DNA from: Amylolactobacillus amylophilus DSM 20533 = JCM 1125
GTDB lineage: Bacteria; Bacillota; Bacilli; Lactobacillales; Lactobacillaceae
Direction: 5' to 3'
Assembly (NCBI RefSeq): GCF_001936335.1
Contig: NZ_CP018888.1
Location: forward strand, 1,302,001-1,366,000
DNA: 64,000 bases
Shown: positions 1-64,000 of the stretch, piece by piece
Layout: every line of letters begins with the position of its first letter
Position numbering within the stretch: the first letter of the stretch is position 1
Translations under genes and position numbers: made by a program
Notes under the pieces: model-generated
The model's input: the letters and a program-made list of their open reading frames with translations, nothing else
Databases searched by the model: none
Told to the model about the DNA's origin: nothing

Positions 1-498
<498 letters not shown>

Positions 499-518
499 TT
501 TGTAAAATTATATTTTGA

Positions 519-546
519 AAAGCAGACCTCTGGTCTGCTTTTTTTG
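519..546 (+). terminator. Rho-independent terminator of eno
   Basis: Perfect stem AGCAGACC / GGTCTGCT with a 3-nt loop, followed by a run of T residues, 20 bases after the eno stop. Confidence 0.93.
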
Positions 547-548
547 TG

Positions 549-577
549 TAGGCATTAGGCCAAATATATGGTAGAAT
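549..577 (+). promoter_or_regulatory. Candidate sigma-A promoter for secG
   Basis: TAGGCA, a 17-nt spacer and TAGAAT with an extended TGG just upstream of the -10. It sits between the eno terminator and secG. The -35 matches the consensus at only 4 of 6 positions. Confidence 0.5.
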
Positions 578-619
578 ATTAGCAGTGATTATTCTTTTAG
601 TAGTTACGGAGGAAAACTC

Positions 620-853
620 TTGTATAATCTGGCAATGACACTCATTATTATCGTGTCAATTTTAATTATCATCGCTGTGATGATGCAACCACAAAAGCAA
701 CAAGATGCGCTGAATGCTTTGTCCGGTGGTGCTGTATTCAGTGGACAATCCAAAAAGCGGGGATTCGAAGCATTCATGGAAAAGGTAACTTCGGTGTTAC
801 TGGTACTCTTCTTCGTGCTTGCAGTAATCCTAGCAATATTATCGTCGAATTAA
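620..853 (+). CDS. secG: Protein translocase subunit SecG
   Basis: A 77-residue membrane protein with two hydrophobic segments (about 3-22 and 55-75) separated by a short loop containing GGAVFSGQSKKRG, the usual SecG layout. SecG is the small accessory subunit of the SecYEG channel and aids SecA-driven export. The start is TTG, chosen because GGAGG lies at the right distance upstream and no ATG fits better. A terminator-like hairpin follows the stop directly, yet the esterase, rnr and smpB genes follow in the common Lactobacillales order secG-est-rnr-smpB. Confidence 0.93.
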   Translation: MYNLAMTLIIIVSILIIIAVMMQPQKQQDALNALSGGAVFSGQSKKRGFEAFMEKVTSVLLVLFFVLAVILAILSSN

Positions 854-855
854 TT

Positions 856-885
856 GCCTCCTTGTTTAACGTGGAGGCTTTTTTT
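856..885 (+). terminator. Terminator between secG and the esterase gene
   Basis: Stem GCCTCC / GGAGGC with an 11-nt loop, then seven T residues. It starts three bases after the secG stop. It may be partial, since the downstream gene follows within 20 bases and no separate promoter is evident. Confidence 0.8.
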
Positions 886-901
886 CTTGTGGAGGGTGAA
901 A

Positions 902-1678
902 GTGAGTCACTTTAAAATGCCTGAAAACTTTGAATTAACTGGAGGCAAACCTGCAATATTATTGTTGCACGCCTACTCTGGAAGTACTGCAGATGTGCGA
1001 CTTCTAGCTGGTGCGCTCAATCGTGCAGGTTACTTTGTGACGTCCTTCAATTTTGCTGGGCATGGTACGCTCAATCCAACTGATATCTTGACGCAGGGAT
1101 CTATTGCTGCTTGGCAGAAGCAGGTGACGGATAGAGTGGCCGAGCTGAAAAAAGATTTCGGCAACAATCTCTATGTCTTCGGACTCTCACTCGGCGGTAT
1201 TTTCGCCATGGATCTCCTGGAACGTGATCAGGAGTTGCTTGGTGGTGGAGTTTTCAGCTCACCAATATTCATGAATACGGAGAAGACTGGACGAACATTG
1301 CCTGCAGGATTCAAGAAATATGCGCAGTATGTCTTGAACCTCAATAATGAGCTAACAGGTGCGGACAAGCAAAATGAACTTGACTACATCGACGAACACC
1401 TGAATAATCAAATTGAGCAGATTAACGAATTTAGCGCCTTGGTGCAGGCAAAACTCGCAACCATTAACCAACCAATTTTTATTGGTCAGGGTGGGGAAGA
1501 CGAGATCGTCGACCAGAATGGCGCGTACAAATTACGTGATGCACTGGTTAATTGCGAGAACGTGACCTTTAAATGGTACGAGAATGCGAGCCATGTTATT
1601 ACGACAAATACTGCTAAAAAAGACTTAACAAATGACGTATTGAAATTTATAGAGAACAATTATCACGAGGTGATTTAA
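902..1678 (+). CDS. Carboxylesterase, alpha/beta hydrolase (Est30-like)
   Basis: A 258-residue cytosolic alpha/beta-hydrolase that probably cleaves short-chain carboxyl esters. The nucleophile is Ser96 in GLSLGG; Asp200 (in GQGGEDEI) and His231 (in NASHVITT) complete a credible triad. The oxyanion region is LLLHAYSGS near residue 21. Length fits the Est30/YvaK family (about 247). The start is GTG 902, seven bases after GGAGGG; the frame is open further upstream but runs into the secG terminator and has no ribosome site. The stop overlaps the rnr ATG by one base, so the two are translationally coupled. The natural substrate cannot be inferred. Confidence 0.9.
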   Translation: MSHFKMPENFELTGGKPAILLLHAYSGSTADVRLLAGALNRAGYFVTSFNFAGHGTLNPTDILTQGSIAAWQKQVTDRVAELKKDFGNNLYVFGLSLGGIFAMDLLERDQELLGGGVFSSPIFMNTEKTGRTLPAGFKKYAQYVLNLNNELTGADKQNELDYIDEHLNNQIEQINEFSALVQAKLATINQPIFIGQGGEDEIVDQNGAYKLRDALVNCENVTFKWYENASHVITTNTAKKDLTNDVLKFIENNYHEVI

Positions 1679-4014
1679 TGACGCAAAACGAACAAGCTAT
1701 AGCTAATACCCTTGAAATATTTCGCCAGAGTCCTGGCAAACTTTTCAAGGTAGATGAAATTGAAAAAATGGTCAACTTCGACCATTCGCTCGACTTCAGT
1801 GAGGTCGTGAAGACCCTGACATTCCTCGAAAATGAGAAGAAAATCGTGTCGGATAAACACGGTCAATTTAAGTTGGCGCAAGAAGACCAACTTCTAGAGG
1901 GCTCATTCAGAGCAAATGACAAGGGCTTCGGCTTCATCCATCTTGAAGAAGAGGACGAGCAGGATATCTTTGTTGCGAAAGGTAATACACTTTTCGCATT
2001 GGATGGCGACACTGTGACAGTCAAAATAATCAAGGGTGCGAATCCTTGGAACGGCCGCGGACCTGAGGGTATCGTGACCGAGGTGCTCGAGCACAAGGTG
2101 ACAAGTCTAGTGGGCGAGTTTATGCCTTACAGTGACGTGATGGTCAAAAAAACTGGCTATTACGGCTATGTGAAGAGCCACAACAAGAAGTTGAAGAACT
2201 ATTCAGTCTTCATCTCAGAAGACGGTATTCACCCCCAAATGGGCGATATGGTAAAGGTTGATATCACTCAATATCCTTCTGCGGTTTTCCCAACCAGAAT
2301 GCTCGGTGTCGCACTATTCACAATTGGTAACAAGAATGATCCAGGTGTCGATATCATGTCAGTCGTTTACGACCACGATATCAAAACAGAATTTGATCCT
2401 GAGGCATTGGAACAGAGTGAAGCCATTCCTGACCACGTTTTGCCTGAAGAAAAAGCTGCAAGACGCGACCTGACTGAGGAAGTTACGGTCACAATCGATG
2501 GCGACGACTCGAAAGACTTTGATGATGCAGTTACTCTGTGGAAATTGCCAAATGGTAACTACCATTTAGGTGTACATATTGCCGATGTTAGTCATTACGT
2601 GACTGAAGGCTCACCTCTTGATCAAGAGGCTTTTGAACGCAGTAACTCAACCTACTTGGTAGACCGAGTTATTCCAATGTTGCCATTTAGACTATCAAAC
2701 GGCATCTGTTCGTTGAATCCTGATGTCGAACGTCTCACACTCAGCTGTGACATGGAAATCACGCCAAGTGGTGAACGTGTTAGTTACGACATTTTCCAGA
2801 GTGTGATCAAGTCACATGCTCGCTTGACTTATAACAGTGTAAACAAGGTCTTGGACCCTGAAAACACAGAGGTGTTGGAACCTAAGTACGAAGAATTACG
2901 CCCAATGCTTGAAGAAATGGGTAAGCTGCACGAAGCGCTCTACCAAAAGCGCCATGCTCGCGGAGCCATTGATTTTGAAGAAAATGAAGCTAAAATCATC
3001 GTGGATGAGAATGGTCACCCAACTGATATTGAACTCAGACAACGTGGCATTGCTGAAAGAATGATTGAATCATTCATGTTGATGGCCAACGAAACAGTTG
3101 CTGAGCACTACAGAAAGGAACACGTTCCATTCCTCTATCGGGTGCATGAAACACCTGACGAAGAGAGAATCAAGAACTTCTTCGACTTCATCGGTGCTTT
3201 TGGTTTGAACATCAAGGCTGATCCAGCAGATGTTAAGCCGCTCGATCTTCAAAGAGTTGTGACTGCGGTTGAAGGCACACCAGAAGAGGCTGTTGTCTCG
3301 ACTGTACTCTTGCGGAGTTTGAAGCAGGCAAAATACGCTCCAGATGCACTGGGACACTTTGGCCTAGCTGCTGTTGATTACACGCACTTTACCTCACCAA
3401 TTCGGCGTTATGCTGATTTGACTGTGCATCGCATGATTCATGATTACAGTGAGAAGGGTGAAACTGAGGAAATTAAGCAGCATTTCAATGTCCGTCTTGA
3501 AGACATTGCCGACCAAGTTTCTAAGCAGGAACGTCGTTCAATCGATACCGAACGTGAAGTTGATGTCTTGAAGAAGACCGAATTCATGATGGATAAGGTT
3601 GGCCAACACTTTAACGCAACTGTGAGTTCCGTAACTAGCTTCGGTATGTTCATCGCACTGCCAAATACTGTTGAGGGTCTCATCCATATCTCGAATTTGA
3701 CTGATGATTACTACCAATTTGACGAGAAGCAGATGACGATGACCGGTAAAAATACGCACAAGGTATTCAAAATTGGGATGCCAATCAAGGTGACGCTGAT
3801 TAACGCAGATTTGAACCAGAAGCAGATTGACTTCGAGTTATATGACCCAAATGCGCCAGCAAAGCCAAAGCCAACCGGTTTTAGCCGACCAAGAGGTGGT
3901 GCGCAGGTGAATAATAATCGTGCAAATGGTAAGGACGGCAATGGCCCTCGCAGACAAAATCGGGGACAAAACCGCTCTAACAGAAGACACGAAAGTAATA
4001 ACGGTCACAAATAA
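1678..4014 (+). CDS. rnr: Ribonuclease R (3'-5' exoribonuclease)
   Basis: RNase R degrades structured RNA from the 3' end and works with SmpB-tmRNA to remove non-stop mRNAs. The 778 residues show an N-terminal winged-helix-like region (1-70), cold-shock domains (about 75-235), the RNB catalytic domain with the acidic centre DGDDSKDFDDAV near residue 274, an S1 domain (about 640-715, TSFGMFIALPNTVEGLIHIS) and a basic Arg/Asn-rich tail (735-778). smpB follows 21 bases later, a functionally meaningful pairing; the matching tmRNA gene lies at 36425. Confidence 0.96.
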   Translation: MTQNEQAIANTLEIFRQSPGKLFKVDEIEKMVNFDHSLDFSEVVKTLTFLENEKKIVSDKHGQFKLAQEDQLLEGSFRANDKGFGFIHLEEEDEQDIFVAKGNTLFALDGDTVTVKIIKGANPWNGRGPEGIVTEVLEHKVTSLVGEFMPYSDVMVKKTGYYGYVKSHNKKLKNYSVFISEDGIHPQMGDMVKVDITQYPSAVFPTRMLGVALFTIGNKNDPGVDIMSVVYDHDIKTEFDPEALEQSEAIPDHVLPEEKAARRDLTEEVTVTIDGDDSKDFDDAVTLWKLPNGNYHLGVHIADVSHYVTEGSPLDQEAFERSNSTYLVDRVIPMLPFRLSNGICSLNPDVERLTLSCDMEITPSGERVSYDIFQSVIKSHARLTYNSVNKVLDPENTEVLEPKYEELRPMLEEMGKLHEALYQKRHARGAIDFEENEAKIIVDENGHPTDIELRQRGIAERMIESFMLMANETVAEHYRKEHVPFLYRVHETPDEERIKNFFDFIGAFGLNIKADPADVKPLDLQRVVTAVEGTPEEAVVSTVLLRSLKQAKYAPDALGHFGLAAVDYTHFTSPIRRYADLTVHRMIHDYSEKGETEEIKQHFNVRLEDIADQVSKQERRSIDTEREVDVLKKTEFMMDKVGQHFNATVSSVTSFGMFIALPNTVEGLIHISNLTDDYYQFDEKQMTMTGKNTHKVFKIGMPIKVTLINADLNQKQIDFELYDPNAPAKPKPTGFSRPRGGAQVNNNRANGKDGNGPRRQNRGQNRSNRRHESNNGHK

Positions 4015-4035
4015 TAGATAATCGAGGTGATTACC

Positions 4036-4506
4036 TTGAAACAAAAAGCTAAAGCTGCGGATAATGTGGTCGCTCAGAACAGAAAAGCTAATCATGATTA
4101 TCTGATTGAAGATACGATTGAGGCTGGGATTGAGTTGACTGGGACTGAGATAAAATCTGTTCGTGCACGCCGGATAACTTTGAAGGATGGGTACGTGCGG
4201 ATTCGTAATGGTCAGGCATGGCTCGAGAACGTCCATATCAGCGAGTATGCGCAGGGCAACCAGTTCAACCATGATCCAATCAGGAATAGAAGATTGTTGC
4301 TGCACAAGCGCGAAATAGCACGTTTGGACGAATATCAACAGGAGAAGGGCATGGCCATTGTCCCGTTGAAGGTCTATCTGAAACGCGGTTTTGCAAAAGT
4401 CTTGATAGGACTAGGTCGTGGTAAGAAAAACTATGATAAGCGTGAGACGATAAAGCGGCGTGATCAAGAACGTGAACTGCAGAGAATTACTAAAATTAAA
4501 TACTAA
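4036..4506 (+). CDS. smpB: SsrA-binding protein SmpB
   Basis: SmpB binds tmRNA and delivers it to ribosomes stalled on mRNAs without a stop codon. The 156 residues match the family length. Seen motifs: [36 protein letters not shown] and the C-terminal [11 protein letters not shown] segment that enters the mRNA channel. TTG 4036 is preferred because GAGGTG at 4024-4029 is then at the right spacing; an in-frame GTG at 4027 lies inside that ribosome site. It follows rnr closely and is closed by a terminator. Confidence 0.95.
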
Positions 4507-4547
4507 AAAATGTTGGTTCGATTTGTGAGTCGGGACCAACATTTTTT
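4506..4547. terminator. Bidirectional terminator smpB / GNAT gene
   Basis: Stem ATGTTGGT / ACCAACAT with A-run on one side and T-run on the other, between two convergent genes, so it can serve both strands. Confidence 0.88.
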
Positions 4548-4560
4548 TATAACTAGAGAT

Positions 4561-5007
4561 TTAATTAAGTTTTTTCGCCATCATGATGTGCTTGATGTCA
4601 GCTTCCAAGAAGATGTCACCAATTGGCTCGTAACCCAGTGAGAGATAGAAGTCCTTGATGTATAGCTGCGCATGCAGGTAGATGGTCTCGGCCAGATTGT
4701 GTTCACGCACATAGTCTTCAATTGCGATGAGCATCCGACTCCCAATGTGCGCATGGCGGAGGCTCTGATCGACGGCGACACGCCCAACCAGTAACTTAGA
4801 GTCTTCGAAGAAGAAGCGGGCAACGCCGACAACACGGCCAGTTTCATCAGTACCAAAGACGTGGTAAGATTCCAAATCTTGATCGTCTAACTCTGGTTCT
4901 GTAATTTGCTGTTCGGTGACGAAAACGGCGATGCGCAAACGAACTAGGCCGAAGAGTTCCATTGTGCTCAGCTTATTAAAGGGCTTGATGTGCCAGGTAA
5001 TGTTCAT
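4561..5007 (-). CDS. GNAT N-acetyltransferase, ElaA-like
   Basis: A 148-residue single-domain GNAT acetyltransferase. The N-terminus (WHIKPFNKLSTMELFGLVRLR, then VFVTEQQ) resembles the ElaA family. The acetyl-CoA region is RVAVDQSLRHAHIGSRML (about 80-97), with the usual arginine/glycine loop. The acceptor substrate is unknown for this family. It stands alone, convergent with smpB and divergent from the TetR-like gene, with 171 bp of AT-rich DNA upstream. Confidence 0.8.
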   Translation of the reverse strand: MNITWHIKPFNKLSTMELFGLVRLRIAVFVTEQQITEPELDDQDLESYHVFGTDETGRVVGVARFFFEDSKLLVGRVAVDQSLRHAHIGSRMLIAIEDYVREHNLAETIYLHAQLYIKDFYLSLGYEPIGDIFLEADIKHIMMAKKLN

Positions 5008-5178
5008 GTGTTGCTACTCCATTCCAAATGTTTAAAGTAGAAAATAATATTTTTATTTAAACACTTAGATGGTTTCGATGCAAATCGGCGTATTTATTAC
5101 TAGTAGCATTGATTTGTGATTGCTTAAGCTAGATTACTCTGCCACAATGAATATATCTCAAAATAGAAAATTAGTCAG

Positions 5179-5706
5179 ATGAAAACAAGAATAAGTGAAA
5201 TTTATGCGGTGCTCCAGCAGGACTTAGGACACCATTTAGTTGAGAACTATACTGTGGGTAACTTTTGTGCGGGCATTCAAATATCCCGTTCTACCTTCTA
5301 TCGTAGCTACAGTAGTATGACTGAATTGTATCAGTTTGTTATTTCATATCAGGTTGAACGGATTCTAAGCAACACGCGTGAAACCAAGCTTGACGTCCGC
5401 TACCGCCAGTTAATTCAATTAATGAGCTCAGAGCGGCACCTGTATATTAATTTCTATCATCAAACTAAACGTTTATTTTTCAATGACGTCCTCGAACCAT
5501 TGGTTCAGCGTAATTTGAAATCATTCTACCGGGAAACCGAATTGACTGAAGTCAGTCTCAATTTGATTGCCGATTACGTCGTCAGACAGATAATTCGCTA
5601 CATTGACCAGGATTTACAACAACCTGTTGCCGAAGTGGCGCTAGACATTTATCGGATCTTAGCCGTAGCTGAGAATACCGCGCAACTACTAGCCCCGCCA
5701 AAATAA
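5179..5706 (+). CDS. TetR/AcrR-like transcriptional regulator
   Basis: 175 residues with an N-terminal helix-turn-helix (about 20-50: YTVGNFCAGIQISRSTFYRSY) typical of TetR/AcrR proteins, and a helical C-terminal ligand/dimer region without recognisable motif. The protein belongs to the atypical short-tailed TetR group common in lactobacilli. The ribosome site before ATG 5179 is weak. It diverges from the ElaA-like gene, whose intergenic region may be its target, and it has its own terminator. The effector is unknown. Confidence 0.75.
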   Translation: MKTRISEIYAVLQQDLGHHLVENYTVGNFCAGIQISRSTFYRSYSSMTELYQFVISYQVERILSNTRETKLDVRYRQLIQLMSSERHLYINFYHQTKRLFFNDVLEPLVQRNLKSFYRETELTEVSLNLIADYVVRQIIRYIDQDLQQPVAEVALDIYRILAVAENTAQLLAPPK

Positions 5707-5746
5707 AATAGGTCCTTCACCCAAAATTTGGTGAAAGACCTATTTT
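5706..5746. terminator. Terminator downstream of the TetR-like gene, probably bidirectional
   Basis: Long stem ATAGGTCcTTCACC / GGTGAAaGACCTAT with flanking A and T runs; it can also end transcription coming from the mle remnants on the minus strand. Confidence 0.88.
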
Positions 5747-5816
5747 ATCTATGTTATTTAGATTACAAGTAATACTGTGTGTTTGTGTGGTAATCTTGTT
5801 TGTCTGTTATTTGATA

Positions 5817-6248
5817 CTAGATGAATTGAATTAAAGCTATGAGAATTGGCACAACGATGACGAACAATACCGTACTTGTGGTCACAACGTTGGTGGCGTA
5901 TTTAACATCACCGTGTGCTTTACCGGCCAGAATTGGTAACACGGCTAGTCCAGGAGCAGCTGATTGAATAATCAATGTACTAGATTCAAGTGTTGGTAAT
6001 TGATTACCGATGCTACCACTAATCACGGCATAGAGAATGCCGCCTGAAAGCTCAATCAACTTGTCCCGTGTCAAATACTTTGACACAGAGACGAAGATTG
6101 ATGCTGGTAAAGCAATGTTCATAATCAAGAATGAAATGCTTCCCTTGAAATGATCGTCAAACTTACCTTTAGAACGTAGGTAAAATCCGAGTGCGATGAC
6201 GATGATAATCTCAGCCACACTCGCAAGTGATGTTAGAAATGCAGTCAT
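5817..6248 (-). pseudogene. mleP: Malate permease-type (AEC family) transporter, internally deleted
   Basis: The 143 codons join the first ~70 residues of an AEC-family malate transporter (AEIIIVIALGFYLRSKGKF, NIALPASIFVSVSKYLT, ELSGGILYAVISG) directly to the last ~65 (LESSTLIIQSAAPGLAVLPI, YATNVVTTSTVLFVIVV). Family members are about 315 residues, so roughly 170 central residues carrying most membrane helices are missing while the frame is kept. A ribosome site (AGGGGA) and ATG remain. The residual protein could insert in the membrane but is unlikely to transport. It lies downstream of the mleS remnant, the normal mleS-mleP order. Confidence 0.85.
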
Positions 6249-6292
6249 AATAAAGTCCCCTTAACCTTTTTTGCTAAAATAATGAAACAGAA

Positions 6293-6877
6293 TTAATCCA
6301 ATAGATTCTTTGGTAACTCCTCGTACTCTGGTTCCCATTTCAGATCAGCAACTAGTTGTGCTGCGTCCTTGCTATCTGCCTGTGAGATACCCTGATCAAG
6401 TGCACTTTGTGCCACAGCCTGTGCGACAGTCTGGGAGAACTCTGCAAGCCGTGTCACAGGAGGTAGAACAGCTGCACCAGGCTTCGTTGCGTCCACGATA
6501 CCACCAAGTGAGTGTGCAGCCTTTGAAATCATTGCATCATTCAGAAGCGTAGCTTTTGCTGCCAGCGTTCCTAGACCAAGACCCGGATAAACCAACGCGT
6601 TGTTAGCTTGACCAATCTGATAAGTAACGCCATTTAAAGTGACATCATTAGCTGGAATACCCGTAGCTACGAGTGCTTTACTAGCGGTCCAAGTGAGTAA
6701 GTCCTCTGCTTTAGCTTCGGCTAATTTAGTTGGGTTGGATAGTGGGAAGATGATTGGCCGTGCAGTGTGGGCCGCCATCTCTTTGACAATAATCTCAGTG
6801 AACGTGCCAGGTTGTGTTGAAGTACCAACCAAGATGGTTGGGTGAATTGCCTGCACAGCAGCTTCTAAGGTGGTTAG
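6293..6877 (-). pseudogene. mleS: Malolactic enzyme, C-terminal remnant
   Basis: Malolactic enzyme decarboxylates L-malate to L-lactate and CO2. Only about 195 C-terminal codons of a ~540-residue family are present: [52 protein letters not shown] and PGAAVLPPV are malic/malolactic enzyme signatures. The catalytic and most NAD-binding N-terminal parts are gone. The matching frame begins right after a TAG at 6878-6880 and runs through a GTG at 6856 that has no ribosome site. The deletion edge lies about 45 bp from the mleR start, so the original mleS promoter is also lost. Confidence 0.9.
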
Positions 6878-6924
6878 CTATGATAAAATATATTTATATG
6901 AGCAGGATGCAATGAGGAGATTAA

Positions 6925-7797
6925 ATGAATTTTCGAGATCTGGAATACTTCGTTCAGTTAGCTAATGATCGCAATTACACAAAGACTGCACAACATTTCT
7001 CGGTGAGCCAGCCGACGATTACGTACATGGTTAAGCGCCTTGAGGATGAGTTACAAGTGCAATTATTTGTGCGTGATCAGTCGCACCATCAAGTGAATCT
7101 CACACTTGCAGGTAACGAATTCTTGGCGCATGCCCAGAAGATTCTGACGGAACTACACACGGTAAAGTCCGACTTGAAGGCTTTGTCTGCGCAGAAGGTC
7201 AGATTTGGCTTGCCGCCGATTATCGGTAACTATTACTTCCCCCAATTGGCGCAGAAACTGCTGCAGGAGAATCTAATGTCACACCTCGAGACGGTGGAGG
7301 CGGGATCAGCCACCTTGACGAAGCAGCTGCAGGAGGGTAATTTAGACGTGGCAATTCTTGGCGCGATTGAACCAATTAGCATACCAGAAATTGCGACAGT
7401 TACTTTAGCGAAGACGCGTTTCAAAATCATTGTGAGTAAGGATCATCGCTTAAAAGATGTTACTGCTATTAAGTTCAGCGAACTAAAAAGTGAGAACTTC
7501 ATTGCGTTGAAGGAAGGGTTTGTCCATCCCGCGGCCTTGCGGGAGCTCACGGAGAAAAACGGTTTTCAGCCCAAGATTGTCTATACGACGCCCGACATCA
7601 ATGTCTTAAAGGGCATGGTGCATGAGAATGTGGGTATCGGCTTTCTTAGCGAGATGGCGATCAGTGGTGAGCGGGACTTGCATGCCATTGATATTTTGGA
7701 TGACGATCAACCGTTATTCAATATCGTGCTGGCGTACCATCCGCAAGTTAATCCGTTGATTGAGCAGCTAATAAACGTGTTAGCGCGTCCGGTTTGA
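6925..7797 (+). CDS. mleR: LysR-type regulator, MleR-like
   Basis: A 290-residue LysR-type regulator. The N-terminal winged helix (residues 1-60: FRDLEYFVQLANDRNYTKTA, VSQPTITYMVKRLEDEL) is intact, as is the effector domain from about residue 90. MleR proteins activate the malolactic operon in response to L-malate; the gene is oriented away from the mleS remnant, which is the classic divergent mleR/mleS layout, and this context decides the name. ATG 6925 follows GAGGAG. With both target genes broken, it is an orphan regulator here unless it has other targets. Confidence 0.82.
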   Translation: MNFRDLEYFVQLANDRNYTKTAQHFSVSQPTITYMVKRLEDELQVQLFVRDQSHHQVNLTLAGNEFLAHAQKILTELHTVKSDLKALSAQKVRFGLPPIIGNYYFPQLAQKLLQENLMSHLETVEAGSATLTKQLQEGNLDVAILGAIEPISIPEIATVTLAKTRFKIIVSKDHRLKDVTAIKFSELKSENFIALKEGFVHPAALRELTEKNGFQPKIVYTTPDINVLKGMVHENVGIGFLSEMAISGERDLHAIDILDDDQPLFNIVLAYHPQVNPLIEQLINVLARPV

Positions 7798-7850
7798 AAT
7801 TTCACGGTGAGTAGTAAATGAGCAATATTAGATGAAGGTAGAGGTTAAAG

Positions 7851-8408
7851 ATGATTAGAACAGCAACTGAACAGGATTTTCCAGCAATTTTTCCAATTCT
7901 GCAACAGATTTTTGATGAAATGGAGCTGAAGAGCATCGCCGCAATTGACGACAGTGCCTTCTACCATCTCTTAGAGGAGGGCTGGCATACGCCTGGCTAT
8001 AGATATTCCCTTGGTCGCACACTGGTTAGTGAGCGAGACGGTGAAGTTGCAGGCATGATTACTAGTTATCGCGCTGAGGATGAGCCACTGATTGATGCGC
8101 CCTTAGAGCAATACTATTCTGAGGTTGGCCTACCAAGAGAGACTAAAATTTTCACGGATCGAGAAGCCCGGCCGGGGGAGTGGTACATTGACTCCCTCGC
8201 GGTCGCACCTCAGTTTCAGGGGCACGGTATCGGTGGACAATTGCTAGACGCCATGCCTGATCTCGCCGCACAAAATGGCTACAAAAAAATTAGCCTGAAT
8301 GTTGATCAGACTAATCCTGGGGCAAAGCACTTGTATGTCAAAAAGGGATTTGAAACCATTGATCAGATGACGATTGGTGAGCACCTCTACGACCACATGG
8401 TTAAATAA
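7851..8408 (+). CDS. GNAT N-acetyltransferase
   Basis: 185 residues with a full GNAT fold: N-terminal MIRTATEQDFPAIFPIL, beta4 WYIDSLAVAPQFQGHGIG (about 113-130), the acetyl-CoA loop QGHGIGGQLL, and the C-terminal NPGAKHLYVKKGFE motif. The substrate is unknown. ATG 7851 follows AGAGG. It is 53 bp behind mleR and may be cotranscribed with it. The 3' end is convergent with the LURP-one-like gene. Confidence 0.83.
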   Translation: MIRTATEQDFPAIFPILQQIFDEMELKSIAAIDDSAFYHLLEEGWHTPGYRYSLGRTLVSERDGEVAGMITSYRAEDEPLIDAPLEQYYSEVGLPRETKIFTDREARPGEWYIDSLAVAPQFQGHGIGGQLLDAMPDLAAQNGYKKISLNVDQTNPGAKHLYVKKGFETIDQMTIGEHLYDHMVK

Positions 8409-8414
8409 AATAAA

Positions 8415-8930
8415 TTAAAAAGTGGGTTGGTAGTTCATACCAGCCTTTTTGCGTACCAGCAACTGCTCGACGAAACTCGGCTGGTTGAAAATCATGCTTG
8501 TGAGGATGATTTCCGGCTCATGCTTGTCGTCAAAGATATTTATTTGTAGCGTGGGACCAAGGTTCGTGACTAAAATGAGCGCCTGAGCAACCTTGTGGCG
8601 TCCTTTCCTAAAAGTGTATTCGTCGCGCTTCTTGTTGCCAATAATCCAGTAATTGAGTTCTGGCAGGTAGTATAGGCGTGTATTACTGAACTTAACTTGT
8701 CTAATGCGAATCGGTACCTGGTTTAAGACAATAAGAAGGTAGGACTCTGCTAGTCGTTTTGCAGTGTTGGTAATTCGTGCAACCTCACTTCGATTGAGGT
8801 CGTTTAAGAAGATTGTACTATTCAGCTGATTCATGTTGCCAAGCACCATGTAATGCGCCTTGTTATTCGCGTCTAACACAGGAATACGCCCAGGGTTTGC
8901 TTGGTCATCTAAAGGTAAAAAGTACTTCAT
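8415..8930 (-). CDS. LURP-one-related/tubby C-terminal-like protein (tentative)
   Basis: 171 residues without signal peptide or membrane segment. Predicted to be mostly beta-strand with an alternating pattern (AHYMVLGNMNQLNSTIFL, RLYYLPELNYWIIGNKK, LQINIFDD), resembling the LURP-one/DUF567 tubby-like barrel proteins found in lactobacilli. No catalytic motif is visible and the function of such proteins in bacteria is unknown. It lies 23 bp behind the Cof phosphatase on the same strand, a probable two-gene operon. The family call rests on fold-like pattern only. Confidence 0.5.
   Translation of the reverse strand: MKYFLPLDDQANPGRIPVLDANNKAHYMVLGNMNQLNSTIFLNDLNRSEVARITNTAKRLAESYLLIVLNQVPIRIRQVKFSNTRLYYLPELNYWIIGNKKRDEYTFRKGRHKVAQALILVTNLGPTLQINIFDDKHEPEIILTSMIFNQPSFVEQLLVRKKAGMNYQPTF
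8424..8450 (+). terminator. Candidate terminator of the GNAT gene
   Basis: Stem GGTTGGT / ACCAGCC (one G-U pair), 7-nt loop, then five T residues. It lies inside the 3' coding end of the convergent gene. Confidence 0.5.
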
Positions 8931-8953
8931 TTTAAAACACCTCAGTTACACTG

Positions 8954-9817
8954 TTATTCTAAGATGTGCTTCAGAATAGATGCGCCTACGCCATCATCTG
9001 TGTTGACAGTGGTGACATCGTCTGCAATCTTTTTGATGTAGTCGATGGCGTTTCCCATAGCTACGCCTGTGCCAGCCATCCTAATCATCGACTCATCGTT
9101 TAGGTTATCGCCGATTGCCATGATCTCTTCTCTTTTGATGCCGCGTTCCGCCGCGTAATCGACCAAAGCCAGACCTTTTTGTGCTTTAATATTATTGATT
9201 TCAATGTTGTTCTCACTTGATGAAGTGACGATTAACTCGTTGCTAGCTGCAATCTCGTCTCGAATTCCGCTAAAAGCCGATTGACCACGACTACTAAATA
9301 CAATAATCTTATAGATATCTGTTGTCGGATCGTCCAGCAGATTCTGATAGTTGTCAACATAGTTGATGTTGATTATTTCTAGTCTAGCTGCGGCCAGAAT
9401 CATTCCCGTTTTGAAGTTGGTGTCCGGGTTAAGGTCAACCAACAGGTCGGCGACGTTTTGAATTCGCCGTACCCGGTCGTCAGAATAGACGCCTTTACCA
9501 GTTACTAGCTCGAAGTAGTAGTCTGCATCCTTTAGATCGTGGACCCACTTGGCCGCTGTTTCGTCAGCGATTGGGAGGTCGACACTGAGCTCACCGGCGG
9601 TGTTGAAGACGCGCGCGCCATTCAGCGTGATGTAGCCAGTGTGTAAACCGGCGGCCTCCACCAACGGTTCTGCTTCTTTCAGCTCACGACCGGTGGCCAC
9701 GAGAAACTCGACTCCTTGTGCTTGTGCTTGCTTGATGGCTGCGACGTTCCCCGGCGAAATTTGCATTTTATCGTTCAAAAGTGTACCGTCCATGTCGGAC
9801 GCAATCAGTTTGATCAA
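8954..9817 (-). CDS. Cof-type HAD-superfamily phosphatase
   Basis: A 287-residue Cof/YidA-type HAD hydrolase, cytosolic, likely a phosphatase on sugar phosphates or nucleotides such as FMN or pyridoxal phosphate. Motif I is [11 protein letters not shown] (residues 6-16), motif [10 protein letters not shown], motif III includes the lysine in IKAQKGLAL, motif [12 protein letters not shown]; the C2 cap sits between motifs II and III. TTG 9817 is preferred since GGAGGG lies seven bases before it; a TTG five codons upstream would place that site inside the gene. It is divergent from ung. Substrate unknown. Confidence 0.88.
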
Positions 9818-9885
9818 GTGTAAACCCTCCAATTCTTAACTACTATCATCTTACCATAAAACGCATTCAGCAAAGGAAATGGAAA

Positions 9886-10587
9886 ATGAAAAACTTAATT
9901 CATAATCATTGGGACGAAATCCTGGGGCCGGTATTTGATAGTCCTCGCTACCGCCAACTACATGACTTTTTGAAACAAGAGTACCGGACGAAAATAATTT
10001 ATCCGGAGATGCACCATATCTTTACCGCCTTTCAGTTAACCGATTTTGCCGACGTCAAGGTGGTTATTCTTGGTCAAGACCCATATCATAACCCCGGTCA
10101 AGCACATGGACTGAGTTTCTCAGTGCTACCGGGCGCACCAATTCCGCCATCACTGCGAAATATTTATAAAGAGTTGATGACGGATGTCCAGTTTAAGCCG
10201 GTTCAACACGGCTACCTGGCGGACTGGGCCAAACAGGGTGTGTTGCTGTTGAATGCCGTTTTGACCGTACCCGCCGGGCATGCTAACGGTCATGCTGGCA
10301 AGGGGTGGGAGCAAGTTACGGACGCCGCGATTGGCGCACTCAGTGCCCGCGGCCACGTGGTCTTCATCCTCTGGGGTAGTTATGCGCAGAAGAAGATCCC
10401 GTTAATCGACCAGACCCGAAATTTTATTTTACGTTCGGTTCATCCTAGTCCGCTGTCGGCGAGCCGCGGTTTCTTTGGTACACGGCCCTTTAGTAAGACA
10501 AATGAGTTTCTCAAATCATGGGGTGTCACGCCCATTGACTGGCAATTACCAGCGAAAGTTACTGCGTTAGATGAGCGTAAAAATTAA
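9886..10587 (+). CDS. ung: Uracil-DNA glycosylase
   Basis: Family 1 uracil-DNA glycosylase removes uracil from DNA to start base excision repair. The 233 residues carry the catalytic GQDPYH motif (63-68, with the activating Asp), the aromatic and uracil-contacting region GLSFSV, the [11 protein letters not shown] stretch and the DNA-intercalating HPSPLSA motif (about 185-191). ATG 9886 sits after an AAGGA-like site. It is divergent from the Cof gene and 62 bp before pta, with a candidate cre site directly after its stop. Confidence 0.96.
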
Positions 10588-10589
10588 CC

Positions 10590-10603
10590 TGCAAGCGATT
10601 CCA
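10590..10603 (+). promoter_or_regulatory. Candidate CcpA-binding cre site before pta
   Basis: TGCAAGCGATTCCA agrees with the cre consensus TGWAANCGNTNWCA at every fixed base and fails only at the two W positions. It lies about 50 bp upstream of pta; carbon-catabolite activation of pta through CcpA is known in Bacillus and would make sense here. Confidence 0.5.
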
Positions 10604-10649
10604 ATAAATGATATAGTAAGATTAAATTATGACTAAGGAGAGCAAGTCA

Positions 10650-11621
10650 ATGAATTTATTTGTAAGTTTGACTAATAAAATCAAGGGTAAGAACCTCAGT
10701 GTAGTTTTCCCGGAGGCGACAGACACGCGCGTGTTGGGCGCTGCTGTGAGATTGGCGCAAGATGAGTTATTACGGCCAGTACTGCTCGGTGATCCGACGG
10801 AGATCAAACGGGTGGCAGACGAAAAGAACTTCGACTTAAATAGCAGTGAGATTATCGACCCAAATAACTATGCTGACTATGAAGCGATGGTTGCGGCGTT
10901 CGTGGAACGGAGAAAAGGTAAGGCAACAAAGGAGCAGGCCGAGACGATTTTGCGTGACGAAACCTACTTTGGCACAATGTTGGTCTACATGGATAAGGCT
11001 GACTGCCTCGTGTCAGGTGCAGTGCACTCGACGGCGAACACCGTGCGCCCAGCGCTCCAAATTATCAAGACCAAGCCGGGCATGACGAGAACGAGCGGTG
11101 CATTCATTATGCAAAGAGGCGATGAGCGCTATCTCTTTGCTGATTGCGCAATTAACATCAACCCAAACGCACAAGAATTAGCGGAGATTGCCGTTCAGTC
11201 TGCGAAGAGCGCGGAGCTATTTGGTATCGAACCAATTGTCGGATTGCTGAGCTTCTCCACTAAGGGGTCTGCTAAGAGTGAAGAGGTAGAAAAGGTCGCC
11301 GAGGCAACGAAGATAGCACATGAATTAGCACCAGACTTGCAACTTGACGGTGAATTACAATTTGATGCTTCATTTGTACCAAGTGTTGCTGCCCAAAAAG
11401 CACCAGATTCAAAGGTTGCCGGTAATGTTAAAGTCTTCGTCTTCCCTGAACTACAATCTGGTAACATTGGCTACAAAATTGCACAACGGTTCGGTAACTT
11501 CGAGGCCATTGGTCCAGTTCTACAAGGGTTGAATAAGCCGGTCTCGGACCTTTCACGTGGTGCAAACGAGGAAGATGTCTACAAAACCGCGATATTAACG
11601 GCGGCACAAGCCTTAGATTAG
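10650..11621 (+). CDS. pta: Phosphate acetyltransferase
   Basis: Pta interconverts acetyl-CoA plus phosphate and acetyl-phosphate plus CoA; with AckA (33180) it forms the ATP-yielding acetate route. The 323 residues match the family. Visible are VFPEATDTRVLGAA near the N-terminus, LVSGAVHSTANTVRPALQ (the substrate loop), and FVFPELQSGNIGYKIAQRF near the C-terminus. ATG 10650 is chosen because AAGGAG ends nine bases upstream; an earlier in-frame ATG overlaps that site. tsaE follows after 11 bp and is probably cotranscribed. Confidence 0.96.
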   Translation: MNLFVSLTNKIKGKNLSVVFPEATDTRVLGAAVRLAQDELLRPVLLGDPTEIKRVADEKNFDLNSSEIIDPNNYADYEAMVAAFVERRKGKATKEQAETILRDETYFGTMLVYMDKADCLVSGAVHSTANTVRPALQIIKTKPGMTRTSGAFIMQRGDERYLFADCAININPNAQELAEIAVQSAKSAELFGIEPIVGLLSFSTKGSAKSEEVEKVAEATKIAHELAPDLQLDGELQFDASFVPSVAAQKAPDSKVAGNVKVFVFPELQSGNIGYKIAQRFGNFEAIGPVLQGLNKPVSDLSRGANEEDVYKTAILTAAQALD

Positions 11622-11632
11622 GAAGAACAAAA

Positions 11633-12094
11633 GTGAAACAAATTACCATTGACTCAGCTTCTGCGATGCAGCAGTTGGGAGAACAAATTGGGCATAACTT
11701 GCGGCCCCATGACCTCTTGTTGCTTGAGGGGGACCTTGGTGCAGGCAAAACCACCCTGACGAAGGGAATAGCGCGCGCTCTAGGTATCAGACGTCCAGTT
11801 AAGAGCCCGACGTTCACCATCGTGCGTGAGTATCGTGAAGGCAAACTACCGCTTTTTCACATGGACATGTATCGCCTAGAGGATGGAGACACAGCCAGTC
11901 TAGACCTCGAGGCATACCTACAAGAAGATGGTGTTGTCATCATGGAATGGCCAAACTTTGTGCAAACGGAGCTCCCGCCGGAATACTTGACTATCGCGAT
12001 TGAGCGCGATGACACCGACTTGGATTCGACTAGGAGAATTGTAAAGGTCAGCGCCACGGGACAGCGCTACGAAGAGCTACTTCAACAACTATGA
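11633..12094 (+). CDS. tsaE: tRNA threonylcarbamoyladenosine biosynthesis ATPase TsaE
   Basis: TsaE is the P-loop ATPase that works with TsaB and TsaD to make t6A37 on ANN-decoding tRNAs. 153 residues; Walker A is GDLGAGKTTLTKG (about 34-46), followed by VKSPTFTIVREY and the HMDMYRLED motif with the family's acidic residues. GTG start behind AGGAAG. Coupling with pta is common in lactic acid bacteria. A strong palindromic terminator follows. Confidence 0.94.
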   Translation: MKQITIDSASAMQQLGEQIGHNLRPHDLLLLEGDLGAGKTTLTKGIARALGIRRPVKSPTFTIVREYREGKLPLFHMDMYRLEDGDTASLDLEAYLQEDGVVIMEWPNFVQTELPPEYLTIAIERDDTDLDSTRRIVKVSATGQRYEELLQQL

Positions 12095-12095
12095 C

Positions 12096-12140
12096 AAAAA
12101 AACTAGTTCAACTCAGTTAATGAGTTGAACTAGTTTTTTG
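12096..12140. terminator. Bidirectional terminator between tsaE and the exonuclease gene
   Basis: Very long perfect stem AAAAAACTAGTTCAACTCA / TGAGTTGAACTAGTTTTTT with a 5-nt loop. The minus-strand exonuclease gene ends inside it, so its last codons (Lys-Leu-Val-Gln-Leu-Ile-Asn) are part of the hairpin. Confidence 0.93.
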
Positions 12141-12649
12141 ATGGGCTCGTCACTGAAATGTTCATCGTCGTGAATCAGAATCTGAGCACAAGCTAGGCTG
12201 TCCGAGAGGGCGTGGTGGTGGTGCTGTAAATCAATTTCAAGTGCCGCACTGATGGTGTTTAATTTATGATTAGGCAATTCTGGATGGAATTTTCTACTCG
12301 TTTTGAGTGTATCGAGCGCCAGGAAGTTTGGCCGGGCCAAACCATATTTATCAAGCATCGCCTGCAGGACCCTGATGTCAAACCGGGCATTGTGCGCCAC
12401 AACCAGTGAATGGGGCGAGAATAGGGGACTGAAGCTCGGCCAGATTTCGTTGAATTTCGGTGCGGCCTGTACGTCTTCGGGGTGGATCCCATGAACCTGC
12501 ACGTTTCGGTATTCAAACTGCTCCTCGGGGTTGATTAGTGAATAGTATTCATCAACCACCTTGTTGTCACGCACCATGACAAGAGCTATCGAGCAGGCGC
12601 TTGACGCAGAGCGGTTAGCTGTTTCGAAATCCATTGCAATAAAGTTCAT
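12113..12649 (-). CDS. DnaQ-like DEDDh 3'-5' exonuclease
   Basis: 178 residues of the DEDDh exonuclease fold: Asp7 and Glu9 in AMDFETAN, a middle Asp in NARFDIRVLQ (about 94-103) and the His/Asp pair in HHHALSDSLACAQ near residue 145. This resembles the epsilon/PolC proofreading domain as a free-standing protein; members act in DNA or RNA processing and the substrate here is not known. It follows exoA by two bases on the same strand, giving a two-nuclease operon. Its 3' end is built into the shared terminator. Confidence 0.87.
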   Translation of the reverse strand: MNFIAMDFETANRSASSACSIALVMVRDNKVVDEYYSLINPEEQFEYRNVQVHGIHPEDVQAAPKFNEIWPSFSPLFSPHSLVVAHNARFDIRVLQAMLDKYGLARPNFLALDTLKTSRKFHPELPNHKLNTISAALEIDLQHHHHALSDSLACAQILIHDDEHFSDEPIKKLVQLIN

Positions 12650-12651
12650 TA

Positions 12652-13413
12652 TTAAACCTCTAAGTCTTTCATTTCAAGTAAAATTGGTGCGTGGTCCGAA
12701 CCCATAATCTGGTCTAGAATATCCGATTCCTTAACATTGATTGCTAGTCCCTTACTGAGACCGAAGTAGTCAATCCGCCAACCAGCGTTGTTTTTGCGGG
12801 CATTAAAGCGGTAGCTCCACCAAGAATACTTGACTTCCGTAGGGTGGAGCAATCTAAAGCTGTCGATGAAGCCGGCATCCAGTAGCGCAGTGAATTGGGC
12901 ACGCTCTTCGTCGGAGAAACCAGCGTTGTGGTGGTTGGTCTGATTGTTCTTCAAGTCAATTGGTTCGTGGGCCACGTTTAGGTCACCACAGAAAATTACT
13001 GGTTTCTTTTCGTCCAGGTGAACCAGGTAGTCCTTGAAGTCGCGGTCCCAGACTGTCCGAAAACTCAGGCGCTTAAGCTTGTCCTGGGAATTCGGCGTGT
13101 AACAGGTCACAAAGAAGAAGTCTTTGTATTCGAGTGTGATGACTCGGCCCTCATCATCCCCAATCTCGTTGCCGATACCGTAGCTGACGGAGAGCGGCGT
13201 GTGTTTCGTGAAGATGGCCGTGCCGGAGTATCCCTTGCGCTTCGCAAAGTTAAAGTAGGTTTCGTAGCCAGGTAATTCTAATTCAACCTGCTCTTCTTGT
13301 AACTTGGTTTCCTGAATGGCGAAGAAGTCCGCATCCGTGGCGGTAAAAAATTCGGTAAAGTTCTTTTTCAGGATTGCGCGTAATCCGTTGACGTTCCAAG
13401 AGATAAATTTCAT
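12652..13413 (-). CDS. exoA: Exodeoxyribonuclease III (AP endonuclease)
   Basis: Exonuclease III/AP endonuclease cuts DNA at abasic sites, the step after glycosylases such as Ung. The 253 residues show NVNGLRA at the N-terminus, the metal-binding Glu in IQETKLQ (about 35-41), GDLNVAHEPIDL (about 142-153), and the catalytic GSDHAPILLEM near the C-terminus. Length and motifs are normal. It is divergent from murB; the 123-bp gap between them contains a repeated TATAA-containing decamer. Confidence 0.95.
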   Translation of the reverse strand: MKFISWNVNGLRAILKKNFTEFFTATDADFFAIQETKLQEEQVELELPGYETYFNFAKRKGYSGTAIFTKHTPLSVSYGIGNEIGDDEGRVITLEYKDFFFVTCYTPNSQDKLKRLSFRTVWDRDFKDYLVHLDEKKPVIFCGDLNVAHEPIDLKNNQTNHHNAGFSDEERAQFTALLDAGFIDSFRLLHPTEVKYSWWSYRFNARKNNAGWRIDYFGLSKGLAINVKESDILDQIMGSDHAPILLEMKDLEV

Positions 13414-13443
13414 GTTTTGACTGCCTCCAGCGGTTTTCTAGAA

Positions 13444-13483
13444 GCTAGTATAACACAGTCATTTAGTAAACTTGCTAGTATAA
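13444..13483. repeat. Direct repeat GCTAGTATAA in the exoA/murB intergenic region
   Basis: The decamer GCTAGTATAA occurs at 13444-13453 and 13474-13483, exactly 30 bp apart (about three helical turns). The second copy continues to TATAAT and could be a -10 element for murB; no good -35 is seen. Confidence 0.5.
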
Positions 13484-13536
13484 TTCCAATCCTTTTTTTG
13501 GTAATATAGACGTATTGAAATACGGGGGTAAATCAT

Positions 13537-14436
13537 TTGCAATTACTAGACTTACTGCAAGAAGGAATCAATATTCAAGAGCACATTCCACTTAGTCGGT
13601 TTACGTTCACCAAAACCGGGGGACCAGCTGAATTTATCGCTTTTCCGCGGACAATCGAGCAGATTAAGCGGCTGATTGAGGTCACAAAGGAGAATGAAAT
13701 ACCACTCACTGTGCTTGGTAATGCTAGTAACTTGATTATCAGGGATGGGGGAATTAAGGGATTAGTGATTCTCTTAAACCAGATGAACCAGATAATTGCG
13801 CTCAGCGACCACCGGATCAAGGCTTATGCCGGTGCGCGGATTATTAATACAAGCGAAGCGGCCTACCGGCAGAGTTTAAGTGGCTTGGAGTTTGCTGCGG
13901 GGATTCCCGGTAGTGTAGGTGGGGCGGTCTACATGAATGCCGGCGCCTACGATGGCGAGATTAAGGACGTCTTGGAGTCTGTCACCGTCTTGACCCGGGA
14001 CGACGAGTTGAAGACGTATACGAACGAAGAGATGAACTTCAGCTACAGGCACTCGCTGGTCCAAGAGAATGGGGCAGTCGTCTTATTCGCTATCTTCAAG
14101 CTGAAACCAGCCAAGAGCGAGCCGATTAGAACGAAGATGGACCACCTAAACGCACTCAGACGGGCGAAGCAACCACTAGAATATCCATCATGTGGTAGCG
14201 TCTTTAAACGACCCGCCGGCCATTACACTGGTCCGCTGATTATTGAAGCGGGCCTTCAGGGCAAGCAAATTGGTGGGGCCCAGGTATCCATGAAGCATGC
14301 CGGCTTTATCGTGAATGTGGATCACGCAACCGCGACTGACTACGTGAATTTGATTCACCTGATCCAAACCACAATTAAAGAAAAATACGATATTAATTTA
14401 GAAACAGAGGTTCGAATTATCGGACAAGAAATTTAA
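13537..14436 (+). CDS. murB: UDP-N-acetylenolpyruvoylglucosamine reductase MurB
   Basis: MurB reduces UDP-GlcNAc-enolpyruvate to UDP-MurNAc in peptidoglycan precursor synthesis. The 299 residues contain FAD-binding GNASNLIIRDGG (about 62-73), AGIPGSVGGAVYMNAGAY (about 121-138), the catalytic Ser region YPSCGSVFKRP (about 216-226) and the C-terminal GFIVN motif; this is the type II/IIb form without a Tyr loop. TTG 13537 is preceded by GGGGGT, which abuts a small inverted repeat (13511-13524). It heads a tightly spaced gene row ending with potD. Confidence 0.95.
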   Translation: MQLLDLLQEGINIQEHIPLSRFTFTKTGGPAEFIAFPRTIEQIKRLIEVTKENEIPLTVLGNASNLIIRDGGIKGLVILLNQMNQIIALSDHRIKAYAGARIINTSEAAYRQSLSGLEFAAGIPGSVGGAVYMNAGAYDGEIKDVLESVTVLTRDDELKTYTNEEMNFSYRHSLVQENGAVVLFAIFKLKPAKSEPIRTKMDHLNALRRAKQPLEYPSCGSVFKRPAGHYTGPLIIEAGLQGKQIGGAQVSMKHAGFIVNVDHATATDYVNLIHLIQTTIKEKYDINLETEVRIIGQEI

Positions 14437-14451
14437 GGCAGGTGATCCAAT

Positions 14452-16569
14452 TTGACGGTTCAATTATTAGAAGGGGTAGTCCTCTTGATTAGTTTGGTGG
14501 TTGTCTCAAACGTCATCAACCACTATTTTTCGGCAATCCCCACGAGTTTAATTCAGATTGGATTAGGACTAGTACTCGCGCTCACTTTTTCGATTACAAT
14601 TCCGCTAAAAACCGATTGGTTTTTACTCCTTTTTGTTGCACCATTACTTTATAACGACGGCCGGACCTTCCCGAAGCAAGATCTCTGGTCTTTGAAACGG
14701 CCCATCATCATTAACTCGATCGTGTTGGTTTTCTTCACGACCTTTGTTGGTGGGGCAATCATCCACCTCTTAATTCCAAGCCTACCATATGCTGCTAGTT
14801 TCGCATTGGCGGCTATTTTGAGCCCAACGGATCCTGTCGCTGTTCATTCTATTACGAGTCAGGCCAAGCTACCAAAGTGGATTGTGAACTTGGTGGCTGG
14901 TGAAAGCCTGATCAATGATGCCAGTGGCCTGATTGGTTTCAAGTATGGGGTCGCTGCTACGATGACTGGCGTATTTTCGCTATTCGAAGCGGCAGGCGAC
15001 TTCGTCTACATCAGTGTGGTCGGTGCATTGACCGGCTTTATCGCTATTTCGTTGATTCGCTATGCACTGCGTTCACTCATTAGGCGCGGTTTCAATGATG
15101 TAACAATCCTCGCCGTGATTAACTTCATTACCCCTTTTCTGATCTACTTGATTGCCGAATATCTCCACGCATCCGGCGTAATTGCCGTAGTGGTCGCAGG
15201 TATATTCACCGCATTACGCGGTCGTAATTACTTGGAGAGCGGCTCCGAGTATGTGGTGGTCACGAATAAAAGTTGGGAGATTATCGTTTACATTTTAAAT
15301 GGCATGATTTTCCTAATTCTTGGGATCGAGTTGCCAGTAGCCATGAACCAGGCAATTCAAAATCCAGATATTCACACAGGTTATGCGGTTGCCTTGGTCT
15401 TTGCTATCTGGTTCATCCTGTTTCTCATCCGCGTGCTTTGGATTTACGGCTCGAACTTCGTTCAGTTTGTTTTCCAGAAAAGTCAGGGTAAAAGGGAACA
15501 GGTCACACTGTCCGATGCCCTATTATCGGGTTTAACCGGTGTACGGGGAGCAATCACGATGGCAGCGGCACTCTCTATTCCGCCCCTATTAAATAATGAA
15601 CAGCCCTTTCCAAACAGACCGTTAATTCTGTTTATCGCTGCTGGTGTAATTGTCCTTTCGTTAGTCATGGCCGTGGTGCTCATCCCAATTCTGACTAAGC
15701 GTGCGTTTAAATTACAACTTAAGCAGACACTGGATGAAACGGTTGAGGAGAATGTCGCGCCGGCGGATTCGATGTCAGAAAAGGAAGCTAAGAACTACCT
15801 CTATAATAGTGCGGTTCAGGCTGTCGAGGAACAGAGACGCCAAAATGAGAATCAACGGGCAGCTCTTGATGTGATTGATGAATACCAGAAGCTCATTGCG
15901 AGCCTCATGCACGAGGAATTTGGCACGGAATCTGACCAGGCACAAGTGCTTTTGAAAGATGAGTTGACGCTTAGACGGGTCGGCTTTCGTGGTGAAGCAA
16001 GCACGCTAGAGTACTTGATGTACAACGGCCAAATCACCCAGAAAGTTTATCTGGAGTTACGGAAAGAATTAGCCGATGCGTTTGATGCCTTGACCAACCT
16101 GCATCAGGGCCGAGAGGTCAAACGGCTTAAGCGCATGTCGTATCATCTGAAACATTCTCGGGGCATATTGAGGAAGCAGTTCCAAAGCATGTTTAAATTG
16201 CGCGCTAAACAAAATCCGGAGAAGGCCTTTGCATCGAAGGAAATGGCTAAGAATGCATTGAAGTTTCTCTCTGATTTTTTAAGTGATGACAAACAAAAAG
16301 AACATCAGTATAATCAAAGGGTTGTTTACCGACTTGTGGTGGCCTACCGCCGTAAAATCGCCCAACTGAAGGCGAATGAACACGAGCAGAACAGCAACTA
16401 TGATGCCCAAGTTTATCAGTTGAGAATAGTGGCCTTTGCTGCGCAACGAGCTGCTATCAGCAACTTGGTTGATGCTCGTAAGCTGGCGCCGACGCTAGCA
16501 GATAAATTACGACAGGAAGTTAATTTTGCGGAGAGCGCACTACAACTTACTGTTGATACTACTGAATAG
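14452..16569 (+). CDS. Na+/H+ antiporter, CPA1/NhaP type with long cytoplasmic tail
   Basis: 705 residues: about 12 membrane helices in the first 420, with the CPA1 signatures ILSPTDPVAVHS and GESLINDASGLI (conserved Asp residues for ion binding) and GLTGVRGAITMAAALSIP, then a hydrophilic, strongly helical C-terminal tail (about 425-705). Such proteins exchange cytoplasmic Na+ (or K+) for protons. TTG start behind AGGTGATCC. It lies 15 bp behind murB and just before potA, so it appears to be part of a cell-wall/ion/polyamine operon. The precise cation is not deducible. Confidence 0.88.
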   Translation: MTVQLLEGVVLLISLVVVSNVINHYFSAIPTSLIQIGLGLVLALTFSITIPLKTDWFLLLFVAPLLYNDGRTFPKQDLWSLKRPIIINSIVLVFFTTFVGGAIIHLLIPSLPYAASFALAAILSPTDPVAVHSITSQAKLPKWIVNLVAGESLINDASGLIGFKYGVAATMTGVFSLFEAAGDFVYISVVGALTGFIAISLIRYALRSLIRRGFNDVTILAVINFITPFLIYLIAEYLHASGVIAVVVAGIFTALRGRNYLESGSEYVVVTNKSWEIIVYILNGMIFLILGIELPVAMNQAIQNPDIHTGYAVALVFAIWFILFLIRVLWIYGSNFVQFVFQKSQGKREQVTLSDALLSGLTGVRGAITMAAALSIPPLLNNEQPFPNRPLILFIAAGVIVLSLVMAVVLIPILTKRAFKLQLKQTLDETVEENVAPADSMSEKEAKNYLYNSAVQAVEEQRRQNENQRAALDVIDEYQKLIASLMHEEFGTESDQAQVLLKDELTLRRVGFRGEASTLEYLMYNGQITQKVYLELRKELADAFDALTNLHQGREVKRLKRMSYHLKHSRGILRKQFQSMFKLRAKQNPEKAFASKEMAKNALKFLSDFLSDDKQKEHQYNQRVVYRLVVAYRRKIAQLKANEHEQNSNYDAQVYQLRIVAFAAQRAAISNLVDARKLAPTLADKLRQEVNFAESALQLTVDTTE

Positions 16570-16581
16570 AGGACGATGATT

Positions 16582-17676
16582 GTGGAACCAATTATTGAAT
16601 TAAGAAATATTGGCAAAGAGTACGAGGACGGGTTCGTGGCACTAAAAGATGTGAACCTAGAGATAGAGAGTGGCAAAATTTACTCACTGCTGGGTCCGTC
16701 TGGTTCGGGAAAGACGACGATTTTGCAGATCATTGGCGGCTTCTCTAAACCAACAACAGGCTCCGTCTTGTTCGAGGGCAAGGATATCAGGAGCGTTGAC
16801 GCAAGTAAGCGCCAGATTAACACGGTATTCCAAAACTACGGTATTTTCCCACACCTCGATGTCTACGATAACATTGCATTCGGGCTGGTCGTCCGAAAGC
16901 TACCAAAAGCGGAAATCGACGCTGCCGTGAAGGACGCGCTGAAGATGGTTCGCCTTGAGGGTTTTTCAGACCGAGACCCGGCAGAATTGAGTGGCGGTCA
17001 GAGACAACGTGTGGCAATCGCGCGCGCAATCGTCACGAAGCCTAAAGTGTTGCTGTTGGACGAGCCCTTATCTGCTTTAGACAAGCGTCTCAGAAAAGAC
17101 ATGCAATACGAATTACGGGAACTGCAAAAGCGCTTAGGGATTACCTTTATATTCGTGACCCATGATCAAGAAGAAGCGCTCGCCATGAGTGACGAAATCT
17201 TCGTTTTAAATGATGGTCAGGTGTTACAAAGTGGTACGCCGGTCGACATCTATGATGAACCAATCAACCACTTCGTAGCCGAATTTATCGGAGACTCGAA
17301 CATTGTTCCCGGTAAGATGATTGCGGATTACCAGGTTGAATTTGTTAATCGACTTTTTGAATGTGCCGATGCCGGGATGCGGCCAAACGAGCGGGTTGAA
17401 GTAGTGCTCAGACCAGAGGATTTAGACATTACGACCGTGGAGCAGGGTAAGATTGTGGTGAAGGTGGAGACACAGCTGTTTCTGGGGGATCACTACGAAA
17501 TTCTGGGAGTTGACGTAGACGATAACGAATGGCTGATTCACTCTACTAATCCAACAGAAGAAGGCAAAGAGGTGGGCCTTTTCTTCGAACCCGAGGATAT
17601 TCATGTCATGCGCTTCGGCGAATCGGAGGAGGACTTCGATGCGAGACTGGAGGGGTACGAAGAAGATGATGAATAA
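16582..17676 (+). CDS. potA: Spermidine/putrescine ABC transporter ATP-binding protein
   Basis: PotA energises the polyamine importer PotABCD. 364 residues: Walker [10 protein letters not shown] (about 39-47), Q-loop [16 protein letters not shown] signature [14 protein letters not shown] (about 135-148), Walker B VLLLDEP, H-loop FVTHDQEEA, and a C-terminal TOBE-like regulatory domain (from about 240). GTG 16582 is preferred by its spacing to AGAGGA; ATG 16576, two codons earlier, is only two bases from that site. The 3' end overlaps potB. Confidence 0.93.
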
Positions 17677-18484
17677 GAGAAAATATTTTTTCCTTGCACC
17701 ATACGTTTTATGGATCACCTTTTTTGTCGTGCTCCCGATTATCCTAATTACCTACCAATCCTTTACCGACATTGCTGGTAAGTTGACGTTGTCTAATTAT
17801 GTCACATTCTTCACTAACGGGACCTTCTTAAAGATGACCCTCAGTTCGTTCTGGTATGCCTTCCTGATTACACTATTTGCACTGCTCATTAGCTATCCTG
17901 CTGCGTATATCTTAAGCACACTAAAACGCGCGCAACTCTGGTTACTGCTGATCATTCTCCCAACGTGGATTAATCTTCTGCTGAAGGCTTACGCATTCAT
18001 CGGTATCCTGGGTCGGGATGGCATGGTCAACAGTTTCCTGGGTTTCTTCGGGGTGGCGCCTCAAGGGATGCTCTTCACAAGTTTTGCCTTCTTATTTGTG
18101 GCGACTTACATCGAGATTCCATTCATGATTCTACCAATCTATAATTCCGTCATCGAGCTTGATCCGGCGCTGCTACGGGCGAGTCAGGATTTAGGTGCGT
18201 CGAAGTTCCAGACTTTCAAAAAAGTTGTGTTGCCACTGACGCTGCCGGGTATCCAAGCAGGGGTTCAGGCAGTCTTCATCCCGTCACTCTCACTCTTCAT
18301 GTTAACTAGGCTGATTGGTGGTAACAAGGTGATTACACTCGGTACCGCAATTGAGGAATACTTCTTGACGACGATGAATTGGGGCATGGGCTCCACCATC
18401 GGCGTGATTCTGATTGCTATCATGATTATCACGATGGTCTTCACTACCGACAGGAAAAAGAGAAATAGGAGGGTGAACTTCTAA
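17666..18484 (+). CDS. potB: Spermidine/putrescine ABC transporter permease PotB
   Basis: 272-residue inner permease with six membrane helices. The cytoplasmic EAA-type loop [23 protein letters not shown] (conserved Gly after about 20 residues) docks to PotA. ATG 17666 lies inside the last codons of potA, with GGAGGGG at 17649-17655 as ribosome site; the frame is open upstream but overlaps potA in a different frame. The stop overlaps the potC start by one base. Confidence 0.93.
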
Positions 18485-19302
18485 TGAAAAATATCAAGTG
18501 GGGTCGCATCTACTTATTTGTTGTCTTGGTGGTCCTTTACCTCCCAATTTTCTACCTGATTTTCTATTCATTCTCTACTGGTGAGCGAATGAGCAACTAT
18601 CAAGGATTCACGTTCAGCCACTATGCGGATCTGTTCGCGGATAGCCGGCTGATCACGATTGTCATCAATACGATGATTATCGCATTGCTATCGAGCCTGA
18701 TCGCCACAATCATTGGCACTCTAGGTGCCATTGCCATCAACCAGACCGTTTCGCGCCGCCAAAAGAATGTCCTGTTGACCCTCAATAACATTCTCTTGGT
18801 CTCGCCCGATGTCATCATCGGTGCAAGTTTTCTCATCTTCTTCACCGCACTCGGGATTGGTTTGGGCTTCGGCTCGGTCTTGTTTAGTCACATCGCATTC
18901 TCGATTCCAATTGTTGTTTTAATGGTTCTTCCCCGGTTAAAAGAAATGGATTCTGCATTAATTGATGTTGCTAAGGACCTTGGGGCAAGTGACATGCAGG
19001 TTTTGAGTCGTGTGCTGTTGCCATTCATTACTCCGGGAATTTTATCCGGCTTCTTCATGGCATTCACGTACTCACTGGATGACTTTGCCGTAACATTCTT
19101 TGTTACAGGTAACGGGTTCTCCACCCTGTCGGTTGAAATCTATTCAAGAGCACGTCAGGGAATCAATTTAGAAATCAACGCACTCAGTGCTTTGATGTTC
19201 GTTTTTGCCTTGATTCTCGTAATTGGTTATTACCTAATTAGCACTCATAATAGGTCGAAGAAAGATAAGAAACGGGCGACGGTTTCTGGGGTGGTACGAT
19301 GA
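18484..19302 (+). CDS. potC: Spermidine/putrescine ABC transporter permease PotC
   Basis: Second permease, 272 residues and six membrane helices; the EAA loop is DSALIDVAKDLGASDMQVL followed by LLPFITPGI. The region FMAFTYSLDDFAVTFFVTG is typical of PotC/PotI. ATG overlaps the potB stop, with AGGAGGG ten bases upstream. The stop overlaps the potD start by four bases, so potABCD is translationally linked throughout. Confidence 0.93.
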   Translation: MKNIKWGRIYLFVVLVVLYLPIFYLIFYSFSTGERMSNYQGFTFSHYADLFADSRLITIVINTMIIALLSSLIATIIGTLGAIAINQTVSRRQKNVLLTLNNILLVSPDVIIGASFLIFFTALGIGLGFGSVLFSHIAFSIPIVVLMVLPRLKEMDSALIDVAKDLGASDMQVLSRVLLPFITPGILSGFFMAFTYSLDDFAVTFFVTGNGFSTLSVEIYSRARQGINLEINALSALMFVFALILVIGYYLISTHNRSKKDKKRATVSGVVR

Positions 19303-20372
19303 AAAAGTTAATGACTGCTACACTAGCCATCCTCCTCGTCTGCCTAGGATTGTTCTTCTGGACAAAAGCGTTGAATCCGCAGCAGAGTGGTGGTGGCGCT
19401 AAGTCTGTCACAATCTACAATTGGGGTGACTACCTCGATCCTGCGCTAATCAAGAAGTTTGAGCGGCAGACTGGCTATCGTGTCACCTATGAGACCTTTG
19501 ATAGCAACGAGGCAATGTACACGAAGATTAAACAGGGCGGTACTAGTTATGACTTGGCTGTGCCGTCCGAATACATGATTGAGAAACTTCAAAAAGCTCA
19601 TCTGCTCGAAGGAATTGACAAGAGTAAAATTAAAAATTTCAAGGAAATCGATCCTTTATTCCTCCATCGTTCCTTCGATCCGCAGAATAATTATTCCGTT
19701 CCTTATTTTTGGGGGACACTGGGAATTATCTATAACGATCAGATGGTTAAACCGGGCACGATTGAGCATTGGGATGATCTCTGGCACAGTCAACTAAGAA
19801 ACAAGATCCTACTCGTGGATAGCGCGCGAGATATCATGGGCTTCTCGCTCGTTTCTTTGGGTTACTCAATGAATTCGACGAACCACGTACAGTTGAAACT
19901 GGCTCAAACCAAATTGAATGAGCTGAGTTATAATGTGAAGGCCATCGTTGCCGACGAGCTGAAAATGTACATGATTCAAAACGAAGCCGCGGTCGGCGTT
20001 ACTTGGTCAGGTGAGGCCAGTGAAATGCTCGCTGCAAACAAGCACCTGCACTACGTAGTACCTTCAGAGGGAAGTAACCTTTGGTTTGACAACATGGTGA
20101 TTCCAAAGACGGTGAAGAATAAGGCTGGTGCATACGCTTTTATCAACTTTATGCTTGAGCCAAAGAATGCCGCCCAAAATGCGGAATATGTGGGTTACGC
20201 GACGCCGGTCAAGCGGGCAAAGGAGATCCTACCAAAGAGCATTAGCTCCGATCAGCAGTTCTATCCTAGTGAGAAAACAATGGAAAAACTTGAAGTTTAC
20301 CGTGACTTGGGGACGAAAATAGTTCAGGACTACAACGATTTGTTCCTTGAATTCAAAATGTATGTCAGATAG
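19299..20372 (+). CDS. potD: Polyamine ABC transporter substrate-binding protein PotD
   Basis: 357-residue extracellular binding protein of the PotD/PotF family: VTIYNWGDYLDPALIKKFE (from about residue 36), ETFDSNEAMYTKIK, YDLAVPSEYMIEKL, and VPYFWGTLGIIYN. The N-terminal hydrophobic stretch (4-23) is a signal or anchor; its only cysteine (residue 16, LLVCLG) is preceded by Val, which does not make a normal lipobox, so it may be held by an uncleaved anchor. ATGA overlap with potC. No terminator is obvious before cdaA. Confidence 0.92.
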   Translation: MKKLMTATLAILLVCLGLFFWTKALNPQQSGGGAKSVTIYNWGDYLDPALIKKFERQTGYRVTYETFDSNEAMYTKIKQGGTSYDLAVPSEYMIEKLQKAHLLEGIDKSKIKNFKEIDPLFLHRSFDPQNNYSVPYFWGTLGIIYNDQMVKPGTIEHWDDLWHSQLRNKILLVDSARDIMGFSLVSLGYSMNSTNHVQLKLAQTKLNELSYNVKAIVADELKMYMIQNEAAVGVTWSGEASEMLAANKHLHYVVPSEGSNLWFDNMVIPKTVKNKAGAYAFINFMLEPKNAAQNAEYVGYATPVKRAKEILPKSISSDQQFYPSEKTMEKLEVYRDLGTKIVQDYNDLFLEFKMYVR

Positions 20373-20395
20373 TTACTAGAAGACATGATTTGACG

Positions 20396-20404
20396 TGCTA
20401 TAAT
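20396..20404 (+). promoter_or_regulatory. Candidate extended -10 promoter for cdaA
   Basis: TGCTATAAT, an extended -10 sequence, 26 bp before the cdaA ATG. No convincing -35 hexamer, which extended -10 promoters can lack. Confidence 0.5.
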
Positions 20405-20430
20405 ATTTTACATAGACAGGAGAGATACAT

Positions 20431-21273
20431 ATGTTACAAGATTGGGCTCATCTTTTAACGCTACAGAACTTAATGAATTTGCTAGATATCTTGATTGTCT
20501 GGTATATTATTTATCGTTTAATCATGTTGGTGCGCGGCACGAAAGCGGTACAGTTAGTTAAGGGAATCGGCATCATTATCGTTATTCGACTGGCAAGCGG
20601 TTATTTGCAGTTACACACACTTGCCTACCTGGTCGATCAGATATTGGCCTGGAGTGTGATTGGTGTAATTGTCATCTTTCAACCAGAAATTCGCCGCGGC
20701 CTTGAACAGCTTGGTCGTGCCCCGATTTTTGGTGGAGCAAGCTTCTCTGAGAAGGAACAAAGCGAACAATTTGTGGAGCAGCTCGATAAGTCAATCCAGT
20801 ACATGTCGAAACGCCGGATTGGTGCTTTAATCAGTATTCAACAGAAGACTGGCCTCGAGGATTATATCGAGACGGGTATTACAATCGATGCGGAGACTAC
20901 CGGTGAATTGTTGATTAACATTTTCATTCCGAACACACCGCTCCATGATGGTGCCGTGATTATTCGTGACGGCCGAATCGCCGTTGCTGCGGCTTACCTA
21001 CCATTGTCTGATAGTAATATGATTCCAAAGAATTTGGGCACTAGGCACCGGGCGGCTGTCGGTATTTCCGAAGTGACGGACGCCATCACTATTGTGGTGT
21101 CCGAGGAGACCGGTGGGGTAACCATTACGAAGAACAGTCAATTTATGGTTGATCTTTCGCGTGAGGATTACCTGAAGTACTTGCGCGCCCAGTTAGTCCC
21201 GGCGGCAGATGGTAAAGAACCTTGGTATCGGTCATTTCTTGATCGATTATGGAAATGGGGGTCGAAACAATGA
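20431..21273 (+). CDS. cdaA: Membrane-bound diadenylate cyclase CdaA
   Basis: CdaA makes c-di-AMP from two ATP; the signal controls potassium and osmolyte uptake and wall homeostasis. 280 residues: three N-terminal membrane helices (about 10-90), then the DAC domain with HDGAVIIRDGRIAVAAAYLP (DGA near 173) and GTRHRAAVGISE (RHR near 205). ATG follows AGGAGAG. The gene set cdaA-cdaR-glmM is conserved in Firmicutes, linking the second messenger to peptidoglycan precursor synthesis; GlmM is known to bind and modulate CdaA in related bacteria. Confidence 0.96.
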   Translation: MLQDWAHLLTLQNLMNLLDILIVWYIIYRLIMLVRGTKAVQLVKGIGIIIVIRLASGYLQLHTLAYLVDQILAWSVIGVIVIFQPEIRRGLEQLGRAPIFGGASFSEKEQSEQFVEQLDKSIQYMSKRRIGALISIQQKTGLEDYIETGITIDAETTGELLINIFIPNTPLHDGAVIIRDGRIAVAAAYLPLSDSNMIPKNLGTRHRAAVGISEVTDAITIVVSEETGGVTITKNSQFMVDLSREDYLKYLRAQLVPAADGKEPWYRSFLDRLWKWGSKQ

Positions 21274-22226
21274 AGAAACTGTTTGATAATCCCTGGATTT
21301 ACCGGATTGTTGCACTTATTTTTACGATATTACTTTTCATCTACATCAATCAATCGCAGTTAACTTCGACGACGCCACAGAACCAGGAACAAACTACCAA
21401 AATGGCCACGAAGACGCAGTCTGTCAAAGTGACACTCCAAGTTAGCGCTAATACTGAGAAATACTTTGTGACAGGTTATCCGGAGAAGGTGACCGTCAAG
21501 TTGGAGGGTCCGAGCGCGCTGGTCACGTCGACGGTGAATACAATGAACTTTCGGGCCTTCATTGATTTATCGAAATTCAAGACGGGCAAGTACAATGTGC
21601 CGATCGAAATCTCTGGACTGAATAACCAAATTACATATTCGGTTAAACCGGCGCGGGTAGATGCGACCATTCAGACCAAGAAGTCGAAGAACTTCCCCAT
21701 TCAGATTGTTTACAGCAAGGATGGCGTGCCAGACGGCTACGAAGTGGGAACGGCGAAGGCTGCGCCTAGCGTTGTCGCTGTAACGGGCCCGAAGAGTGAG
21801 ATCGAACAAGTAGATCATATCGAGGCGAAGATTAGCGTACCTAAGGGTGCCACGCAGACCATTGACCAGGAGGTGATGCTGGTCGCAGTTGATCAGGATG
21901 GCAGACAGCTCAATACTATTTTGACCCCGGCAACGACGCACGTCACGGTCCCAATTGTCTTACCGTCAAAGACTGTGAAGGTAAAGCTCACGCAGAAGAA
22001 TGGCGAGTCCGATAAGGTCTACGCGTTGACGACTGACACTGCCCGGGTACGCATTTACGGTCATACTGCTGATCTAAAAGAGATCGAGGAGATTGAGGTA
22101 CCAGTCGATTTGACGAACCAAAGTGTCGATTATGAAGACACGTTCACGCTCAAGAAACCAACTGGTGTGGTTAAAATTGACCCGGCAAAAATAAAAGTAA
22201 ACGTAAAGATAAAAGGAAACGATTAG
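21270..22226 (+). CDS. cdaR: CdaA regulatory protein CdaR (YbbR-domain protein)
   Basis: 318 residues with one N-terminal membrane helix (about 10-25) and an extracellular region built of YbbR repeats (TVKLEGPSALV, VVAVTGPKSEIEQVDHIEAK, and a third near the C-terminus). CdaR modulates CdaA from outside the membrane. ATG 21270 overlaps the cdaA stop as ATGA and has TGGGGGT upstream; an earlier in-frame ATG at 21249 has no ribosome site and would add seven residues. glmM starts 15 bp later. Confidence 0.92.
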   Translation: MKKLFDNPWIYRIVALIFTILLFIYINQSQLTSTTPQNQEQTTKMATKTQSVKVTLQVSANTEKYFVTGYPEKVTVKLEGPSALVTSTVNTMNFRAFIDLSKFKTGKYNVPIEISGLNNQITYSVKPARVDATIQTKKSKNFPIQIVYSKDGVPDGYEVGTAKAAPSVVAVTGPKSEIEQVDHIEAKISVPKGATQTIDQEVMLVAVDQDGRQLNTILTPATTHVTVPIVLPSKTVKVKLTQKNGESDKVYALTTDTARVRIYGHTADLKEIEEIEVPVDLTNQSVDYEDTFTLKKPTGVVKIDPAKIKVNVKIKGND

Positions 22227-22241
22227 GGAAGGTAACTAACG

Positions 22242-23603
22242 ATGACAAAATATTTTGGTACTGATGGAGTTCGCGGAGTCGCAAATGAGGGACTGACGCC
22301 AGAATTAGCATTTAAACTTGGGCGTGACGGCGGATACGTCCTCACGCAGCAAAAAGAAGATCAGTCAAGGAGACCAAAAGTATTAGTTGCCCGGGATACA
22401 CGTATTTCTGGTGAGATGCTTGAGTACTCCCTGATTGCGGGATTGCTCTCTGTGGGGATTGAGGTCTTGAACCTCGGTGTGATCTCTACCCCAGCTGTGG
22501 CGTACTTGGTGAAGGCACAGGATGCGGATGCTGGTATCATGATTTCGGCCTCACACAACCCTGTTGAGGACAATGGAATCAAGTTCTTTGGTGGAGATGG
22601 TTACAAACTATCAGATGCTACCGAAGAGAAGATTGAGGCGTTATTAGATACACCTGAAGACGTTTTGCCGCGTCCGTCTGCTGACGGGCTAGGTAGTGTC
22701 GAGGAGTATCCGGAGGGTGCATCGAAATATCTCCAATTTATCGAACAGACCATTCCAGATGACGTCGCGGATATTAAAGTGGTCGTTGATGCCGCAAATG
22801 GTGCTACTAGTTCATTAGTGAGCCGGCTCTTTGCGGACGTTGATGCGGACTTCGAGACCATTGCTGATCACCCGAACGGCTTGAACATCAACAACCAGGT
22901 GGGCTCAACCCATCCTGAGCAGTTACAGGCTGCCGTGGTGGAGAAGGGGGTACAGATTGGGTTGGCCTTCGATGGTGACGGTGACCGGTGTATCGCTGTG
23001 GATGAGAATGGTGCGATTGTCGATGGTGACAAAATCATGTATATTCTCGGTAAGTTCATGAGCGAGAAGGGGCGTTTGAAACAAGATACGATTGTGACAA
23101 CCGTCATGAGTAATCTGGGCCTGTATAAGGCTATTGACGCGGCTGGTCTTAACTCAGTCCAGACACAGGTCGGAGACCGCTACGTTGTCGAAGAGATGAG
23201 AAAAGATGGCTACAACATCGGTGGTGAGCAATCCGGTCATATCGTCTTATTCGATTATCACAATACTGGTGATGGCATGCTAACTGGTTTACATCTGCTC
23301 TACGTGATGAAAGAAACTGGTAAGAAACTCAGTGAGTTAGCTGCACCCGTGAAGACCTACCCACAGAAATTGGTCAACATTAAGGTGACAGATAAGAATG
23401 CTTGGGAGAATAATGAGGCGATTCAAGCCGTGATTGACACGGTGGAAAAGGAAATGAACGGTGAAGGTCGCGTGTTAGTTCGTCCTTCAGGAACCGAGTC
23501 TTTGCTGCGTGTGATGGCCGAGGCAGCAACCAAAGAGTTGGTTGAGCAATATGTAAACCGAATTTGTGACGTCGTCCGGGCCGAGATTGGTATTAATGAA
23601 TAA
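22242..23603 (+). CDS. glmM: Phosphoglucosamine mutase GlmM
   Basis: GlmM converts glucosamine-6-phosphate to glucosamine-1-phosphate on the way to UDP-GlcNAc. 453 residues, full length. [11 protein letters not shown] at the start, the phosphoserine loop [14 protein letters not shown] (about 100-113), metal-binding DGDGDR (about 245), GEQSGH for substrate and [12 protein letters not shown] for phosphate binding. AGGGAAGG precedes the ATG. The last codons overlap the start of the next gene. Confidence 0.97.
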
Positions 23604-24147
23604 CTTACAAGAGGAGTTACCACTCGAACTGGTTGTTGATGACGATATTATTCTTAGAGTAAAAAAACCGGAATTTGCGCTGGAGCTCTTTACACTAATT
23701 CAGGTGCAAAGAGACTACTTACTGGAATGGTTGCCCTGGGTCGAGCACGTCACTTCGCCCGCTGCGCAGGAATTATCGCTCAGGCAATTTTACAATGCCA
23801 CCATGAAAGGTGAGGCTTACGAGACTTTAATTTTCTACAAGGGACAAGTGGCTGGCAGCCTAAGTTTCAACGAGATATCACACCTCAATCACCAGGCCGA
23901 TATTGGATATTGGCTGAGTGCGGACCTAAAGGGACGGGGAATTATGACCAAGAGTGTAGCCAAGTTGATTAAGTTTGGCTTTGGCCAACTCAAGCTCCAT
24001 AAAATTACGTTAGTGGCTGCAGTTGAAAACCAGCCCAGCAATGCCGTGGCTAAGCGGGTCGGTATGACGCTCGAGGCGACACTGAGGGAGCAAATTCTCC
24101 TTAAGTCAGGTTATCATGACGTCAATTATTACAGTATTTTCGCATAA
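23596..24147 (+). CDS. RimJ/RimL-type GNAT N-acetyltransferase
   Basis: 183 residues resembling ribosomal-protein N-acetyltransferases: [21 protein letters not shown], then [34 protein letters not shown] and the C-terminal [20 protein letters not shown] and [12 protein letters not shown]. It probably acetylates an N-terminal amino group of a protein, target unknown. ATG 23596 overlaps the glmM end and relies on coupling, since its own ribosome site is poor. A strong terminator closes the cdaA-cdaR-glmM-GNAT row. Confidence 0.85.
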
Positions 24148-24192
24148 AAAAAGTTTCTCGACTCTCTAATCAGAGAATGAGAAACTTTTTTT
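24146..24192. terminator. Bidirectional terminator GNAT / queT
   Basis: AAAAAAAGTTTCTC ... GAGAAACTTTTTTT around an inner CTCT/AGAG stem, between convergent genes. Confidence 0.9.
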
Positions 24193-24211
24193 GGTGCTAG
24201 CAATATTTAGT

Positions 24212-24712
24212 TTAGTTACTAAATTTATATTTCGTAGGAATACTCTTGCTTCGTTCGATTAAGCCGAAGATGATGGCACCAGCTGCACACATCACAAACT
24301 CGGTGAGCATCAGTCCGGCATACGTAATCCAAAATGGTGCGCCGGCAATGTACTTCAGCTCGAGCGCAATCATGAACATGCTGAGGGCGCCAACGACTGG
24401 CACGACAGCTAAGCGGGCCCAGTAATTCTTGATCAGGCGGCTAATTAAGTAGCTACCGCCCGTGATAACTAGTGTATTTGCTGTACCGACAATCAGGTCA
24501 ACCGCGGCGAGGCTGCTGAACATGTTGACGATGAAGCAGCCGATGGTCACAGACCAAACATAACGCTTGTTGAAGACGGCAATTGCGTTGGTCATCTCGG
24601 CGAAGCGGAATTGGAGCGGTCCAAAGCTCAGGGGCAGGAATAAGAGTCCGAGGGCAACATAGAGGGCTGCGACCAGACCCATCTTGGTTAGTTCTAACGT
24701 TTTTTCTTTCAT
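24212..24712 (-). CDS. queT: Queuosine precursor ECF transporter substrate-binding subunit QueT
   Basis: 166-residue integral membrane protein with about five helices, of the QueT family: LTKMGLVAALYVALGLLFLP, FRFAEMTNAIAVFNKRYVW, ANTLVITGGSYLISRLIK. QueT is the S-component of an energy-coupling-factor transporter and imports a queuosine precursor such as preQ1 or preQ0 with a shared ECF module encoded elsewhere. ATG 24712 lies nine bases from AAGGAG; a GTG one codon earlier is possible. A preQ1-I riboswitch covers that ribosome site and supports the substrate directly. Confidence 0.93.
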   Translation of the reverse strand: MKEKTLELTKMGLVAALYVALGLLFLPLSFGPLQFRFAEMTNAIAVFNKRYVWSVTIGCFIVNMFSSLAAVDLIVGTANTLVITGGSYLISRLIKNYWARLAVVPVVGALSMFMIALELKYIAGAPFWITYAGLMLTEFVMCAAGAIIFGLIERSKSIPTKYKFSN

Positions 24713-24721
24713 CACAAAATT

Positions 24722-24760
24722 CTCCTTAGTTTTTTATTGTGGGGTGGTTACGAACCACAG
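24722..24760 (-). promoter_or_regulatory. preQ1-I riboswitch controlling queT translation
   Basis: On the minus strand TGTGG (24759-24755) pairs with CCACA across a short loop, followed by the A-rich ATAAAAAACTAAGGAG tail; this matches the compact preQ1-I class, whose tail folds back as a pseudoknot. AAGGAG is at once the end of the aptamer and the queT ribosome-binding site, so ligand binding would hide it. Control is therefore inferred to be translational, shutting off QueT when preQ1 is ample. Confidence 0.87.
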
Positions 24761-24879
24761 TGTGATAACTTGACCTATTTTACAGAAATTTAACAAAACT
24801 GCAAGTTCTCACAGAATCATCCTACAAGAAACCGCTTTTTCCGTTATACTAGTACTAATTGAATTGATAGGAGTTAATA

Positions 24880-25695
24880 ATGACAATTAAATTAATCGCC
24901 ACAGATATGGATGGCACACTACTGACAGACCAAAAGGAAATTTCACCTGCAGCACTCGCGGCAATCGCCGCCGCACGCGCAAAGGGTGTTAAGGTAGTGC
25001 TCGCGACTGGTCGGCCATTACCTGGTGTAGCGCGCTATGTACAGCAATTAGGATTGAGCGGTGAGGATGAATACGTCTTGACTTACAACGGCGCGTTCGT
25101 CCAGAACCTCGCGGGTAATCCCGTAATCGAGCATCCGCTGGGCTATCAGGACTTCAGTCGTTGGAATGAACTAGCGGTGCAGAATCAGACATACCTACAC
25201 TTCGAGACGCTCAACCACTTCTACACGCCAAATGCCGACATGAACCTCTACATTTCGATGGAAAGTTTCCTGACTCACATGCCAATTAGATATCGGCGCC
25301 CGGAACAGATTCCCACTGGCATTGAGATTAGTAAGATCATGATCACAGATGAGCCTAGTAAGCTCACGCAATTCATTAAGCAGGTTCCAGCTAGCATGTA
25401 TGAGGATTATCAACTTACACAGAGCGAGGATTTCTTCTTTGAGATAAACAGCAAGGACGCATCAAAGGGAACCGGCGTACTAGAATTAGCTCAAAAACTA
25501 GGAATTGCCCCAGATGAGGTGATGATTCTTGGCGATCAAGGAAACGACCTCTCGATGTTTAAACAACCCGACTTCTTAAAGGTAGCCATGGGTAACGCCA
25601 TTCCAATGATCAAGGAGCATGCGACATATGTGACGGCGACGAACGAGGATGATGGGTTTGCTAAAGCTGTGCGTAAATTTGCGCTGGGCGAATAA
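24880..25695 (+). CDS. Cof-type HAD-superfamily phosphatase (YidA-like)
   Basis: 271 residues, cytosolic. Motif I is ATDMDGTLLTDQK (residues 6-18), motif II VVLATGRPLPG, motif III Lys in SKGTGVLEL, motif IV ILGDQGNDLSMF (about 210-221). The C2B cap lies between. YidA-type enzymes hydrolyse sugar phosphates; the true substrate is unknown. ATG follows AGGAG. Divergent from queT and convergent with the DUF4097 gene, with only a weak hairpin between them. Confidence 0.9.
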   Translation: MTIKLIATDMDGTLLTDQKEISPAALAAIAAARAKGVKVVLATGRPLPGVARYVQQLGLSGEDEYVLTYNGAFVQNLAGNPVIEHPLGYQDFSRWNELAVQNQTYLHFETLNHFYTPNADMNLYISMESFLTHMPIRYRRPEQIPTGIEISKIMITDEPSKLTQFIKQVPASMYEDYQLTQSEDFFFEINSKDASKGTGVLELAQKLGIAPDEVMILGDQGNDLSMFKQPDFLKVAMGNAIPMIKEHATYVTATNEDDGFAKAVRKFALGE

Positions 25696-25713
25696 CCACT
25701 AAAAAAAGCAGCA

Positions 25714-26931
25714 TTACTGCAGCTTGATGTTACCGTTAACTGTACTCAGAGTGACGTTGTTAGCCGGTAATTGTCCGACTTGGCCAAGCGTCTGACCTTT
25801 GTTGTAGTCCGTGATCTTGGCATTTTTGGGTAGAAGCACGCGCCCCGTCTTCGAGGTTACGTCGAATTGATAAGCAGTTTCTGTTGGGAAAGCGACCTTA
25901 ATCTGGCCGCTTTTTTCTTCAACCCGCAAATCACCAGTAAGCTGATTGAAATCTAGCCGTACGTTTCCGGAACGGCACAAAATCTTCCCTGCTCCTGCGA
26001 TATTTAAGGCACGAATATAACCACTCTGGGTTTTCAGGTCGAAGAACTTTGCCGTGACATCCTCTAGACGAATGTTGCCGCTGGTGCAGTTGGTGACCAA
26101 GGTTTCGGCTATGATGTCTGTCAGTTTCAGATTACCGCTCTTCATGGTGATGACGAATTGATTGGCCGTTCCTTGAACGTGCACGTCTTGTAAGCGCACG
26201 TTGCCACTCTTGCCGTTAATGTGGAAATCCGTCGTCTTAATGTGCTGTGCTTTTAAATTACCGCTCTTCGCATCGACCTGAATTCGTTTCACATCCAGGT
26301 CGGTTAGTCTGATGTTGCCCGAATTAATCGTGAGATCGAATAGTATATCGGAGTGTAACTTGGTGACGATCACGTTACCCGTACTTGAGGTTAGTGAGAA
26401 GAAGCCGGCAAAACTCTGGGGAAGTGAAATTTCAATTCTGTTCCGCAGGATGCCCACGATTTTACGTGGCCCCTGCTCGATTTGGAGTACATTACCAACC
26501 TTGCTCGGAGTTGAGAACAATCCCTTGATTTCTCGCGACATGAATTCCCGGACCGTCAACTTATTATCGGTAGTTGGTAAAATTAGGATGTTCCCGAGGT
26601 GGAAATTCAGGTGCAGCTCCGAAATATTCTGGAGCTCGACGCTATAGGAATTAACTAGTTCTAGGCTGTTCAAGCGCCGATTGATCTGTGAATAGAGGTT
26701 GAAGCTCTTCGAGTAGTCGACCTCTTGCTCACCAATAAACTTGAGTAATTGGTCAAGATCACTCGCGTTCTCGATGGCAATCGCCACTGCCTCTTCCTCG
26801 GTGTGGCCTGAAGCCACCTTCTGCTGCACGAAGTTATTCATATCTTCCTCAATCGATTCACGCAGGTCAGCCAATTCATCAGTTTTCGGGTATTGCCCGA
26901 ATTTGTTATCTAAAAAATCATTAATATTCAT
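25714..26931 (-). CDS. DUF4097-family beta-repeat protein
   Basis: 405 residues. The N-terminal ~75 residues are acidic and helical (LADLRESIEEDMNNFVQQKV), like the short N-terminal segment found with DUF1700/DUF4097 proteins. From about residue 130 a regular beta-solenoid follows, with a repeated pattern SGN(V/I/L)+ (TGNVIVT, SGNIRLTDL, SGNLKAQ, SGNVRLQDV, SGNLKLTDI, SGNIRLEDV, SGNVRLD, SGQIKVA). No membrane segment is visible. Families of this type go with envelope-stress systems, but the role is unproven. ATG 26931 has AAGGAG upstream; TTG 26946 lies before that site. Confidence 0.8.
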   Translation of the reverse strand: MNINDFLDNKFGQYPKTDELADLRESIEEDMNNFVQQKVASGHTEEEAVAIAIENASDLDQLLKFIGEQEVDYSKSFNLYSQINRRLNSLELVNSYSVELQNISELHLNFHLGNILILPTTDNKLTVREFMSREIKGLFSTPSKVGNVLQIEQGPRKIVGILRNRIEISLPQSFAGFFSLTSSTGNVIVTKLHSDILFDLTINSGNIRLTDLDVKRIQVDAKSGNLKAQHIKTTDFHINGKSGNVRLQDVHVQGTANQFVITMKSGNLKLTDIIAETLVTNCTSGNIRLEDVTAKFFDLKTQSGYIRALNIAGAGKILCRSGNVRLDFNQLTGDLRVEEKSGQIKVAFPTETAYQFDVTSKTGRVLLPKNAKITDYNKGQTLGQVGQLPANNVTLSTVNGNIKLQ

Positions 26932-27099
26932 ATTATCTCCTTGCAAAATTCCACTAAATCTCTTATACCTAGAATACTGTAAATTTATTTTTTTACTAGT
27001 GAAATGACGTAAGATGGCTGAAAAAATGCGTGAAATTACGTTATTATTGCGTCAAATGCACGTGAACGGCAGAAAATTAGATCGGTGAGGTAGATTCAT

Positions 27100-27609
27100 T
27101 TGAGTAAGAAAGAAAAGATCGCATTATCCCTCGGATTAGTGGTACTGGTGTTAATCTTCATCAGTTCATCTATGACATACCAACAGCAAAATATCCAAAG
27201 TGACTTGCAACCATTCTGGCCACCATTCACCCGGTTCCTCAACTCATTCAGCTTTGTCTATGCAGGTGAGAAACATTCGCTTGCTCTCGATGGCTATGCC
27301 GGATATCTGGAGTTTATCTTGCGTAAATTGGCCCACTTCGCCTCATATTTTCTGATGGGTGCCTTCTTCTACTATGGGTTACGACGCCTCATTAAACACA
27401 ATTTCTTCCCGGCACTCATCATCTGGCTCGCGATGACCGGCTTAGCCGCATTTGATGAATACCACCAGGCGATTACCGGTGGTAGAACTCCGAGCGTCCA
27501 CGACGTGATGCTTGACAGTTTCGGTGCAGTAGTAGGCATTCTGCTTGTTGGCCTAATTATTTTCGTGGTGTGGCGTCATCACGAACGAAAAAAACTGGCT
27601 GAAAACTAG
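27100..27609 (+). CDS. VanZ-like membrane protein
   Basis: 169 residues with about four membrane helices (8-24, 80-97, 105-122, 145-165) and the VanZ signature spread over LRKLAHFASYFLMGAFFYYG, FDEYHQAITGGRTPSVHDVMLDSFGAVVG. VanZ gives low-level teicoplanin resistance in enterococci, but most chromosomal members have no established role. TTG start with GGTGAGG at about ten bases. It stands alone between the DUF4097 gene and yebC. A second, longer VanZ-like gene is at 44601. Confidence 0.85.
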   Translation: MSKKEKIALSLGLVVLVLIFISSSMTYQQQNIQSDLQPFWPPFTRFLNSFSFVYAGEKHSLALDGYAGYLEFILRKLAHFASYFLMGAFFYYGLRRLIKHNFFPALIIWLAMTGLAAFDEYHQAITGGRTPSVHDVMLDSFGAVVGILLVGLIIFVVWRHHERKKLAEN

Positions 27610-27617
27610 CAGAGTCA

Positions 27618-27646
27618 TTGAATGTACGAATCTGTTTTGCTATTAT
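27618..27646 (+). promoter_or_regulatory. Sigma-A promoter for yebC
   Basis: TTGAAT, exactly 17 nt, TATTAT, 43 bp before the yebC ATG. Confidence 0.7.
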
Positions 27647-27688
27647 TATTAAGGTTAACAAAAAATTGAAATGAAAGAAGGAGACCAA

Positions 27689-28420
27689 ATGTCAGGACAT
27701 TCAAAATGGCACAATATACAGGGCCGCAAAAATGCTCAAGACGCAAAAAGAGGTAAAATTTTCCAGAAATTATCTCGTGAAATTTACATGGCTGCAAAGA
27801 GTGGTGGTCCTGACCCTTCAGGTAATCCTTCTCTTCGTTTAGTATTAGATAAGGCCCGTTCAGCGAACATGCCAAAGGACAATATCCAACGGGCAATCAA
27901 GAAGGCAGAGGGTGGCGATGCCACTCACTACGACGAGATTACGTACGAAGGATATGGCCCAGCAGGTGTTGCAATCTTTGTCCAGGCGTTGACAGATAAT
28001 AAGAACAGAACCGCCTCAGACGTGCGGGTTGCTTTCACTAGAAACGGTGGTAGTCTCGGCGCAACCGGTTCCGTCTCTTACATGTTTGACCGCAAGGGTT
28101 ACATCGTGATTGATCGGACAACAACGGATGCAGATGAGGACACCGTCTTGATGGACATCATGGATGCTGGTGCGGATGATTTGCAGACAAGTGATGAAGC
28201 ATTTGAAATATATACCGATGCCAAAGATTTCACGGCTGTCCGTGATGCACTCGAGCAAGCCGGCTATCAGCTTGCCGTCTCAGAACTAACAATGATTCCA
28301 CAGAACAGCTTGGAAGTACCAGCAGACGAGCTTGAGAAGCTACAACACCTTGTTGACGCGCTCGAAGATAGTGATGATGTGCAAGATGTTTATACTTCAG
28401 CATCAAACTTAGAGGAATAA
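27689..28420 (+). CDS. yebC: YebC/PmpR family protein (TACO1-like)
   Basis: 243 residues of the conserved YebC family: [20 protein letters not shown] at the N-terminus, then [74 protein letters not shown]. Members were annotated as transcriptional regulators; work on YebC/TACO1 proteins indicates help in translating proline-rich stretches. ATG 27689 follows GAAGGAGA; an ATG six codons earlier contains that site. Single gene with own promoter and terminator. Confidence 0.94.
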
Positions 28421-28450
28421 GAATTACATATTACATTTAGACACAGAATT

Positions 28451-28482
28451 AGATCAGATGAGTAATCATCTGATCTTTTTTT
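28451..28482 (+). terminator. Rho-independent terminator of yebC
   Basis: Perfect stem AGATCAGATGA / TCATCTGATCT with a 4-nt loop and seven T residues. Confidence 0.93.
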
Positions 28483-28498
28483 GCGCTGGCAAAAGTTT

Positions 28499-28516
28499 TA
28501 CGCATTTTTCTGCGTA
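28499..28516. repeat. Inverted repeat TACGCA/TGCGTA before comGA
   Basis: TACGCA and TGCGTA separated by 6 nt, 34 bp upstream of the comGA start and just after the yebC terminator. It lies where the comG promoter should be. TGCGTATT only loosely resembles the streptococcal com box TACGAATA, so the regulator is not identified. Confidence 0.5.
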
Positions 28517-28549
28517 TTTATTAATGTGACTAGAAAAAAGGAGGGACAA

Positions 28550-29518
28550 ATGAAGGTACAAGAATTATTCAAACAGCTGGTTAGTGCAGCACAGGCCCAG
28601 GAGGTCAGCGATATCTACTTTCTCGTCGATGGTGAAGAATACGTCGTGAAATTTAAAGAGATTGCTGGCTTAAGCACATACCGCCGCATGCAGTTAGATT
28701 TAGGTGGTGAGTTGATTAATTACCTGAAATATCACGCCCGCATGGATATTACGGAGCACAGGCGCCCGCAGGTCGGGTCGTTTCAATTGCCAGAGAAGTC
28801 CTGTTACTTACGGTTGTCTTCCGTTGGTGACTTTCACGGCCGTGAGTCTTTGGTCGTCCGGATAATCTATCGGATGCGAGCTTCAAAATATTTCTTTCCA
28901 ACAGATTTTACGCGTCTGGTAGAAGTCTGTCAGGGACGTGGTTTGGTACTGACCAGCGGACCAACAGGATCGGGCAAAACAACGCTGATGTACCAGTTGG
29001 CGAGAGAGGTCGGGCAGGACAAAATGGTGATGTGTATGGAGGATCCTGTTGAGATAGAGGAGCCCAGCTTTTTCCAAACGCAGATTAACTTGGGCGCAGG
29101 AATTACATATCCCGAGCTTTTAAAGGCGGCATTGCGTCACCGACCAGATATTCTGATTATTGGTGAGATTCGCGATAGTGTAACGGCTCAATTAGCTGTG
29201 CGAGCAAGTTTAAGTGGCCATTTAGTATTGGCTACCATTCATGCAATGAGTACGAAGGGCACGGTAATGCGTCTTTTGGAACTAGGCGTCAGTGAGTTGG
29301 AGTTAATTAATGCGCTTCGTGGTCTCACGTATCAGCGTTTAATTAAGTCAACGGATGACGAACTTAATTGTCTCATTGATGTGGGTAGTGGACCGGACCT
29401 AATGCAGGTGATTGAGCAACCAGAGCAGGGATTCTTTACTTGGTCTGCGAGATTAACCCAACTGATGGAAGAAGGGAAATTAAGTGAACAAAACGCCGCA
29501 AGCTTTGAGTTTGGGTAA
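28550..29518 (+). CDS. comGA: Competence pilus assembly ATPase ComGA
   Basis: ComGA is the cytosolic secretion-type ATPase that drives assembly of the competence (type IV-like) pilus for DNA uptake. 322 residues: N-terminal domain with SDIYFLVDGEEYVVKF, Walker A GPTGSGKTTLMYQ (about 137-149), Asp box MCMEDPVEIEEP, Walker B ILIIGEIRDSVTAQ, His box GHLVLATIHA. No zinc-finger cysteines are seen, as in short Gram-positive forms. ATG 28550 has AGGAGGG eight bases upstream. First of seven overlapping comG genes. Confidence 0.95.
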   Translation: MKVQELFKQLVSAAQAQEVSDIYFLVDGEEYVVKFKEIAGLSTYRRMQLDLGGELINYLKYHARMDITEHRRPQVGSFQLPEKSCYLRLSSVGDFHGRESLVVRIIYRMRASKYFFPTDFTRLVEVCQGRGLVLTSGPTGSGKTTLMYQLAREVGQDKMVMCMEDPVEIEEPSFFQTQINLGAGITYPELLKAALRHRPDILIIGEIRDSVTAQLAVRASLSGHLVLATIHAMSTKGTVMRLLELGVSELELINALRGLTYQRLIKSTDDELNCLIDVGSGPDLMQVIEQPEQGFFTWSARLTQLMEEGKLSEQNAASFEFG

Positions 29519-30491
29519 ATGGAACACTACTGACCGCATCAAGCTATTAGAGAATATCACTCTGCTCCTAGACAACGGGTTCTCCTTAAATGAGGGCTTG
29601 CAGGCCTTGCCGGGAATTTGGCATCAGCGTGAGCATGAATTGTTCCGAATAAACGAATTGATGCGCCAAAACAGGCATTTTGCGCTGATTCTTGCCGAAA
29701 TTGGTTTCTCTTTGACCACGACGACCCAGATTGGAATGGCACTTGAGGAAGGTACATTGAGACAGTGTCTCCGTCAACTAACGGGCGTGCTGGTTCTGAG
29801 ACGAGAGCAGATGAAGAAGATTAAGCAAGAGATGGCTTATCCTGTTGTGATTATTGTGATGATGAGTTTTTTAATGATCTTTATGCGCGTTTTTATGGGG
29901 AACTACCTCCCGAAGAGTCCCACAGCTGATTGGCAAAAAATTCTGTGGCTATTACTGGGTGTGGGTATTTTAGTGATTATCTATTGTGTCTACTACGCAA
30001 TAAAGTCGATTAACGAACAGAGCTATGCCCAATTGCTAGTGCTTAGAAGTTGGCCTGTTATTGGCAAGATGGTCTTAAGGTACGCCCAATACCTCATCTT
30101 GTTTAATTTAAATATTCTCCTCAGCAATGGTTTTTCGTTGCAGGATATCTGTGGTTTCGCCCTGAAACAGCCCGCGGGCTCCTTGCAGTATCAATTGGGA
30201 TTAAACGTCAAGCAAAAGCTGGTTGCGGGGCGTACACTACAGGAGATTATCACTGCGGAACCATTTCTGAGCGATGAGCTATTATTTGTCGTCAATACCG
30301 GGAGTGAGCGAATAGTGGTGGCGCGACAGATAAAAATACTTGAAGTAATTGCCTATGAAGAGCTATCTGCTGGTCTTCAAAGACTCAGCTTGAAGATTCA
30401 ACCACTAAGTTTCATCGTGATTGGCATCGGTATCTTAACAATGTATTTAAAGTTGTTGATGCCGGTCTATAGTATGATGCAGGGATTTTAA
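29484..30491 (+). CDS. comGB: Competence pilus inner-membrane platform protein ComGB
   Basis: 335-residue GspF/PilC-type membrane platform protein: two F-domain repeats (DRIKLLENITLLLDNGFSLNE and YAQYLILFNLNILLSNGFSLQ) and three membrane helices (about 125-145, 155-175, 310-330). It binds ComGA and extrudes pilins. GTG 29484 overlaps comGA by 35 bases in another frame, so translation is coupled. Normal length for the family. Confidence 0.93.
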   Translation: MNKTPQALSLGKWNTTDRIKLLENITLLLDNGFSLNEGLQALPGIWHQREHELFRINELMRQNRHFALILAEIGFSLTTTTQIGMALEEGTLRQCLRQLTGVLVLRREQMKKIKQEMAYPVVIIVMMSFLMIFMRVFMGNYLPKSPTADWQKILWLLLGVGILVIIYCVYYAIKSINEQSYAQLLVLRSWPVIGKMVLRYAQYLILFNLNILLSNGFSLQDICGFALKQPAGSLQYQLGLNVKQKLVAGRTLQEIITAEPFLSDELLFVVNTGSERIVVARQIKILEVIAYEELSAGLQRLSLKIQPLSFIVIGIGILTMYLKLLMPVYSMMQGF

Positions 30492-30522
30492 TTAAATCAG
30501 TTAACGAAAGAGGAGTATCTAA

Positions 30523-30858
30523 GTGAGAAAAATAGAGTGGAACAATTTAGGTAAGAGTAAACGAGTTGGCGGCTTTACGCTCATCGAAATGGTGATCGTG
30601 GTCCTGATCATCGCGATGTTAACGGTATTGATTCTCCCAAATGCCGCGAAGCAAAAAGGAATCGCCGAACAGAAAACGGATACCGCTTTTATTCAGACAA
30701 TTCAATCACAGATTGACATTGTAGATACGGAATCCGAAAGAATTTCTTTTGCAGCATTGAAAGAGAATAAACATATCACAAATGAGCAATATAACAAATT
30801 GCAGGATGGGTACGTACTAAATGCGGATGGAACAGTTGCTAAAAAAGGAGACAGCTAA
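30523..30858 (+). CDS. comGC: Major competence pseudopilin ComGC
   Basis: 111 residues. A short positively charged leader ends in GG, followed by FTLIEMVIVVLIIAMLTVLILP, the type IV prepilin signature cut before Phe by peptidase ComC with Glu at +5. The C-terminal region (SQIDIVDTESERISFAAL, ENKHITNEQYNKL, DGYVLNADGTVAKKG) is the ComGC globular domain. GTG start after AGAGGAG. This is the main subunit of the competence pilus. Confidence 0.95.
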   Translation: MRKIEWNNLGKSKRVGGFTLIEMVIVVLIIAMLTVLILPNAAKQKGIAEQKTDTAFIQTIQSQIDIVDTESERISFAALKENKHITNEQYNKLQDGYVLNADGTVAKKGDS

Positions 30859-31261
30859 GGGTTTTACACTGATTGAAAGCATGGTCACTCTTTTTATCGT
30901 GACTCTTTTAATACTGGTACCAGCCGTGGAGCTCACCGGGATGAAGAGAAGTGTAGAACGCCAGCAGACCGTAACGACATTTGTGACCCAATTTGAACAG
31001 GCGAAGAAGATTGCTGAAATAAGCAATAGCAGCGCATTAATTCGCTACTACCCAACTAGTCGGAAAATAGTGGTTGCTCAAGCTGGCACAACGAAGCTGC
31101 TGGTGAGAATACCAGATCAAATGCAGGTCTTTGGCCTAACGAGCGCACTGAATATTGGCAATGATGGTTACGTCGCACCAACCACCATTACCTTTACAGA
31201 TGGCTCCTGGAGTAGAAAAATCACGATTCAGATGATGTGGGGTGAGCTGATTGTGGCGTAG
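30821..31261 (+). CDS. comGD: Competence minor pseudopilin ComGD
   Basis: 146 residues with prepilin site KG|FTLIESMVTLFIVTLLILVP (Glu at +5) and a GspH-like C-terminal part. A minor pilin that primes the competence pilus. It overlaps comGC by 38 bases. The start is uncertain: ATG 30821, ATG 30827 or TTG 30836 all give short leaders before the cleavage site, and no clear ribosome site decides; the longest form is given. Confidence 0.85.
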   Translation: MRMEQLLKKETAKGFTLIESMVTLFIVTLLILVPAVELTGMKRSVERQQTVTTFVTQFEQAKKIAEISNSSALIRYYPTSRKIVVAQAGTTKLLVRIPDQMQVFGLTSALNIGNDGYVAPTTITFTDGSWSRKITIQMMWGELIVA

Positions 31262-31502
31262 ATTAGAGGGAATGATTCTGGTTGAGACGATGACCGCCCT
31301 AGTCGTCCTAACCATTGGAATCGGTTTTTTAGAGTTAAATATTGCCCAAACGAAACAAATTTTGCTGGCACAGAATCAACGGGTAGATGTTTATCTGGCG
31401 GCTAGAATGATGAGGCTAGGTAGGCTTGAGTCAGTCACGGTGCACGACCGAGAATACACTGAATGGGACGTACAAGCGATTCTAACGAAAAGTAGTGAGT
31501 AA
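31251..31502 (+). CDS. comGE: Competence minor pseudopilin ComGE (short)
   Basis: 83 residues with the pilin-like N-terminus LEGMILVETMTALVVLTIGIG, where cleavage could follow the Gly and Glu sits at +5, and a short polar tail. Position (fifth comG gene) and size suggest ComGE. TTG 31251 overlaps the end of comGD. Sequence identity beyond the hydrophobic stretch cannot be judged by eye, so the name rests mainly on synteny. Confidence 0.75.
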   Translation: MWRRLEGMILVETMTALVVLTIGIGFLELNIAQTKQILLAQNQRVDVYLAARMMRLGRLESVTVHDREYTEWDVQAILTKSSE

Positions 31503-31968
31503 GCTGATGAAGAAATTACGTGGATTTACGCTGATTGAGAGTGTGATTGCCCTTTTCTGCCTGACCCTGGTCGTGCTACTGCTCGCTAGTAACCTACAGC
31601 TTATTAAGCACGCAAACGAGTTCCTCCCGCAGAGTAACGATGTGGCGTATGCTTATGTTAAACTTGATAATTTTCTCCAAAAAGATGGTGGATTCTCGAT
31701 CGATACCGAGAATTCGACCAGTAAGAAAATGGTTATTCAAAAGAGCCGACAAAAGGAACCAGGAATCACTGTTTCTTATGTGGTGGAATTTTACCAGTCG
31801 ATGATTCGTGTTCGTGGCAATTCGAGTGGTCATATGCCGTTAATTGTTAAAATTTCTAGTGCTACTTTCAGAATTTGCGATGATGGTTTTCAAATTAGTT
31901 TGAGGGAACGAAATGGACAAGTTAGTGAGTTATATTTTAAAGCGAGTTTACTTGAACAGACAACTTAA
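31495..31968 (+). CDS. comGF: Competence minor pseudopilin ComGF
   Basis: 157 residues, prepilin site RG|FTLIESVIALFCLTLVVLLL, followed by a globular region (YVKLDNFLQKDGGFSID, YVVEFYQSMIRVRG, LIVKISSATFRICDDGFQI) of ComGF type. GTG 31495 overlaps comGE by 8 bases; ATG 31507 is an alternative. Minor pilin of the competence pseudopilus. Confidence 0.85.
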   Translation: MSKLMKKLRGFTLIESVIALFCLTLVVLLLASNLQLIKHANEFLPQSNDVAYAYVKLDNFLQKDGGFSIDTENSTSKKMVIQKSRQKEPGITVSYVVEFYQSMIRVRGNSSGHMPLIVKISSATFRICDDGFQISLRERNGQVSELYFKASLLEQTT

Positions 31969-32101
31969 GGTTCGGGGAAGTGTCATGGTTAGCGCGGTCC
32001 TGGTGCTTATTTTGAGCCTGGTCCTCTGGCAGATGTATTACCAGAACTTTGTTGCTATATTGCATGAAAATCAGTTATTAATTACCAATCTCCACAAATG
32101 A
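31913..32101 (+). CDS. comGG: ComGG-like small pilin-position protein
   Basis: 62 residues, overlapping comGF by 56 bases. One hydrophobic segment (VMVSAVLVLILSLVLWQMYY, about 24-43) preceded by basic residues (KRVYLNRQLKVRG). Position as seventh comG gene suggests ComGG, but other ComGG proteins are about twice as long and the usual Glu at +5 of a prepilin is missing. It may be a minimal or decayed form. Ends 63 bp before the methyltransferase gene. Confidence 0.55.
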   Translation: MDKLVSYILKRVYLNRQLKVRGSVMVSAVLVLILSLVLWQMYYQNFVAILHENQLLITNLHK

Positions 32102-32164
32102 TTAAAGTCATTTCTTGCGTCTCTTATGTCTAATTTGTACAATTGAGCATAGTGAGGTAATTAA

Positions 32165-33166
32165 ATGAAAGCAATTGAAACAATCTACCCTGAATTTGAG
32201 CAGGCCGTGAAACTGCTACGGACCGAGTTGAACTCGGACTTTACCACGGCACTCGTTGAGACGTTTGATAACCTGGAGCACCAAACCGTTAAGGTTGACG
32301 AGGGAGCGCCGTCAGTCGAAGGTGTAAAACAACTGACGGATGCGTATGCTAAGTTAAATTATGATACGCTCTCTGTAGCGAATAAGGAAACACTGCTTTA
32401 TTTACTAACGCTGACCGCGGTTAGCCATGATGGTTATGATGAGAACCAGCAAATTACACCGAAATATTTAGCGATGGTAATCGCGATGTTAGCCGAGAAG
32501 TTTGTGCCCGATTTAACCGGCAAGAGTATTCTGGATCCAGCAGTTGGGACAGGGACCCTTTTATTAGATGTCCTTAATGAATACAAAGCTAATAAGCGAC
32601 AGGAACTTAGAGTTAGTGGGATTGACAACAACGCTGATTTACTTGACCTGGCGGATGTCAGGGCATTGGTTGCAAAACAGCCAATCGATCTCTATCATCA
32701 AGATGCGCTTGAACCGTGGCTGGGGGATGCACCTGACGTTGTTATTTCTGACTTGCCAGTGGGCTATTATCCGCTTGATGAACGGGCGAAGAAATTTGTT
32801 AATGCGCGGCCAACCGGCCACTCTATGGCACATGAATTACTAATTGAACAGATTGTCCTGCATCTCAACCAAAACGGGTTTGCCTTTTTGGTAATTCCTG
32901 AGTTATTATTAAAAGGAGAAAACGCTACCAACTTCATTGGCTGGTTAGCCAAAAATGTTTATCTTCAAGCAATTATTGATTTACCAGATGATTTGTTTAC
33001 GGAACGGAATAAACGTCGGGCGATTATGGTCTTGCAAAACCACGGGGATGACGCACACCAGCCAAAGAATATTCTTTTAGCTAAAATAGGTTCTTTACGT
33101 AAGCCAGAATCTCTGGTTGAATTCAATTATGAGCTAAATGAGTGGTACAAAAATAACTTAGGATAG
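32165..33166 (+). CDS. Class I SAM-dependent methyltransferase, YtxK-like
   Basis: 333 residues similar to N6-adenine DNA methyltransferases of type I/IIG systems: helical N-terminal part, SAM motif I ILDPAVGTGTLLLDVL (about 120-135) and motif IV DLPVGYYP (about 196-203) in place of the canonical NPPF/Y. Such YtxK proteins sit between the comG operon and ackA in many Firmicutes and have no restriction partner; the changed motif IV raises doubt about DNA methylation. ATG 32165 follows GTGAGG. Eight bases before ackA's first ATG. Confidence 0.82.
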   Translation: MKAIETIYPEFEQAVKLLRTELNSDFTTALVETFDNLEHQTVKVDEGAPSVEGVKQLTDAYAKLNYDTLSVANKETLLYLLTLTAVSHDGYDENQQITPKYLAMVIAMLAEKFVPDLTGKSILDPAVGTGTLLLDVLNEYKANKRQELRVSGIDNNADLLDLADVRALVAKQPIDLYHQDALEPWLGDAPDVVISDLPVGYYPLDERAKKFVNARPTGHSMAHELLIEQIVLHLNQNGFAFLVIPELLLKGENATNFIGWLAKNVYLQAIIDLPDDLFTERNKRRAIMVLQNHGDDAHQPKNILLAKIGSLRKPESLVEFNYELNEWYKNNLG

Positions 33167-33179
33167 CAGGTACATGATT

Positions 33180-34361
33180 ATGCAAAAAATATTAGCAATT
33201 AATTCCGGGAGCTCTTCATTCAAATTCAAGTTATTTGAAATACCTAGTGAAGAGGTTATCACATCAGGAATTGCCGAACGCGTGGGAATCGATGGTTCAT
33301 TCTTTGAGATTAAGTATCAGGGCCAGAAACAACATTTTGACGTAGCCATTCCCGACCAAGAAGCAGCCGTGAACCTGTTATTACACCATTTAACTGAAAT
33401 GAAGATTGTGGCTGATCTTGCTGAAATTAAAGGTGTGGGGCACCGGATTGTGGCCGGCGGTGAGGACTTCAAAGAGAGTACCATTATCGATGAGACAAAT
33501 TTGCAGAAAATTTACGACTTAGCCCAATATGCACCACTGCATAATCCTGCAGAGGCACGCGGTATTGAGGCATTTATGAAGATGTTGCCTGGGGTGCCTC
33601 AGGTTGGTGTGTTCGACACGTCATTTCATACCTCGATGCCAATGATTAATTATCTTTATTCCCTACCATATGAATATTATGAAAAATATGGTGCAAGAAA
33701 GTATGGTGCACACGGCACGAGCGTACGTTACGTAGCACATCGTGCAGCTGAATTGATGGGAAGAGATATCAGTGAGTTGAAACTCATCGTTTGTCACCTC
33801 GGTTCCGGTGCCTCGGTGACCGCAGTTCAGGGTGGTAAGTCGCTCGATACATCAATGGGTTTCACACCGCTAGCGGGTGTGACGATGGGCACCAGAACTG
33901 GCGACATCGATGCCTCGCTGATTCCGTTTCTGATGAAGAAACTAAATCTATCCAGTGCACAAGAATTGATTGATATTTTCAACAATAAATCTGGTCTCCT
34001 GGGTATTTCCGGTGTTTCACCTGATATGCGTGACGTTGAAGCTACATTTGATCAACCTCGTTCTCGTTTAGCACACGATATCTTCATCAACCGGATTGTA
34101 CGCTATATCGGCCAGTATGTCTTTGAAATGGGCGGTCTCGACGGTTTGATTTTCACCGCCGGGATTGGAGAACATAGTATCGACATTCGGGACCACATCG
34201 TACGGGGACTAGACTTCTATGGTGCCCGGATGGACTGGGATGCGAACATCGCATCGGGCGAACGGTTTATTAACACACCCGAATCAACCGTGAAACTACT
34301 GGTTGTGCCAACGGATGAAGAGTTAATGATTGTTCGAGACGTGATCGCACTAACTAAATAG
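33180..34361 (+). CDS. ackA: Acetate kinase
   Basis: AckA makes ATP and acetate from acetyl-phosphate and ADP. 393 residues: AINSGSSSFKFKLFE (N-terminal phosphate-binding loop), VGHRIVAGGEDF, FDTSFHTSMP, KYGAHGTSVRYVAHRAAE, CHLGSGASV, GFTPLAGVTMGTRTGDID, FTAGIGEHSIDIR with ADP site. ATG 33180 gives the usual MxKILAIN start and better spacing to AGCAGG; ATG 33174 is two codons earlier. The partner pta is at 10650. Terminator follows. Confidence 0.96.
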   Translation: MQKILAINSGSSSFKFKLFEIPSEEVITSGIAERVGIDGSFFEIKYQGQKQHFDVAIPDQEAAVNLLLHHLTEMKIVADLAEIKGVGHRIVAGGEDFKESTIIDETNLQKIYDLAQYAPLHNPAEARGIEAFMKMLPGVPQVGVFDTSFHTSMPMINYLYSLPYEYYEKYGARKYGAHGTSVRYVAHRAAELMGRDISELKLIVCHLGSGASVTAVQGGKSLDTSMGFTPLAGVTMGTRTGDIDASLIPFLMKKLNLSSAQELIDIFNNKSGLLGISGVSPDMRDVEATFDQPRSRLAHDIFINRIVRYIGQYVFEMGGLDGLIFTAGIGEHSIDIRDHIVRGLDFYGARMDWDANIASGERFINTPESTVKLLVVPTDEELMIVRDVIALTK

Positions 34362-34370
34362 ATTATTGAG

Positions 34371-34400
34371 AGGATTGTTCAGTTGAACGATCCTTTTTTA
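34371..34400 (+). terminator. Rho-independent terminator of ackA
   Basis: AGGATTGTTC / GAACGATCCT stem with a 4-nt loop and seven T residues. Confidence 0.9.
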
Positions 34401-34501
34401 TATTAATAGCGCACAATTGAGGAGTATGAGTAACTTTATTGGTATAATTGGGTCAAGCATTAGGAATCTACTGCCATAATCCCCACAACAGAGGAGACAC
34501 G

Positions 34502-35206
34502 ATGATAGAAATTACAAACCTTAGTAAGCATTATGGCGAAAAAGCAGCGCTGGCTAATGTTTATTTGACCTTTAGCGACAACAAGATATACGGTTTGCTG
34601 GGCTCAAACGGTGCCGGTAAGACAACGCTGATGAAGATTATCGCGAACAGACTGTTCCAAACGGCTGGTACGGTGACGGTCCAGGGTCAACCCGTGCTGG
34701 AGAATGAACGGGTACAGCAGAATATCTTTTGTGTGACAGAGAATGATAAGTACCCGAAGGATATCAAATTAAAAAATCTGTTGGTCTGGGAATCCCGTTT
34801 CTTTCCTGATTTTGACTTGGATTATGCGAAAGACTTGGCGCAAAAGTTCGATCTGGATTTGAATAAGAAGACGAACAGTCTTTCGACGGGCTACTACACG
34901 ATACTAAAAGTGGTTGTGGCCCTAGCTAGCAAAGCCAAAATTATGATTCTGGATGAGCCCGTGCTGGGAATTGATTCACTCTACCGTGAGTTATTTTACG
35001 AAGTGCTATTAACGCACCACCGGCAGTACCAAAACCTGATCATCATTTCGACGCACTTGATTGAAGAGGTGGAACCCGTTCTTCAGGAGGTTGTGATTAT
35101 CGATCGGGGACGGATTATCAAGCAAGGTACACTCCAGGAAATCGCTGAAAACGAGAGTTTAAATCAGGCTTATGTGAATATTCTGAAAGGGGTGCGTCAT
35201 GGATAA
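34502..35206 (+). CDS. ABC transporter ATP-binding protein
   Basis: 234 residues, YtrB-like subfamily: Walker A LLGSNGAGKTTLMKII (about 33-48), Q-loop region NIFCVTEND, signature LSTGYYTIL (a variant of LSGGQ, about 125), Walker B IMILDEPVLGIDSLYRE, H-loop IISTHLIEE. The substrate is unknown; comparable pairs are usually exporters regulated by a GntR-type repressor, which is absent next to this copy. ATG 34502 follows GAGGAG. Extended -10 TTGGTATAAT lies about 65 bp upstream. Overlaps the permease gene by 8 bases. Confidence 0.87.
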   Translation: MIEITNLSKHYGEKAALANVYLTFSDNKIYGLLGSNGAGKTTLMKIIANRLFQTAGTVTVQGQPVLENERVQQNIFCVTENDKYPKDIKLKNLLVWESRFFPDFDLDYAKDLAQKFDLDLNKKTNSLSTGYYTILKVVVALASKAKIMILDEPVLGIDSLYRELFYEVLLTHHRQYQNLIIISTHLIEEVEPVLQEVVIIDRGRIIKQGTLQEIAENESLNQAYVNILKGVRHG

Positions 35207-35903
35207 GAAACGGTTGAAGTATCTCATCCTCTATCATGTGAATTCGGCTAAGTACCTTTTGGCAATTCTGGCACTGATTATGGGGATCAATTTGGCACTT
35301 GGCCTCATCTTCAAAAATGTGCAAAATCCGGTAGGCTCGATTGAGATTGCGGCGTTTGGCTTCGCTCTTTTCGTAGGATATGAACTATTTGGTGAGGCGT
35401 TCTCATTTGCGCTGATCAACGGTATTTCGCGGAAGACCTATTATCTCGCTAACATCATCTCTACTGTGATTTTAAGTGTGATTCTGGGAGTCGTCACAGC
35501 TGCAACCACCTGGCTCTCAATTAAATTTGCCAACAATCTAATTCTGTACACTCTGCTTTACGGCGAGAATATTCTGGGTTTGTTTATCTGGTGTGTGGCG
35601 GCGATGTTTGTGCTAATCACACTGCTGCACTTTACCGCACTCGTTGTCTACCGGTTGAGCAAAAGGGCGAAGTACATCGTGTTGACGGTGGCCGTATTGT
35701 TAGGGCCGGCAATTTATCTGTTGAACTACGCTTTCACCGGGCTGAATGCGGCATTAGCCAGATTTGGACTGTTATTACTGGGCTTTTCGAGGACAGGACA
35801 GCTAGCACCAAATCCGTTTCTAGCAGCGGGCATGTTCACTAGCTTGGCAGTCTGCGTGCTTCTGTTATCGTGGCTGTTCTTGCGCCGGGTTGAGGCAAAG
35901 TAA
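35199..35903 (+). CDS. ABC-2-like permease subunit
   Basis: 234 residues with six predicted membrane helices (about 17-35, 48-68, 85-107, 125-145, 152-172, 205-225). GINGISRKTYYLANI near residue 75 is typical of permeases paired with YtrB-like ATPases. Start overlaps the ATPase gene, so the two make one transporter. Transported substance unknown. Confidence 0.8.
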   Translation: MDKKRLKYLILYHVNSAKYLLAILALIMGINLALGLIFKNVQNPVGSIEIAAFGFALFVGYELFGEAFSFALINGISRKTYYLANIISTVILSVILGVVTAATTWLSIKFANNLILYTLLYGENILGLFIWCVAAMFVLITLLHFTALVVYRLSKRAKYIVLTVAVLLGPAIYLLNYAFTGLNAALARFGLLLLGFSRTGQLAPNPFLAAGMFTSLAVCVLLLSWLFLRRVEAK

Positions 35904-35926
35904 ATCTGAAATTTAGAGGAGAAATC

Positions 35927-36376
35927 ATGTCAGCACCAAGTTATATTTATTTATTAATCAGCCTCCTGCTGGTTATCTTTACGATTTGGCAGAGGAGGAC
36001 AATCAAGTATCCGGCGAGGAGAAGTCTAGTAGTGCGCCTAATTTGGCTGACTTTAGCACTTGTCATGGCAGCAGTTGTTCTCCTCAATGGGCGCAACAGC
36101 GACACAATTGTTGGAGGAATCTTCATCACCGTCTTCTTATTGACCCTATTTCTTTGGTATCCTGGTTTAGGCGAGTGGGGAGTTTTAACCTCGCTCCGTC
36201 AAATTCAGTCGTACCAGGCGTTCACGAAGTATGAGCTGAAAGAACTGAGCCCCGGTTTAACGGAGGTCCAACTTTTCCGTGGGGATGTGTTAATTACCGC
36301 CCTCAAAATCAAGGGTAAGGTGGAGATTGTAGCGCGGTTTCTTAGCCGTAAAATCAAGCCGACTGCAGAACGATAA
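35927..36376 (+). CDS. Uncharacterised small membrane protein
   Basis: 149 residues, family not recognised. Three hydrophobic helices (about 6-20, 37-55, 62-80) are followed by a soluble C-terminal part (about 85-149) ending in basic residues. ATG follows GAGGAG, 23 bp behind the permease, so it is probably the third gene of the ABC unit. It ends two bases before the ssrA promoter -35. Confidence 0.75.
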   Translation: MSAPSYIYLLISLLLVIFTIWQRRTIKYPARRSLVVRLIWLTLALVMAAVVLLNGRNSDTIVGGIFITVFLLTLFLWYPGLGEWGVLTSLRQIQSYQAFTKYELKELSPGLTEVQLFRGDVLITALKIKGKVEIVARFLSRKIKPTAER

Positions 36377-36377
36377 A

Positions 36378-36407
36378 TTAGTAATCCCTAGCGGTTTATG
36401 CTATACT
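36378..36407 (+). promoter_or_regulatory. Promoter of ssrA
   Basis: TTAGTA, 18 nt, TATACT with TGC before the -10; the tmRNA 5' end lies 18 bp after the -10. Confidence 0.65.
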
Positions 36408-36424
36408 TTATTAGCAAATCTCCC

Positions 36425-36787
36425 GGGGGTGTTTTGGAATTCGACAGGCGTAGATTTGCGCTAATCGCGCTTCGTAGGTCGCGTCTACGTTAAAACGCTC
36501 AGTTAATCATAACTGCAAACAATGATAATTCATACGCATTAGCTGCTTAATAACCAGTTAGCGTGATCCAATCTGGCTTGCCCGGCGCTAGAATTGGGTC
36601 TCAAAAATACGGGCTACGGTCGTCTCTTTCCACCTGCAAGAACGAACAGAGATCATCAGGTTAGTGCGAGCAGGGGAGCCCTGTTATACGGCGGACTGCT
36701 CGTGCGAAATTCTAAATAGTATAACTATGAGTGTAGAAGTTAGCGACAAAATGCGTTTGGACAGGGGTTCGAACCCCCTCACCTCCA
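36425..36787 (+). ncRNA. ssrA: Transfer-messenger RNA (tmRNA)
   Basis: tmRNA rescues stalled ribosomes with SmpB. The 5' GGGGGTG pairs with CACCTCC near the 3' end (acceptor stem, then discriminator A); the T-arm sequence GGGGTTCGAACCCCC is present, and TTTGGAATTCGACAGG is the conserved 5' D-like region. The resume frame at 36515-36550 reads ANNDNSYALAA then stop, a proteolysis tag of the Lactobacillales kind ending in ALAA. The CCA end is not encoded. About 363 nt, standard size. Confidence 0.96.
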
Positions 36788-36793
36788 TTATCG

Positions 36794-36835
36794 AGAGTGT
36801 AGATGTTGTTGAATCAATGTCTACACTCTTTTTTG
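36794..36835 (+). terminator. Rho-independent terminator of ssrA
   Basis: GAGTGTAGA ... TCTACACTC with an inner TTG/CAA pair and six to seven T residues. Confidence 0.92.
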
Positions 36836-36928
36836 TTTGTGAAAGACGCGCATCATGTTGTTAGATTACTTCCGATGTTTTACCACTACTGTCAGCGTTT
36901 TAGCAGCGACAATAATAAGTATAAAGTA

Positions 36929-36957
36929 TTTACAAATTGGTATGTTATATATATACT
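36929..36957 (+). promoter_or_regulatory. Promoter of hicAB with AT palindrome over the -10
   Basis: TTTACA, 17 nt, TATACT. The -10 lies in GTTATATATATAC, an imperfect palindrome that could serve as operator for autoregulation by HicB; the operator role is inferred. Confidence 0.6.
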
Positions 36958-36984
36958 ATAGGTATAGAAAAGAGAAATTTATTA

Positions 36985-37176
36985 ATGCCGATGAAACCCG
37001 ACAAGCTCGAGAAAATTGTCTTAAGACAAGGTTTTAAATTAGTTCCGGGGAAGGGGAAAGGAAGTCACAGAAGATATAAGCATCCTGACGGACGTACAAC
37101 CGAAATAAATTTCCATTCAAGGGAGATTAAGAAAGGTACACAAGATAAGATATTTAAGCAGATTGGGCTTAAATAA
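36985..37176 (+). CDS. hicA: HicA mRNA interferase toxin
   Basis: 63-residue HicA toxin, a small double-stranded-RNA-binding-fold ribonuclease that cleaves mRNA (and in some systems tmRNA). KPDKLEKIVLRQGFKLVPGK leads to the catalytic histidine motif GSHRRYKHP and TEINFHSREIKKGTQDKI, the full family pattern. ATG 36985 gives MPMKPD; the frame is open further upstream but without a ribosome site. AT-rich codon use differs from the neighbours. Directly behind ssrA; hicB follows after 46 bp. Confidence 0.92.
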   Translation: MPMKPDKLEKIVLRQGFKLVPGKGKGSHRRYKHPDGRTTEINFHSREIKKGTQDKIFKQIGLK

Positions 37177-37222
37177 CATCGTGTTTGGGTATATGTTTGT
37201 TAGAAAGGACATAAAATATACA

Positions 37223-37624
37223 ATGAAAAATAAAATATTGGTTTATCCAACTATTTTTGCTGAATTTCATGATGATGGAGACTATTTTACAGTAACCAGC
37301 CCTAATATTGAGGGAATGATTACACAAGGCGATACTAGAGAAGATGCAGTCATTGAGGCAGTTGATGCAATTGCAACAATGATTGATGGAGAGGATTATC
37401 CTAAACCGATGGATCCCTCATCTTGGCGACTTAAATCTAATGAGTCGATTGTTTATATTTCAGTAGATATGAAGCAATGGTACTTAGAAAAAGAAAAACG
37501 GTTAAAGACAAAGACGGTCAAAAGAACTATCACAATACCCGAGTATCTAGATAATTTAGCTAGGGAAAGAAAAGTAAACGTTTCTGGACTTGTGAGAAAG
37601 GCGTTGGAAAAAGAGTTAATCTAG
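37223..37624 (+). CDS. hicB: HicB antitoxin
   Basis: 133-residue antitoxin: N-terminal partial RNase H-like HicB fold (YPTIFAEFHDDGDYFTVTSP, NIEGMITQGDTREDAVIEAV) that binds HicA, and a C-terminal DNA-binding region KRTITIPEYLDNLARERKVN resembling ribbon-helix-helix antitoxins. ATG 37223 lies after AGAAAGGA with a rather long gap; an upstream in-frame ATG (37193) overlaps that site. Order toxin-antitoxin is usual for hicAB. Confidence 0.92.
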   Translation: MKNKILVYPTIFAEFHDDGDYFTVTSPNIEGMITQGDTREDAVIEAVDAIATMIDGEDYPKPMDPSSWRLKSNESIVYISVDMKQWYLEKEKRLKTKTVKRTITIPEYLDNLARERKVNVSGLVRKALEKELI

Positions 37625-37693
37625 TGTTGATCAGGGTCAATAAGTAATAGTTAACATCGACTGCACAAGTTCTATGAAAAGACTTTTTGGCTA

Positions 37694-37728
37694 TTTCCCA
37701 CATCATTGTTGGTGTGGGGAATTTTTTT
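37694..37728 (+). terminator. Terminator of hicAB
   Basis: TTCCCACA ... TGTGGGGAA stem with one bulged G, then seven T residues. Confidence 0.8.
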
Positions 37729-37747
37729 GCAATCGCCGCCACCATAA

Positions 37748-37784
37748 TAAAAAACCAGCCACCATTTACTGGCAGCTGGTTCAA
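37748..37784 (-). terminator. Terminator of the glucose-uptake gene
   Basis: AACCAGC / GCTGGTT stem; on the minus strand it is followed by TTTTTTATT, 17 bp after the gene's stop. Confidence 0.85.
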
Positions 37785-37800
37785 ACTTAAGATTAGGTTG

Positions 37801-38676
37801 TTACTGGGGCATGATGGTCGTGATAATTCCGCCGGCGACGACGAGTACGAGTCCCACCAGTGTGAAGATAAGCTCTCGCTTCGACTTTTCTTCCTTCAGA
37901 ACGTAAACGCCGAGCAATGTTGCAAGCACAACATTCATTTGTGAAATTGTGAAGCCAGTGGCGATGCCGTTTGCTTTGGCAGAGAGCAGGTAACCAAAGG
38001 CGGCAATGCCGAACAGAATCCCACTAAGCACGTTTGAATATGTGTTCTTATCAAAGAGAGGTTTTAACTTTAGATTACTTGGTAACAGGCTGAATAATAA
38101 TGCTGCCCCAACCATCCCGATGGTCTGTGGTAGGAATGCTTCCTTACCATTTAGATCGCCAAGAGTAGGGAAGACTGAGTAGCCCACGTAGCCGAAAATT
38201 TGGAATACAAAGATTAAGACAACCTTCTTCACATCGACTTTTTTGTCAGTGTGCACAATCTTCTTATCAGAGATGGTCGTCAAATAAACGCCGACAATGA
38301 TGATGAGAATTGCTAAGAAGCCGATCAACTTGGTCTGAGTCTTTGGCCATTCGCCGAACAACACGATCCCAGCTAACGAAGTACCGATAATTTGGAGACC
38401 GGTCGAGATGGGCATTGCACCTGAGACGCCGATTTCCGTGAAGGCCTCGAATTGTAACATCTGGGCGAAGGCCCAAGAAGCACCACTGAGAATTCCATAT
38501 AACAAGGCGTGGCTCGATAGGCCTGGGCTCGTAATGAAGAAAATCACAATTGAAACAAGGAATGCACCCATTGTCGTTCCAAGGATTTGGTTGATTGGCT
38601 TACCGCCTGCTTTCACATTTGTGATAGGCATGATTCCCCAGAAAATAGCAGGGATAAAAGCAATTAATATATTCAT
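37801..38676 (-). CDS. GRP-family sugar (glucose/ribose) uptake protein
   Basis: 291 residues, ten membrane helices, of the GlcU/RbsU (GRP) sugar transporter family: MNILIAFIPAIFWGIMPI, WAFAQMLQFEAFTEIGVSGA, PISTGLQIIGTSLAGIVLFGEW, FQIFGYVGYSVFP. These proton-coupled carriers import glucose or ribose. ATG follows AGGTGAAAA on the minus strand. It is divergent from manA; both deal with hexoses and share an intergenic region that holds a cre-like half-site. Which sugar is carried cannot be decided. Confidence 0.87.
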   Translation of the reverse strand: MNILIAFIPAIFWGIMPITNVKAGGKPINQILGTTMGAFLVSIVIFFITSPGLSSHALLYGILSGASWAFAQMLQFEAFTEIGVSGAMPISTGLQIIGTSLAGIVLFGEWPKTQTKLIGFLAILIIIVGVYLTTISDKKIVHTDKKVDVKKVVLIFVFQIFGYVGYSVFPTLGDLNGKEAFLPQTIGMVGAALLFSLLPSNLKLKPLFDKNTYSNVLSGILFGIAAFGYLLSAKANGIATGFTISQMNVVLATLLGVYVLKEEKSKRELIFTLVGLVLVVAGGIITTIMPQ

Positions 38677-38720
38677 TTTTCACCTCAAAAAATTTCCGAT
38701 AGAAAAGATTGTACACTAAA

Positions 38721-38734
38721 TGAAAACGCTCCGC
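38721..38734 (+). promoter_or_regulatory. Weak cre-like site between the sugar permease and manA
   Basis: TGAAAACGCTCCGC fits the left half of the cre consensus (TGWAANCGNT) fully but not the right half. Placement between two sugar genes is suggestive only. Confidence 0.3.
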
Positions 38735-38802
38735 AAGAAAATCATTTCGAGGTACCATTTAAAAGCTGAAACCGATATAATGAAAAACGAGGTGAATAAT
38801 AG

Positions 38803-39768
38803 ATGGAACCAATTTTTTTAGCACCATATTTTCAGAAGAAGATTTGGGGTGGGCGCAAGCTTGAAACCCAATTTAACTATGATATTCCTGCTGGTGATAT
38901 CGGTGAGGCGTGGGTAATCTCGGCACATCCCCATGGCCCAAGCACGATTTTAAATGGTGCATTGAAAGGGAAGACCCTAGATGTAGCCTACAAGGAGAAT
39001 CCTGAGTATTTCGGTAACCCGAAGGAGCCAGTATTCCCGCTATTAACGAAGATTCTAGACGCGAACGACAGCTTATCGGTTCAGGTACATCCTGACAACG
39101 AGTATGCCCGAATTCATGAGGGCGAGCTCGGCAAGACCGAATGCTGGTACGTGTTGAGTGCAGAGCCGGGCTCATACCTAATCTACGGCCATCATGCGAA
39201 GACTAAAGCAGAGCTCAAGGAGATGATTGAATCTGGTGATTGGGACCATTTGTTAAGAAAAGTTCCCGTGAAGAAAGGTGACTTTTTCTACGTTCCAAGT
39301 GGCACCATTCACGCCTTAACTAAGGGAATCGTTGTGCTCGAGAGTCAACAATCAAGCGACACGACTTATCGGCTATATGACTATGACCGGGTTGACGCCG
39401 TCACCGGTGAGAAGCGGGAACTGCACTTACAGCAATCGATTGATACAACGACTGTACCAGCGACGGATCCGAAGCTAAACATCGTGACTACTACTCAAGG
39501 TGAATCTAAGGTGACCGAATATCTGCAGCCCCCCGTCTCACCATTCTTCTATGTTGATAAGCTGGACGTGGTCGATGAGCTGCAGCTGAGCCGAGGAGAA
39601 CACCCTTATGTGCTCGTTTCGATTATTGATGGCGCCGGCCAATTAGTGGTCGACGGCCAGCAGTTTGGGCTCAAGAAGGGAACGAACTTCATCATTCCTA
39701 ACCAAGTGCACGATTACACGCTCACTGGTCAGATGGCCGCCATTCTTTCTGCCCCAGTGGAGAATTAA
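38803..39768 (+). CDS. manA: Mannose-6-phosphate isomerase, class I
   Basis: ManA interconverts mannose-6-phosphate and fructose-6-phosphate, feeding glycolysis or GDP-mannose synthesis. 321 residues of the short bacterial type I form: PYFQKKIWGGRKLE at the start, zinc ligands in SVQVHPDNEYA and GKTECWYVL, GDFFYVPSGTIHALTKG with metal-binding His, and QSSDTTYRLYDYDR with active-site Arg. ATG follows GAGGTG. Confidence 0.95.
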   Translation: MEPIFLAPYFQKKIWGGRKLETQFNYDIPAGDIGEAWVISAHPHGPSTILNGALKGKTLDVAYKENPEYFGNPKEPVFPLLTKILDANDSLSVQVHPDNEYARIHEGELGKTECWYVLSAEPGSYLIYGHHAKTKAELKEMIESGDWDHLLRKVPVKKGDFFYVPSGTIHALTKGIVVLESQQSSDTTYRLYDYDRVDAVTGEKRELHLQQSIDTTTVPATDPKLNIVTTTQGESKVTEYLQPPVSPFFYVDKLDVVDELQLSRGEHPYVLVSIIDGAGQLVVDGQQFGLKKGTNFIIPNQVHDYTLTGQMAAILSAPVEN

Positions 39769-39770
39769 TT

Positions 39771-39799
39771 TTGGTAAAAATTTACTAATCAAGTATACT
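39771..39799 (+). promoter_or_regulatory. Sigma-A promoter before the two-component operon leader
   Basis: TTGGTA, exactly 17 nt, TATACT. Expected transcription start about 39805-39808. Confidence 0.65.
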
Positions 39800-39802
39800 G
39801 AT

Positions 39803-39870
39803 TTAAAGAGAACAAGGACCGACTTGCGATGCCGGAACACAATTCTTTAGTGCATCAGTGTACTTTTTTT
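39803..39870 (+). ncRNA. Candidate structured leader/small RNA ending in a terminator
   Basis: Downstream of the promoter, TAAAGA (39804-39809) pairs with TCTTTA (39844-39849); inside, CCG/CGG can form a small hairpin. GTGCA (39850-39854) pairs with TGTAC (39859-39863) around a 4-nt loop and is followed by seven T residues, a short intrinsic terminator. For readthrough from manA an alternative 11-bp stem (39792-39802 with 39854-39864) can form instead. Either an attenuator of the following two-component genes, the manA terminator, or a small RNA. Not a class I recognise. Confidence 0.55.
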
Positions 39871-39910
39871 GTTGGCGCGATTAATGCTTTGAGCTAGATA
39901 GGAACGAGTA

Positions 39911-40624
39911 ATGAGAATATTAATGGTTGAAGACGACAATTCGGTGGCCACAATGATGGAGATGTTCTTTCAGAAGGAGCAGTGGCAGTTAGATGTAGCA
40001 GCAGATGGCCAACAGGCAATCGACATGTTCAAGACGAAGCAGGACGAATACGACATGATTACGCTCGACCTCAATTTGCCCGGGAAGGATGGGATGCAGG
40101 TGGCGCGGGAGATTAGAGCCGTCTCTAAGGCCATTCCCATCATCATGCTTACGGCCAGAGACTCGGAGTCGGATCAGGTACTTGGCCTAGAGCTTGGTGC
40201 AGACGACTACGTCACAAAGCCCTTCAGTCCGATGACCTTGATTGCCCGCATCAAGGCTTTGCACCGGCGCGCAGAATTGACCGAAACCGAGACACAAGAA
40301 CAAGAAACGAGTGGTGAATACGATGTGCAGACAAACCACCTGAAGATTAGCCAAAGACTCCGGGAAGTCTTGTTCGACGACCAGGTCGTTGAAGGACTGA
40401 CGCCAAAGGAGTTCGATCTGCTGCTAACGATGTCCCAAAAGCCAAAGCAAGTCTTCTCGCGCGATAAGCTCTTAGAGCTAGTCTGGGGTTACCAATACTT
40501 TGGCGAGGAGCGCACGGTTGACGCCCATATTAAGAAGCTCCGGCAGAAGCTCGAGAAGGTTGGGCCCCAGGTCATTCAGACGGTGTGGGGAATCGGTTAT
40601 AAATTTGACGATACGGAAGTTTAG
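39911..40624 (+). CDS. OmpR/PhoB-family response regulator
   Basis: 237 residues: receiver domain (1-120) with acidic pocket VEDDN, phospho-acceptor Asp53 in ITLDLNLPGKDG, Thr in MLTARDS and Lys in YVTKPFSP; then a winged-helix DNA-binding domain (about 140-235: LTPKEFDLLLTMSQKPKQVF, RTVDAHIKKLRQKLE). ATG follows AGGAACG. The histidine kinase begins three bases after its stop. Stimulus and targets unknown. Confidence 0.93.
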   Translation: MRILMVEDDNSVATMMEMFFQKEQWQLDVAADGQQAIDMFKTKQDEYDMITLDLNLPGKDGMQVAREIRAVSKAIPIIMLTARDSESDQVLGLELGADDYVTKPFSPMTLIARIKALHRRAELTETETQEQETSGEYDVQTNHLKISQRLREVLFDDQVVEGLTPKEFDLLLTMSQKPKQVFSRDKLLELVWGYQYFGEERTVDAHIKKLRQKLEKVGPQVIQTVWGIGYKFDDTEV

Positions 40625-40627
40625 TAG

Positions 40628-42097
40628 ATGAAATTAATCTATCAACAGATGCTGGCTTTTTTCTTTATTATCATCACCAGTGCGGCGATCATTGGCTATT
40701 CGGTCCTGAGTTTCGCCAGTGAGCAGGCGTATGATTCGACTTTTGCCAGACTCGAGGGTTACGCCGATTCACTCGGTGAGCTCGCTTTAGCGAGTGACGG
40801 TCAGCTTGATGCGCACTTCTTAGATGAGCTGCAAATCGTGATGAAGAACGACGATGTTAGTCTGCGTGTCTTCGATGGTGATAATAACCAAATCTATCCG
40901 GCCTCAAAAACGAATTGGCAGTTACCGAAGAACATCTGGAATACACTGCAATCTGGCCGCAGCATCCACATCAAGAACGACCACCAGAACGAGCACAGCC
41001 TCCGGGTCTCAAACAAGGAGGCCTATTCTGGTGTGATGGTTCCTTGGCGTCACGGTGACTCGTTGATTGGCGTCGTTTGGCTTGGTGCGAAGGTAACGAA
41101 CATCGAGGCACCGGTCAACATGGCGAAGAATAATCTGGCTACGGCGCTATTGATTACAATGATTGTTGGGCTTATTTTGAGCTACTTCCTGGCCTACTTC
41201 ACGGTCAACCGGATTAATCGCTTGAGTAGGGCAACGAAGAAGGTTGCGAGCGGGGACTTTGATGTCCAGTTGGCTCATAAGGATCGCGATGAGATTGACG
41301 AGTTGGCGACGGACTTTAACTCAATGGTGCAGTCGCTGCGTAAGTCGAACGAGGAGATTGCACGCCAGGAGGAGCGGCGCAACCAGTTTATGGCGGATGC
41401 TGCCCACGAGATGCGGACGCCATTGACGACGTTGAATGGCATTCTGGAAGGCCTGCAGTATGATGCTATTCCCGAGGAATCTAAGGGCAAAAGCATTGAA
41501 CTGATGCGTAACGAGACCAATCGGTTGATTCGACTCGTGAATGAGAATCTGGACTACGAAAAGATTCGCAACAACCAGATTCTGCTGTTCAAGACGGAGT
41601 TCGACAGTGTACCGGTGACCCACGATATTCTCACCCAATTGCGGCAAAAGGCGCAGGAAACCGGCAATGAATTGGTTTATGAGGGTAGTGAATCAGCTAA
41701 TGTGTTCGCTGACAAAGATCGCTTCACACAGATCATGTTTAATTTGATTCAAAATGGCCTCCAGTTCACGCAAAACGGGCAGGTACGTGTGGGTGTAAAA
41801 CGAGCTGAGGAGCAGCATGCGACGATTTTCACCGTGGCTGACAACGGCATTGGGATGGATAAATCTCAGATGCACTTTATCTTCGACCGGTTCTATAAGG
41901 CGGATCCGAGCAGGAAGAAGGCTGGTACGGGAGAGTCTGGCCTTGGCTTGTCGATCGTTTCCTCGCTCGTACAACAGCATGGCGGTAAGATTGATGTCCA
42001 GAGCAAAGTAGGTGAGGGCACAACCTTCACGGTCACCCTCTACGACGACGGCTTTCAACAATATGTTGACGCAACGACGGGTAACCAACAAAAGTAG
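40628..42097 (+). CDS. Sensor histidine kinase
   Basis: 489 residues: membrane helix (about 8-28), extracellular sensor (about 30-165), second helix (about 172-195), HAMP (about 195-250), HisKA with His260 in DAAHEMRTPLTT, and HATPase_c with N box QNGLQFT, G1 DNGIGMDK, F box FDRFYKAD and G2 GESGLGLSIV. Partner of the preceding regulator. The sensor region shows no known domain; ltaS and wall genes nearby make envelope sensing plausible but unproven. No ribosome site is evident between the genes. Confidence 0.93.
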   Translation: MKLIYQQMLAFFFIIITSAAIIGYSVLSFASEQAYDSTFARLEGYADSLGELALASDGQLDAHFLDELQIVMKNDDVSLRVFDGDNNQIYPASKTNWQLPKNIWNTLQSGRSIHIKNDHQNEHSLRVSNKEAYSGVMVPWRHGDSLIGVVWLGAKVTNIEAPVNMAKNNLATALLITMIVGLILSYFLAYFTVNRINRLSRATKKVASGDFDVQLAHKDRDEIDELATDFNSMVQSLRKSNEEIARQEERRNQFMADAAHEMRTPLTTLNGILEGLQYDAIPEESKGKSIELMRNETNRLIRLVNENLDYEKIRNNQILLFKTEFDSVPVTHDILTQLRQKAQETGNELVYEGSESANVFADKDRFTQIMFNLIQNGLQFTQNGQVRVGVKRAEEQHATIFTVADNGIGMDKSQMHFIFDRFYKADPSRKKAGTGESGLGLSIVSSLVQQHGGKIDVQSKVGEGTTFTVTLYDDGFQQYVDATTGNQQK

Positions 42098-42121
42098 TCC
42101 TCATTTCTGAAAGACAAGTAA

Positions 42122-42163
42122 ATAGCCCGGTACAAGAACCAATTTGGTCCTGTGCCGGGCTAT
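42122..42163. terminator. Strong hairpin after the histidine kinase
   Basis: ATAGCCCGG-T-ACA-A-GAACCA pairs almost fully with TGGTCCTGTGCCGGGCTAT (about 18 pairs). The T-run behind it is interrupted (CTTTATA), so it may terminate or protect transcript ends. Confidence 0.7.
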
Positions 42164-42194
42164 CTTTATATGGTTAAGATAGTTAATCAAAAAC

Positions 42195-42306
42195 GTGTGC
42201 CAAAAGACTGAGAATTCCGTTTAACTTCTACCAGTTGAAATCCTAAAAACCAAGATTTGTAACTGGTATTTGTTAATCCTCGTTCTCAATGCGTCTTTTG
42301 TCACAC
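42195..42306. repeat. 112-bp imperfect palindrome directly after ltaS
   Basis: Arms of about 50 bases on either side of an 11-base centre. Matching blocks in order from outside in: GTGTG-n-CAAAAGAC with GTCTTTTG-n-CACAC; TGAGAA with TTCTCA; TTAAC with GTTAA; TACCAGTT with AACTGGTA; AAATC with GATTT. It ends one base before the ltaS stop. On the minus strand it is followed by GTTTTTG, so it could act as a giant terminator; the long arms also suit a MITE-like or other small mobile repeat. No target-site duplication is evident. Confidence 0.8.
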
Positions 42307-42307
42307 T

Positions 42308-44449
42308 CTACTTGTCCTCGACCTTCGTGGTCGCCGTCTCTGGCAGTGTGTCGATATAATCCTGATGATCCTTTAACTCAGGCGCATCGGTCTTGTAGTC
42401 GCCCGTGGTTGAGCCCTTTTTCTTCGAATAAATACTAGTCGAGAGGCTGCCTAACTCCTTCCGAATCTTGACCATCTGCTGATATTGATTCCGGTAGTCG
42501 AAAGCTGTGGGGTCGGTCGGGATGAATCCAGCCGGCGTATACAGCTTCAGTAAGTTCTTGTTATTCAGCATATCCGAATAACCAAGTGTTTGCTGAACGT
42601 ACTTCTGTTTGGCGTTAATCTCGGTTCTTTGTTCCTGCGTCAAGCTTGTCAGCTTGCTGCCGGTGCTGTTCTCGAACACCTCACCGCTAGCGCCGGTGCC
42701 ACGGACCACGGTGTATTTCGGTGTGACGAAGTCCTGGTTACGAAAGGCGACGGTTTCGTTATGCGCAGTAGACAAGAGGTCCGTGCCAAACAAAGCAAAC
42801 TTCTTGGAGTCGACACCAACGAGGTGCAACAGAGTGGGCAGCACATCAATTTCACCGCCGTAGGTGGTGTTCGTTCCACCCTTCAAACCAGGCATATGCA
42901 TGATTAGGGGTACACGCTGCATCTGGGCTGTATCGAAGTCGGTCCACGTGGTCGGATCCTTGCCAAGCAATGGCGCTACCACCAGGTTGTCCGGGTTCGA
43001 GAGGCCGTAATGGTCCCCGTAAAGGAGAACTAATGAGTTATCATACAGGCCACTCTTCTTCAAGTAGTCGAAGAACTCGCGCAGTGCCTCGTCCAGGTAG
43101 TGGGCGGTCACAAAGTACTTGTTGACCGTCTCACTCTTGGTATCAGATGTCTGGAAGTCTGAATTCTGTTCATCTAGGGGATACGGGGTGTGGTTGGTCA
43201 CGGTCAAGAACTTGGTGTAGAACGGTTGTTGCATCTGTTCCAAGTACTTCACGCTCTCGGAGAAGAGTAACTTATCCTTCAGTCCATAGCCGATGGTGTT
43301 ATCCGTATCGGCGGAGAAGTAGCTGGAGTCGAAGAAGTAGTTGTAGCCAAAGTTCTTATAGACGACGTTTCTGTTCCAGAAGGTACCCGCATTCCCGTGG
43401 AAAACCGCGGAGGTATAGCCGCCGTTTTGGCGGAGGATGGCTGGAGCAGCTTGGAACGTGTTATCGCTCCCGAGTGTGGTGAGTACTGACCCATCTGAGA
43501 GGCCAAAGGCCCCGGTTTCAAGCATTGTTTCGGCGTCGCTTGTCCGGCCCAAGCCGACCTGATGGAAGAAGTTGCTGAAACTGAGGGTGTTGTTATCCTT
43601 CACTAGTGAATTGAGGAACGGCGTCACCTCTCGTCCGTTTAGCTTGAAGTTTAATAAGAACTGTTGGAAACTCTCGAGGTGAATCACGATGATGTTCTTC
43701 CCTTTAGCAGCGCCAAAGTAGGTGGGATTTGGCTTAGCATAGTTGTTCTTCGTGAAAGCAAGAATGTCGTTGATGTCGCTAGAATTGGCCGATGTTTTGG
43801 CGTTGTTGGTGTTCATTGTTTTCACCGCGTCTGAGAGCAAAAAGGTGTTGACCCCAAGGTACTTCACGCCGTAAGTTCTGTCATAGGTATTGACGAAAAT
43901 CCGGGGGCGCGCCGTCTCGGCTAGAGTGATGTTCACTGCGAGGATGAGAAAGCCAAGACTCGTGATGGCAAAGGGTTTCATGATGCCGTACGATTTCTGA
44001 TCAATCTTAATTTTCTTCATGAAGAGTAGGACGATAATTACGATGATATCGAGCCAAATTAGGACGTCCGTGATGTGCACGAGGGAGAGGGCACTCATGC
44101 CGAGCCCCTTTGAGACCTTGCTTGAACTGAGCATCGTGTTGAAAGTCACGAAGTCACTAAATTGGCGGTTGTAAATCACGTTGCTATACAGCAGGATGGT
44201 GCTCACAATATCCAGTACCAGGATGATGATGTAGGACAGGATGGGCCGCGCCAAATAAAGCCCGAGGCTCAGGATAATGAGCGTCATGCCAATGGGGCTG
44301 AGCCACATGATGAAATGTTGGTATGGGTCTGAAAATTTGAGATTAAAGTCGACGTAGCCGACAAAGATGGTCTTGGCCCAGTAGGCTGCCAACAGAAGCG
44401 TCAGGAAACCGGGGCGCGTATTAATGAAATTAATTATTTTTCGTTTCAC
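42308..44449 (-). CDS. ltaS: Lipoteichoic acid synthase-type sulfatase (LtaS family)
   Basis: LtaS-family enzymes polymerise glycerol-phosphate from phosphatidylglycerol outside the membrane to make lipoteichoic acid. 713 residues: five membrane helices (about 15-210), linker, and an extracellular sulfatase-fold domain (about 245-620) with metal ligand Glu in HLESFQQF, catalytic Thr303 in GLGRTSDAET, FHGNAGTFWNR, and LLYGDHYG. GTG 44449 is preferred, six bases behind GAGGAG; an ATG six codons earlier contains that site. The C-terminal tail (after about 640) is longer than minimal LtaS. Could be a primase paralogue. Confidence 0.9.
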   Translation of the reverse strand: MKRKIINFINTRPGFLTLLLAAYWAKTIFVGYVDFNLKFSDPYQHFIMWLSPIGMTLIILSLGLYLARPILSYIIILVLDIVSTILLYSNVIYNRQFSDFVTFNTMLSSSKVSKGLGMSALSLVHITDVLIWLDIIVIIVLLFMKKIKIDQKSYGIMKPFAITSLGFLILAVNITLAETARPRIFVNTYDRTYGVKYLGVNTFLLSDAVKTMNTNNAKTSANSSDINDILAFTKNNYAKPNPTYFGAAKGKNIIVIHLESFQQFLLNFKLNGREVTPFLNSLVKDNNTLSFSNFFHQVGLGRTSDAETMLETGAFGLSDGSVLTTLGSDNTFQAAPAILRQNGGYTSAVFHGNAGTFWNRNVVYKNFGYNYFFDSSYFSADTDNTIGYGLKDKLLFSESVKYLEQMQQPFYTKFLTVTNHTPYPLDEQNSDFQTSDTKSETVNKYFVTAHYLDEALREFFDYLKKSGLYDNSLVLLYGDHYGLSNPDNLVVAPLLGKDPTTWTDFDTAQMQRVPLIMHMPGLKGGTNTTYGGEIDVLPTLLHLVGVDSKKFALFGTDLLSTAHNETVAFRNQDFVTPKYTVVRGTGASGEVFENSTGSKLTSLTQEQRTEINAKQKYVQQTLGYSDMLNNKNLLKLYTPAGFIPTDPTAFDYRNQYQQMVKIRKELGSLSTSIYSKKKGSTTGDYKTDAPELKDHQDYIDTLPETATTKVEDK

Positions 44450-44600
44450 GTTTTTCTCCTCAATCATGAATCATTTTAAAGGTTATTCGGGTCCGTGGCA
44501 ATTTTGTGGTGAAATTTGACCAATAATTAAGATTCTGAGGTGTGTTCATTTGCGATAATTTAGCTTACACTAGTAGAAGAAAAAGAGGGAGTACGGCAGG

Positions 44601-45218
44601 ATGATTTTCTTACAACCATTTTACCAATTCGTGGTGACACACTATAGCAACTCTATCAACCATTTCCCGTTGGTGAAGCTGGTCTTCTTTAGTGTGGACA
44701 AGACACTGTTCTACTTCTTGATATTCGCCGTGATTCGCCTCATCTGGCTGCTGGCGGTTAAGGAACGCAGAAAGATTTGGTCGGAACTTGCCGTTTGGCT
44801 ATTTGTGTTCTATATAATGCTGCTCCTTGCGCTCACCGTCTTTCGGGGAACGTATTTCCCGTGGCAATTGCGCTTCTACTTCGACCGGCCGCTGACACAG
44901 ATTAACTTTAACTTCTTGAGTGAGACGCTGAAACTAACAAGGGGAGCCTCGCTGCTCGACTTCATTTACAACTTATTTGGGAACATCTTCTGGTTTGTAC
45001 CATTTGGCTTTTTGTTCCCACAGGTATTCAGGTGGTTCAACCGGGCGTGGCGAACGATTCTGGCAGGCGGATTATTCTCACTATTGATTGAGAGTCTCCA
45101 ACTTGTCCTCTACACGGGTGTGAGTGATTTAGACGACGTGTTTTTTAATTTAATTGGAACATTGATAGGATACGTCTTGTTTGCGCTTACAGTGAAAAAG
45201 CGCAGTAACTTAAGCTAG
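44601..45218 (+). CDS. VanZ-like membrane protein, long form
   Basis: 205 residues, about five membrane helices (25-50, 62-82, 112-135, 140-155, 175-198) with VanZ family marks FGNIFWFVPFGFLFP, ESLQLVLYTGVSDLDDVFFN and LIGTLIGY. Function not established. ATG 44601 follows a GGAG site. It is divergent from ltaS and 62 bp before fba. Confidence 0.82.
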   Translation: MIFLQPFYQFVVTHYSNSINHFPLVKLVFFSVDKTLFYFLIFAVIRLIWLLAVKERRKIWSELAVWLFVFYIMLLLALTVFRGTYFPWQLRFYFDRPLTQINFNFLSETLKLTRGASLLDFIYNLFGNIFWFVPFGFLFPQVFRWFNRAWRTILAGGLFSLLIESLQLVLYTGVSDLDDVFFNLIGTLIGYVLFALTVKKRSNLS

Positions 45219-45280
45219 AAAAGACTTTTTAATGTGTTACAATACCAGAGGTATATTATTTAATATAGGAGGACATTTAA

Positions 45281-46147
45281 ATGTCATTTATACACGGTAC
45301 AGAAATGTTTCAAGCTGCTCGTAAGGGTGGTTATGCTGTCGGTGCGTTCAACACTAATAACCTCGAATGGACTCGCGCAATTCTTGCTGCAGGTCAGAAC
45401 ACAAACACACCTATCTTGATTCAAACATCAATGGGTGCTGCTAAGTACATGGGTGGCTACAAGTTAGTACGCAATCTTGTTGCTGATACAATCGATTCAA
45501 TGGGCATCACAGTGCCTGTTGTAATGCACTTGGACCACGGTAACTACGAAGCTGCTAAGGAAGCTATCGCTGCTGGTTACTCATCAGTTATGTTCGATGG
45601 CCATGACTTACCATTTGAAGAGAACCTAGAGAAGACTAAGGAAATCGTTGCACTTGCCCATGAACACGGCATCAGCGTTGAAGCTGAAGTTGGTTCAATC
45701 GGTGGTGAAGAAGACGGTATCATTGGTGCCGGTGAATTAGCAGACGTTGAAGAAGTTAAGACTTTGAACGCTGCTGGTCCTGACTTCTTGGCTGTTGGTA
45801 TTGGTAACATCCATGGTGTATATCCAGAAGGCTGGAAGGGCTTGAACTTCGAAAGACTTGGCGAAATCGCTGCAGCTGTTGACACACCACTTGTATTGCA
45901 CGGTGGTTCAGGTATCCCTAAGGAACAAATCCAAAAGGCTATCAGCATGGGTATTGCTAAGGTTAACGTTAACACTGAACAACAAATTGCTTGGGCAAAG
46001 GCTGTTCGTGCATACGTTGAAGCTGGTAAAGATCTTGAAGGTAAGGGCTTTGACCCTCGTAAGATGCTTGCTGGTGGTACACAAGCTATCCAAGATACTG
46101 TTGAAGAGAGAATCGACTGGTTCGGTACTAAGAAGATCAACGGTTAA
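45281..46147 (+). CDS. fba: Fructose-bisphosphate aldolase, class II
   Basis: Zinc-dependent aldolase of glycolysis. 288 residues: GAFNTNNLEWTRAI, VVMHLDHGNYEAAKEAI with metal-binding His, SVMFDGHDLPFEENL, EAEVGSIGGEEDG, DFLAVGIGNIHGVY, LVLHGGSGIPKEQIQ and KVNVNTEQQ. Codon use is of the highly expressed type, like eno. An extended -10 TGTTACAAT lies 37 bp before the ATG, and AGGAGG precedes it. The 3' region carries a structured segment before the terminator. Confidence 0.96.
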   Translation: MSFIHGTEMFQAARKGGYAVGAFNTNNLEWTRAILAAGQNTNTPILIQTSMGAAKYMGGYKLVRNLVADTIDSMGITVPVVMHLDHGNYEAAKEAIAAGYSSVMFDGHDLPFEENLEKTKEIVALAHEHGISVEAEVGSIGGEEDGIIGAGELADVEEVKTLNAAGPDFLAVGIGNIHGVYPEGWKGLNFERLGEIAAAVDTPLVLHGGSGIPKEQIQKAISMGIAKVNVNTEQQIAWAKAVRAYVEAGKDLEGKGFDPRKMLAGGTQAIQDTVEERIDWFGTKKING

Positions 46148-46153
46148 TAACTA

Positions 46154-46269
46154 TTAGTTGTGAACTACACCGGGAATGAACGAGCAGTTAACGATGTCGT
46201 CGATGTGCGTAGCACAGAAAGCGACAAGTCAAGGTGATCTCATTGTTGTAGTGAACACGATTACACTAA
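46154..46269 (+). ncRNA. Candidate structured RNA in the fba 3' region
   Basis: Nested pairings: TTAGT (46154-46158) with ACTAA (46265-46269), GTG (46160-46162) with CAC (46256-46258), ACTACA (46064-type block at 46164-46169) with TGTAGT (46247-46252); inside, TGTCG (46195-46199) with CGACA (46222-46226) and GTGC (46205-46208) with GCAC (46212-46215). A terminator hairpin follows 10 bases later. No reading frame of interest. It could be a 3'-UTR-derived small RNA; no known family recognised. Confidence 0.45.
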
Positions 46270-46278
46270 ATTATACGG

Positions 46279-46307
46279 AAGCATCCACGATTGTGGATGC
46301 TTTTTTA
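46279..46307 (+). terminator. Rho-independent terminator behind fba
   Basis: GCATCCAC / GTGGATGC stem with a 4-nt loop and six T residues. Confidence 0.92.
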
Positions 46308-46387
46308 ATTTGAACAACATAGATACTAATTAAGAGACAACTAGTCTATAGTGTAGGATGACAGAGTAAGTCAGGAGGTGTGTCAAA

Positions 46388-47167
46388 ATGAATTCAAATA
46401 CGGATTGGATTAAAGAATACACTAATTGGCTATATTCACAGTATAAACGTTCTGAAATATCTGATATTACGGAAATTACGACTCCATTCACGAATTCAAT
46501 CGGTGATAACTTTCGTCTTTACATTAAGGAAAATAAAGAAAAAATAACTATCTCTGACGATGGTAATACGATTAACGACTTGGCTATGTTGGGCGTGGAT
46601 TTAACAACCAAGACTCGCAGTCATTATATTGATTCTGTCTTACAGCAATATGGTGTTGACATGTTTGAAGAGGTTATTAAAGTTACGGTGTCAAAAGATA
46701 GGTTTCCAATAATTAAACAAAACATTCTTCAAGCGATACTTAAAATAGATGACCTGTACAGCACAAGACATGAGAATCTAAAGATTTTTTTTCTTGATGA
46801 TATTATTAACTACTTTGATAGTAATGATTATGGTGGCTTTGCTGGTCACCCATTAATCGGTGAAACAGGTAATAGTTATAAGGTTAATTATGCAATTCCT
46901 GGTACTAGTAAGCGGCCACTACAATTAATTAATATTTATAATTCAATTGACTTTTCCAAGGTTGCCATAAATCTCATTCAGTTTGAGGATATTCGTCAGT
47001 CACCTGAAATTGGTAAAAAAGAAATTTATTGGTATATAGTTTATAACGAAGAAGAAAGAAAGCCAGACGATAATTCCCTAAATATCTCAAAGAAATCTGG
47101 TATGAAATTACTTTCAAAAAATAATATAGTAGAAATCAGAAGTGATGTTACTAGCAAATTTCTTTAG
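46388..47167 (+). CDS. DUF1828/DUF1829 domain protein
   Basis: 259 residues. N-terminal half (about 10-105: FTNSIGDNFRLYIKENKEKI, ISDDGNTINDLAMLGVDL) fits DUF1828 and the C-terminal half (about 140-255) fits DUF1829; together these form a two-domain family found sporadically in Firmicutes, sometimes on mobile DNA. No catalytic motif is obvious to me; function unknown. Base use is AT-rich against fba and its other neighbour. ATG follows AGGAGGTG. Single gene, with a terminator shared with the SGNH gene. Confidence 0.75.
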   Translation: MNSNTDWIKEYTNWLYSQYKRSEISDITEITTPFTNSIGDNFRLYIKENKEKITISDDGNTINDLAMLGVDLTTKTRSHYIDSVLQQYGVDMFEEVIKVTVSKDRFPIIKQNILQAILKIDDLYSTRHENLKIFFLDDIINYFDSNDYGGFAGHPLIGETGNSYKVNYAIPGTSKRPLQLINIYNSIDFSKVAINLIQFEDIRQSPEIGKKEIYWYIVYNEEERKPDDNSLNISKKSGMKLLSKNNIVEIRSDVTSKFL

Positions 47168-47210
47168 AATTTTTTGGCCCAAATTCCCCAAAATATAGAC
47201 TAAGTACAAA

Positions 47211-47240
47211 GAAAGAGCCGCGATTTTTCGCGACTCTTTT
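47211..47240. terminator. Bidirectional terminator DUF1828 gene / SGNH gene
   Basis: AAAGAGcCGCGA / TCGCGaCTCTTT stem with T-runs both ways; touches the stop codon of the minus-strand gene. Confidence 0.85.
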
Positions 47241-47928
47241 ATTCTGCCAGGATGGTCTTGGCAACCAGTTGAACTAAATTTGATCTCCCTAACTTGTTAG
47301 GGTGAATGTTATCGTCGTAGAACCAATTTGTTTGGCCCTCACAATAATTATGCCAATCGATGATCGTCAGGTTAGGATATTGCTGTGCTGCTGTCGTGAG
47401 CTCCTGATTAACGCTCGTTTCCCAGTTCTTCGATGGCACGTGGGTATTGACCCAGTATACCTGGCGTTTATCTCCAAGCTGCTCCATGATACCAGCCATC
47501 ATTGAATCGGTGATCGGACCATTTGTGCCCAGGCCAATTAAGACGGTGTTGGCAAGCTGGTTACTTGATTTAAGATCATCAATAATTGCGGGTGCGGCTG
47601 CTACCTGGCGGTTAACCTTTGCTCTAATAATCGCTTGAGGAAAGATTTGCTGGTAGGCTTTCTCGGCACCCTTCGTGATGGAATCACCGATAATAGAAAT
47701 TTCAAGTTTCTTGGCCTTCTTGTGCTCAGACTGGGTGAAGTTTGTGTAGTTGAGTGCAGTCTGTTGTTTGAATTTAATCTCTGCTTGTTTCTGCTTATCT
47801 ACTTGTGTTGACTGGGCCTGGGTCCGCGTCAGCTGCTGCTGGTATTCGAAGAGTCCGAGACCAACTCCAACTAGAACTATGATGGCGCCGACGAAGAACC
47901 AGGTTGAGATGTGTTTATGTGCTTTCAT
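47239..47928 (-). CDS. Membrane-anchored SGNH/GDSL hydrolase
   Basis: 229 residues: one N-terminal membrane helix (about 10-28), a charged linker, then an SGNH hydrolase domain facing outside: nucleophile Ser in SIIGDSITKG (about 81-90), oxyanion Gly and Asn in LIGLGTNGPI, and Asp/His in WFYDDNIHPNKLG near the C-terminus. It resembles the detached C-terminal domain of OatA-like acyltransferases, suggesting O-acetyl transfer or esterase work on wall polymers, but no acyltransferase-3 membrane domain is attached. Divergent from the polysaccharide locus. Confidence 0.83.
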   Translation of the reverse strand: MKAHKHISTWFFVGAIIVLVGVGLGLFEYQQQLTRTQAQSTQVDKQKQAEIKFKQQTALNYTNFTQSEHKKAKKLEISIIGDSITKGAEKAYQQIFPQAIIRAKVNRQVAAAPAIIDDLKSSNQLANTVLIGLGTNGPITDSMMAGIMEQLGDKRQVYWVNTHVPSKNWETSVNQELTTAAQQYPNLTIIDWHNYCEGQTNWFYDDNIHPNKLGRSNLVQLVAKTILAE

Positions 47929-48085
47929 AAAAGGGCTTTCTATTGTGTAACAAAAATAAAGTAAAACTTGAAACTAACCAGCATTATAACATATCCAGCG
48001 ATAAATTTTACAATTATAATTCTTAGTTCCACGAAATATGATAGAATAGTAAAAGATTGTTACCAATTTTTGGGAGGAATAATTG

Positions 48086-49171
48086 ATGGATCAAGAACAG
48101 CTGAAACACGAACATCATAAGCACCATAAACATCATAGTAAGAAGCATCGGAATAAGGTGATTAGACGGACTGTGATTACAATCTTTCTAGTCTTACTTG
48201 TGGCAGTTGGTGGCTATGGCTTCTGGGTCTTCAACACGGCTAAGAATAAGCTGGATGATTCATACAAGTCAGCTGGCGAGAAACAGGCCGCTCGCTCAAT
48301 CGTCAGCGATAAGAAGCCGTTGAATGTCTTACTGCTAGGCGTCGACACGGGTGCCTTCGGTCGTAACTACCAGGGTAGAAGTGACACGATGATCATTGCA
48401 ACCGTTAATCCTGCAAAGAAGAGAACCACATTAACTAGTATCCCTCGTGATACGATGGCTGAACTCGTAGGGACCAAGACTTATGACTTCGAACGTATCA
48501 ATGCTGCCTATCAGCGCGGTGGGGCACCGATGGCGTTGAAATCCATTTCCGAATTATTGAACGTTCCGCTTGAGTATTACGTGACCATCAATATGGGCGG
48601 GATGGAGAAGATTGTCGAATCCGTTGGTGGAGTTGATGTTAATGTGCCATTTACTTTTACTAGTCGCGGACAGGAATTTGTTAAAGGCCCAATGCACTTG
48701 AATGGTGAACAAGCATTGAAGTATGCCCGAATGCGTTACGAGGATCCACGTGGTGATTACGGTCGACAAGATAGGCAAAGAGATGTTATTGCGGCAGTAA
48801 TCAAATCTGCAGTTACAACACGCTCGTTAACTAACTTCCAGGATATCCTAGGTTCTATTTCGAAGAACATGGTGACGAACCTGAGCTTTGACGATATGGT
48901 TGCTGTATTTACCGATTATCGGCAGTATGGTAAGACAATCAAGAACGATTATGTTCAGGGAGCAGGCGCACTTTGGGGCGACGCAATGGTGCAGATTGCA
49001 TCCACGAAAGAACTCCAGCGGGTCTCTGATAATTTACGCACTGAGTCAGGGCTGGATAAAGCAACGTTAAATAATGAAACAACCTACCAGAACAAGATGA
49101 ACGTCGAAAAGAATGGCTTCGTCTTTGGTAGTTCAAGCAATCAACAGGACTTTAAGGTCTTTGAGCGTTAA
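48086..49171 (+). CDS. LytR-CpsA-Psr (LCP) family glycopolymer transferase
   Basis: LCP proteins attach undecaprenyl-linked wall polymers or capsule to peptidoglycan. 361 residues: a histidine/lysine-rich cytoplasmic head (EHHKHHKHHSKKHR, about 9-23), one membrane helix (about 30-50), and the LCP domain (about 80-240) with LLLGVDTG, GRSDTMIIATVNP, SIPRDT, RINAAYQRGG and ALKYARMR. ATG 48086 sits eight bases behind GGGAGG. First gene of the exopolysaccharide locus. Confidence 0.92.
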   Translation: MDQEQLKHEHHKHHKHHSKKHRNKVIRRTVITIFLVLLVAVGGYGFWVFNTAKNKLDDSYKSAGEKQAARSIVSDKKPLNVLLLGVDTGAFGRNYQGRSDTMIIATVNPAKKRTTLTSIPRDTMAELVGTKTYDFERINAAYQRGGAPMALKSISELLNVPLEYYVTINMGGMEKIVESVGGVDVNVPFTFTSRGQEFVKGPMHLNGEQALKYARMRYEDPRGDYGRQDRQRDVIAAVIKSAVTTRSLTNFQDILGSISKNMVTNLSFDDMVAVFTDYRQYGKTIKNDYVQGAGALWGDAMVQIASTKELQRVSDNLRTESGLDKATLNNETTYQNKMNVEKNGFVFGSSSNQQDFKVFER

Positions 49172-49201
49172 CATAAACTACTTTACACCGGGGAGAAGAG
49201 A

Positions 49202-49984
49202 ATGAACCAAGTAATTGGCTTTGAGGATTTATGGAAGATTGTTAAGAAGAATATTGGATTAATAGTAATCACAACTGCAATTGGCCTGCTATTGGCAGCA
49301 TTTGTGAGCTACTTCGTGATGACACCGAAGTATGATGCGAATGTGGATGTGCTGGTTAACCGGAAACAAGATAAGGCAATAACCAACCAGTTAAGTGATC
49401 AACAGGCCGATGTCAACATGATTAATACTTACAAGGATATCATTACTAAGGAAGTAACGCTTGTACCCGTTCAGAAAGAACTTAAGGATAAGCTAGGTTA
49501 CTCAATTAAAGTGGCAAAGTTGATGGATAACACAGCTGTGACCAACCAACAGAATTCGCAAGTCTTTTCGATTACATACACTGATACTGATGCTGCTCGG
49601 GCAAAGACCGTTGTTAATACAATTGCTAACGTCTTCAAGAGCAAGGTAAAGACAATTCTGGACATTAACAATGTTTCAATTATTGCTAAGGCACGTCAGC
49701 CAAAGGAACCAAGCTCACCCAATAAGAAGATTAACATGGCAATTGGAGTAGCGCTTGGACTATTTATTGGTCTAGGAATCGCATTACTAAGGACTGTTAC
49801 CGACAAGAAGGTCAAAGACTTGGACTTCTTAACTGATGAACTTGGTTTGACGAAGCTAGGAATTGTTGGTCATACTAGAAAGACTAGTCGCCATTCAGTG
49901 AAACAACCTGTATTACAGCATAATAATATAAGTACCAGACAATTGAGACGTTCAGACAATAAGCCAGTTCAGAGGGTAAAGTAG
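49202..49984 (+). CDS. Polysaccharide chain-length protein, Wzz/CpsC type
   Basis: 260 residues: membrane helix 1 (about 18-40), an extracellular Wzz domain (VNRKQDKAITNQLSDQQADV onward), proline-rich PKEPSSPNKK just before helix 2 (about 178-197), then a basic cytoplasmic tail (200-260) rich in Arg/Lys/Gln. This is the membrane adaptor that activates the tyrosine kinase CpsD encoded next and sets polymer length. Gap of 9 bp to the kinase gene. Confidence 0.92.
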   Translation: MNQVIGFEDLWKIVKKNIGLIVITTAIGLLLAAFVSYFVMTPKYDANVDVLVNRKQDKAITNQLSDQQADVNMINTYKDIITKEVTLVPVQKELKDKLGYSIKVAKLMDNTAVTNQQNSQVFSITYTDTDAARAKTVVNTIANVFKSKVKTILDINNVSIIAKARQPKEPSSPNKKINMAIGVALGLFIGLGIALLRTVTDKKVKDLDFLTDELGLTKLGIVGHTRKTSRHSVKQPVLQHNNISTRQLRRSDNKPVQRVK

Positions 49985-49993
49985 GAGGATACG

Positions 49994-50722
49994 ATGGCAA
50001 TATTTAAGAAGAAATCAAATGGTCTTCAACCTGTTGCAGCCGCAAATTTATTCACCTTAAACAATCCGAGTGCGGTGGCTACGGAACAAATAAAGACAAT
50101 TAGAACTAACATTAGCTTCTCGCAAGAGGCTCAGAATTTGCAGACCATCATGATCACCTCGACTGTGGCTAGTGAAGGTAAATCAACAATTGCTGCTAAC
50201 CTGGCGGTAGAATTTGCACATGCTGGTAAGAATACTTTATTGATTGATACGGATTTGAGACGTTCGACTGTCGACCGAACTTTTGGTATGCATGGAACTA
50301 CAAAGGGCTTAACGAGCTATCTGGTACACAGGTTCGAAGAATTGACAGATGTCATTCACGAGACTGAGGTGGAGAATCTTTCGGTGATTCCAAGTGGTCC
50401 GATTCCGCCAAATCCTGCTGAGTTGATTGCTAGCCAGGGCATGAAGGACGTACTCACCCAGCTCAAGGAGTCATTTGACCTAGTCATTGTTGACGCACCA
50501 CCATTGTTACCAGTAACAGATGGACAAATTATGTCTAACATGGTTGACGGAGTTGTTCTGGTAGTACGGCAGAACCATACCTTGAAGGCTGGTGTAAAGG
50601 AAGCTAAGCAGACACTGGAGAATGCCAAGGCTAATATTCTTGGTGTAGTCTTCAACGATGTCGAGAGTAGCAACGATAGTGGCTACTACGGTGAAGGGCA
50701 TTATGACAACAATGAACAGTAA
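49994..50722 (+). CDS. Polysaccharide tyrosine autokinase, CpsD/Wze type
   Basis: 242 residues: Walker A SEGKSTIAANLA (about 58-70), Walker A' LLIDTDLRRST, Walker B LVIVDAPPL, and a C-terminal tyrosine cluster SGYYGEGHYDN, the sites of autophosphorylation. The bacterial tyrosine kinase cycle with CpsC and CpsB controls capsule assembly. AGGAGG precedes ATG. The 3' end overlaps the phosphatase gene. Confidence 0.94.
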   Translation: MAIFKKKSNGLQPVAAANLFTLNNPSAVATEQIKTIRTNISFSQEAQNLQTIMITSTVASEGKSTIAANLAVEFAHAGKNTLLIDTDLRRSTVDRTFGMHGTTKGLTSYLVHRFEELTDVIHETEVENLSVIPSGPIPPNPAELIASQGMKDVLTQLKESFDLVIVDAPPLLPVTDGQIMSNMVDGVVLVVRQNHTLKAGVKEAKQTLENAKANILGVVFNDVESSNDSGYYGEGHYDNNEQ

Positions 50723-51440
50723 TAATCTGATTGACTTGCACTGTCACATACTACCTGGTATTGACGACGGCTCGAAAGGATTAGAGGCGTCATTAAGGCT
50801 GGCCCAAGAGGCAATTGATGATGGTGTACGCTACATTGTAGCGACCCCGCATCATTTGGACCGCCATTATATTAATCACGCAGGTGATGTGCAGGAAGCG
50901 GTAGATACTTTTCAAGCTGAACTAGATCAAAGGGGACTTGAATTGACAATTTTTGCAGGACAAGAGATTCATCTTAATGGTAATTTGGACGAGATAGTGC
51001 CAGATTTACTTGGTTTAGATGCAACTGGTAAGTATCTCTTAGTTGAGTTACCACACGAAGACGTACCTGATTATACTGAAAACCTCTTCTTTAGACTCAA
51101 GTTATTGGGCATCACACCTGTCATTGCACACCCCGAGCGTAATGCTAGGATTCAGGCAAATCCTGAGTTACTACAGGGATTCATCAATAATGGGGCACTG
51201 GGCCAAGTAACAGCGACCAGTGTTGTTGGTGATTTCGGTCGTAAGGTCAAGAAATTTAGTCGGGAACTTCTTGAAGCTGGCTTGGTGCATATCATCGCAT
51301 CAGACGCACACTCCTTAAAGGGTCGTAAGTTTGTCTTACGTGAAGCGTTTGAAGAAGTCGCTAAGTGGGATTCAGAACTTGCACTGCAGTTAGAGCAAAA
51401 TGCGAAGCAGATTGTTAACGGTGAAGAATTACTGAATTAA
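50703..51440 (+). CDS. Protein-tyrosine phosphatase, CpsB/Wzb (PHP family)
   Basis: 245 residues of the manganese-dependent PHP phosphatases: metal-binding DLHCHILPGIDDG (about 11-23), YIVATPHHLDRHY, AGQEIHL, PVIAHPERN and IIASDAHSL, all metal-site motifs. It dephosphorylates CpsD. ATG 50703 starts within the end of cpsD (GAAGGG four bases upstream); ATG 50712 is an alternative. Last gene of the conserved regulatory block; a 244-bp AT-rich gap follows that shows no gene, no clear terminator and no clear promoter to me. Confidence 0.93.
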   Translation: MTTMNSNNLIDLHCHILPGIDDGSKGLEASLRLAQEAIDDGVRYIVATPHHLDRHYINHAGDVQEAVDTFQAELDQRGLELTIFAGQEIHLNGNLDEIVPDLLGLDATGKYLLVELPHEDVPDYTENLFFRLKLLGITPVIAHPERNARIQANPELLQGFINNGALGQVTATSVVGDFGRKVKKFSRELLEAGLVHIIASDAHSLKGRKFVLREAFEEVAKWDSELALQLEQNAKQIVNGEELLN

Positions 51441-51684
51441 ATGTAGTCTAAAAAGTCAATTATGGAATACCTAATTTAGTCTTATCGAAATTTATCTAGT
51501 GTACAATTTGCTCGGTCATATTATTAATTTAATTTATTGGCTTGAAATACGGTCGTGTAAGCATTTTCTTCATTAATACTATTATTTAATATATTGTAAA
51601 TAATCGTAAGGAATTATAAAGTTAGAATATGAGTATGTAGATTATTCTAGGTTGAATAAAAATCAAAATATTGGAGGATTTGTA

Positions 51685-52410
51685 ATGGAACAACGTGGCG
51701 GTCTAGCAACAGATGAATATTTGAAACGCCAAGATACAGATTCACAAGTGTATCGTGACAATGATAACTTATATTGGCTGAATACAGCTAAGTTAGAGTC
51801 GCAGTCAATTTATTTAATTGTAAAACGATGCTTTGATTTTATTGCTAGCTTACTGGCACTTATTTTACTCTTGCCCTTATTCTTAATTATTGCCATCATC
51901 ATTAAAGTGGATGATCCAAAAGGTCCAGTTTTTTATTCTCAAATTCGATTGGGTAAGAATCAACAGAAATTTCGGATGTATAAATTTCGTTCAATGATTG
52001 TTGATGCTGACCAGAAGCTCAAGTTGCTTTTGGATAAGAACGAAGTTGATGGTCCGATGTTTAAGATGAAAGAGGATCCGATAATTACAAAGATCGGTGA
52101 ATTTATCCGTAAAACAAGTATTGACGAATTACCACAACTGTGGAATGTACTTCACGGAGATATGAGTCTTGTGGGTCCTAGACCACCGTTGGCACGTGAG
52201 GTTGAAGAATATACTGATTATGATTTACAACGTCTATTAGTTCAACCGGGTTGTACTGGATTATGGCAAGTTAGTGGTCGAAATGATGTTGGGTTCAACG
52301 AGATGGTTGATTTGGACATTAAGTATATTCGTAGTCGTAGTGTTAAGACTGATCTAAAGATTATTTTAGACACAGTGAAAATAATGGTTCACCCAAATGG
52401 GGCATACTAG
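51685..52410 (+). CDS. Undecaprenyl-phosphate sugar phosphotransferase (priming enzyme)
   Basis: 241 residues of the bacterial sugar transferase family. It transfers the first sugar-1-phosphate (usually Glc or Gal) to undecaprenyl phosphate. One hydrophobic membrane segment (about 45-67), then GPVFYSQIRLGKNQQKFRMY, KFRSM, DELPQLWNVLHGDMSLVGPR (catalytic Asp-Glu) and GCTGLWQVSGRN. It has only this catalytic domain and lacks the four-helix N-terminal part of long CpsE/WbaP proteins. ATG 51685 follows GGAGG. First gene of the AT-rich core. Confidence 0.93.
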   Translation: MEQRGGLATDEYLKRQDTDSQVYRDNDNLYWLNTAKLESQSIYLIVKRCFDFIASLLALILLLPLFLIIAIIIKVDDPKGPVFYSQIRLGKNQQKFRMYKFRSMIVDADQKLKLLLDKNEVDGPMFKMKEDPIITKIGEFIRKTSIDELPQLWNVLHGDMSLVGPRPPLAREVEEYTDYDLQRLLVQPGCTGLWQVSGRNDVGFNEMVDLDIKYIRSRSVKTDLKIILDTVKIMVHPNGAY

Positions 52411-52428
52411 TAAAAGAAAGTTGATTTT

Positions 52429-53601
52429 GTGGAAAAACATGTATTTATAGTCGGATCAAAGGGTATCCCGGCTAATTATGGTGGATATGAAACATTTGTC
52501 GAATATTTAACAGATAAACAAGTTGATAAGAGTATTAAGTATCATGTAGCCTGTAAAGTTACCGATAAGAACAGCATGATACCAGAACACTTCGAGCACA
52601 ATGGCGCAGATTGTTTCAAAGTCTATGTGCCCAATATTGGTCCGGCGCAGGCTATTTATTATGACTTGAAAGCGCTCAAGTATTCACTTGAGTACGCTAA
52701 AAAGTATAAAATAAAAAAACCAATATTTTATATTCTTGCTGCGAGAATTGGCCCATTTATGGGTACAGTAGTTCAACAAATTCATTCAATAGGTGGCGAA
52801 GTTTTTCTTAATCCAGATGGACATGAATGGATGCGTGCTAAATGGAGTAAGCCAGTTCGTGCATATTGGAAATATTCAGAGAAACATATGGTAAAACACG
52901 CAGACTTAATCATCTGTGATAGCAAAAATATTGAAAAGTACATACAGGATACATATCCGCAGTACCAGCCAAAAACAACATTTATTGCATATGGAGCAGA
53001 AATACAGCGGTCAACTTTAGCCGACGATGATGCTAAAATTACTGATTGGTTCCATAAATTCAATATTCGCGCTAACGAGTATTATTTGATTGTTGGTCGC
53101 TTTGTCCCAGAAAATAATTATGAAACCATGATTCGGGAATTTATGACTTCAAAATCACAAAAGGACTTGGTGATCATTACTAATGTCGAACATAATCAGT
53201 TCTACGATGCGTTAAAAGCTAAGACCCACTTTGAACAGGATCAGCGCATCAAGTTCGTTGGTACGGTTTACGATCAGGACTTGTTAAGCAAGATTCGTGA
53301 AGTGGCATATGGTTATCTACACGGCCATTCGGTAGGGGGAACTAACCCATCGCTACTTGAAGCCTTAGCTAGTACTAAGTTGAATCTACTCTATGACGTC
53401 GGCTTTAATCGTGAAGTTGGTGAAGATAGTGCGTTATATTGGAATAAGAAAGCCGGTAATTTGGCAAAGCTAATTGATACTTCTGATAGACTTTCCGGTG
53501 ATGAGTTAGCTGCGTTTGATCAACGTTCGATTAGACGCATTAAAGAAGCTTATAGCTGGTCATTTATTATTAATGAATATGAAAAGGAATTTTTGGACTA
53601 A
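52429..53601 (+). CDS. Glycosyltransferase, DUF1972/Cps2T-like (probable rhamnosyltransferase)
   Basis: 390 residues. The N-terminal HVFIVGSKGIPANYGGYETFVEYL and IGPFMGTVVQQIHSIG, DGHEWMRAKWSKPVRAYWK match DUF1972 proteins such as pneumococcal WchF/Cps2T, a beta-1,4-rhamnosyltransferase acting on the primer-linked sugar; the C-terminal half is a GT4 domain (YLIVGRFVPENNYETMIREF, HSVGGTNPSLLEAL). Rhamnose as donor agrees with rmlA/rmlC in the locus. GTG start. The exact linkage is inferred from relatives only. Confidence 0.85.
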   Translation: MEKHVFIVGSKGIPANYGGYETFVEYLTDKQVDKSIKYHVACKVTDKNSMIPEHFEHNGADCFKVYVPNIGPAQAIYYDLKALKYSLEYAKKYKIKKPIFYILAARIGPFMGTVVQQIHSIGGEVFLNPDGHEWMRAKWSKPVRAYWKYSEKHMVKHADLIICDSKNIEKYIQDTYPQYQPKTTFIAYGAEIQRSTLADDDAKITDWFHKFNIRANEYYLIVGRFVPENNYETMIREFMTSKSQKDLVIITNVEHNQFYDALKAKTHFEQDQRIKFVGTVYDQDLLSKIREVAYGYLHGHSVGGTNPSLLEALASTKLNLLYDVGFNREVGEDSALYWNKKAGNLAKLIDTSDRLSGDELAAFDQRSIRRIKEAYSWSFIINEYEKEFLD

Positions 53602-53629
53602 ATATTCAAATTAAATTAGGAGTTGCATA

Positions 53630-54562
53630 ATGGTATTAATTGCTGCATTAAAAAAGCATGGTATAAAAAGTGTTCTCGGTGAAAAAATTAAAAGTGGAAA
53701 TTTCCTTTATGATATTGGTAGTACTCTTTTGAATGGTACCGATAAGACCTCGCTTGAGCTTATTAGGCTGGGTGAGATAAATAGAATATCTCGAAAACTT
53801 AAAAAAAAATATCGTAAAGTAATTTTGAAACCACTCGAAATCGAAGTTAAAAAAGTTCCGTTGGATACTTTGCCAGTTTGGACCATGTGGCTTCAGGGTG
53901 AGGAGTCTGCCCCTGCGATTGTAAAGTCATCGTTAAGGAGTATTAAAAAAAATTATGACAATGTTACTGTAATTACTCGACAAAACTTTAATGATTTTGT
54001 GAATATTCCAAATAGTATAGTCTCAAAATGGAAATCTAATGTAATATCAGATACTCATTTTTCGGATATCATTAGAACTGAATTACTAATAAAATATGGC
54101 GGTACTTGGATTGATTCTACAGTATATGTAAACAACAAATGTGAGTGGTTTGAAAAAAAAATAAATAATTGTTCGCTTTTCTTTTTTCAGAATATGAGAC
54201 CTGGATCTACGGGAAATGCTATCTTTCTTTCAAGTTGGTTTATAGTGTCTGTTCCTAATGAACCAAGTTTAATACGATTAAGGGAACTTTTGTATGAATA
54301 TTGGAATGATTACGGTGTTTTGAAAGATTATTATTTATTTCATATTTTTTGGCATCTAATTTTTCAGGCCCACCCTGATGAATTGGATAAAGTTGTTAAG
54401 ATATCTAATTCATTGCCACTACAGATGATGTATTTATTGAATAAAGATATATCTGATTCTGAATTTAAACAAATATTTGATGATTTTCCAATGCAAAAAT
54501 TAACATATAAGCAACTTTCAGATGACTCAAATGCGGCATACCACAGATTTATAGAGGATTAG
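53630..54562 (+). CDS. Capsular polysaccharide synthesis glycosyltransferase (GT32-like)
   Basis: 310 residues. Features of the Caps_synth/GT32-type family: VWTMWLQGEESAPAIVKSSL, YDNVTVITRQNF, SDIIRTELLIKYGGTWIDS with a DxD-like acidic site and GGTWID, and a C-terminal region with LFHIFWHLIFQAHP. It likely transfers a hexose to the repeat unit. ATG after AGGAG. Strongly AT-rich. Donor and linkage unknown. Confidence 0.82.
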   Translation: MVLIAALKKHGIKSVLGEKIKSGNFLYDIGSTLLNGTDKTSLELIRLGEINRISRKLKKKYRKVILKPLEIEVKKVPLDTLPVWTMWLQGEESAPAIVKSSLRSIKKNYDNVTVITRQNFNDFVNIPNSIVSKWKSNVISDTHFSDIIRTELLIKYGGTWIDSTVYVNNKCEWFEKKINNCSLFFFQNMRPGSTGNAIFLSSWFIVSVPNEPSLIRLRELLYEYWNDYGVLKDYYLFHIFWHLIFQAHPDELDKVVKISNSLPLQMMYLLNKDISDSEFKQIFDDFPMQKLTYKQLSDDSNAAYHRFIED

Positions 54563-54642
54563 AAAATTATAGATTAACATATATACTTTTAGATGAATTA
54601 AAAAAATACATATGAGTCGGTTAAACATTGAAGGGTTGAAGA

Positions 54643-55455
54643 ATGAAATCTGATCTTGAAAAAATACAAAGAATCGAATTAGAAGCGTTGACTACTATCA
54701 TAAATATATTAGAAGAAAACAATTTAACTTATTTTTTACGGGGAGGATCGGTTATGGGTGCTGTCAAATATTCCGGTTTTATTCCTTGGGATGATGACAT
54801 GGATATATCTCTTCCAAGAAGTGATTATGAAAAATTTATCTCTATCTTCTCAAAGAATTGGTCTGAAAAATTTTGGCTTGCCAGTTACCGAAATGGTGAC
54901 GATATTTTTTGCTATTTTCCAAGGGTTCTTGTTAAAGAAGAATATCGATTAGACAATAATCTACCAAAAAATAATCATTTAGGTTTCTCGATTATTGATG
55001 TTTTGCCAATTGATGGGCTTCCTAGCAACGCGATTGGACGAAGATTTTATATATTACATGTTGCTATTTTACGTGCTCTTGGTGCAATTTGGACAATGGA
55101 TGTCAAGGATACTGTGGTCATGCATAAACCAAGAAGGCAACGCATCTTAAAAATAATTAAAAATTTTGGTTTACAAAAGTTATTTACACAAAATGATGTT
55201 TATAAAAAGCTAGAAAAAGTATATACAAAATACCCATTCAGCTCTACATGGATTACTACTATTACTGGTTCGTCCTTCTCTAAAGAAATTTTTCCACATA
55301 AAATGTTTGGAAATGGAGTTATTAAAGAATTTGAAAACATCAAAGTTAGAATTCCCTATGATTTCGATAATTATCTAAAACATATGTATGGTGAAAATTA
55401 CGCAAATGAGGAACCTGAAGTAAAAAAGTCACACCTCACAGATAAAAGAATATAG
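54643..55455 (+). CDS. LicD family phosphotransferase
   Basis: 270 residues. LRGGSVMGAVKYSGFIPWDD, then DMDISLPRSDYEKF is the nucleotidyltransferase-fold core of LicD, with Asp pairs binding metal; VIDVLPIDGLP follows. LicD proteins put phosphocholine or other phospho-substituents (for example ribitol- or glycerol-phosphate) on surface glycans. No choline uptake or activation genes (licA-C) are present in the window, so the substituent is open. ATG follows an AAGGGTTG region. Confidence 0.88.
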   Translation: MKSDLEKIQRIELEALTTIINILEENNLTYFLRGGSVMGAVKYSGFIPWDDDMDISLPRSDYEKFISIFSKNWSEKFWLASYRNGDDIFCYFPRVLVKEEYRLDNNLPKNNHLGFSIIDVLPIDGLPSNAIGRRFYILHVAILRALGAIWTMDVKDTVVMHKPRRQRILKIIKNFGLQKLFTQNDVYKKLEKVYTKYPFSSTWITTITGSSFSKEIFPHKMFGNGVIKEFENIKVRIPYDFDNYLKHMYGENYANEEPEVKKSHLTDKRI

Positions 55456-55465
55456 GAGTATTAAT

Positions 55466-56347
55466 TTGGTTGTATTTGTTATTCTTCATTACTTAACACT
55501 TGAAAATACAATTTCTGAGATTGACCATATTATGTTCGATCTTTCCGGAGAAAAAAGAATTATCATTGTTGATAACGGATCACCTAATGGTTCTGGTGAA
55601 GTACTAGAAGAAAAGTATCGCAAAAACGACTTTATTGAGGTTATAATTAGTTCAGTAAATCTCGGATTTGCAAAGGGTATGAATATTGGATACCAACGTG
55701 CAAAGAAATATGATGCGGAAAATATTATTTTGTTAAATAATGATATTGAGTTTATACAGGAAAATTTTATTAGTCTAGTTAAAGAGTCTTATGCCAGACA
55801 ACCATTTGCTGTTCTTGGACCTGATGTAGTTGTCCCTGAGACTCATCAGCATCAAAATCCAAAAAAAACTACTGAGTATAGTCTTGCGGAAGTACAAAAT
55901 ATACATGATAAAAATCAAAAAATATGGGATTTACCCGACTATTTATTCAAGTTACGAGCTAGATTGAAAAATTCAAAAATTTTAACAAAAATTTATTTAA
56001 AGATAAAAATTAAAAACGATGATCAAAGAAAATCGATAATGACAAATGTGGTTTTACATGGATCAATTTTGATTTTTTCTAGAGAATTTATTGATAAATT
56101 CAATGTACCTTTTTCTTCTCGAACTTTCTTTTATTTTGAAACTGAAATTCTTGATCGTTTAATACGTGAAAAAAAACTTATTTCAAAGTACGATCCTACT
56201 ATCAAGGTCTTACACCATAAGAGTTCTTCAACAAAGAAGTCTTTTTCAAGTGAGGCTCAACAATTAAGGTTTCAGGTTAAAAACATGATTAGGTCAACCG
56301 AAGTATTTCTTGAGTTATTCGGAAAGGAGGATAAAGATGGACTTTAA
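55466..56347 (+). CDS. Glycosyltransferase family 2
   Basis: 293 residues. GT2 (GT-A fold) pattern: FVILHYLTLENTISEID, IIIVDNGSPNGSGEVLE, NLGFAKGMNIGYQRAK, ILLNNDIEF with the DxD-like NND, similar to rhamnosyltransferases of the WbbL/RfbF group. No membrane segment. TTG start after AGGAG, ten bases behind licD. The end overlaps the next gene by 11 bases. Confidence 0.86.
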   Translation: MVVFVILHYLTLENTISEIDHIMFDLSGEKRIIIVDNGSPNGSGEVLEEKYRKNDFIEVIISSVNLGFAKGMNIGYQRAKKYDAENIILLNNDIEFIQENFISLVKESYARQPFAVLGPDVVVPETHQHQNPKKTTEYSLAEVQNIHDKNQKIWDLPDYLFKLRARLKNSKILTKIYLKIKIKNDDQRKSIMTNVVLHGSILIFSREFIDKFNVPFSSRTFFYFETEILDRLIREKKLISKYDPTIKVLHHKSSSTKKSFSSEAQQLRFQVKNMIRSTEVFLELFGKEDKDGL

Positions 56348-57350
56348 TAGAGAAATAGTTGCTGTTGTTGTAACTTATAATAACCGTTTTAATTATTTAG
56401 TTAAAACAGTGAAATCGCTTGTACAACAAGAAAAAATTAGTAAAGTTATTATCGTTCAAAATGGGGTTCAGTATGATTTACCATCCTTATTGAATAAATA
56501 CTCTTCCGTGTCTGTCATACAAAATTCTGACAATCAAGGATCAGCAGGTGGATTCTGGTTAGGATTCAAATATGTTTCTAATGTAGAGTTTAAGAATATG
56601 AACGTCTTAGTTTTAGATGATGATAATATTCTTGACTCAGAAGCAATAAATGAGCTGGAAAAAGCTGAATCACTCCACGATTATCCAGCACATATTTGGT
56701 CACTTTTTAGGCCTAACGTACAAAGTAAAAAACAGTTTAATAAAACCTCAGAAAGAACGTATGATTCGCTGACTGATACAATTAACGGTTTTACAATTGA
56801 ACATCTATTTAATAAGAATAAGGGAAATGAACCGCGAAAATATAAAGATGTGAATTGCTTAATTACTTCTCCATATTCAGGACTTTTTTTTCCTCAAGAA
56901 TTACTGAAAAGTATCGATTTACCAAATAAAAACTTTTATCTTTACTCGGATGATATTGAATTTACGTTGCGTATACAACGATTTGGACATTTGATTCTTC
57001 AATACCAGTATGCTTGTGCATATGACCAAAGCGTAGCTTGGCAAACTTTAGAAGAAGATAATAGTAAAAGTAGAAAATCTTTTTATATAACTTCGGAAAT
57101 ATTCCGCCCATTATATACATATCGAAACGAAGTATATATAAGTTATTACATCTTAAAGAGAAATAAGTTTTTACTATCTTTGAATTATTATCTACTGCAA
57201 TTGTGGATGTTAATATCTTATATGCCCAAAAACCGAACTGGTGTTAAAAAATTTATGCTATTGAGACGAGCAATGGCAGACGGGAAAAAATCAATTTTAG
57301 GAAAGTCTACTTGGATTGAAAATATAAGGGAAGCACAAAATGAACATTAA
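56337..57350 (+). CDS. Glycosyltransferase family 2, GlfT2-like
   Basis: 337 residues. VAVVVTYNNRFNYLVKTVKS, then SDNQGSAGGFWLGFKY and VLVLDDDNILDSEA (DDD metal site); the AGGF loop resembles galactofuranosyltransferase-type GT2 enzymes, but no UDP-galactopyranose mutase (glf) is seen in the window, so galactofuranose transfer is a guess. ATG 56337 follows AAAGGAGG inside the end of the previous gene. Overlaps the next start by 11 bases. Confidence 0.83.
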   Translation: MDFNREIVAVVVTYNNRFNYLVKTVKSLVQQEKISKVIIVQNGVQYDLPSLLNKYSSVSVIQNSDNQGSAGGFWLGFKYVSNVEFKNMNVLVLDDDNILDSEAINELEKAESLHDYPAHIWSLFRPNVQSKKQFNKTSERTYDSLTDTINGFTIEHLFNKNKGNEPRKYKDVNCLITSPYSGLFFPQELLKSIDLPNKNFYLYSDDIEFTLRIQRFGHLILQYQYACAYDQSVAWQTLEEDNSKSRKSFYITSEIFRPLYTYRNEVYISYYILKRNKFLLSLNYYLLQLWMLISYMPKNRTGVKKFMLLRRAMADGKKSILGKSTWIENIREAQNEH

Positions 57351-58428
57351 ATTCATAATGAGATTTCATGATAATACACCATCGGGGGGGAGAAAGATTG
57401 TCTATGAATACATGAATTATTTAGTTAATAAAGGAAATAACATCAGTTTATGCTTTGTAGCAAATACCTCTTTTAAAACTCGAAAATATAATCATTTACT
57501 TTATATTAAGTATTATTTAGATTATTTGAAAAGAAAAAAGGGTCAATCTCAAATAGATTGGTTCAAATTAAATTCAAAAATTAAAATTGAAACTAGATTC
57601 TCTATTGATAGTAGTATAGCTGATACCGATAATCAAATTATTTTTGCATTTGACTACGGAATTGCACTTAGTATATATGACCATCTTACAAACATTAGAA
57701 ATTGTGTTTACATGATTCAACATGACGAACGTGTTTATTATGACAAGAATGTCATCAGACAAGCTTGGCGTCTTCCAATGAAAAAAATTGTTATAAGCAC
57801 ATGGTTGTATAAACTAGTTAATTCAGTAGATCCGGGTAATGTTATTTTAGTAAAAAATTATGTTGATCTAGATACATTTTATTTAACGAAACCGATTGAA
57901 CAACGAATGAAGACGGTAAGTTTGATTTCGCACCCTAATCCCTATAAAGGAACGAAGGTTGGACGAGAGGCTTTAAGCCTCGTTAAAGAACAGGTACCGG
58001 AGTTAAGAGTAATTATGTTTGGTACGCAGCCTTCACCTACCGATCTTCCAGATTATTATGAGTATTATCAAATGGCTAACGAAAGCATATTGAGGGAAAA
58101 AGTATATAATCAGTCATCAGTTTATTTATTGCCAAGTGTATTAGAGGGATGGGGACTCACGGCAACTGAGGCAATGTCCTGTGGCTGTGCACTTGTATCC
58201 ACTAAGAATGGTGGTGTAGAAGATTTTGGTGTTGATAACTATAGTGCACTTTTGTGCGATGTAAACAATACTAAAGATATATCAAAAAAAATCATTAGTT
58301 TGTTAAATGATTCTTCTTTTAGAGTGAAAATAGCTAACAATGGTTTAGAAATGGTGAAATCAATGAATTTTTTGGATAGTGCTCAACTTTTTGAAAATGT
58401 ACTTTACGAAATTAATCATAGTCATTAG
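57340..58428 (+). CDS. Glycosyltransferase family 4 (first of a tandem pair)
   Basis: 362 residues, GT-B fold. N-terminal NIKFIMRFHDNTPSGGRKIV, middle AWRLPMKKIVISTWLYKLV, C-terminal donor site VYLLPSVLEGWGLTATEAMS, CGCALVSTKNGG (EX7E-like). It shares order and motifs with the next gene (SYRLPMKKIVISNWLADFV, PSVLEGWGLTGMEAMACG), so the two are paralogues from tandem duplication or a common source. Sugar and linkage unknown. Confidence 0.87.
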   Translation: MNIKFIMRFHDNTPSGGRKIVYEYMNYLVNKGNNISLCFVANTSFKTRKYNHLLYIKYYLDYLKRKKGQSQIDWFKLNSKIKIETRFSIDSSIADTDNQIIFAFDYGIALSIYDHLTNIRNCVYMIQHDERVYYDKNVIRQAWRLPMKKIVISTWLYKLVNSVDPGNVILVKNYVDLDTFYLTKPIEQRMKTVSLISHPNPYKGTKVGREALSLVKEQVPELRVIMFGTQPSPTDLPDYYEYYQMANESILREKVYNQSSVYLLPSVLEGWGLTATEAMSCGCALVSTKNGGVEDFGVDNYSALLCDVNNTKDISKKIISLLNDSSFRVKIANNGLEMVKSMNFLDSAQLFENVLYEINHSH

Positions 58429-58522
58429 CTTAGTTTTTTAATATACTTTTTTGAAGTTTTTAATTAGAAGGTCGTTACGATAAAACGGTGTTTGTAATTT
58501 TTTTGTAGAAGGGATTTAAACT

Positions 58523-59581
58523 TTGAAAATTAATTTTGTTTTGCCTGAGATACAACAATATCCAATTGGTGGATATAAATTGGTTTATCAATATTCAGAT
58601 TTTTTTGCCAATTTGGGGCATGATGTTGTTATTTACCACAAATTAAGTAATTCTAATAAACCAATACCTAATTCTATAAGGTCCTTGAAAAGAAAAATTG
58701 ACTTTGCAAAGAATGAACATAAAGTTGATTGGTTTTTCTTCAACTCTAATGTGAGGTTGATTCCTGGTGTCTATAAAGATGAACATATTAGGGATGCGGA
58801 TGTTATTATTGCAACAGCAGTCTCAACAGCAGAATTTGTTAGTAGTCTCCCTGCAAAAGCCGGAAGTAAGTATTATTTCATTCAAAATTACGAAAATTGG
58901 GGTGGATATACAAATGAAATGGTTGATGCTAGCTATCGATTACCTATGAAAAAAATAGTAATTTCAAACTGGTTGGCGGACTTCGTTGAACAAGCGACTG
59001 GTGATCGACCTTATCTTATTCCTAACTTTATTTCCGCGAAAGATTTCTATATATCTAAAACAAAAATGCGAGAAAATATTATTTCTATATTGAACCATCC
59101 ACAGGAAACGAAGCGTACTGCGTTTGGGTTAAAAATTTTAAGTCAGGTAAAAAAAGAAATCCCAGATTTGCAAGTTAGGCTTTTTGGAGCTTATATGGCA
59201 CCTAAAGAGGTTCCTAGTTGGGTTACATATTATCATCAGCCGTCGATTGATATTTTAAGAAATAATGTGTATGGATCCTCCAAGATATATTTGATGCCTT
59301 CTGTACTTGAAGGATGGGGATTGACTGGTATGGAAGCTATGGCCTGTGGTGCTGTTCCGGTAGCATCTAAATATGGGGGGATGCTAGATTTTATGGCAGA
59401 CGATATAAATGCAGTTTTAGTAGAAAAAGATAATGAACAATCATTCGTTAAAACAATAATAGATTTGTTACAAGATCCCACAAGGCTATCTAGATTATCA
59501 GACAACGCTGTGCAAATCACTTCTAATTTTTCAATCGAAACATCAGCTAATAAATTTCTAAAGATATTAGCATATATTTAA
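58523..59581 (+). CDS. Glycosyltransferase family 4 (second of a tandem pair)
   Basis: 352 residues, GT-B fold: KINFVLPEIQQYPIGGYKLV, SKYYFIQNYENWGG, YRLPMKKIVISNWLADF, RTAFGLKILSQVKKEIPDL, YLMPSVLEGWGLTGMEAMAC. Related to rhamnosyl- and galactosyltransferase-type GT4 enzymes. TTG start with a poor AAGGGA site at the right place. A 94-bp AT-rich gap separates it from its paralogue, and no gene is seen there. Confidence 0.87.
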   Translation: MKINFVLPEIQQYPIGGYKLVYQYSDFFANLGHDVVIYHKLSNSNKPIPNSIRSLKRKIDFAKNEHKVDWFFFNSNVRLIPGVYKDEHIRDADVIIATAVSTAEFVSSLPAKAGSKYYFIQNYENWGGYTNEMVDASYRLPMKKIVISNWLADFVEQATGDRPYLIPNFISAKDFYISKTKMRENIISILNHPQETKRTAFGLKILSQVKKEIPDLQVRLFGAYMAPKEVPSWVTYYHQPSIDILRNNVYGSSKIYLMPSVLEGWGLTGMEAMACGAVPVASKYGGMLDFMADDINAVLVEKDNEQSFVKTIIDLLQDPTRLSRLSDNAVQITSNFSIETSANKFLKILAYI

Positions 59582-59675
59582 AAAACTTTATTGTAGGTAC
59601 GGAATTTGAAACATTTCTTAGCCGAAAATCATTCAATATAATTAGAAAAACTGTATTAGTAAAGGAATACTTAAT

Positions 59676-60962
59676 TTGAAATCATTATTTAGCTTTTTAG
59701 TAACATTTTTGACCTTATTATTAATGGTACCAGGAACCATTAAGCGTTTATGTTTTCAAGTGGGCATTAATAATAGTACCCTAATTATAAATGGTGTTAG
59801 ATACCTATTAATTTTATGTTTGATGACAATTCTTTTTTTCTCAGTTTGGTCAAAATTTGGAAAACAACAAAAAAAAAATCTAAATCTTCGATTTATTAAC
59901 GTATTATTTTTACTTCTCTTAATTTTTCAAATTGTTGGAGGAATAAGTGGTCAAGGACTTTGGATTCGTATAACAGGTTATTTCTTATTCGTAATAGCTT
60001 TAATAATATTATGCTTTTCACTCAAGGACTCAACATTCTTTTTTTCGCCTACCGTAATGAATACTACTATTATTTGCTATGCGTTAATCAATGGATTACT
60101 AGGAATTGCACAATATTTGACAGGAAGCAGTATTATCTCAGTTATTAATGACTCTGGTATTTCAAATGTCTCTAGTTCACAATTAGATAACGTACAGATA
60201 TTAGGAATTTTAGCATGGAATGGTGGCCAACGTGCTTTTGGATTTTTAGATTCGGGAATGATTCTAGGAGTATTATTAGTAACAGCATTTGGTATATTAT
60301 ACTATGACGGTATACCGGCTAATAAACATTTGAAATTTTTTTTAGAGTGTATATACGTATTCGCGATTGTCGCGACGCTCACGCGAAATGTATATTTTCT
60401 GTTCTTATTAATGTTACTAAGTAAGTTTGTTATTAAAAATGGTAAATTAGTTTTTTTATTTGGACTATTCGTACAGATATTACCGATAGTGTATGTAAAT
60501 TCATTCAACACATTCAGCTTTCTACAAAGCTCTTTTTTTGGAACACTAAAATCAAGACTAGATGGTATTCTTTTCTTTGAAAATTTTTATCCTTCCTCAA
60601 CAATCAGAATTTTGTTTGGAAATGGTTATCAATTCGATAATTCATTTAAATTGATTACGGCATATGTTGTTGATAACCAAGGTCTTGCGTTGTATCTTGA
60701 TATAGGATTATTTGGTACAATTTTAGTCTACTATATATTCTATACACTATTGGCTCATGCGTCAGTAACAAAAATTAATAGTGCAATGTATTCAATGATC
60801 ATGATCTTCCCTTTTTTTGGACTTGCAAATAATCATTTAGTTTTCTTTTCTGGACTATTAGTATTGCTAGTGATGAGTAGTAAGTACGATGCAGATTCAA
60901 TAGAAAGAGAAAAAATTCAATTTAATAAAGATTTTAGGAAACCAACTATTGATTTTCCTTAA
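59676..60962 (+). CDS. wzy: Polysaccharide polymerase, Wzy-like
   Basis: 428 residues, almost wholly hydrophobic with about 11-12 membrane helices and a large loop between about 150 and 190 (SGISNVSSSQLDNVQILGIL). Position beside the flippase, size and topology fit the Wzy O-antigen/capsule polymerase, which joins repeat units outside the membrane. Sequence is poorly conserved in this family, so the call rests on topology and context. TTG start after AAAGGAATA. Confidence 0.8.
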   Translation: MKSLFSFLVTFLTLLLMVPGTIKRLCFQVGINNSTLIINGVRYLLILCLMTILFFSVWSKFGKQQKKNLNLRFINVLFLLLLIFQIVGGISGQGLWIRITGYFLFVIALIILCFSLKDSTFFFSPTVMNTTIICYALINGLLGIAQYLTGSSIISVINDSGISNVSSSQLDNVQILGILAWNGGQRAFGFLDSGMILGVLLVTAFGILYYDGIPANKHLKFFLECIYVFAIVATLTRNVYFLFLLMLLSKFVIKNGKLVFLFGLFVQILPIVYVNSFNTFSFLQSSFFGTLKSRLDGILFFENFYPSSTIRILFGNGYQFDNSFKLITAYVVDNQGLALYLDIGLFGTILVYYIFYTLLAHASVTKINSAMYSMIMIFPFFGLANNHLVFFSGLLVLLVMSSKYDADSIEREKIQFNKDFRKPTIDFP

Positions 60963-61025
60963 AATAATCGTTTATAAAATAAAATTATTTGTCTATAATA
61001 ATTATCTTGAAGGAGTATTATTGGC

Positions 61026-62585
61026 GTGAAATTGAACAATTTATCAAGGACGAAGGCCTCGGTTGTTAACTCGTCAGTCGCAACTATTGCACAAATAATT
61101 CAGTTGATTTTTCAATTTATTGCGCGCTCAGTTTTTATTTATACATTAGGTTCTAAATATTTAGGTTTAAACGGCTTATTTCTTAATGTACTGGGATATT
61201 TGAACTTTGCTGAATTAGGAATTGGTAGCGCAATCACATTTTCGTTGTATCGTCCATTAAATAACCACGATGATGTTCAAGTATCGGCCGTTTTACATCT
61301 GTTTAGGAAAATATACCATTATATTGCACTTGTTGTACTTGTAGCTGGGTTAGTAATCACACCTTTTGTTCCTCGATTAATTGGTGGTAGCACGAATGGA
61401 ATTAATGTCAGTATCTCAAAAGCTTTCCTTCTGGCATTATCTAATACTGTACTATCATATTTTACTACATATAAGAGGACACTCCTTATTGCTGATCAAA
61501 AAAGTTATGTAAATACTATTAACACTGTGGGATTTAATGTGGCGGGTCAATGTATTCAAATTATACAATTACTTATTTGGAATAATTTCTATGCCTATCT
61601 TTTTATTCAGGTCTTAATGATGCTAGCTTCTAATATACGAATTTCGTATGTTGTTGATCATTTTTATCCAACAATTGATTTTAATTCAACTGAAAAGGTT
61701 GATCCTAAAGTAATTCAGTATTTGAAAAAAAATATTGTTGGAATGTTTTCTGCCAAGCTTGGTGGCATTCTTGTTACTGGTACAGATAATATTTTGTTAT
61801 CGTATTATGTAGGATTGATTGCTGTGGGTATGTACTCGAACTATGTCATGATTATTAATGGTTTGACGATGTTAATTAATCAACTTGTTTCAGCGGTATC
61901 AGCTTCAATTGGAAACCTAGGTGTTTCAAGAGCAAGTAAGGAGCACCAAGAGAGAATTTTTTATCAGTATTTTATGATAACCAGTCTTATTGCTTTATTA
62001 GCTAGTACTGGTTTTTCAGGATTTGCATCTGCATTTGTCAAACTTTGGATTTCTGATAAAATGGTATATTCTTTTTTGCCGCTTACTATTATTTCATTGA
62101 ATTTCTATTTACAGATGTTACGTCAAAGTATTATTAATTATACAAATGCGTACGGACTTTACTGGTACGAACGTTGGAAAACGCTTTTTGAAGCCGGCGT
62201 TAATTTAATAATTTCATGGTATTTGATTAGAAATACAAACTTAGGTATATCTGGAGTTTTACTTGGTACAATTGCTAGTAATTTAATTGTAAATTATATT
62301 TGGGAATCACATATTGTTTTGAAATATGGACTTCATACTGAGGAAGGGCGTTTTTTGAGACTTTATGCTGGTTTTATATCTGTTGGATCTATAATAATTG
62401 TGGGAACAACGAGTATCATTAATTATTTTGCTGGGCCATACTTATGGCGTAGTATTCTTGTTACTATTTGTGCTGAGATTTTTGCCGTTGTTGCATATAC
62501 ATTAGTCACTATTTTTTTCTATCCGAAAGCAATTGAAAAAATTGATTTCAAACGAATTTTTTGTAACACTTTTAAACATTTTTAA
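61026..62585 (+). CDS. wzx: Polysaccharide repeat-unit flippase, Wzx-like
   Basis: 519 residues with about 14 membrane helices, MOP superfamily: FIARSVFIYTLGSKYLGLNG, LNFAELGIGSAITFSLYRPL, then TDNILLSYYVGLIAVGMYSN. Flips undecaprenyl-linked repeat units to the outer face. GTG start after AAGGAGT. The gene is AT-rich like its left neighbours; base use becomes more typical from rmlA on. Confidence 0.9.
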   Translation: MKLNNLSRTKASVVNSSVATIAQIIQLIFQFIARSVFIYTLGSKYLGLNGLFLNVLGYLNFAELGIGSAITFSLYRPLNNHDDVQVSAVLHLFRKIYHYIALVVLVAGLVITPFVPRLIGGSTNGINVSISKAFLLALSNTVLSYFTTYKRTLLIADQKSYVNTINTVGFNVAGQCIQIIQLLIWNNFYAYLFIQVLMMLASNIRISYVVDHFYPTIDFNSTEKVDPKVIQYLKKNIVGMFSAKLGGILVTGTDNILLSYYVGLIAVGMYSNYVMIINGLTMLINQLVSAVSASIGNLGVSRASKEHQERIFYQYFMITSLIALLASTGFSGFASAFVKLWISDKMVYSFLPLTIISLNFYLQMLRQSIINYTNAYGLYWYERWKTLFEAGVNLIISWYLIRNTNLGISGVLLGTIASNLIVNYIWESHIVLKYGLHTEEGRFLRLYAGFISVGSIIIVGTTSIINYFAGPYLWRSILVTICAEIFAVVAYTLVTIFFYPKAIEKIDFKRIFCNTFKHF

Positions 62586-62612
62586 GATTATAATAACGGA
62601 GGTATTTTAATC

Positions 62613-63488
62613 GTGAAAGGTATTATTTTAGCAGGTGGTTCAGGAACACGGCTTTATCCAATTACACGAGCAATTTCTAAGCAATTGATTCCAATTTATG
62701 ATAAACCAATGATTTACTATCCACTTTCAACATTGATGTTGGCAGGTATTCAAGATATTCTAATTATCTCAACGCCTAAGGATCTTCCAAGATTTGAAGA
62801 ACTCTTTGATGACGGTTCAGACTGGGGTCTTAATATTTCGTACAAAGTGCAAGAAAAGCCAAACGGTCTTGCTGAAGCTTTTGTCCTAGGTGCTGATTTT
62901 ATTGGCAACGATTCAGTCTGTTTAATTCTTGGTGACAATATTTTTTACGGTGGTGGACTCTCTAAAATGCTGCAAGATTCTGCTGCTAAAGAGACTGGTG
63001 CAACCGTATTTGGTTATCATGTTAATGATCCCGAAAGATTCGGCGTGGTCGATTTCGATGAAAATATGCACGCTAAGTCAATTGTTGAGAAGCCAGAAAA
63101 TCCTGCAAGTAACTATGCTGTTACTGGTTTATACTTCTATGATAACGACGTGGTTGATATCGCGAAGAATATTCAACCATCTCCACGTGGTGAACTTGAA
63201 ATTACTGATATTAACCAAGAGTATTTACGTCGAGGACAATTAGACGTTCAATTACTTGGACGTGGTTTTGCTTGGTTAGATACTGGCACTCATGAATCCT
63301 TGCAGTCGGCATCAAGCTTTATAGAAGCTATCCAACACCGTCAGAATCTACAGATTTCATGTCTAGAAGAGATTGCCTACAGAATGGGCTACATCACACT
63401 CGAAAAGATGGTTGAGTTGGCTCAACCACTTAAGAAAACTGAATACGGTCAGTACTTATTAAAACTAGCAGAACGAGAAGGTAAATAA
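62613..63488 (+). CDS. rmlA: Glucose-1-phosphate thymidylyltransferase
   Basis: RmlA makes dTDP-glucose from glucose-1-phosphate and dTTP, the first step to dTDP-L-rhamnose. 291 residues: nucleotide-binding [19 protein letters not shown] with catalytic Arg, [29 protein letters not shown] (metal-binding Asp) and [17 protein letters not shown] start after GGAGG. It is followed within two bases by rmlC, and rmlB and rmlD are expected downstream beyond the window. Confidence 0.96.
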
Positions 63489-63489
63489 A

Positions 63490-64000
63490 TTGGTTAAAGT
63501 TATTGATACAACATTACAAGACGCAAAGATTATTGAAACAGATGTTTTCGGTGATCACCGTGGATTCTTTACAGAATCATACACGGCTGATAAGTTCCAT
63601 GAAGCTGGAATCGATATTGATTTTATTCAAGACAATCAATCATTATCTGTTGAACCAGGTGTCTTAAGAGGACTTCACTTTCAACAAGCCCCACATGCTC
63701 AAACTAAGTTATTGAGAGCGATTACTGGTGTAATCTACGATGTTATTGTGGATATTCGTGAAGGATCACCAACCTATGGTAAATGGGAAGGATTTATCCT
63801 AAGTGAATTTAACCACCGTCAATTACTTGTACCAAAGGGTTTTGCCCACGGATTTGTTACCTTAACACCTAACTGTAATGTTGCCTACAAGTGCGACGGT
63901 TATTATGTACCTAATGCCGATGGTGGTATTGCCTTCGATGATCCTGATTTAGCAATTGATTGGCCAATGCCTCTCGAACATTTAGTTCTATCAGATAAGG
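63490..64000 (+). CDS. rmlC: dTDP-4-dehydrorhamnose 3,5-epimerase, 3' end outside the window
   Basis: RmlC epimerises dTDP-4-keto-6-deoxyglucose at C3 and C5. About 170 codons are visible, open to the window end: TDVFGDHRGFFTESYTADKF, LRGLHFQQAPHAQTKLLRA with the catalytic His, LLVPKGFAHGFVTLTP and YKCDGYYVPNADGG with the catalytic Tyr. The TTG start has GAAGG upstream, inside the last codons of rmlA. Only about the last 20 residues are missing. Confidence 0.95.
   Translation, partial: MVKVIDTTLQDAKIIETDVFGDHRGFFTESYTADKFHEAGIDIDFIQDNQSLSVEPGVLRGLHFQQAPHAQTKLLRAITGVIYDVIVDIREGSPTYGKWEGFILSEFNHRQLLVPKGFAHGFVTLTPNCNVAYKCDGYYVPNADGGIAFDDPDLAIDWPMPLEHLVLSDK

Follow-up and report, generated by a model that had tools for sequence, protein, structure and literature searches.

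The 142-base gap between manA and a downstream two-component operon (39769-39910) probably holds an intrinsic terminator for manA whose hairpin carries, within its 5′ arm, the promoter of the pieRS-like operon. RNA polymerase arriving from manA would transcribe both arms of a 20-bp hairpin and stop at the U-tract, whereas polymerase starting at about 39806 would leave the 5′ strand of the outer 12-bp stem untranscribed because its −10 box and part of the discriminator lie there. Without the outer stem the strong hairpin could not form, and transcription would go on through the two-component genes. Two transcription units would then be kept apart by the same bases: the element would block manA RNA and be largely blind to RNA begun inside it.

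Positions are those of the window, the whole 64,000-nucleotide stretch that was analysed, which belongs to a 1.61 Mb genome of a lactobacillus-like family (G+C 43.6% over the 1.6 Mb read). The flanking genes and the elements of the gap are given in Table 1. PieR and PieS were the best-matching NCBIfam models for the regulator and the kinase, both with scores under the NCBIfam cutoffs, and the pair is called pieRS-like here rather than assigned to PieRS. Beyond the kinase gene, on the opposite strand, lies a lipoteichoic acid synthase-like gene. The gap is not a simple one, just as the initial annotation of this DNA had it: promoter, hairpin and T-run are all present and interlocked. No second copy of the element was found in the genome, which speaks against a repeated or mobile element with terminal repeats, and no near copies were found in the plasmid records or viral contigs searched. 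An Rfam 15 covariance-model search of 39700-40000 gave no meaningful match, permissive settings included. The only Rfam matches within the window lie outside the gap: a tmRNA gene (36425-36790, plus strand, 176 bits) and a PreQ1 riboswitch aptamer (24720-24764, minus strand, 48.5 bits).

Table 1. Features of the manA/regulator gap and its flanking genes (window positions)
Feature	Position	Strand	Basis
manA, class I mannose-6-phosphate isomerase, upstream gene	38803-39768	+	NCBIfam TIGR00218, 205.9 bits against cutoff 116.2
−35 box TTGGTA	39771-39776	+	consensus scan; whole-promoter PWM score 10.95
5′ arm of long hairpin (outer 39791-39802, inner 39803-39810)	39791-39810	+	RNAfold; inverted repeat I1
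−10 box TATACT, 17-nt spacer, within 5′ arm of terminator hairpin	39794-39799	+	consensus scan, PWM
Shine-Dalgarno-like AAGGA of possible leader ORF	39814-39818	+	sequence
Possible 22-codon leader ORF MPEHNSLVHQCTFFVGAINALS, ATG 39829 to TAG 39897	39829-39897	+	weakly above chance
3′ arm of long hairpin (inner 39843-39850, bulge 39851-39853, outer 39854-39865)	39843-39865	+	RNAfold
Short 6-bp hairpin AGTGCA-TCAG-TGTACT, remaining in promoter-started RNA	39849-39864	+	RNA folding, −3.9 kcal/mol alone
U-tract, seven T, common to long and short hairpins	39864-39870	+	sequence
OmpR-family response regulator, PieR-like, downstream gene	39911-40624	+	top NCBIfam match PieR, 293.8 bits, below cutoff 450
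Sensor histidine kinase, PieS-like	40628-42097	+	top NCBIfam match PieS, 413.9 bits, below cutoff 850

The predicted long hairpin and the putative promoter in its 5′ arm

In manA RNA the gap is predicted by RNAfold to form a hairpin of 20 bp, 12 outer and 8 inner, with a 3-nt bulge and a 32-nt inner loop; its energy is about −21.0 kcal/mol and seven T follow directly. An 11-bp stem with one G·U pair between AGTATACTGAT (39792-39802) and ATCAGTGTACT (39854-39864) had been described initially; it is present, but the pairing is longer than was stated and this stem is one part of the 20-bp hairpin. Two features of an intrinsic (Rho-independent) terminator, a stable hairpin and a U-tract directly after it, are found in the predicted fold, with an inner loop longer than usual. 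Among the terminators called in gaps across the genome the hairpin belongs to the strongest fifth (20% cut −20.7, median −15.1), and hairpins at least as stable as −21 kcal/mol ahead of a U-tract arose in 9 of 600 dinucleotide shuffles of the gap. Its absence from the listing of a simple consensus scan is explained by the limit of that scan to loops of 3-8 nt. The hairpin starts 22 nt past the manA stop codon and, by ordinary footprint estimates, should be clear of a ribosome terminating there. A manA terminator is also to be expected at this place, since manA in the congener G001 ends with an ordinary terminator-like hairpin. One further pairing was seen in the growing RNA: within window 39755-39853 the manA 3′ end is predicted to pair with 39831-39853, reaching about −20 kcal/mol when the RNA ends at 39858. 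Before the 3′ arm has been fully transcribed this pairing would compete with the terminator, and a translating ribosome would block it. Given the 32-nt inner loop and this alternative fold, termination may be incomplete.

The promoter proposed initially, a well-spaced TTGGTA-17-TATACT (39771-39799), holds up as a sequence feature. Its PWM score is the highest in the gap, where the runner-up reaches 5.5, leaving it the sole good promoter there. Set against the best score of each gap genome-wide it falls between the 80th and 90th percentile, which is good and unexceptional; scores of at least 10.9 were reached in 20 of 600 dinucleotide shuffles of the gap, and terminator and promoter of this strength occurred together in none of the 600. 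By the simple consensus scan alone (9 of 12 matches) the promoter is not outstanding, because 10 such sites were found against 7.4 expected in 6 kb. The further claim that the promoter lies inside the left arm of the stem is right for the −10 box and the discriminator but not for the −35 box, which sits in a separate small hairpin (39771-39788). From the spacing, transcription is predicted to start at about 39806.

Direct repeats are common binding sites of OmpR-family regulators, and a near direct repeat, ACTAATC (39784-39790) and ACTGATT (39797-39803), is found around the −10 box. The repeats could on that account be a site at which the response regulator binds to control its own operon, with the hairpin as a by-product, but this is highly improbable: the repeat spacing is 13 bp rather than the usual 10-11, and the arms of the inverted repeat are separated by about 50 nt and run exactly up to the seven T, as they would in a terminator.

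Predicted RNA from the nested promoter and the possible leader ORF

RNA begun near 39806 would lack the outer 12 bp of the stem whatever its exact start, because the −10 box is in the 5′ arm, and the earlier proposal that the long stem is confined to RNA arriving from manA is borne out on the same ground. Blocking 39791-39802 costs 11 kcal/mol in the predicted fold, and RNA starting at 39804-39806 as a whole reaches no more than −10.6 and keeps a 6-bp hairpin in front of the U-tract. This short hairpin ahead of the seven-T run, also described initially, is present (6 bp, 39849-39864). At −3.9 kcal/mol it is weaker than the cut-off of −7 used for calling terminators, which makes read-through into the regulator gene likelier.

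The initial annotation saw in the two folds an attenuator or else a free small RNA, and neither reading is supported, the RNA of the nested promoter keeping just this weak hairpin. The folds do exclude each other, as had been said, but they cannot act as an attenuation switch, since both abut the same U-tract. With one U-tract shared between them, the long stem is the stronger terminator and not an antiterminator, and an attenuator that uses the 11-bp stem as its antiterminator is ruled out. Attenuation of another kind would have most RNA from 39806 end at the short hairpin, with a signal such as translation of a leader ORF setting the read-through. It would be consistent with the retention of the 6-bp hairpin and seven T in the short RNA, with a possible leader ORF that is preceded by AAGGA, spans the hairpin and U-tract and stops 13 nt short of the regulator gene, and with a competing fold of similar energy in which GAUGC (39828-39832) can pair with GCAUC (39852-39856). 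It is nevertheless unlikely. A leader-peptide attenuator has a strong terminator in the RNA of its own promoter, and the hairpin found here has just the −3.9 kcal/mol given above; promoter-started RNA cannot use the 11-bp stem for antitermination; and the leader ORF contains no run of regulatory codons.

The leader ORF is itself a candidate and not established. In 251 co-directional gaps of 100-300 nt, 5 similar ATG ORFs were observed against 1.55 expected from shuffles, and one of the 5 resembles a real ribosomal-protein-L30-like gene overlooked by the simple gene caller; such numbers weigh against attenuation by leader translation as well. If the ORF is translated, it would aid read-through: ribosomes on it would cross the weak hairpin and further favour transcription into the regulator gene.

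A free small RNA of about 65 nt, started at the nested promoter, ended at the T-run and targeting other RNAs, would fit the distance from promoter to T-run, but it is very unlikely. Its 3′ hairpin would be the weak one of −3.9, it has no Rfam match even with permissive settings, it is not conserved in the other family genomes examined, and the possible ORF runs across its end. Both a free small RNA and a regulated attenuator are thus less likely than a manA terminator with the operon promoter nested in it.

The locus in relatives and nesting elsewhere

None of the other genomes compared has this gap. In G001, the only congener compared (65% complete), the regulator has no match and the kinase distant matches only, and beyond the terminator-like hairpin that closes manA lies a sugar-kinase-like ORF on the opposite strand. 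Among the regulator loci read, manA stands just upstream of the regulator in one genus only, g37 (18 genomes; L113-L128, L130, L136), and in these 18 genomes an SdpI-like coding sequence extends to the regulator start. The one g37 manA-sdpI junction that was read completely is that of L003, the same genome as L123; no terminator is seen along its series of manA, SdpI-like ORF and regulator. No significant match to the SdpI-like protein was found in the present genome, and the comparison suggests that a formerly closer arrangement of manA and regulator was split here. A separate observation concerns genus g16, in which two genomes (L002 and L005) have in common a long, similar, structured-looking leader with GCCGG/CCGGC elements in the roughly 150 nt before the orthologous regulator; this leader is unlike that of the window.

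The tight succession manA-sdpI-regulator in the 18 genomes of g37 also bears on another explanation: the promoter could be a chance match, and the two-component genes could be reached by transcripts from manA that pass a leaky terminator. Such transcripts would be possible likewise in g37, with its order manA-sdpI-regulator-kinase, and the promoter score, lying in the 80th-90th percentile range given above, is compatible with a chance match. Against it are the lack of a significant sdpI match in this genome, the −21 kcal/mol terminator standing between manA and the regulator, and the scarcity of promoters this strong in shuffles (just 20 of 600), and we consider this explanation rather improbable.

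Whether such nesting recurs was addressed with a genome-wide scan of 159 gaps with a strict terminator, using the mirrored motif as control. The −10 box of the best promoter lay in the 5′ arm or loop in 10 gaps against 8 in the control at a score of at least 8, and in 3 against 1 at a score of at least 10. Enrichment of nested promoters over the mirrored control is therefore not clear in these 159 gaps, and the nesting between manA and the regulator could be accidental. Two individual further cases look convincing. First, in the gap between mannose PTS EIID-like and DUF956-like genes (G000:1375157-1375244; locus L262) a promoter is nested in a terminator. At the same place in G001 (L290) the −10 box also overlaps a terminator, where the loop passes into the 3′ arm, and the stem sequence is unrelated; the best promoter comes after the terminator in 13 of the 20 other genomes with a detectable terminator in this gap. 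This one further locus supports the view that overlaps of this kind are tolerated or favoured in the genus. Second, in the gap between queA-like and tgt-like genes (G000:303998-304091; locus L232) a promoter TTGACT-18-TAGTAT has its −10 box inside a terminator-like hairpin. By eye no nested promoter was seen in 29 other stretches upstream of tgt, and G001 has no tgt match. It is conceivable, if doubtful, that nested terminators are a recurrent device in the genus (manA/pieR, EIID/DUF956 and possibly queA/tgt), stopping foreign RNA and blind to their own, with the addition here of a leader ORF that keeps the weak hairpin open. The genome also contains a 20-bp inverted repeat with TATAAT inside it (G000:656761-657126), ahead of a serine-recombinase-like gene and beside a mobilisation-like gene; the site appears to belong to an integrated mobile element.

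Known gene boundaries and the meaning of the arrangement

The closest comparison is with the frd-ampC boundary of E. coli, where, as summarised in PMC6045580, the frd terminator is also the ampC attenuator and the ampC promoter lies within the last frd gene. In that summary as here, one intrinsic hairpin stands between two co-directional units, the first unit has its terminator in front of the gene that comes next, and the downstream promoter overlaps the end of the upstream unit. The difference is in the order of the elements: the ampC promoter, as described there, precedes the hairpin, so that ampC RNA holds the whole hairpin, meets it and is attenuated, whereas in the present gap the 5′ arm (39791-39802) contains the −10 box (39794-39799) and RNA of the downstream unit would be without the strong hairpin. 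In Burkholderia the nlpD1 terminator doubles as penA attenuator (PMC6045580). There too the terminator of an upstream gene directly before a downstream gene limits read-through, but penA is co-transcribed with nlpD1 and that account describes no native promoter within the hairpin. Gaps with a terminator and then a promoter in tandem, as upstream of DUF956 in most relatives, likewise stop one unit and start the next, though with two separate elements, and in the manA/regulator gap these share bases. A narrow literature search turned up no published account in which a promoter sits within the 5′ arm of a terminator, and no strong claim of novelty is made for the arrangement.

Judged from the DNA alone, the arrangement appears to be an economical, modest variation on known designs of gene boundaries, and its practical weight is modest. 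It cautions that a promoter followed by a T-run need not signify a small RNA or an attenuator. If the explanation given here is true, a promoter placed within a terminator does not defeat itself, as a start within the 5′ arm removes the hairpin, and one shared stretch of DNA can separate two transcription units in a small genome.
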